Part shown: positions 1-11,973 of the stretch, piece after piece
How positions within the stretch are numbered: the stretch's first letter is position 1
Layout of the letters: each line of letters starts with the position of its first letter
Origin: an uncultured Collinsella sp.
GTDB lineage: Bacteria > Actinomycetota > Coriobacteriia > Coriobacteriales > Coriobacteriaceae
Length of the DNA: 11,973 bases
NCBI GenBank assembly: GCA_900764025.1
Contig: CAAFMM010000070.1
Coordinates: 1-11,973 of the forward strand
Direction: 5' to 3'
Notes under the pieces: generated by a model
The model's input: only the letters and a program-made list of their open reading frames with translations
What the model was told of the DNA's origin: nothing
Database searches by the model: none
Made by a program: the position numbers and the translations under genes

Positions 1-246
1 AATCACGAGGTTGACGGTGGGGATGGACTCCAAAAGATGTGCCAAGCGGTCAATCGTACGCGAATCCTGAGAAGTTCCCTCCTGCAACGCGTAGGTCTTT
101 TCGATCGACGCCTCGTCGATGGCATCGCCGGCATGACGGCCAAAGCAGAGGCCTCGACCGATGACGATGAGCTCGGAGCCATCGTCCGAAGTGACCATTG
201 CGACGTTGTTGTTAAAAACTCGCTTGATAACCACGGTACCCACCAT
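1..246 (-). CDS. BglG/LicT-family transcription antiterminator, N-terminal part (runs off window)
   Basis: Only the first 82 codons are present; the frame stays open to the left edge. The product begins MVGTVVIKRVFNNNVAMV and continues through IVIGRGLCFGRHAGD and IDEASIEKTYAL. This is the CAT RNA-binding domain of the BglG/SacY/LicT family (the NNNV and GRGxxF stretches are diagnostic). Such proteins bind a ribonucleic antiterminator hairpin in sugar-operon leaders and are controlled by PTS phosphorylation of two PRD domains, which would lie outside the window. The ATG at 246 lies 6 bases after the EIIA stop codon, so the two genes are probably co-transcribed. No strong ribosome site precedes it. 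A GTG at 234, giving MVIKRVFNNN, fits the usual family start better and is a real alternative. The regulated operon is not visible here. Confidence 0.88.
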   Translation of the reverse strand, partial: MVGTVVIKRVFNNNVAMVTSDDGSELIVIGRGLCFGRHAGDAIDEASIEKTYALQEGTSQDSRTIDRLAHLLESIPTVNLVI

Positions 247-252
247 AAGAAT

Positions 253-765
253 TTACTCGGAAAGCCAGACGACAGGCTCTTTAACAGCAACAGGGCCGGA
301 AGCATGCTCACGAAGAGTCGAGTTCTCCGAACGCTCGCACACGATAACGAAGACCGTGGGATCGAAGCCGGCAGCGCGAACCGCGTCGAAATCGACCTCG
401 ACGAGGGGCTGGCCCGCGTCGACATGGTCACCCTGGGCAACAAGCGCATGGAAGCCCTTGCCCTCAAGCTTAACAGTGTCGATTCCGATGTGCAGCATCA
501 CCTGAGCAGAGCTGTCGTCGGACATGATGCCCAGCGCGTGCTCAGTCGGAAACAGCGCCGCAACGGTACCGGAAACAGGAGCGCACACCGTTCCCTCTTG
601 GGGAACCACGGCAACGCCATCGCCCACTGCACGACTGCTAAAAGCGGGGTCATTGGTATTTTCTAGATTAACAAGCTCGCCGGAAACAGGGGCGAGAATC
701 TCGAACTCGGAAGTCGCAGTCGCCTGCTTGTCCGAGCCACCCATAAGGCGAGAAAAGAAACCCAT
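253..765 (-). CDS. crr: PTS system glucose-type EIIA component (crr-like)
   Basis: A 170-residue single-domain protein, the usual size of EIIA-Glc. It carries the family motifs APVSGELVNL (about 25-34), TEHALGI with His76, and MLHIGIDTVKLEGKGF with His92. By family knowledge His92 is the phosphorylated residue that receives phosphate from HPr, and His76 is its partner in the active site. It passes phosphate to a sugar EIIB/EIIC that is not in this window. In firmicutes-type systems such EIIA proteins can also signal to regulators. I chose the ATG at 765 because AAGGGA lies nine bases upstream; the frame is open to 828, but those codons have no ribosome site and do not match the family. The LicT-type antiterminator follows 6 bases after the stop, suggesting a sugar-uptake regulatory unit. 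The substrate could be glucose, a beta-glucoside or another sugar. Confidence 0.93.
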   Translation of the reverse strand: MGFFSRLMGGSDKQATATSEFEILAPVSGELVNLENTNDPAFSSRAVGDGVAVVPQEGTVCAPVSGTVAALFPTEHALGIMSDDSSAQVMLHIGIDTVKLEGKGFHALVAQGDHVDAGQPLVEVDFDAVRAAGFDPTVFVIVCERSENSTLREHASGPVAVKEPVVWLSE

Positions 766-791
766 GGTGGCATGTCCCTTCATAAATATAG

Positions 792-878
792 CCCAACCAA
801 AATCAACCGAATGCATCCATAGAGACACACCCGTTCAAAGACTTTGGTTAGGCCCACGTCCGAGGGGACTCGGTAACC
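792..878 (-). promoter_or_regulatory. Structured leader of the EIIA gene with two mutually exclusive pairings
   Basis: In the minus-strand transcript, GGUUA (878-874) pairs with UAACC (850-846) around a CCGAG-UCCC-CUCGG hairpin (873-860), leaving a nine-base bulge. The same 3' segment, CCUAACCAAA (852-843), can instead pair over ten bases (nine Watson-Crick, one G-U) with UUUGGUUGGG (801-792), just upstream of the EIIA ribosome site. Alternative pairing of this kind is typical of attenuators. The 33-nt hairpin is about the size of a LicT-type antiterminator target but does not match that consensus well. No oligo-U terminator is seen. Confidence 0.35.
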
Positions 879-903
879 TTCCGCATTTCTTTTTACGGGG
901 GTT

Positions 904-931
904 ATTGTAGACAAGCCCAAAGCCGGAACAA
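904..931 (-). promoter_or_regulatory. Probable sigma-A-type promoter of the EIIA-antiterminator unit
   Basis: On the minus strand TTGTTC (926-931) and TACAAT (904-909) are separated by 16 bp. This is a fair match to -35 and -10 consensus (TACAAT is 5 of 6). Transcription would start near 897, leaving a leader of about 130 nt before the EIIA start codon. Confidence 0.55.
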
Positions 932-946
932 TCATTATGACCGGCG

Positions 947-977
947 AACGGTATTTTTTCTTCGATAAACGGTATTT
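947..977. promoter_or_regulatory. Pair of 10-bp direct repeats upstream of the EIIA promoter
   Basis: AACGGTATTT occurs at 947-956 and again at 968-977, exactly 21 bp apart (two helical turns). Both copies lie just upstream of the predicted -35 box at 926-931. The position and phasing suit an activator binding two adjacent sites on one face of the DNA. No regulator is identified; this is inference from position. Confidence 0.4.
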
Positions 978-1002
978 AGGCGACACTTAGGGACGATCCT
1001 TG

Positions 1003-1150
1003 TTTGGTGCAAAGGGGTCAGGTTACTTTGCACCAATCATGAGTTGCGGTGAAATAGGGACTGAAAAGCCGCTCAAAAGGCCAAAACAGTCCGTATTCCA
1101 CCGCAACTTAAGGACATTGGTGCAAAGTAACCTGACCCCTTTGCACCAAA
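1003..1150. repeat. 148-bp nested inverted-repeat element
   Basis: The outer arms 1003-1037 and 1116-1150 are perfect 35-bp inverted repeats. Each arm is itself a hairpin: TTGGTGCAAAG and CTTTGCACCAA flank an 11-nt centre containing GGTCAGG. Inside lies a second inverted repeat (1042-1063 and 1087-1108). A related half-motif, TGGTGCAnAnTAACCTGnCCCC, recurs at 10950-10971. There is no coding capacity. The look is that of a REP/BIME-like or MITE-like element; the mobilising enzyme, if any, is not in the window. Confidence 0.75.
1042..1108. repeat. Hairpin repeat, family AGTTGCGGTG, copy 1
   Basis: Arms of 22 bp (1042-1063 and 1087-1108) match at 20 of 22 positions around a 23-nt loop containing GCCGC and GGCC. 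A perfect copy of the same family lies at 10498-10564. Here it sits inside the larger 1003-1150 element. Confidence 0.75.
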
Positions 1151-1182
1151 AAGGGCCCCGAGCGTAGTTGCTCGGGGCCCTT
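1148..1182 (-). terminator. Rho-independent terminator of the DEAD-box helicase gene
   Basis: A perfect 13-bp GC-rich stem (1151-1163 with 1170-1182, six-base loop) is followed on the minus strand by TTTTT (1152-1148). It lies 33 bases past the helicase stop codon. Its U-tract overlaps the end of the neighbouring nested repeat. Confidence 0.85.
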
Positions 1183-1214
1183 AGTTCGCCTCGCTCTAGC
1201 GTGCGACGCGTATG

Positions 1215-3464
1215 TTACTTGCGCTTGCCGCCGCCGTCACCGGGGCGACGGGAGCTGCCGCCGCGCTTGCCGCCACGGCTGTTGCCATAGCTGCCACGGT
1301 TATCGCGACCGCCGGCACGGCCGCCACGGGAGCCGACCTGGTTGCCGCCGCGACCACCACGGTAGCCGCCGCGACGCTCTTCGCGGGTATCGTCGTAGTT
1401 GCGCCAGTCATCGCGACGATCGCGGCTGGCACGCGGGTCACGACGATCGCGCGACTCGTTAGAACGACCAGCGCCGCCGCGGCCGCCATTGCCGCGAGCA
1501 CCCTCGCGACGCTCGCCGCCGCGGCTACCGCGCTCTTCAAAGCGCTTGCCGCCACGGGACTCACCGCCACGGGCAGCACGCTCACCACGACCCTCGCCGC
1601 CGCGACGCTCATCACGGCCGCCGCGCTCGTCATCGCGACCGGAACGACGACGGTCGCCCGCACCACGCTTGCCGCCACGCGAGCCACGACCCTCGTCCTC
1701 GCGCTCGACACGACGACGGCCGCCGCGGTCCTCGTCCTCGCGGCGACGGCGATGCGCCTCGCCCTGGAACTGCTTGGCACGGCGCTCGGCACGGTTGCCG
1801 CGCGGCGCCTGCTCGGCGGCAGCAGCACCGCCGCGCTCCTCGGCAGCCACCTCGCGGGCCACGCTCTCCACAGCCTCGTCCACGCGAGCCTGAACGCCCT
1901 CGCGCACGCGGGTCTTGCCGCCGCGCTTGGGACGGCTCGGACGCTCGCCGTCGCCGCGACGCTCGTCGCGACCACGGTTGGAACGACCGGCCACATCGCC
2001 GTAGTCATCGCCGTTGCGCTTGCCGTCGCGACGCGCCTGCTCAAGCTTCTTCTTGCTCTTGGACTTGCCGCGCTTGGTCTTCTTCTTCACCTTAAAGGCA
2101 GCAGGATCGCGCTCGGGGTCAACGGCGGGCGGGTTGGGACCCACGTGCAGGTCGCCGGCTTCGTAAATATCGGCCGTCTTGTCCATGAGCTTCTCGATCT
2201 CGTAGAACTCATCAACGTCCTGCTCGGTCACAAACGTAATGGCCCAGCCCAGCTCGCCGGCGCGGCCCGTACGGCCAATGCGGTGGATGTAGTCGGTCGG
2301 CTCGGCTGGCACGTCAAAGTTCACGACGTAGCGCACGTCGCTAATGTCGATGCCGCGGGCGAGCACGTCGGTTGCCACCAACACGTCGACGGTACCGTCG
2401 CGGAAGGCCGAAAGGGCACGCTCGCGCTGGGCCTGGCTGCGGTTGCCGTGAATCGCGGCGGCCTTGATGCCCTTACGCTCCAGACGACGGCAGCAGCTGT
2501 CGGCGCGATGCTTGGTGCGCATAAAGACAATGGTGCGCTCCGGGCCCTCCTTCTTGAGAAACTCGGGCAACAGGTTGTTCTTTGCCTCAATGGACACCGG
2601 GAACACAAACTGGTCGACGGTGTCGGCGGTCGACGTGGCGGGCGCGATCTCCACGCGGGCCGGGTCGCTCACCAGATCAGTGATCTCGCCCACGGCCTCC
2701 TCGTCGAGCGTCGCCGAGAACAGCAGCGTCTGGCGCTCGGCCGGCGTCTCGCGCACAATGCGGCGGACGGCGGGCAAAAAGCCCATGTCGAGCATGCGAT
2801 CGGCCTCGTCGAGCACCAGCACCTTAACCTCGTCCAGGTGGCAGGCACCCTGCTCGATCAGATCGACCAGACGGCCCGGCGTGGCGACCAGGATATCGCA
2901 GCCGTACTTGAGTGCCGCGGTCTGCGGCTTGTAGCTCACGCCGCCCACGACGGTCACGGCAACGTGGCCCGTGACGTCGGCGATTTTGCTCGCGACCTCG
3001 TCGATCTGCTGGGCAAGCTCGCGCGTGGGGGTGATGACGAGCATCACGGGGCCACGGCCGTTGCCCTCGGGCTTTTTAGCACCGCGACGGCGGTTGCGGC
3101 CGCCGCGCTCACGCACGGGCTTGGTCGGAGCGATGTGCTCCAGGCTGTTCATGGTCGGGAGCAAAAAGGCGGCCGTCTTGCCGGTGCCGGTCTGAGCGGC
3201 GGCAAGCAGGTCGCGGCCTTCGAGCACCACAGGGATCGAGCCGGCCTGCACGGGCGTCGGCGCCGTGTAGCCCAGATTCTCGATGGCACGAAGCATCTCA
3301 TCCGAAAGTCCCAGCTCGTCAAAGGCGGGCAGGTTCTCGGTCGCGGACTCGACGGTCTCGGCGGCGCTGGCCTCGTCGGCAGCACCGAAGGCAGCCTGGG
3401 TCATGGCCTCGCGGGTCTCGTCCAGAATCTCGGCGTCCGTGACGTCAGATACAGAATTACGCAT
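1215..3464 (-). CDS. DEAD-box ATP-dependent RNA helicase with RGG-rich C-terminal tail
   Basis: A 749-residue superfamily 2 helicase that unwinds short RNA duplexes in ribosome assembly or mRNA turnover. Motifs in order: Q motif around GYTAPTPVQ (65-73), AQTGTGKT (90-97), PTREL (146-150), TPGRL (195-199), DEAD (219-222), SAT (250-252), ARGID (369-373) and HRIGRTGR (394-401). All catalytic motifs are intact. A basic insert of about 29 residues (111-139, rich in Arg and Gly) lies between motifs I and Ia. From about residue 460 the chain becomes Lys-rich and then a roughly 280-residue low-complexity Arg/Gly/Glu/Asp tail with more than a dozen RGG triplets, a likely RNA-binding disordered region. 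I chose the ATG at 3464 because AAGGAA lies nine bases upstream; codons up to 3500 are open but have no such site. It is monocistronic, with a terminator at 1148-1182. It could be of CsdA/DeaD or RhlE type; the motifs alone do not decide. Confidence 0.95.
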   Translation of the reverse strand: MRNSVSDVTDAEILDETREAMTQAAFGAADEASAAETVESATENLPAFDELGLSDEMLRAIENLGYTAPTPVQAGSIPVVLEGRDLLAAAQTGTGKTAAFLLPTMNSLEHIAPTKPVRERGGRNRRRGAKKPEGNGRGPVMLVITPTRELAQQIDEVASKIADVTGHVAVTVVGGVSYKPQTAALKYGCDILVATPGRLVDLIEQGACHLDEVKVLVLDEADRMLDMGFLPAVRRIVRETPAERQTLLFSATLDEEAVGEITDLVSDPARVEIAPATSTADTVDQFVFPVSIEAKNNLLPEFLKKEGPERTIVFMRTKHRADSCCRRLERKGIKAAAIHGNRSQAQRERALSAFRDGTVDVLVATDVLARGIDISDVRYVVNFDVPAEPTDYIHRIGRTGRAGELGWAITFVTEQDVDEFYEIEKLMDKTADIYEAGDLHVGPNPPAVDPERDPAAFKVKKKTKRGKSKSKKKLEQARRDGKRNGDDYGDVAGRSNRGRDERRGDGERPSRPKRGGKTRVREGVQARVDEAVESVAREVAAEERGGAAAAEQAPRGNRAERRAKQFQGEAHRRRREDEDRGGRRRVEREDEGRGSRGGKRGAGDRRRSGRDDERGGRDERRGGEGRGERAARGGESRGGKRFEERGSRGGERREGARGNGGRGGAGRSNESRDRRDPRASRDRRDDWRNYDDTREERRGGYRGGRGGNQVGSRGGRAGGRDNRGSYGNSRGGKRGGSSRRPGDGGGKRK

Positions 3465-3669
3465 ATGTTGTTGTTCCTTATCTGCACGCGCAATGGGCAC
3501 GGCATGCGGCCGCGCGGGCGTGCTTGGTAGTGCGCTAATACATACAAAAACAGGTGCGCACAGAGAGGACGTTGCTCAGCACGCTGGCGATCGCTTTGGC
3601 AGCCCTATCACGCGCCGTCCAGACGCAGCAGCTCTAAGCGATGGAGCAGATTCGCCGCCGGTTAGTATA
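3465..3669 (-). promoter_or_regulatory. Leader and possible -10 box of the helicase gene
   Basis: On the minus strand GGGTATACTAAC contains a good -10 hexamer, TATACT (3669-3664). No convincing -35 box lies 16-18 bp upstream. Used as a start, it would give a leader of about 190 nt. Long leaders are common for cold-shock DEAD-box helicase genes (family knowledge). The leader holds a dyad of GTGCGC and GCGCAC around a T-rich 20-nt segment (about 3531-3562). I see no gene in this stretch. Confidence 0.35.
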
Positions 3670-3735
3670 CCCGTGCTTCGCATGCCCCCACGTAAACCAC
3701 AGATGACGAGGCGGACGAGGTGGGCCCGGCTGATT

Positions 3736-3873
3736 GTCTCAATCTGTAACATCTACAGGGCGAATCTTCCTCTACGTGTTACAGATCGAGACAAACGGTC
3801 GACACGGTTCACAAGCGTCTCAATCTGTAACAATTACCGAGTAAAATCGGTCCTAATTGTTATAGATCAAGAC
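3736..3873. repeat. Array of two 57-bp hairpin repeat units (left array)
   Basis: Unit A is 3736-3792 and unit B is 3817-3873, 81 bp start to start with a 24-nt spacer. Each has a left arm close to GTCTCAATCTGTAACA, an interior of exactly 25 nt, and a right arm close to TGTTACAGATCGAGAC. The arms match at 15 of 16 (A) and 13 of 16 (B) positions. In B the pairing extends inward (ATTA with TAAT, then CCGA with TCGG). The same family forms the array at 7310-7607. There is no oligo-T tail and no coding sequence. The region lies between the divergent helicase and FHA genes. Confidence 0.85.
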
Positions 3874-3939
3874 AGAGGGGGATTTCCGTCCAGTCCAAAC
3901 CAAATCTCTCGGTCTTCCTGCAATTTCGAACATGTGGCC

Positions 3940-3945
3940 TATAAT
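3940..3945 (+). promoter_or_regulatory. Candidate -10 box for the FHA gene
   Basis: A consensus TATAAT lies 108 bp upstream of the FHA start codon. The upstream -35 is weak (CTGCAA at 3918-3923, 16-bp spacer). The stretch 3874-4052 is otherwise AT-richer than its surroundings and has no gene that I can see. Confidence 0.4.
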
Positions 3946-4052
3946 GTTGCTTTGGTTACGCTATATATTGCGCAGCCATTTAATACGTCGCCCACCGGGG
4001 GCCATTAATTCCTATCGCCATATTGGCTAGGAAGCAATCAAAGGAGGTATCC

Positions 4053-5015
4053 GTGGCAGCAGAGACGCCTTGCTCGGTCCTCTATAACGATATTCGCTCG
4101 TTCGGCGGTCTTAAACATCTCGAGATCGCCCGAATGCTCATCAATGGAAACTCTTATCTCGGCAGTACCCTGCTCGAGAAATGCTCTTCCAACCGCTCGT
4201 ATCTCACCCGTTACATCGTCCATCGCAAGCCTGACCAGTGCGCGCCCTCCATCTACAGCGACTTTACCGTCACCACGCTCAACCTTTCCTCGGCAATCTG
4301 CAGCAAGCTCGGCGGCGGCGAGTCCGCCTATCGGGCAATCGCCGAGCACTATCGCGGTCCGGCCGCCAACGAAATGATGTCGGCTCTCGCCAGCTACAAG
4401 CTGGACAGCCGCCTATATGCAAATGCCCTCAATCGCATCGACAACTTTGACGGCAATGCCGTGCGCGAAAAAAGCACGCTTTACCTTATGCTCTTTGTGG
4501 CAACGGGGGCGCTCGCCGATCCCGTTCAGGGCGTGGCCACCGTCGAGCGCTTTTGCAGCAGCAAGACGGGCGGGCACTTTGGCACCACCGAAACTACCGT
4601 CGGACGTGGCTTTATGAGCAGCCTGGAGCAGCCGCGCACTGTCGCCCCCAACCTCGGTCTGCTCAGAACCCATGCCGACAACTGCGCCGACATGCAAATC
4701 CATCCCCTCACACGCGATCCGCGCGGCACGGTAATTGGGTCCCTGCCCAAAACCTCGCCCAGCATCACCGATGTAGGCGTTGATGCATCGCGCGAGCATC
4801 TCCGCATTTGGCTCGAAGGCGGACGCTGGTACGCCCAGGGCCTTGGGTCGACCAACGGCACAGTGCTCGAATCGGGCGCGGGTGACGGCGATATTGTGAT
4901 TGAGCCGCCGCGCGACCAACGCGAGCCCGGCAAGATCTATCCCCCGGTGAAAATCGAAAACAGCGACAGGCTCCATCTGGGTCTCTACACGACATTCCTT
5001 GTCATTGTGGACTAG
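4053..5015 (+). CDS. FHA-domain protein with an unrecognised N-terminal region
   Basis: The product has 320 residues. The C-terminal part (about 213-320) is a forkhead-associated domain, a phosphothreonine-peptide reader: TVIGS at 226-230, SREH at 246-249, STNGT at 266-270, then a beta-rich end (HLGLYTTFLVIV). The Ser/His and Asn-Gly-Thr signatures are present, but the usual Arg after the first Gly (IGR) is replaced by Ser230. Residues 1-212 are largely helical-looking, contain several Cys, and match no family I recognise. I chose the GTG at 4053 because AAAGGAGG precedes it by about five bases; an in-frame TTG at 4023 lies before that site and is unlikely. The kinase gene follows on the same strand after a terminator, so the FHA domain probably reads phosphorylation by that kinase or acts in the same pathway (inference). 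Confidence 0.85.
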   Translation: MAAETPCSVLYNDIRSFGGLKHLEIARMLINGNSYLGSTLLEKCSSNRSYLTRYIVHRKPDQCAPSIYSDFTVTTLNLSSAICSKLGGGESAYRAIAEHYRGPAANEMMSALASYKLDSRLYANALNRIDNFDGNAVREKSTLYLMLFVATGALADPVQGVATVERFCSSKTGGHFGTTETTVGRGFMSSLEQPRTVAPNLGLLRTHADNCADMQIHPLTRDPRGTVIGSLPKTSPSITDVGVDASREHLRIWLEGGRWYAQGLGSTNGTVLESGAGDGDIVIEPPRDQREPGKIYPPVKIENSDRLHLGLYTTFLVIVD

Positions 5016-5016
5016 C

Positions 5017-5060
5017 ACGGACGGCGATCGAAAGACGGTCGCCGTCCGTCTTTCGTCTTC
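5017..5060 (+). terminator. Terminator after the FHA gene
   Basis: A perfect 11-bp stem, ACGGACGGCGA (5017-5027) with its complement (5039-5049), follows the stop codon by one base. It is followed by the pyrimidine-rich tail CTTTCGTCTTCT. The U-tract is interrupted, so read-through into the kinase gene is possible. Confidence 0.65.
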
Positions 5061-5103
5061 TACCTTCTGCGTCGTAAGCGACAATGCTCAGCGGCATGCG
5101 TGG

Positions 5104-5144
5104 GCAGTGCGGCTATCATGGTACTTTACCGATATCCGCACTGC
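5104..5144. repeat. Inverted repeat in the FHA-kinase gap
   Basis: GCAGTGCGG (5104-5112) is repeated inverted as CCGCACTGC (5136-5144), with a 23-nt centre that includes TATCAT (5114-5119), a possible -10 element. It lies 43 bp before the kinase start codon. It could be an operator over the kinase promoter or an mRNA leader hairpin; the sequence alone does not decide. Confidence 0.4.
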
Positions 5145-5186
5145 TAACGTATACGTGCGGCAACCCATGCCAGACAAAGGAACGCC

Positions 5187-7271
5187 ATGGATACTACCGA
5201 TAGCGCCTATGGCGACAAACTCATCCGTCTCGATACGTTCGATACCGCCGTGGCGGTCGACCCCAGCGCCGAGGACGACGCCAAGCGTCGGTTTATGACG
5301 CTTATTCTCCAGACGACCCACCGCAACAACGGCAACATCGGGCACGTGCTACGCGCGACCAACACGAGCGGCGAGGTCTTTGCCGTCAAGCTACTCAAGG
5401 ACAACGCCATCCTTTCTGGCCAAGCCCCCGGCCGCTCCGCCGAGCAATCGGCAGCGCACCTGGCCAACACCGCTGCGCTGTTCGAGGAGTACCGTCATCT
5501 GTGCACCGTCTCGCACCTGCGCGGATTTCCGCGCGTCTATGGCTACGGATCGTGCGAGGATGACCCTCTCATCCTCATGGAGTGGGTCGAGGGCACCTCA
5601 CTCAAGCAGGCGCTGCCCCTGCTTCCGCACGACGCCTCGGGCGGGCTGACCACCCAGATGGTCGCCGCCGTCGGAAACGCCGTGCTTCGTGCGCTCTTGA
5701 TGACCCAGGGCCTCGTGAATCCGGTCATCCATCGCGACCTGTCGCCAGCCAATATCATGTTCCGCACCACCAGCCGAACGCTCGAGCAGCAGATTGCCGA
5801 TTGTTCCTTTGACCCCTGCCTCATCGACATGGGCTCCGCGACCATGGCTCTCGGCAACGACACGATCACCCGGCGCGCCGACATCTGGCGCTTTGCCACG
5901 CCCGCATACGCCGCGCCCGAGATGCTCACGCAGGATATCGAAGGCATCGCGGCCCTTCGCCGTTCGCCCGCGATCGACGTCTATGCGCTTTCGAGCATTC
6001 TGTACCAGCTCTACAGCGGTCGCAAACCGTTTGACTTTGAGTCGACGGACGCCGCTGCAACCGGCTCGTTCTATCTCGTAAAGACCAAGACCAAGCCGGC
6101 ACCGCTCGAGCCGCGCTGCGAGGGCGATGAAGCGCTCGTCCAAATCATCATGAAGGGCCTCTCAGTCGATCAGTGCGATCGTCCCACCGAGCAGCAGATG
6201 CTCGAGGTGCTCTCGGCATACCTCACCGATGCCGAATCCGAGGGCCGCGAAGGCGCGGGCAGTGACGCCGCAATCGACATCGACTCCGGTACACACCTTA
6301 AGGTCGACGTCGCCGGCGAGCGCGCGCGAGAGATCCTGGAGCAGGCCCGGCACGATGCCATGACCCGCCGCCGCTTTATTATCGGTGGCGTCGTTGCAGT
6401 CGTTGCGGGGCTCAGCGTCGTTGGCGCGGCAACCCATGGCTTTGGCATCCCCGACTACCTGGACGGCATCCGCGGTTCGCTTGGCGACTACACCTGGGAT
6501 CAGCTGCAGGAGATTTCGCTCAAGATTAAGGCCGCCGAGACCCGTGACGAAGCACGCGAGGTTGCCAAGCGCTATCACCTGCTCGATGCCGATGGGCATA
6601 TCCCCTATCCGTGTGCCAAGCGTGTCACGCTCACCAACGGGCTGCAGGTTGGCGCGCAGCTTGTGGGCATCCGCCACGACGAGCTTCTAGACGGGACGGG
6701 CAAGGCCGGACTGACGTTTATGTTCGACGCCGGCATTGCCGAGCGCGATGCTGCGGCTGAACCGCCGAGCGCCGGCTGGGCAGATTGCGAGCTGCGGGAA
6801 TGGCTCGACGACGACGGCCTTAAACTGCTGCCCAACGAGTTGCGCGGACTCATTAAAGGGGTCAAGAAGGTCTCGAACAATGTGGGCGCCGCCAACAGCG
6901 CATCGTGCCTGAGCGAGTTGCCCGCAACCCTTTGGCTGCCCGCCATGGTCGAGCTGTGCGGTACGCAACCGCCCGATTCGTTTGCCGAGGGCTATCACTA
7001 CCTGGCAGACATCTATAACGGCGAGGGCAAGGAGTATCAGCTCTTCCGCGAGCTCAAGGTGAGCCCGTATTCCACGAACGAGACAATGGTCCGCCAGTGG
7101 AAGGACAAGGACACCTGTTGGTGGGAGCGCACGGTGAGCCCCGACACATCAGAGAGCGAAGGCACACTCTACATAAACCGTGTGGGCCACGACGGCGACG
7201 CCTTTACGTACGCAACGCCTGCGGACAAGCCAAACAAACGAACCTGTGTGATCCCCGGATTCTGTATCTAG
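5187..7271 (+). CDS. Transmembrane serine/threonine protein kinase with DUF6273-like C-terminal sensor domain
   Basis: The product has 694 residues. The cytoplasmic kinase domain (about 45-345) shows AVKLL with the ATP-binding Lys68, catalytic loop HRDLSPAN (182-189), metal-binding DMG (214-216) in place of DFG, APE (243-245), IDVYAL with Asp264, and DRPT with Arg332. HRD followed by S rather than K is a variant known in bacterial kinases. The Gly-rich loop is reduced to GNIGHV. One hydrophobic segment, about 396-416, preceded by TRRR, is the single membrane helix and predicts an intracellular kinase. Residues 420-694 would be extracellular and contain WADCELREWLDDDGLKLLP (531-549), which resembles DUF6273 modules. 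ATG 5187 has AAAGG six bases upstream. The FHA gene just upstream is a natural partner. The ligand and substrates cannot be inferred. Four hairpin repeats start 38 bp after the stop. Confidence 0.9.
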   Translation: MDTTDSAYGDKLIRLDTFDTAVAVDPSAEDDAKRRFMTLILQTTHRNNGNIGHVLRATNTSGEVFAVKLLKDNAILSGQAPGRSAEQSAAHLANTAALFEEYRHLCTVSHLRGFPRVYGYGSCEDDPLILMEWVEGTSLKQALPLLPHDASGGLTTQMVAAVGNAVLRALLMTQGLVNPVIHRDLSPANIMFRTTSRTLEQQIADCSFDPCLIDMGSATMALGNDTITRRADIWRFATPAYAAPEMLTQDIEGIAALRRSPAIDVYALSSILYQLYSGRKPFDFESTDAAATGSFYLVKTKTKPAPLEPRCEGDEALVQIIMKGLSVDQCDRPTEQQMLEVLSAYLTDAESEGREGAGSDAAIDIDSGTHLKVDVAGERAREILEQARHDAMTRRRFIIGGVVAVVAGLSVVGAATHGFGIPDYLDGIRGSLGDYTWDQLQEISLKIKAAETRDEAREVAKRYHLLDADGHIPYPCAKRVTLTNGLQVGAQLVGIRHDELLDGTGKAGLTFMFDAGIAERDAAAEPPSAGWADCELREWLDDDGLKLLPNELRGLIKGVKKVSNNVGAANSASCLSELPATLWLPAMVELCGTQPPDSFAEGYHYLADIYNGEGKEYQLFRELKVSPYSTNETMVRQWKDKDTCWWERTVSPDTSESEGTLYINRVGHDGDAFTYATPADKPNKRTCVIPGFCI

Positions 7272-7309
7272 AGAGCGGGCGTCTTGCCGTGACGGGACCC
7301 CCGGCAATT

Positions 7310-7607
7310 GCCTCGATCTGTAACACTAGCTCGGCAGATACAGGTCTAGATGTTACAGAACGAGACAAACCCCAACCCCGCGAGACAACATCTCAATCTG
7401 TAACAACTAGGACCCAATTATCGGTCTTACTGTTACAGATCGAGATGTTCGGGTTGCCCTCTAATAGTTTGTCTCGATCTGTAACATCTAGCAGGTAAAA
7501 CGGTCCCCAGATGTTACAGATCGAGACGTTAAGTTGTGACTCGATGTAATGTCTAGATCTGTAACAGTTACTCGACAAAAACGGGTCTAGTTGTTACAGA
7601 TTGAGAT
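7310..7607. repeat. Array of four 57-bp hairpin repeat units (right array)
   Basis: Units C 7310-7366, D 7390-7446, E 7471-7527 and F 7551-7607 start 80, 81 and 80 bp apart, with spacers of 23, 24 and 23 nt. Each is a 16-nt arm, an exactly 25-nt interior and a 16-nt opposite arm. Arm matches are 14, 15, 16 and 13 of 16. Interiors differ but tend to keep TA near the start, an A-rich middle (positions 11-14) and GGTC near 16-21. A shorter dyad, TTGCCG with CGGCAA (7284-7307), lies between the kinase stop codon and unit C. No gene, no oligo-T tract and no promoter is evident within 7272-7607. Confidence 0.88.
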
Positions 7608-7609
7608 GA

Positions 7610-7638
7610 TTGGTTGGGACGATCCATCGGCCAACCAA
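7610..7638. repeat. Hairpin between the repeat array and the copA promoter
   Basis: TTGGTTGG (7610-7617) and CCAACCAA (7631-7638) form a perfect 8-bp stem, with an inner CGAT/ATCG pairing. It is followed by a lone arm-like remnant, CTCATCTGTAACG (7644-7656), related to the left arm of the 57-bp repeats. No T-tract follows. It may be a degenerate end of the array. Confidence 0.5.
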
Positions 7639-7681
7639 CCACCCTCATCTGTAACGAAATGTCATACATTTCTTTCTGTAC

Positions 7682-7712
7682 TGGACACCCCCAGGGGGTA
7701 TGGGTGTATAGT
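7682..7712 (+). promoter_or_regulatory. copA promoter with CsoR-like operator
   Basis: TGGACA (7682-7687) and TATAGT (7707-7712) are 19 bp apart. The spacer holds the dyad ACCCCCAGGGGGT (7687-7699). An alternative -10, TGTATA (7705-7710), would give a 17-bp spacer. G-tract/C-tract palindromes flanked by TA are the known CsoR operator type, and a csoR gene is encoded at the end of this operon. Repressor binding between -35 and -10 would block RNA polymerase until Cu(I) binds CsoR. Confidence 0.7.
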
Positions 7713-7759
7713 ATCGGCAGGTTAACACTTTCAACGCCGAACCACAGAGAGGAGAAGCC

Positions 7760-10102
7760 ATGGCTCAAGATAAGTTCGACGTGGGCGGCATGACGTGCGC
7801 CGCTTGCCAGGCGCACGTGGACCGCGCCGTCAGCAAGCTCGACGGCGTCCAAAGCGTCGCGGTCAACCTGCTCGCCGGCTCCATGCTGGTGGACTACGAC
7901 CCCGCGCAGGTCTCCCCCGACGATATCTGCACCGCCGTCGATCGTGCCGGCTACTCGGCCTCGCCCGTCGATGCGGGCACCGGTACCGCCGGCTCAAACG
8001 GCAGCACGCAAGCCAGCTCTGGCGCCGCCCATATGGAGTCGCCAACCAAAAAGCTGGAGGCCGCCGCCTCTGCCATGCGCACCCGCCTCATCATCTCGAT
8101 CGTTTTCCTCGTCCCACTGTTCTACATAGGCATGGGACACATGCTTGGTTGGCCGCTGCCCGGCATTTTCACCGACCATACCCACAGCATGACGCTCGCC
8201 CTCACCGAGCTCGTCCTGCTCATCCCCATCGTCTATGTCAACGACGCGTACTTTATCAACGGGTTTAAATCGCTCGCGCACGGCGCGCCCACCATGGACG
8301 CCCTTATTGCCGTGGGCGCCACCGCCTCCATCGCCTGGTCGCTCTACGCCATGTTCATCATGGCCGACCAATTAGCCGCGGGCCAGGTCCACGAGGCCAT
8401 GATGACGAGCATGGACAATCTGTATTTTGAGAGCGCGGGCACGATCCTGTCGCTGGTCACCGTGGGCAAATACCTCGAGACGCGCAGCAAGTCCAAAACC
8501 GGCGGCGCCATCGAGGCGCTCATCGACCTGGCGCCCAAGACCGCGACCGTCGTTGCCGACGACGGCACCGAGACCACCGTCGACGTCGACAGTATCCTTC
8601 CCGGCCAGGTCCTGCGCGTGCGCCCCGGCGAGTCCATCCCCGTCGATGGCGTGGTGCTCGAGGGCAGCTCGGCCGTGGACGAGAGCGCGCTCACCGGCGA
8701 GTCCATCCCCGTGGAAAAGACCGCCGGCGACACCGTCAACGCCGCCACGGTCAACCGCACCGGCTCGTTTACCTTCCGTGCCACACGCGTGGGCGCCGAC
8801 ACGTCGCTCGCCAAGATTATCCAGCTCGTCGAGGACGCCAACGCCACCAAGGCGCCTATCGCCCGCATGGCCGACAAAGTCGCCGGCGTGTTCGTGCCCG
8901 TGGTGTTCGTGATCTCGGCTGTGACCTTTGCGGCGTGGATGGCACTGACCGGCAGCATAAACGAGGCGCTCACCTCCGCCGTGGCCGTGCTGGTGATCAG
9001 CTGTCCGTGCGCATTGGGTCTGGCCACGCCCGTCGCCATTATGGTCGGCACCGGCAAGGGCGCCGAGATGGGCATTCTGTTCAAGAGCGCCGAGGCGCTG
9101 GAGAATCTGCGCAGCGTGGGCACCGTGGTGCTCGATAAGACGGGAACGGTCACTCGCGGCAAGCCTGCCGTGACCGATATCGTGGTAGCCACGCGTGCCG
9201 ACGGATCGCCCGCCATGAGCGAAAAGGCGCTGCTCAAGCTGGCCGCTGCGCTGGAGCGCTCAAGCGAGCACCCGCTGGCCGAGGCGATTATGGCCGAGTG
9301 CGAGGCGCGCGGAATCGTCGCACGCATGGTCGAGGACTTTGCCGCCGTGCCCGGGCGAGGCGTTACGGCACGCGAGGGGCAGAATGTCATCGCCGCCGGC
9401 AACGTGCGTCTGATGGACGAGCTGGGCGTGAAGGTTCCCGCCGGCCTTGCCGAACAGTTCGCGGCCGAGGGCAAGACGCCACTGTTCTTTGCCAAGAACA
9501 GCGAGCTTGTCGGCACCATCGCCGTGGCGGACGAGGTCAAGGAGACGAGCGCCGGGGCCATCGCCGCACTGCGCTCGCTTGGCGTCGACGTGCGCATGCT
9601 CACCGGCGACAACCGCGTGACAGCCGAAGCGATCGCCCGCCGCGTGGGACTGAGCAGCGAGCAGGTCATCGCCGACGTCCTCCCCGCCGACAAGGAACGC
9701 CACGTGCGCGAGCTGCAGGATGCGGGCGGCAAGGTCGCCATGGTGGGCGACGGCATCAATGACTCCCCCGCCCTAGCGCGCGCCGACGTGGGCCTTGCTA
9801 TCGGCACCGGCGCCGACATCGCCAAGGAGGGCGCCGACGTGGTACTCATGCGCAGCGACCTCTTGGACGTCGCCCGCGCCATCGAGCTTTCGCGCGCCAC
9901 GATCCGCAACATCAAACAGGACCTGTTCTGGGCACTGTTCTACAACGGCATCGGCATTCCGCTGGCGGCGGGCGTGTTCTTCCCGCTCACCGGATGGCAG
10001 CTCTCGCCGATGTTTGGCGCCGCGGCCATGAGTCTGTCGAGTGTCTGCGTCGTAAGCAATGCGCTGCGCTTAAAATCCTTTAAGCCTAAAGTGGCAAAAT
10101 AG
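7760..10102 (+). CDS. copA: Copper-exporting P1B-type ATPase
   Basis: The 780-residue enzyme pumps Cu(I) out of the cytoplasm using ATP. One N-terminal heavy-metal-associated domain (about 4-67) carries GGMTCAAC with Cys13 and Cys16. A linker rich in Ser, Gly and Ala follows. Membrane helices start near 108, 145, 180 and 222. TGES (312-315) is the actuator motif. CPC (415-417) is the transmembrane copper site. DKTGT begins at Asp459, the phosphorylated residue. HPLAEA and GDGIND (663-668) complete the ATP-binding domain. Tyr728-Asn729 and MSLSS (757-761) in the last helices are the signature of Cu(I) rather than Zn/Cd transport (subfamily knowledge). The start at ATG 7760 has AGAGGAG upstream. 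It is the first gene of a copA-copZ-csoR operon under the CsoR-like operator at 7687-7699. Confidence 0.97.
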
Positions 10103-10127
10103 GCTCACCATTAAGTACATTTAGAAC

Positions 10128-10227
10128 GGGTTTTCCAGGCGCCCGAGATTGGCCTGAAAGAGGAGCGACGCGTACTTTGGTACGCGAGCGACGGTTTGAA
10201 GGTCAAGGTCGGGTGCCCGGGAAAGCC
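10128..10227. repeat. 100-bp nested inverted repeat between copA and copZ
   Basis: The left arm 10128-10155 and right arm 10200-10227 pair over about 28 positions with few mismatches and several G-U pairs. At the centre is a perfect 7-bp hairpin, CGCGTAC (10169-10175) with GTACGCG (10180-10186) and a TTTG loop. The stem ends 22 bp before the copZ start codon. As there is no T-tract it is not a classical terminator; it would form a strong structure in the copA-copZ mRNA. Confidence 0.7.
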
Positions 10228-10249
10228 GACACAACAGAGAGGAATATCC

Positions 10250-10471
10250 ATGCGTTACACAATCAAGACTTCCGGCCTCATGTGCGGCCATTGCGACGCC
10301 ACCGTCGAAACGACGCTGCTCAACGTTGCCGGCGTGACCGACGCCGATGCCGATCACGAGACTCAGACCGTACAGGTGGAGTGCGCCGACACCGTGACCG
10401 CCGAGCAGCTCGCCGCCGCTGTCGAGGGCGCCGGCGAGAAGTTCCACGCCCTATCCGTGACCGCCGCGTAG
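10250..10471 (+). CDS. copZ: Copper chaperone / heavy-metal-associated domain protein
   Basis: A 73-residue single HMA domain, the standard size of CopZ. The metal-binding motif is LMCGHCDATV with Cys12 and Cys15, followed by the usual beta-alpha-beta pattern (VTDADADHETQTVQVE, then a helix with LAAAVEGAG). CopZ binds Cu(I) in the cytoplasm and hands it to the CopA amino-terminal domain or to CsoR. I chose ATG 10250 because AGAGAGGA lies just upstream; a TTG at 10196 in the same frame falls inside the long hairpin and is not credible. It lies 147 bp after copA, with a 100-bp inverted repeat between. Confidence 0.93.
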   Translation: MRYTIKTSGLMCGHCDATVETTLLNVAGVTDADADHETQTVQVECADTVTAEQLAAAVEGAGEKFHALSVTAA

Positions 10472-10497
10472 CAGGCGCTGCCTACTCAATCCTCAGA

Positions 10498-10564
10498 AGT
10501 TGCGGTGAAATACGGACTGTTGAGCCGCCCTAGGCCTTTAAACAGTCCGTATTTCACCGCAACT
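10498..10564. repeat. Hairpin repeat, family AGTTGCGGTG, copy 2
   Basis: Perfect 24-bp arms (10498-10521 and 10541-10564) surround a 19-nt loop containing GCCGCCC and AGGCC. It is the same family as 1042-1108. It sits between copZ and csoR, starting 26 bp past the copZ stop codon. It has no T-tract, so it is not an ordinary terminator. Confidence 0.85.
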
Positions 10565-10606
10565 GACGGGGGCATCCGGAAGATCGACCAGAAACGAGGA
10601 CCCGCC

Positions 10607-10879
10607 ATGATGGCAGACCACAAATCGGTGACCCGCATGCTCAAGACGGCACGCGGCCAGATCGACGGCATCTTGCGGATGGTCGAGGAGGACCGCTACT
10701 GCGTCGATATTTCCACGCAGCTCATGGCAACGCAGGCGCTCATTGCGCGCATCAACGCCGACGTGCTCAAGGCGCATATCGAGGGCTGCGTGACTTCGGC
10801 AATCGAATCGGGCGACGAAGACCTCAAAGCCGCCAAGCTCGCCGAAATCGAACGCGTCGTCGACAAGCTCTCCAAGTAA
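10607..10879 (+). CDS. csoR: CsoR-type copper-sensing transcriptional repressor
   Basis: A 90-residue all-helical protein of the CsoR/RcnR family (formerly DUF156). The opening helix contains RMLKTARGQIDGILRMVEED. The Cu(I) ligands Cys32 (RYCVDI), His57 and Cys61 (AHIEGCV) give the Cys-His-Cys triad known for copper-sensing CsoR, as opposed to the nickel, formaldehyde or persulfide members. Copper binding releases the repressor from its G-rich dyad operator. The ATG at 10607 has GAGGA six bases upstream; a second ATG at 10610 is possible. The frame is open upstream to 10505, but that part lies in the 10498-10564 hairpin. It is the third gene of the copper operon, so it is autoregulated with copA and copZ (inference from order). 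Confidence 0.95.
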   Translation: MMADHKSVTRMLKTARGQIDGILRMVEEDRYCVDISTQLMATQALIARINADVLKAHIEGCVTSAIESGDEDLKAAKLAEIERVVDKLSK

Positions 10880-10971
10880 TTGGGGACATTGGGGACAGAC
10901 TGCTTTGCGCCATCTTGGTGTATCGGGGACAGGTACGTTTGCACCACATTGGTGCAGATTAACCTGTCCCC
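10880..10971. repeat. REP-like element after csoR
   Basis: Tandem TTGGGGACA (10880-10888, 10889-10897) starts at the base after the csoR stop codon. A dyad follows: GGGGACAGGT with TGCACCA (10925-10946) and its inverted partner (10950-10971), 18 of 22 matching. The right arm is related to the arms of the 1003-1150 element. No T-tract follows, so termination is uncertain. Confidence 0.65.
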
Positions 10972-10987
10972 CTTGCTCTAAATCGGG

Positions 10988-10993
10988 TATAAA
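10988..10993 (+). promoter_or_regulatory. Possible -10 box for the membrane zinc-ribbon gene
   Basis: TATAAA lies 34 bp upstream of the start codon. No convincing -35 hexamer is found 16-18 bp before it; that position falls in the arm of the preceding repeat. Confidence 0.35.
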
Positions 10994-11026
10994 GGCGTGC
11001 AGCATATCGAACGAAAGGCAATTTGC

Positions 11027-11500
11027 ATGAATGACTTTATGAAGGGCCGCAATGGTGTCGATGAACTCACCATCGTGATGGGTTTTGCCGGCATCGTCAT
11101 CGCGATGATCGGATCGATAGCCCGCATCCAGTGGCTCAGCTGGATTGCCATCGCCGTCATCGTGATTGGCGTGCTGCGCGGCCTGTCCAAAAATATCGAT
11201 GCACGTCGCAAGGAGAACGAGGCCTTTGTCGCCACGACCGCCAATGTTCCCGGCTTGGGCAAGTTCGTCGCCAGCTTGGGCGGCGGCGCTGCAGCGGCCA
11301 GCACCTCACGCGCGGCCGGCACCAGCAAGGAAGACTTTGAGCGCGCCAAGCGCACGGCCAAGAAGATGTGGAAGGGCCGCAAGACCACGGCATACCTCAA
11401 GTGCCCCAACTGCGGCCAGATGCTCTCCGTCCCCAAGGGCAAGGGCAAAATCCGCGTCACCTGCCCCAAGTGCCACGCCAAGATGGAGACGCGCTCCTAG
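11027..11500 (+). CDS. Small membrane protein with C-terminal zinc ribbon, function unknown
   Basis: The product has 157 residues. Two closely spaced hydrophobic segments (about 15-31 and 36-50) form a probable membrane hairpin. A basic, Lys/Arg-rich linker follows, with an Ala/Gly/Ser-rich stretch (85-97). The last 35 residues carry two CxxC knuckles, CPNCG and CPKCH, separated by a Lys/Gly-rich turn, the layout of a zinc ribbon. ATG 11027 is chosen because GAAAGG lies about eight bases upstream; an in-frame GTG at 10997 has no site. I do not recognise a specific family and assign no function. It stands alone between the csoR repeat and a terminator. Confidence 0.8.
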   Translation: MNDFMKGRNGVDELTIVMGFAGIVIAMIGSIARIQWLSWIAIAVIVIGVLRGLSKNIDARRKENEAFVATTANVPGLGKFVASLGGGAAAASTSRAAGTSKEDFERAKRTAKKMWKGRKTTAYLKCPNCGQMLSVPKGKGKIRVTCPKCHAKMETRS

Positions 11501-11521
11501 CCGCCATACCATGGGACAAAT

Positions 11522-11557
11522 AAAAGCCGAGGCCTCGCACTGAGACCTCGCTTTTTT
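11522..11557. terminator. Bidirectional terminator between the zinc-ribbon gene and the amidohydrolase
   Basis: AAAAGC, then GAGGCCTC (11530-11537), loops back on GAGACCTCG (11542-11550) with one mismatch, and is followed by CTTTTTT (T-run 11552-11557). On the minus strand the same stem is followed by TTTTA. It therefore serves both converging genes. Confidence 0.8.
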
Positions 11558-11562
11558 GATTA

Positions 11563-11587
11563 TGACAAAGGGATTGCCCCTTTGTCA
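11563..11587. repeat. 10-bp inverted repeat TGACAAAGGG
   Basis: TGACAAAGGG (11563-11572) and CCCTTTGTCA (11578-11587) form a perfect stem with a five-base loop, four bases past the amidohydrolase stop codon. There is no T-tract next to it. It may support termination of the minus-strand gene together with the adjacent terminator, or be a dispersed repeat. Confidence 0.55.
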
Positions 11588-11590
11588 CAC

Positions 11591-11973
11591 CTATGCCACG
11601 CCGTCGCGGGCCAGCTCCTCGGCAAGCGCTTCGGCAGGCATGGCCATAATCGCGTCGAGCTCGGCGTCCACCTCGGGAATGCGCTTCACCTTGAGCTTGC
11701 GCACCAGATCGCCACGGCACATCACGTGCGTCGGCTCACGCAGTGCGCACAGGTCATCGAGCGGGTTCTTGCGCGTCACCAAGATATCGGCGGCCTTGCC
11801 GCACTCGATCGTGCCAGTCTCGCCGTCCAGCGCCAGCAGCTCGGCGTTGACTTGCGTAGCCGTATGCAGTGCGAAGGCGTTGCTCACGCCGACATACTTG
11901 GCAAAATAGGCCACCTCACGCCACATGTCGTACTGCGTCACGAACGGGCAGCTCGAGTCCGTGCCCAGGCCCA
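11591..11973 (-). CDS. Amidohydrolase-family protein, C-terminal part (runs off window)
   Basis: The last 126 codons are present and the frame is open to the right edge. The fragment starts GLGTDSSCPFVTQYDMW, where the Asp in GTD fits the conserved metal-site Asp of the amidohydrolase superfamily. It continues with ALHTATQVNAELLAL and GTIECGKAADILV, the typical return to the composite beta-domain (GxIxxGKxADxxV). Such enzymes hydrolyse cyclic amides, dipeptides or related C-N bonds; imidazolonepropionase-like and prolidase-like members share this C-terminus. The substrate cannot be decided without the N-terminal HxH region. The stop codon is TAG at 11591. Confidence 0.88.
   Translation of the reverse strand, partial: GLGTDSSCPFVTQYDMWREVAYFAKYVGVSNAFALHTATQVNAELLALDGETGTIECGKAADILVTRKNPLDDLCALREPTHVMCRGDLVRKLKVKRIPEVDAELDAIMAMPAEALAEELARDGVA

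Follow-up and report, generated by a model that had tools for sequence, protein, structure and literature searches.

The 57-bp units that stand between genes in the window (the whole 11,973-nucleotide stretch of uncultured Collinsella DNA analyzed here) belong to a real, strongly constrained, and clade-restricted family of intergenic sites. The geometry of the unit is fixed, its conserved arms show no covariation, its loops avoid self-pairing, and it is confined to a clade; the arrays lie between genes, differ in unit number between strains, and are enriched in breaks of synteny. We tentatively propose, from sequence comparisons, that the unit is a double-stranded DNA site of a dimeric or oligomeric protein that needs evenly spaced steps, and that the arrays are joints of exchange, a joint reading that we regard as plausible rather than probable. 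The bound protein, its cooperative binding along the array, and recombination within arrays as the cause of gene-block changes are what we infer beyond these observations.

All six units of the window were found where the initial annotation had placed them, with 16-nt inverted arms that differ from each other at zero to three positions, an interior of 25 nt, and spacers of 23 to 24 nt (Table 1). The profile of 336 unique units reads [GA]TCTC[GA]ATCTGTAACA, two free bases, TAG, and a G/C-rich stretch; beyond the A/T tract at the center come a second G/C-rich stretch, CTA, two more free bases, and the arm in inverse form. An A/T-rich edge extends the element about 3 nt outward of the 57 bp, and the spacers have three A/T-rich positions at each end; no inner palindrome was seen by eye in the 16-nt arm. 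Two details ascribed to the interiors hold locally but not in general. The A-rich middle is present in the window on the plus strand, whereas the central tract of the family is A or T, and GGTC, which stands near the end of five of the six interiors in the window, does not hold as a rule across the family. Neighboring units agree mildly in the polarity of the central tract (156 same versus 113 opposite, arrays not being independent).

Table 1. Coordinates of the array units, spacers, and adjoining genes in the window
Feature	Position	Strand	Remarks
Array 1 unit 1	3736-3792	.	Arms 3736-3751 and 3777-3792, interior 3752-3776
Array 1 spacer	3793-3816	.	24 nt
Array 1 unit 2	3817-3873	.	
Array 2 unit 1	7310-7366	.	
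Array 2 spacer	7367-7389	.	23 nt
Array 2 unit 2	7390-7446	.	
Array 2 spacer	7447-7470	.	24 nt
Array 2 unit 3	7471-7527	.	
Array 2 spacer	7528-7550	.	23 nt
Array 2 unit 4	7551-7607	.	
DEAD-box helicase gene, left neighbor of array 1	1215-3500	-	Annotated orthologous record
Gene block between arrays	4023-7271	+	FHA-domain protein and 694-aa protein
FHA-domain protein	4023-5015	+	Longest ORF
694-aa protein	5187-7271	+	Kinase-like by eye
Heavy-metal P-type ATPase gene, right neighbor of array 2	7760-10102	+	Annotated orthologous record

An initial scan of one genome per species, which allowed any gap of 10 to 40 nt between the arm halves, returned at least 120 stretches; among the matches listed, 73 of 80 were from Collinsella, and the other seven, with gaps other than 25 nt, look like chance hits. 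Across 142 sequences (the window, 120 genome loci, and 21 viral-contig loci), the gap was exactly 25 nt in 362 of 389 arm pairs and the spacer 23 or 24 nt in 223 of 247 cases. A stricter count with tighter arms, a partner sought 10 to 60 nt away, and more loci bore out the sharp peak that the initial annotation had named as supporting evidence: 404 of 409 distinct interiors of widely different sequence measured 25 nt, the exceptions being four of 26 nt and one of 24 nt. The proportion was 120 of 125 among non-redundant interiors (the remainder 24 or 26 nt), and 257 of 271 distinct spacers were of 23 or 24 nt. Left arms with up to three mismatches lacked a partner 10 to 60 nt away in 45 of 647 cases, contig and locus ends included. 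In counts that retained overlapping loci, the start-to-start spacing of 236 adjacent pairs was 80 bp (130 pairs), 81 bp (97), 79 bp (8), or 78 bp (1), and 144 arrays consisted of one (14), two (55), three (50), four (22), five (2), or eight (1) units. With inverted arms and an 80/81-bp period, the orientation therefore switches from one arm to the next at intervals of about 40 bp.

Orthologous interiors accumulate 0.0044 length changes per substitution (one length change and 225 substitutions in 162 interiors, those more than six changes apart being excluded), against 0.028 gap openings per substitution in the outer flanks (1,125 pairs). Since indels are rarer in the interiors than in the flanks, passive decay does not fit, as had been argued from the window, and the sharp 25-nt peak across unrelated interiors together with the few length changes among orthologs speaks for the suggested selection on geometry. 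That 78 of the 79 G006 arms with up to one mismatch are parts of units points to selection as well. Interior lengths are not broad, and neither Rfam, searched with the window, nor a survey of mostly open literature gave a relevant match, a catalogued repeat, or a description of the family. The remark that no described family has this layout holds to that extent, but the layout does resemble those of BIMEs and REPINs.

Exact matches were found in 22 of 396 genomes of the class, 21 of which hold 21 to 44 units and one of which (G037) holds a single unit. With a 25-nt gap and up to two mismatches, 22 of 43 Collinsella genomes hold 25 to 65 units, three hold one, and 18 hold none; the reversed-pattern control gave no match in any of the 43 genomes, so the family is not a product of chance. 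The lone unit of G037 is complete (L331 1495-1551, G037:C21), matches one unit of G004 and one of G006 exactly in its interior, and is possibly a recent transfer; by eye, it adjoins a tRNA-like stretch. Genomes G020 and G038 have one unit in common, with the same interior. A 951-bp stretch around array 2 is 81 to 93% identical to array-bearing genomes of the genus in the best matches. In the plasmid set, array 2 matched a single Collinsella record, C. aerofaciens NZ_OY725717.1. That record (899,693 bp) is titled "plasmid 6", shows five arrays in 38 kb (positions 398000-436000, L333), and has chromosome-like genes (an RNB-domain ribonuclease, smpB, ftsX, and gltB), so that its plasmid label is probably wrong. 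An IMG/VR viral contig of 38,886 bp has two units with 25-nt gaps, 81 bp apart (L122 913-1038), probably bacterial DNA beside a prophage.

In the mechanism that we tentatively favor, the unit would present two inverted 16-bp half-sites held 25 bp apart, bordered on the outside by A/T-rich edges and having an A/T tract midway between them. A protein of the Collinsella clade, acting as a dimer or oligomer, would occupy it and would also need the 23- to 24-bp step to the next unit, half-sites alternating about every 40 bp, and the arrays would act, or would have come to act, as joints where whole units, and likewise inter-array gene blocks, are gained, lost, and exchanged. A 201-aa serine recombinase closely similar to Sin/Tn552 Bin3 is the lead candidate for the protein, and homologous recombination on the repeats would be the default alternative for the exchange step.

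It is unlikely that the units are instead a REPIN- or MITE-like family, that is, 57-bp hairpins once copied by a trans-acting transposase that used the arms as its signal and now maintained by inheritance. REPINs are inverted doublets of REPs with a less conserved spacer, extragenic and sometimes tandem (PMC3116915, in excerpt), and the Collinsella units, as inverted conserved 16-mers with a less conserved interior, in extragenic position and in tandem clusters, have this anatomy. Y1 transposases (PF01797) were matched in 37 of 43 genus genomes, some of them RAYT-like in length and score, and the single unit of the otherwise unit-free G037, with its G004/G006-identical interior, would suit a mobile element as well. 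Against this, a RAYT flanked by two inverted REPs was not encountered: none of 24 Y1 loci read from among the matches (2 to 6.5 kb, up to three mismatches), including all four of G006, has arms, and a RAYT/REPIN cognate was rejected on these grounds. Solitary decayed copies are also scarce. REP singlets make up 18% of the REPs in the genome studied in PMC3116915 (in excerpt), whereas in G006 (a 2.43-Mb contig with 17 arrays) 78 of 79 arms with up to one mismatch sit inside units and one is solitary, so no autonomous arm-bounded element is visible there. Ordered REPIN clusters are tandem near-identical copies (PMC3116915, in excerpt), while tandem Collinsella units are unrelated in both interior and spacer; the arm is not itself palindromic as judged by eye, the arms do not covary, and the shortage of indels in the interiors is not predicted by passive decay. 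Laid out like a BIME, the family showed neither the RAYT association, over the loci read, nor near-identical tandem copies.

The window contains further inverted repeats. A nested long inverted pair at positions 998 to 1155 is built around TTGGTGCAAAGGGGTCAGG and AGTTGCGGTGAAATA..., the latter occurring again at 10498 to 10564 with 24-nt arms that are 100% complementary; both look like separate REPIN-type families, and AGTTGCGGTGAAATA-like pairs are also seen in some Y1 loci (L218, L228, and L240). The GGGGACAGAC repeats at 10881 to 10982 resemble the inverted repeats (L222 2427-2483 and 3420-3470) that bracket the gene of a 263-aa Y1 transposase in G006, which is likely a RAYT paired with a REP of its own, in contrast to the 57-bp units.

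The arrays may alternatively be chromosome-organizing, BIME-like sites, at which a nucleoid protein on phased arrays shapes the DNA or insulates genes and gene-block changes are a by-product of the repeats; we consider this unlikely. In BIMEs, the palindromic REP units are bound by host proteins. BIMEs are regularly spaced elements in alternating orientation (PMC2817692, in excerpt), and the Collinsella units match them in intergenic position, regular spacing at a fixed 80/81-bp pitch, alternating orientation, and variable number per array. Among 27 array rows (26 distinct arrays, from the window and two genomes, with genes from a simple ORF caller), none overlaps a predicted gene by more than 30 bp, and convergent, divergent, and tandem contexts occur alike, with no link to the direction of transcription, as such a role would allow. 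The units of BIMEs, however, are REPs, which are palindromic themselves and usually present in more than 100 copies per genome (PMC2817692, in excerpt), unlike the Collinsella arm, in which no palindrome was seen by eye, and the 25 to 65 units per genome, with loops that are mostly unrelated between units and that avoid closure. The small number of arrays in G006, their nonsignificant ori-ter bias (mean 0.40 of the half-chromosome, a hand estimate), and the concentration of synteny breaks at arrays, which an organizing role does not need, also count against it.

The proteins flanking the arrays are varied. The 30 that were scanned include transporters, PTS components, glycosidases, regulators, and glutamate synthase as well as IS110- and IS3-type transposases and a GmrSD-like enzyme, the last being the sole PADLOC match among five proteins submitted. 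In G006, the distance between a four-unit array and an IS110-family transposase gene (L187 4767-5939) is 568 bp. At the window locus, the order of helicase, array, FHA, kinase-like protein, array, and copper ATPase is kept in 13 of 20 other genomes read, two of which (G034 and G014) have an extra 1,115-aa ORF inside array 2; an orthologous annotated record names the proteins of the inter-array block FHA domain-containing and DUF6273. The FHA-kinase block is absent in four of the 20 (G001, G005, G006, and G035), where a single array separates helicase and ATPase, and about 27 kb lies between the two arrays in G007. There, about 25 kb separates the helicase-side array from the kinase-like gene (G007:C1:1049000-1079000, L201 and L202). 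This stretch, in which proteins resembling zinc ribbons and Hsp70 were recognized by eye, seems to be an enlarged version of the FHA-kinase block. No helicase is present in the stretch read in G003, and the locus ends at a contig end in G032.

Breaks of synteny are concentrated at arrays. At 90% identity or more, the far side of the array carried a different sequence in 813 of 2,296 array-flank comparisons (35%), against 264 of 2,297 (11.5%) at control intergenic sites, the comparisons not being mutually independent. Nearly all broken flanks (797 of 813) end at an array edge again, a figure biased upward by the fetching of loci as array-bearing. For 38 array flanks there were at least four observations; 19 of these flanks meet more than one partner, and 11 meet at least three. 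These patterns support, but do not prove, that the arrays are joints of gene-block exchange.

Turnover is also evident within arrays. Among 67 orthologous array pairs that share at least 97% identity in their flanks, 23 are unequal in unit number, and at the array-2 locus of the window 16 of 23 sequences hold both anchor genes, with one to six units. The idea that a copying mechanism preserves the arms while replacing the interiors agrees with some strongly differing interiors but not with most orthologous ones, which are inherited with mostly zero to four changes, a second, smaller group differing at nine or more. Because most interiors are inherited, turnover would consist in whole or half units being gained, lost, or exchanged rather than in the rewriting of each interior; given the same two groups, hypermutation is not favored. 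None of 377 near-identical interiors in orthologous arrays is inverted, which, together with the stability of most orthologous interiors, argues against a freely acting invertase. Unit pairs that share one half and differ in the other number 246, against 143 expected from a column shuffle (sd, 16) and 170 from a block shuffle (sd, 13), a moderate excess that constraint on the motif may partly explain. When sequences were read inward from a common flank to the first unrelated sequence, 130 switches fell before an interior, 19 before a spacer, 161 inside an interior, and 30 inside a spacer. The 161 were distributed over interior positions 3 to 6 (73), 7 to 12 (17), 13 to 16 (40), which lie beside the central tract, and 17 to 23 (31), and another 295 pairs ended at a length difference (198 in a spacer and 97 in an interior). 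As most switches occur at or next to the arms, with only 40 of 161 at positions 13 to 16 and with 97 stops at interior length differences, plain homologous or microhomology-driven exchange may suffice.

Recombinase genes were compared between array-bearing and array-poor genomes. Tyrosine recombinases (PF00589), searched in four genomes with arrays and two without, included no extra one common to all four and were set aside. The PF00239 search of six genomes placed a small recombinase at one apparently orthologous position in the four array genomes but not in the other two. It is a Sin-like serine recombinase whose best solved relative is Sin/Tn552 Bin3. Of the 22 array-rich genomes, 21 have an ortholog of at least 86% identity, as against none of the 21 array-poor ones; the exception is G033 (a 1.6-Mb genome), and the G016 copy is split over two contigs. 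The gene (L279 1351-1956; G006:C1:1061813-1062415) lies beside an RNB-domain ribonuclease gene and is 89 to 100% identical across the 20 genomes of the orthologous loci L280 to L299. Three findings make it a lead only. The adjoining vanZ has a similar distribution (at least 85% identity in 17 of the 22 genomes rich in arrays and in none of the 21 others). No array lies within the loci read around the gene (up to 3.6 kb), the nearest being about 11 kb away in an annotated record. Six array-poor genomes have homologues of 58 to 69% identity, and no arrays were seen by eye among the intergenic inverted repeats of about 32 to 80 kb sampled from each. In the recombinase's favor, vanZ has diverged in G001 (65%) and in G003 and G034 is reduced to matches of short length, whereas the recombinase of these genomes remains at 89 to 91%; in G032, vanZ is broken by contig ends.

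A stronger version of the exchange model, in which the arrays would be the platform of a dedicated, integron-like exchange without integron parts, combining the Sin-like recombinase, lox-like phased sites, crossover at the A/T tract, and reassorting half-interiors, appears distinctly unlikely. Sin res sites span 86 bp, bind two Sin dimers and a bending protein, and contain one inverted and one direct repeat (PMC2428073, in excerpt). Their multi-part build, their similar length, and their architectural bend recall the arrays, and the Sin-like gene occurs in nearly all array-rich genomes, but the repeat arrangement published for res and the distance of the gene from an array set the two apart. 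The attC boxes of integrons are RYYYAAC and GTTRRRY. Palindromic sites edge gene blocks that come and go in integrons and in Collinsella alike, but the Collinsella arm reads CTGTAAC / GTTACAG in the 336 unique 57-mers and does not match these boxes, the site is strictly 57 bp, and the flanking genes take any orientation.

Whether the unit acts as a duplex or as a hairpin was approached through its arms and loops. In 115 non-redundant units, pairing between the arms equaled the permuted value at the variable positions (0.487 versus 0.478 at 1/57, 0.670 versus 0.664 at 5/53, and 0.513 versus 0.481 at 6/52), with A.C mismatches at 1/57 in 36% of units, and thus no covariation was found. Within an interior, the two halves complement each other less well than do halves taken from different units (z = -7.8, n = 120), an avoidance that persists after orientation by the T tract (z = -5.3) and that the spacers likewise show (z = -3.8 for 23 nt, n = 71; z = -4.1 for 24 nt, n = 40), while control intergenic 25-mers do not (z = +1.5, n = 392). 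The A/T edges of the spacers run in the same strand sense in 79 cases versus 26, so they do not lengthen the stem inward, and its outward extension from the unit is near neutral. We take the avoidance to mean that loops favoring the nucleation of a hairpin are selected against or are unstable, although a hairpin whose loop must stay open would show it as well. The absence of arm covariation and the avoidance of loop closure favor a double-stranded site over a functional hairpin, for which compensation would be expected under selection and is not seen; that the units are pairs of inverted half-sites of a putative duplex-binding protein is well supported at the sequence level. A single-stranded hairpin or transcribed RNA (an attC-like site or small RNA), its 16-bp stem capped by an open loop of 25 nt, would account for the regular inverted arms and the unpaired loop, but it is very doubtful in view of the missing compensatory changes, the same avoidance in the inter-unit spacers, the lack of a relevant Rfam match for the window, and arms that differ from attC boxes.

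Terminators were dismissed, as arrays also stand between divergent genes and no T-run follows the units by eye, and so was CRISPR, in which direct repeats alternate with spacers taken from phages or plasmids, as the arms are inverted and the interiors are inherited between orthologs. Two of the six window interiors were searched in viral contigs, with no exact match, and array 2 has no phage match. A survey of structured-RNA candidates from gut metagenomes reports 20 that are palindromic and not terminator-like (PMC8040213, in excerpt), among which the Collinsella repeat could be. Three Collinsella genomes are among the ten species with the most HGT insertion-site samples in PMC7771070, whose excerpted text does not describe the Collinsella motif.

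The usual explanation of a short intergenic palindromic repeat is a transposase footprint or a terminator. The human-gut clade studied here keeps an unusually exact two-loop geometry to which no transposase has so far been linked, its loops avoid self-closure, and its arrays lie at the edges of gene blocks that have been exchanged. Were the arrays a dedicated exchange platform, this gut clade would swap metabolic gene blocks at fixed chromosomal joints, such as the 17 arrays of G006. If a protein binds the arrays, they would form a new nucleoprotein structure, and if a protein recombines them, this would help to explain the differences in gene content among Collinsella strains; either way, the sites are ready bait for finding that protein.
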